Shown piece after piece: positions 1 to 5,250 of a stretch of DNA of 5,250 nt. Made by a program: the position numbers and the translations under genes. The first letter of the stretch is position 1. Each line of letters starts with the position of its first letter. The DNA comes from Thermoplasmata archaeon (GTDB taxonomy: Archaea > Thermoplasmatota > Thermoplasmata > GCA-020350865): assembly GCA_020351895.1 (NCBI GenBank), contig CP070672.1, forward strand, positions 654,698-659,947. Reading direction: 5' to 3'. A model generated the notes under the pieces. That model had not been told where the DNA came from. It saw only the letters and a list, made by a program, of their open reading frames with translations, and searched no databases.

Positions 1-1067
1 ACGGCACGATGATCACGATACATGGTGGTGGTACTTCCAGAAAAAGAATGCACTCAGCCAGGGATTACTCAGGGGGGGAGATTATGAAAACCCTTAGAGA
101 TGAGGTTTTAAATCGGAACATAGAGGTGATAGAGTTCTCCCCAGCAATCGAACTCTTGACTGAAAAAGGCAAGGTAACAGGGGCGATTTTATACAATCTG
201 GAAACCGAGGAGTATATCGTGGTTTCCGCCAAGACAACCATCCTAGCCACAGGAGGCTCAGGAAGGCTGCACATACAGGGTTTTCCAACAACAAATCATT
301 ACGGTGCCACGGCAGACGGTCTTGTTCTTGCCTACAGAGCAGGGGCTGCCATGGCCTTCATGGACACAGTGCAGTACCATCCCACAGGGGCCGCATTTCC
401 AGAGCAGATTGTTGGCCTGCTTATCACTGAAAAAATGCGGAGTCTTGGAGCACAGCTCGTGAACAAGGAAGGAAAGAGGTTCATATACGAGCTTGAAACA
501 AGGGATGCCGAGGCCGCAGCCATAATAAGGGAATGCGAAGAAAGGGGAATGGGAGTTGTAACTCCCAGCGGAATGCAGGGTGTGTGGCTCGACTCTCCAC
601 TTGTGGAAATCATCCATGGAGAAGGCATCCTAAAAAAAAGTGTCCCAGCAATGTACCGGCAGTTCATGAGATTCGATATCGACATAGCACAGGTACCCAT
701 ACTTGTATACCCGACCCAGCACTACCAGAACGGTGGAATAAAGATCAACAACAAAAGTGAGACTGGTGTTAAGAATCTGTATGCAGCTGGTGAAACTTCG
801 GGAGGAGTGCATGGAAGAAACAGGCTCATGGGTAATTCACTTCTAGACATACTTGTGTTCGGAATAAGATCCGGGGAGAATGCGGTAAAGAAGGCAAAGG
901 ACACAAAATTCGGTAAATTGACACTTGATCACATAGAAAAATATCATGCTGAGCTGAGAAATGCAGGTATAAAAGAAGAAAAACTTTCTCCCTTGATATT
1001 ACCGGACTACCGAAGAGAGGAGACCAAGGCAAGGCATGTTGGGATTTTCGAAGGTGGACTGGCTTAG
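1..1067 (+). CDS. Fumarate reductase / succinate dehydrogenase-type flavoprotein, 5'-partial
   Basis: This is the C-terminal part of an FAD_binding_2 family flavoprotein that would interconvert succinate and fumarate or oxidise/reduce a similar substrate. The frame is open to the left edge (first full codon at base 3), and the first ATG (base 9) lies just before a conserved internal G-G-G-T segment, so the true start and the N-terminal FAD-binding GxGxxG motif lie outside the window. Numbering from that ATG, visible motifs are ILATGGSGR (78-86), H-P-T-G (124-127), T-E-K-M-R (140-144), T-Q-H-Y-Q-N-G-G-I (236-244) and G-R-N-R-L-M-G-N-S-L-L-D (269-280). His124, Arg144, His238 and Arg272 match the substrate-site His/Arg residues of SdhA/FrdA. 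Only about 65 residues follow the last motif, so most of the usual C-terminal domain is missing. No iron-sulfur or membrane subunit gene is visible. L-aspartate oxidase or another FAD-dependent reductase remains possible. Confidence 0.85.
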   Translation, partial: GTMITIHGGGTSRKRMHSARDYSGGEIMKTLRDEVLNRNIEVIEFSPAIELLTEKGKVTGAILYNLETEEYIVVSAKTTILATGGSGRLHIQGFPTTNHYGATADGLVLAYRAGAAMAFMDTVQYHPTGAAFPEQIVGLLITEKMRSLGAQLVNKEGKRFIYELETRDAEAAAIIRECEERGMGVVTPSGMQGVWLDSPLVEIIHGEGILKKSVPAMYRQFMRFDIDIAQVPILVYPTQHYQNGGIKINNKSETGVKNLYAAGETSGGVHGRNRLMGNSLLDILVFGIRSGENAVKKAKDTKFGKLTLDHIEKYHAELRNAGIKEEKLSPLILPDYRREETKARHVGIFEGGLA

Positions 1068-1077
1068 ACTGAAAGAT

Positions 1078-1120
1078 TTCTTATACAAATCCCAAAAGAT
1101 AATACTCTTTTCATATATTA
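1078..1120 (+). promoter_or_regulatory. Putative archaeal promoter of the thiolase/DUF35 operon
   Basis: The 65-nt gap between the flavoprotein stop and the first thiolase gene is A/T-rich and carries TATA-like elements: TTATACAAAT (1081-1090), GATAATACT (1099-1107) and CATATATTA (1112-1120). An archaeal TATA box lies about 26 nt before the transcription start, so the first would give a leader of about 20 nt and the second a nearly leaderless mRNA. No Shine-Dalgarno is seen before the ATG at 1133, which fits a short-leader or leaderless transcript. Which element is used cannot be decided from sequence alone. Confidence 0.4.
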
Positions 1121-1132
1121 CCCCATGGTATC

Positions 1133-2257
1133 ATGACTAGGGTTTTCATAGACGGAGCCGGAATGACGAGATTCGGAAAAAGAAATGAATCCCTACCTGA
1201 GCTAGTTTATGAGGCTGTATCAAAGGCAAAGGAAGATTCTGAGATCGAAGAATTCGATGCAGTCTATGTAGGTTCCATGAATCCAGAGGAGTTCACAGGT
1301 GACGGAAATATTTCCACGGTTATAGCGGATCATCTGGGCATAAGAAAGCCTTCCCTTCGCATTGAAACAGCCTCTTCAACTGGATCTTCTGTTTTTCATG
1401 CCGCATATTTGGCTGTGGTTTCGGGGCATTTCGAGAGTATACTTGTTGTGGGAGGTGAAAAAATGACCCACCTACCAACCACCGAAACAACAGGGATTCT
1501 GGCCAAGGTGATATCTCCCTTAGAAAAACAGTACGGTGCCACAATGCCGGCTCTGGGTGCACTGGTTACTCGAAGATACATGCACGATTTCGGACTTAAT
1601 AGGGAGACCCTGGGACTTGTGGCTGTAAAGAATCACCACAACGGTTCCCTCAATCCAAATGCCCATTTTCAAAAGGAAGTTTCATTAGAAAAAGTGAATG
1701 AAAGCAGGATGATTTCGGATCCCTTGAGGCTCTTTGACATAGCTCCCATATCGGATGGTGCATGTGCCTTGATTCTATCCTCCAAAAGAGGTGAGGGGAA
1801 GGTCGCAGGAATCGGCCATGCAACAGATACATTTGCACTCCAACACAGGGATTCACTGACAGGGTTCAAATCGACCCAAATTGCAGCAAAGAAAGCCTAT
1901 GATATGGCCAAGGTTGGCCCAACGGAAATTGATGTTGCAGAGGTTCACGACGCTTTTACTTCCTTGGAAATAATAGATAGCGAGGATTTAGGATTTTTTA
2001 AAACAGGAGAAGGAGGCAACGCTCTAAAAGCAGGAAAGACCCTGTTGAATGGGGATCTTCCTCTAAACACGTCTGGAGGTCATAAGGCCAGGGGTCATCC
2101 CATTGGAGCCTCCGGATTGGCCCAGATATGTGAGGTTTATTGGCAGCTTACTGGTAAGGCCGAAAAAAGACAGGTGGATGGGGCAAAGGTCGGCCTTGCC
2201 CAGAACATAGGAGGATTTGCAAACAACAATCTTGTTACGATATTGGAGGTGTACTAA
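1133..2257 (+). CDS. Thiolase-fold protein A (archaeal acetyl-CoA acetyltransferase/SCP2-type family), nucleophilic Cys replaced by Ser
   Basis: This 374-residue protein has the usual length and fold signature of archaeal SCP2-type thiolases, which condense or cleave acyl-CoAs together with a DUF35 partner. Family landmarks are V-G-S-M-N-P (46-51), G-E-K-M-T (108-112), R-R-Y-M-H-D-F-G (147-154), S-D-G-A-C (207-211), H-D-A-F (272-275) and G-H-P-I-G-A-S-G (321-328). The nucleophile motif, normally V-E-N-A-C-A-S-G, reads I-E-T-A-S-S-T-G (77-84), with Ser81 (codon TCT, 1373-1375) in place of Cys. The C-terminal motif, commonly H-N-x-G-G in this family, reads Q-N-I-G-G (357-361). The protein has only two cysteines (211 and 333), neither at the active-site position. 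It is first in an operon with the DUF35 gene and paralogue B. The start at 1133 lacks a Shine-Dalgarno site; a nearby ATG at 1125 is out of frame. A classical thiolase reaction is unlikely; an aldolase-like or non-catalytic role is inferred. Confidence 0.9.
   Translation: MTRVFIDGAGMTRFGKRNESLPELVYEAVSKAKEDSEIEEFDAVYVGSMNPEEFTGDGNISTVIADHLGIRKPSLRIETASSTGSSVFHAAYLAVVSGHFESILVVGGEKMTHLPTTETTGILAKVISPLEKQYGATMPALGALVTRRYMHDFGLNRETLGLVAVKNHHNGSLNPNAHFQKEVSLEKVNESRMISDPLRLFDIAPISDGACALILSSKRGEGKVAGIGHATDTFALQHRDSLTGFKSTQIAAKKAYDMAKVGPTEIDVAEVHDAFTSLEIIDSEDLGFFKTGEGGNALKAGKTLLNGDLPLNTSGGHKARGHPIGASGLAQICEVYWQLTGKAEKRQVDGAKVGLAQNIGGFANNNLVTILEVY
2245..2251 (+). promoter_or_regulatory. Shine-Dalgarno site of the DUF35 gene
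   Basis: GGAGGTG lies 5 nt before the ATG at 2257, inside the last codons of thiolase A. It fixes the DUF35 start and indicates translation from a polycistronic mRNA. Confidence 0.8.
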
Positions 2258-2556
2258 TGATCAAAGGATCAAAATGTGAATGCGGAAAAAACGTTGTTCC
2301 ACAAAGAATGTTATGTCCTGTATGCGGAGGCAAAATGACAGATGTGGAGTTTGGGAATAAGGGGACTGTTTTGACGCACACCACTTTGTTTGCTCCACCT
2401 ATGGGATTTGAGGAACCAATTAGATTTGCACTCGTGGATCTTGAAGGCAAAGCGCAACTGATGTGCACGATAAAAGGTGAAGAAGAAATGATAATCGGGG
2501 ATGAGGTTATGGTTAACAAAGAAGAGAATCTATATTTTTGTGAGCCTTTAAAATAA
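2257..2556 (+). CDS. DUF35 zinc-ribbon/OB-fold acyl-CoA-binding protein
   Basis: This 99-residue protein has the two-part DUF35 build: an N-terminal rubredoxin-like zinc ribbon and a C-terminal OB fold. The ribbon has Cys7, Cys9, Cys20 and Cys23 (C-x-C-x10-C-x2-C); the first pair is spaced by one residue, where C-x2-C is more usual. The OB part begins near G-T-V-L-T-H-T (about 35-41) and includes P-I-R-F-A-L-V-D-L-E-G (54-64) and I-I-G-D-E-V (79-84). In the archaeal thiolase / HMG-CoA synthase complex, the DUF35 protein bridges the enzymes and helps shape the CoA channel; in the bacterial pairs BbsA-BbsB and ChsH2-Ltp2 a DUF35 unit binds a thiolase-fold partner. Its ATG overlaps the stop of thiolase A by one base (TAATG), and thiolase B starts 15 nt downstream, so it probably serves one or both of them. 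No HMG-CoA synthase gene is adjacent. Confidence 0.9.
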   Translation: MIKGSKCECGKNVVPQRMLCPVCGGKMTDVEFGNKGTVLTHTTLFAPPMGFEEPIRFALVDLEGKAQLMCTIKGEEEMIIGDEVMVNKEENLYFCEPLK

Positions 2557-2561
2557 TGAAA

Positions 2562-2566
2562 GGGAG
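2562..2566 (+). promoter_or_regulatory. Shine-Dalgarno site of thiolase B
   Basis: GGGAG within AAAGGGAGAAATC sits 5 nt before the ATG at 2572 in the 15-nt gap after the DUF35 stop. It supports the chosen start and co-translation with the upstream genes. Confidence 0.7.
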
Positions 2567-2571
2567 AAATC

Positions 2572-3705
2572 ATGGCTGTTTATATTGAAAGTGTTGGGAT
2601 GACAAAATTCGGGAGTCGAAAGGAAGGTTTATCTGAGCTTTTTTTGGAAGCGGCAATCAGAGCTATCTCCCTAATACCTGATAATAAGAGAGATTTTGAT
2701 GCCCTTTTTGTGGGAGCAATGAACCCTGCTGAGATTTCCGGAGAGGACAATATCGGGGCCATGATGGCGGATTACCTCGGCCTTTTACCAATTCCTGCAT
2801 TCAGGGTGGAGAACGCCCCTGCATCTGGCTCCGCTGCCCTTCATCAGGCATATTTTGCTGTGACTTCCGGAATATACGAGAAGGTGCTGGTCTTGGCTGG
2901 GGAGAAGATGACAGATAAAAATTCAAAGGAGCTTGCTGGTATCTTTGCAAAGCTTGCTCCCGAATATGAGAGGAAGTATGGGATTACTGTACCTGCCCTA
3001 ACAGCCATGTTGACAAGAAGGTACATGCACGATTTCGGATTAACCAGAGAGGATCTTGCTTTGATTCCCGTAAAAAGCCACGAAATCGCGAAAAAGAATC
3101 CCAATGCTCATTTTCATAAGGAGATTTCAGTTGATGATGTGCTCTCAAGTCCTGTTATTTCCGATCCCTTGAGACTTTATGATTGTGCTCCTATCTCAGA
3201 CGGTGCCTGTGCTGCTGTTTTAACATCCAATCAGGGAGAAGTTGAAATCGTTGGCTTGGGCCACGGGGCAGACACACTCTATTACCAACATAGGGATGTG
3301 TTTTCCTCTTTTCCCGCAACAACACAGGCTGCAAGTGCGGCATATTCCATGGCAGGTATTGAACCAAAAGAAATTGATGTTTTAGAGACCCATGACGCTT
3401 TTTCGATATTGGAGCTGGTCAATTGCGAGGATCTGGGACTGTTTGAGAGAGGAAGATGTATTAATGCCATAAAAGAAGGAATCACGAAATTGGGGGGTGA
3501 TTTACCTGTTAATCCCTCAGGTGGTCTTAAGGCCAAGGGCCATCCTGTCGGAGCAACCGGCCTTGCCCAGGTTTGCGAGCTGTTTTGGCAGTTAACAGAC
3601 GATGCAGGATCACGGAAGGTGAACTCCCCAGAAATTGGACTTACTCATAATATAGGTGGTTTTGGAAACAACGCGGCAGTGACGATTTTAAAAAAGGCCG
3701 ATTGA
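2572..3705 (+). CDS. Thiolase-fold protein B (paralogue of A), nucleophilic Cys replaced by Pro
   Basis: This 377-residue thiolase-fold protein is colinear with protein A and clearly paralogous; by eye roughly half the residues match. Shared landmarks are V-G-A-M-N-P (47-52), G-E-K-M-T (110-114), R-R-Y-M-H-D-F-G (149-156), N-P-N-A-H-F-H-K-E (176-184), S-D-G-A-C (209-213), H-D-A-F (274-277) and G-H-P-V-G-A-T-G (323-330). The nucleophile motif reads V-E-N-A-P-A-S-G (79-86): otherwise exactly the archaeal consensus, but with Pro83 (codon CCT, 2818-2820) replacing Cys. Unlike A, it keeps the C-terminal H-N-I-G-G (359-363). The His and oxyanion-type motifs therefore survive while the acyl-enzyme nucleophile is gone. 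It is last in the operon, and its TGA directly abuts the stop codon of the convergent transporter gene. A Claisen thiolase reaction is unlikely; a retro-aldolase, decarboxylating or CoA-binding structural role is inferred, possibly as a hetero-oligomer with A. Confidence 0.9.
   Translation: MAVYIESVGMTKFGSRKEGLSELFLEAAIRAISLIPDNKRDFDALFVGAMNPAEISGEDNIGAMMADYLGLLPIPAFRVENAPASGSAALHQAYFAVTSGIYEKVLVLAGEKMTDKNSKELAGIFAKLAPEYERKYGITVPALTAMLTRRYMHDFGLTREDLALIPVKSHEIAKKNPNAHFHKEISVDDVLSSPVISDPLRLYDCAPISDGACAAVLTSNQGEVEIVGLGHGADTLYYQHRDVFSSFPATTQAASAAYSMAGIEPKEIDVLETHDAFSILELVNCEDLGLFERGRCINAIKEGITKLGGDLPVNPSGGLKAKGHPVGATGLAQVCELFWQLTDDAGSRKVNSPEIGLTHNIGGFGNNAAVTILKKAD
3690..3695 (-). terminator. Possible oligo(T) terminator of the transporter gene, inside the 3' end of thiolase B
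   Basis: On the minus strand a run of six T follows the transporter stop codon by about 10 nt and lies within the last codons of thiolase B. Archaeal RNA polymerase can terminate at short T runs without a hairpin. The run encodes Lys residues on the other strand, so it may be coincidental. Confidence 0.3.
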
Positions 3706-4290
3706 TTAAAACAGCGAGGCCTCAAGTATGAAAAGGATCCCAATCACAATGAACAATATACCGGAGCCCAGTTCTATCCATCTGGTGGATACCTTTTCTG
3801 ACAATTTCTTTCCAAGAACGACACCTATGCCGACGATGAGTGCAAAAGCCAAAATCGCCCCTATAAAGACCAGTATAGGGGATTCATACTGGGCAGTCAA
3901 TGCAATCACCATGAACTGGGTCTTGTCCCCGAACTCGGCAATGGAGATCAACATGAATGTTGTGGAAAACACGCTTTTATTCTTCGCTTCTTTTACTTCA
4001 TCTTCCTCCTCTTCCTCAGATTTAGCCTCCCATAATGTCCATATACCGAATATTATGAAAATCGCGCCCGAGAGGATTTTCACATAGGTTACATCGATGA
4101 CACTGAACAGTACGGTTCCTGCTAAAACTCCTAAAACCGTGACCATGCTCATTCCCAAAAATACCCCAAAAAATACAGGAACATGCGGATATTTCGAGGC
4201 AAAGGATATTGTCACCAACTGGGTCTTGTCACCAAGTTCCGCCAAGAAAATTGCAATGAATGTGACAACCAATGGAATGTACCATGTCAT
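3706..4290 (-). CDS. GDT1/UPF0016 (TMEM165-like) membrane cation transporter
   Basis: This 194-residue protein belongs to the GDT1/UPF0016 family, whose characterised members move Mn2+ and/or Ca2+ across membranes (yeast Gdt1, human TMEM165, bacterial Mn exporters). The two inverted halves each carry the signature E-x-G-D-K-T: E-L-G-D-K-T at 18-23 and E-F-G-D-K-T at 119-124. Hydrophobic segments near 4-30, 38-63, 69-88, 108-131, 137-160 and 170-191 fit the six-helix topology. The halves are joined by a strongly acidic loop (about 89-104), with the run S-E-E-E-E-E-D-E at 91-98. Length is normal for a prokaryotic two-repeat member. The Met start is followed directly by the first helix, and no Shine-Dalgarno site precedes it. 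It is convergent with thiolase B and separated from the upstream zinc-ribbon gene by a putative terminator, so it is probably transcribed alone. Metal choice (Mn2+ or Ca2+) and direction cannot be read from the sequence; export of excess Mn2+ is the likeliest role. Confidence 0.93.
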   Translation of the reverse strand: MTWYIPLVVTFIAIFLAELGDKTQLVTISFASKYPHVPVFFGVFLGMSMVTVLGVLAGTVLFSVIDVTYVKILSGAIFIIFGIWTLWEAKSEEEEEDEVKEAKNKSVFSTTFMLISIAEFGDKTQFMVIALTAQYESPILVFIGAILAFALIVGIGVVLGKKLSEKVSTRWIELGSGILFIVIGILFILEASLF

Positions 4291-4310
4291 GTTTTCAGAG
4301 GGGGAAACGT

Positions 4311-4337
4311 GATAGGAATTAAAACCTTTTTATGTGG
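4311..4337 (-). promoter_or_regulatory. Putative archaeal promoter of the GDT1-family gene
   Basis: Read on the minus strand, the stretch contains ACATAAAAAGG followed by TTTTAATT, upstream of the ATG ending at 4290. The first would put a start site about 15 nt before the gene and the second almost at the ATG. No Shine-Dalgarno is present in the intervening CCCCCTCTGAAAAC, which fits a short-leader transcript. The call rests on A/T-rich TATA-like sequence and spacing only. Confidence 0.35.
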
Positions 4338-4390
4338 ACATCATCCAGGTATTCATAAAAATCAAAGGCACGAAAGCTCATGCTACTTAC

Positions 4391-4408
4391 AAAAAAAAAT
4401 GAAAAAAA
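4391..4408 (-). terminator. Oligo(T) terminator after the zinc-ribbon gene
   Basis: On the minus strand, 10 nt past the stop codon of the zinc-ribbon gene, there are seven T, then CA, then nine T, with no obvious hairpin before them. This is a typical archaeal T-tract terminator. It would end the zinc-ribbon transcript before the GDT1 promoter. Confidence 0.7.
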
Positions 4409-4418
4409 GAGGGTCAGA

Positions 4419-5250
4419 TTACTCCTCTTCTTCAGGCGGTCTTTTAACTACTTTCTTTGGTACGACTGTGGGTCTTCCTTCTTCCGGCGGTCTCACAACC
4501 TTCTTTGGAACCACAGTGGGAGGCCCTCTTACTACCTTCTTAGGTACAACCTCTGGCGGTCTTGCAACCTTCTTAGGCACAACAGTGGGCGGGGCAGCTG
4601 CTGGAGCTTCAGCCCTTGTTACGGCCTTTGGAGGCACCTCAACAGGAGGTGCAGCAGGTGGAAGCTCGTACTCTTCTTCTTCCTCTTCCTCGAATATACT
4701 GCCGCATTTGAAGCATATGGCCGCGCTTTCTGGATTTACGGTCTTGCACTGTGGACAGGATTTTGTCCTGCCTTTTCTCAGTTCCTCTTCCCTTGAAAGC
4801 CATTCTTCGAATCCCACGTACTTTGGACTGGCCTTCCACCAATCCATGAACTCCTCATCGGTCATGCCTGCTCCGCGCTCGTCCTTGGCCTCGGTTCTGA
4901 ACTGATCCACATACTCCATGTACTGGCTCTTCATCCTCTCTACGTAGTCCTTCTTCTCCTTCTCGATCCCAGCAAAAACGGCTCCGCACTCTGGACAGGA
5001 CTTGGAGGTCACAGGAATCCAGGCACCGCACTCACTGCACTTTGCTGTGTCTGCCTCGAATACGGCACCGCACTTGGGACACTTCTTCTCACCCTCTGGT
5101 ATGAAGGCACCGCACTCACCGCACTCGACAAGTCTGCCGAGGCCGTATCTGCCAAGAAGTACTCCCACATGGACTACAAAGAGGAACCCGATTCCGATTA
5201 TTATCAGTATCAACTGTAAATTATCTTCAAGGAACGTCTTATCCTCTCCC
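4419..5250 (-). CDS. Membrane-anchored triple zinc-ribbon protein with Pro/Lys/Val repeat tail, 5'-partial
   Basis: The function is not recognised. The frame is open to the right edge; the first possible start inside the window is a TTG at 5213, but in-frame codons continue upstream (G-E-D-K-T-F-L-E-D-N-L-Q), so the real start is probably outside. Numbering from the TTG: one membrane helix (about 1-21) followed by G-R-Y-G-L-G-R, which by the positive-inside rule puts the C-terminal part in the cytoplasm; zinc ribbon 1 (Cys31, 34, 45, 48); zinc ribbon 2 (Cys59, 62, 73, 76); a charged, probably helical linker with W-rich F-M-D-W-W-K (122-127), about 83-150; zinc ribbon 3 (Cys153, 156, 167, 170); an acidic run of seven Glu (175-181); then an Ala/Pro stretch and four V-V-P-K-K-V-[VA] repeats, ending E-E-E-E. 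The unseen N-terminal part may be extracytoplasmic. An adaptor role at the membrane, binding protein or nucleic acid, is a guess only. Confidence 0.8.
   Translation of the reverse strand, partial: GEDKTFLEDNLQLILIIIGIGFLFVVHVGVLLGRYGLGRLVECGECGAFIPEGEKKCPKCGAVFEADTAKCSECGAWIPVTSKSCPECGAVFAGIEKEKKDYVERMKSQYMEYVDQFRTEAKDERGAGMTDEEFMDWWKASPKYVGFEEWLSREEELRKGRTKSCPQCKTVNPESAAICFKCGSIFEEEEEEEYELPPAAPPVEVPPKAVTRAEAPAAAPPTVVPKKVARPPEVVPKKVVRGPPTVVPKKVVRPPEEGRPTVVPKKVVKRPPEEEE
4422..4586 (-). repeat. Tandem protein repeat V-V-P-K-K-V-[VA] in the zinc-ribbon protein tail
   Basis: Four imperfect units encode residues 210-264 (numbered from the TTG at 5213). The heptads start at residues 211, 222, 234 and 250 and are separated by R-P-P-E, R-G-P-P-T and R-P-P-E-E-G-R-P-T linkers. 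The unit spacing therefore grows: 11, 12, then 16 residues. The DNA copies differ at many third codon positions, which suggests selection for the peptide and not a very recent DNA slippage event. Confidence 0.85.

Follow-up and report, generated by a model that had tools for sequence, protein, structure and literature searches.

According to the general thiolase mechanism, thiolases need a nucleophilic Cys. In the decarboxylating KSQ/KSS ketosynthases, it is the His pair that carries out decarboxylation. A study of such enzymes reports that ketosynthases in which Cys is replaced by Ser or Gln keep this reaction (PMC12843615). In the PhlABC Friedel-Crafts acylase, a DUF35 protein (PhlB) bridges two kinds of thiolase-fold homodimer, one of which lacks key residues; it is PhlA that lacks them, and it is thought to serve the assembly of the complex, and in PhlC the backbone NH of a Cys residue helps to build the oxyanion hole of the acyl-enzyme (PMC6392133). 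For the steroid aldolases Ltp2 and Sal, the catalytic motif is YDHF or YDCY (PMC12329534). Here we compare these systems with a locus in which two thiolase-fold genes flank a DUF35 gene.

Organization of the A-DUF35-B locus

The window, that is, the whole 5.25-kb stretch of DNA that was analysed, carries the two thiolase-fold genes, referred to as A and B. An earlier sequence-only reading had proposed the order A - DUF35 - B with a 1-nt overlap and a 15-nt spacing, and the ORF coordinates and strand agree with it:

1133..2257, + strand: A, Cys-less thiolase-fold protein of the Ser type, 374 aa (ORF and domain scan)
1373..1375, + strand: TCT codon of Ser81 of A, thiolase nucleophile position (alignments)
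1946..1948, + strand: His272 of A, in HDAF (His in 199/199 proteins listed)
2096..2098, + strand: His322 of A, in GHP (His in 199/199 proteins listed)
2245..2251, + strand: GGAGGTG, Shine-Dalgarno-like, 5' of the DUF35 ATG (sequence)
2257..2556, + strand: DUF35 (OB_ChsH2_C) protein, 99 aa, its start overlapping the stop of A by 1 nt
2275..2325, + strand: four-Cys stretch of the DUF35 protein, C7, C9, C20 and C23 (sequence; aligned with 6ESQ chain E)
2562..2566, + strand: GGGAG, Shine-Dalgarno-like, 5' of the B ATG (sequence)
2572..3705, + strand: B, Cys-less thiolase-fold protein of the Pro type, 377 aa (ORF and domain scan)
2818..2820, + strand: CCT codon of Pro83 of B, thiolase nucleophile position (alignments)
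3391..3393, + strand: His274 of B, in HDAF (alignments)
3541..3543, + strand: His324 of B, in GHP (alignments)

The gene assignments made in that reading also stood: A and B are paralogues sharing 53% identity, Pfam thiolase domains and, in predicted models, the thiolase fold, and the middle gene matches OB_ChsH2_C at 34.1 bits (cut-off 27.1). The nearest solved relative of the DUF35 protein is the DUF35 chain of 6ESQ, and its four-Cys stretch is likely a zinc ribbon, which would bind metal. For every NCBIfam model shown, A and B score under the cut-off. No HMG-CoA synthase gene is present among the six window ORFs that were scanned, and a PADLOC scan of the two proteins encoded downstream gave no match.

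Linkage to DUF35 is frequent among the relatives, as had been supposed. In the 58 rows without Cys (the two of the window included) the DUF35 gene near the thiolase is downstream in 38, fused in 4 and upstream in 1, and it is near the thiolase in 31 of the 38 rows with Cys. The triplet, proposed as a unit, fared differently: the close relative G001 retains A-DUF35 and has no B, and in a second genome, G036, A-DUF35 was found and a B orthologue was not. A-DUF35 is the usual unit and B an optional third gene. The conservation of the triplet beyond the window is read from same-sized contigs of the A and B relatives listed; on this basis, a further six A/B pairs seem to lie together on their contigs and to co-vary. 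A search of 400 class genomes, taken out of a larger group, gave no B orthologue, both matches at E <= 1e-100 being to the copy of A in G001 and in G036; an A-like match occurred in 3 of 300 class genomes, an order-level scan of three genomes matched G001 alone, through its A copy, and a scan of viral contigs gave one distant match. The search with the DUF35 protein listed five proteins, one being that of the window; two others lie on contigs of the same sizes (36138 and 4960) as those of A relatives, and no such size occurs among the listed B relatives. As a check it had been suggested to look in the same genome for a separate Cys-bearing thiolase with HMG-CoA synthase and DUF35; in the related G001 the HMG-CoA synthase operon is present, but its thiolase, too, lacks Cys and has Gly instead, and two other thiolase-DUF35 pairs of this genome carry Cys.

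A Cys-less branch of the thiolase family

The nucleophile Cys is indeed absent from both paralogues, which have Ser81 (A) and Pro83 (B). None of the 199 proteins listed (the best 120 rows per search, 5884 and 7968 proteins having reached the threshold) has Cys in this column, the residues being S in 111, P in 79, T in 5 and M in 4, with A and B counted, which makes chance or sequencing error an unlikely explanation. Both active-site His residues are kept in all 199, so that these proteins have the His of GHP expected of a thiolase and not its nucleophilic Cys.

The sequence-only reading held that the two paralogues had lost Cys independently. This is ruled out by trees of 141 and 64 rows, in which the Cys-less state is common to one branch holding both A and B, the Ser/Pro split having come later. 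In the larger tree the Cys-less clade (92 rows, including A and B) has a support of 99; in the smaller one a 33-row group is supported at 91/99 and the Cys-less split at 93/95, and, since its root is open, loss and gain of Cys are not told apart. The second Cys, that of HDCF, is also missing from the 92-row clade (HDAF 79, HDMF 10, HDMA 2, HEAF 1) and HDCF is present in 36 of the 38 Cys-bearing rows. On these sequence comparisons, the Cys-less branch is older than the A/B split, and A and B, which share with it the lack of Cys, both His residues, Ala or Met replacing the Cys of HDCF and membership of one clade, are part of an old and widespread Cys-less thiolase branch, in archaea and bacteria. 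ST0096 of Sulfolobus tokodaii is assigned to this branch by motif alone, outside the trees. The possibility that B is a recent tandem copy of A is also ruled out by their 53% identity and separate clades; A clusters with the Ser/Thr/Met types and B stands apart.

Between the A clade (44 rows) and the B clade (25 rows), 89 columns are shared at a conservation of at least 95%, and in 10 further columns the two clades are conserved yet different. Four of these differences fall in the nucleophile turn (S74/A76, T79/N81, S81/P83, S82/A84) and two in the GHP loop (R320/K322, S327/T329), which argues for two specialised active sites rather than for decay. We found no study of the Cys-less branch in the open-licence PMC literature, and we know of no activity for any of the family members found here.

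Gene neighbourhoods and candidate reactions

Of 30 places found, the regions around 10 were examined, the nucleophile letter being read by eye. P0040 is a Pro-type protein with 63% identity to A; in the three genomes with a thiolase matching it at 88-100% identity, the pair of thiolase and DUF35 genes (L127-L129) lies next to genes for biotin carboxylase, biotin carrier, methylmalonyl-CoA epimerase and mutase and for an mmdA-like carboxyltransferase that scored below cut-off. Thorarchaeota-type relatives (L009, L010, L012, L013, L029) lie downstream of PYC_OADA and biotin-carrier genes, two Lokiarchaeota (L041, L052) have a mutase gene 3' of DUF35, two haloarchaea (L027, L037) have a carboxyltransferase upstream, and L005 has an epimerase-like match only. 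These are the 13 loci counted; L011, with a biotin-carrier ORF alone at the contig start, was left out. Carboxylase/methylmalonyl neighbours are not enriched, being found within 8 kb at 13 of 54 Cys-less loci vs 8 of 39 Cys loci, where the rows are not independent, several coming from one lineage, and the matches fall in few lineages. Both sets leave out the two rows of the window, the 3 rows with Gly or Glu and 8 from a divergent YDPF-type group, and 14 loci in each are under 12 kb long. FdrA/AllG genes are near 8 of the 54 Cys-less loci. Neither in the window nor in G001 or G036 did the neighbourhood of A yield carboxylase/methylmalonyl genes; G001 has an epimerase and a mutase far from A, and in G036 neither was found.

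The non-thiolase acyl-CoA chemistry put forward by the sequence-only reading is still the natural reading of a lost Cys with both His residues kept, and the Cys-less branch probably converts coenzyme A esters in a reaction other than that of thiolases; the complex, the enolate chemistry and the substrate set out below are what we infer. Our preferred but tentative proposal, which we hold to be less likely than not, is that A and B are active enzymes working without a nucleophile. The His pair (His272/His322 in A, His274/His324 in B) would stabilise a CoA-thioester enolate, and most likely a malonyl-type CoA ester, for instance methylmalonyl-CoA, would be decarboxylated; DUF35 would bridge a dimer of A and a dimer of B. 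The model would be the ketosynthases with Ser or Gln for Cys, which still decarboxylate although their condensing activity is largely or wholly lost, and the carboxylase, epimerase and mutase neighbours of the relatives hint at such a substrate. Against decarboxylation we count the missing enrichment of such neighbours, their absence beside A, the loci near FdrA/AllG genes and the published rates, the related Cys-less TbSLP decarboxylating malonyl-CoA at only 0.005 per second and CtSal not doing so at all (PMC12329534). A broader form, in which the branch would comprise widespread (methyl)malonyl-CoA decarboxylases of this kind, with Ser-type and Pro-type dimers paired via DUF35 as two active sites on one CoA-binding hub, seems to us doubtful.

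The absence of the nucleophile from both proteins would also fit a non-catalytic scaffold that binds CoA esters and organises or regulates a partner enzyme, with PhlA as a precedent (PMC6392133), and the lack of B in G001 agrees with it; pure scaffolding, however, requires neither the invariant His pair of the 199 proteins listed nor six of the 10 fixed differences at the active site, and we regard it as unlikely. An aldolase is less likely again: A and/or B would cleave or form beta-hydroxyacyl-CoA by a (retro-)aldol reaction, like the DUF35-bound Ltp2 and Sal, with His in place of the catalytic Tyr. Membership of the steroid-type aldolases themselves is ruled out, the YDHF/YDCY motif being absent and A and B having HDAF, with His first in 199 of 199 proteins listed. 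Lower still we place an acyltransferase with Ser81 of A as nucleophile and B as an inert structural partner. Ser is fixed across the 44-row A clade and, by alignment, is also found in ST0096 (4YZO), and the Pro of B cannot be acylated; yet relatives of A with Thr or Met there still keep both His residues, and a Ser nucleophile is therefore not essential to the family, and B retains both as well. That ordinary thiolase activity is somehow rescued, for example by direct thiolysis without an acyl-enzyme, is highly improbable: although the named relatives listed are mostly acetyl-CoA acetyltransferases or C-acetyltransferases, Cys is absent from all 199 proteins listed, the NCBIfam scores of A and B speak against it, and an HMG-CoA synthase match lies within 8 kb, as far as the contigs extend, of 0 of 54 Cys-less loci vs 24 of 39 Cys loci.

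Among the proteins that bear the name acetyl-CoA acetyltransferase, many may belong to this branch and, if so, could not be classical thiolases. With its fixed His pair, the branch offers a defined family for assay in archaea and bacteria, and if malonyl-type CoA decarboxylation were true, annotations of archaeal propionate metabolism would change.

Comparison with described thiolase-fold systems

The locus resembles the archaeal thiolase/HMG-CoA synthase/DUF35 complex in having a DUF35 gene adjoining a thiolase gene, and differs from it in having two thiolase-like chains, both without the nucleophile Cys, instead of thiolase and synthase. It also differs from the benzoylsuccinyl-CoA thiolase BbsAB, A and B scoring 170.5 and 179.7 against a BbsB cut-off of 750. 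ST0096 (38-40% identity, structural alignments), for which the open-licence PMC literature gave one passing mention in one paper, has HDMA where A and B have HDAF. The KSQ/KSS ketosynthases, whose substrates are the carrier-bound chains of polyketide synthases, are no close relatives of A and B. The superfamily logic is common to them, Cys being replaced and decarboxylation kept (PMC12843615). The steroid aldolases Ltp2-ChsH2 and Sal-Shy combine a thiolase fold without the thiolase nucleophile with a bound DUF35 protein (PMC12329534). In PhlABC, PhlC keeps Cys88 and its partner PhlA resembles HMG-CoA synthase; B, by contrast, is a paralogue of A within the thiolase family and both are Cys-less, so that the locus has neither such a partner nor a Cys-bearing PhlC; moreover, Pro has no backbone NH, which bars B from the PhlC-type oxyanion-hole route as known. 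A complex of A, B and DUF35 would have a solved precedent in PhlABC, where two thiolase-fold dimers are bridged by DUF35 (PMC6392133).

Gene layout and the A-DUF35 core

The genes under study, with their neighbors in the window, are organized as follows:

upstream of A: flavoprotein (FAD_binding_2)
1133-2257, + strand: A, Cys-less thiolase-fold protein, 374 aa
2257-2556, + strand: DUF35 protein, 99 aa
2572-3705, + strand: B, Cys-less paralogue of A, 377 aa
downstream of B, - strand: GDT1 transporter and zinc-ribbon protein

The ATG of the DUF35 gene shares one base with the stop codon of A, and 15 bases lie between the DUF35 gene and B; the sequences GGAGGTG and GGGAG, preceding the DUF35 and B starts, respectively, make a translated operon plausible. 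The window belongs to a contig of 4,229,406 bases, and its nearest named relatives are Thermoplasmata archaea.

The sequence-only reading called for a survey of how widely the A-DUF35-B triplet is conserved, and the evidence does not support the triplet as the unit. Seven A/B pairs (window included), coming from 25 B-clade members among the matches listed, agree in the length of the longest contig (4229406, 2495319, 77342, 13876, 5078, 4589, and 3072 bases) and apparently share contigs, the shortest having just 849 bases beyond A and B. The distances among the seven A proteins follow those among the seven B proteins (r 0.75, a value reached in 10 of 5040 permutations). The A-DUF35-B order may occur on the contigs of the other pairs. 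However, the closely related genome G001 keeps A-DUF35 (A being 75-76% identical) and, judged by eye, the same downstream genes, with no B accompanying them; a second genome, G036, has A-DUF35 with no B orthologue found, and none was found among the 400 class genomes searched. The pair A-DUF35 forms the core, to which B is added as an optional third gene. The GDT1 and zinc-ribbon genes that come after A-DUF35 in the window (3706-5250) have, by eye, counterparts at L001:11457-20525 in the related genome, where the zinc-ribbon protein measures 2788 aa and no B intervenes.

A single Cys-less branch

The nucleophile position is occupied by Ser in A (residue 81) and by Pro in B (residue 83). Among the 199 listed proteins (best 120 of 5884 and best 120 of 7968 matches of the A and B searches), this column contains S (111), P (79), T (5), or M (4) and never Cys; the His residues of HDAF and GHP are each present in 199/199. 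Once Cys-bearing relatives were added (141 rows), HDCF was found in 36 of the 38 Cys rows versus HDAF (79), HDMF (10), HDMA (2), or HEAF (1) in the 92-row Cys-less clade, where the GHP His (92/92) and the third active-site His (A His168; 88/92) are retained. Hence, two cysteines are missing together while the His pair stays, the exceptions being L032 and the Pyrococcus structure 7YVY, which combine Cys with HDAF.

In the 141-row tree, all 92 Cys-less rows with the HDAF-type motif make up one side of a branch (support 99). A second tree, built under a mixture model from an alignment stripped of two columns (the nucleophile and HDxF position 3), split 42 Cys-less from 18 Cys rows (93/95), with two mevalonate-branch Gly rows grouping with the latter, and placed A and B inside one 33-row, all-Cys-less group (91/99). 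Since both trees assign A and B to one Cys-less branch, the earlier suggestion that they lost Cys independently is not borne out; Ser versus Pro is the sole later difference at the nucleophile position. The DUF35-linked thiolase-fold variant including A and B is real, conserved, and uncharacterised; the single Cys-less branch is the more general point, the A/B pairing being a local elaboration.

Cys was lost separately in the HMG-CoA-synthase-linked (mevalonate) branch, where thiolases encoded immediately behind HMG-CoA synthase bear Gly or Glu at the nucleophile position (L092:7390-8568, in G001; L073:9992-11170; L076:8669-9835). It had also been proposed to look for a Cys-containing thiolase with HMG-CoA synthase and DUF35; in G001, the operon exists (synthase, 580.9 bits vs. 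244, then thiolase, then DUF35), but its thiolase carries Gly at the nucleophile position, with HDNY and GQP. Two further thiolase-DUF35 pairs of this genome do possess Cys and adjoin, by eye, hydratase- and reductase-like ORFs. Epimerase and mutase genes are present in G001, distant from A.

Neighborhoods of the relatives

Neighbors were counted within 8 kb of 54 Cys-less and 39 Cys loci, 14 in each set being shorter than 12 kb. HMG-CoA synthase matched at 24/39 Cys loci, at 3/3 Gly/Glu loci of its own branch, and at 0/54 Cys-less loci. Carboxylase/epimerase/mutase genes occur near 13/54 Cys-less versus 8/39 Cys loci, so this theme is not specific to the former, though the association is tight in some relatives. 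At L127-L129 (Pro type, three related genomes), the thiolase-DUF35 genes are flanked on one side by a carboxyltransferase/biotin carboxylase/biotin carrier operon and on the other by methylmalonyl-CoA epimerase and mutase. When L127 and L128 were scored against profiles, cut-offs were passed by the epimerase (153.9 bits vs. 114.95), the mutase domain (842.4 vs. 303.8), and biotin carboxylase (635.2 vs. 597), whereas the mmdA-like carboxyltransferase (855.9 vs. 998.8) and the biotin carrier fall under their cut-offs. In Thorarchaeota-type relatives, the thiolase genes come after pyruvate-carboxylase-B-like and biotin-carrier genes.

FdrA/AllG genes lie near 8/54 Cys-less and 0/39 Cys loci; at these eight bacterial loci (L043, L060, L070, L071, L077, L078, L080, and L003), the neighbors are FdrA-like genes and genes for AllG (oxamate carbamoyltransferase), joined in some cases by those for a cyclase and a molybdenum hydroxylase. 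Archaea also show another kind of pairing, namely tandem pairs of another thiolase-like type adjoining DUF35 genes (L095:6323-8738, L038:451-2784, L040:2424-4776, and L050:7477-9836), one member having YDPF with Gly at the nucleophile position and the partner being divergent. Lastly, a Cys-less thiolase is fused to a DUF35 domain in L004, L005, L006, L014, and several of the proteins P0104-P0120; such natural fusions suggest that the two touch directly.

Active sites and possible chemistry

We consider as established the gene layout, the predicted fold, the shared absence of Cys, the retained His, and the common DUF35 linkage. When 44 A-clade rows were compared with 25 B-clade rows, 89 columns proved identical between the clades at a conservation of at least 95%, and 10 were conserved with a different residue in each; the nucleophile turn holds four of these 10 and the GHP loop two. 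In PhlC, as described in PMC6392133, the backbone NH at the nucleophile helps to form the acyl-enzyme oxyanion hole. The Pro of B lacks this NH, which, together with the A/B active-site differences, argues for two working but different, specialised sites.

It is unlikely that A and B constitute a non-catalytic scaffold, a possibility that the retained His residues and the divergence of the two sites speak against. That A and/or B might be an aldolase appears slightly less probable, and slightly less again a Ser-acyltransferase in which A would use Ser81 and B would be an inert partner. The reading we favor is a His-stabilised enolate chemistry without acyl-enzyme, through which malonyl-type CoA esters might be decarboxylated, by analogy with the ketosynthases carrying Ser or Gln for Cys (PMC12843615). 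A simple form of this proposal is made less likely by the weak malonyl-CoA decarboxylation of TbSLP (0.005 per second) and by the absence of this activity in CtSal (PMC12329534). As for the complex, dimers of A and dimers of B might be bridged by DUF35, after the PhlABC arrangement of PMC6392133.
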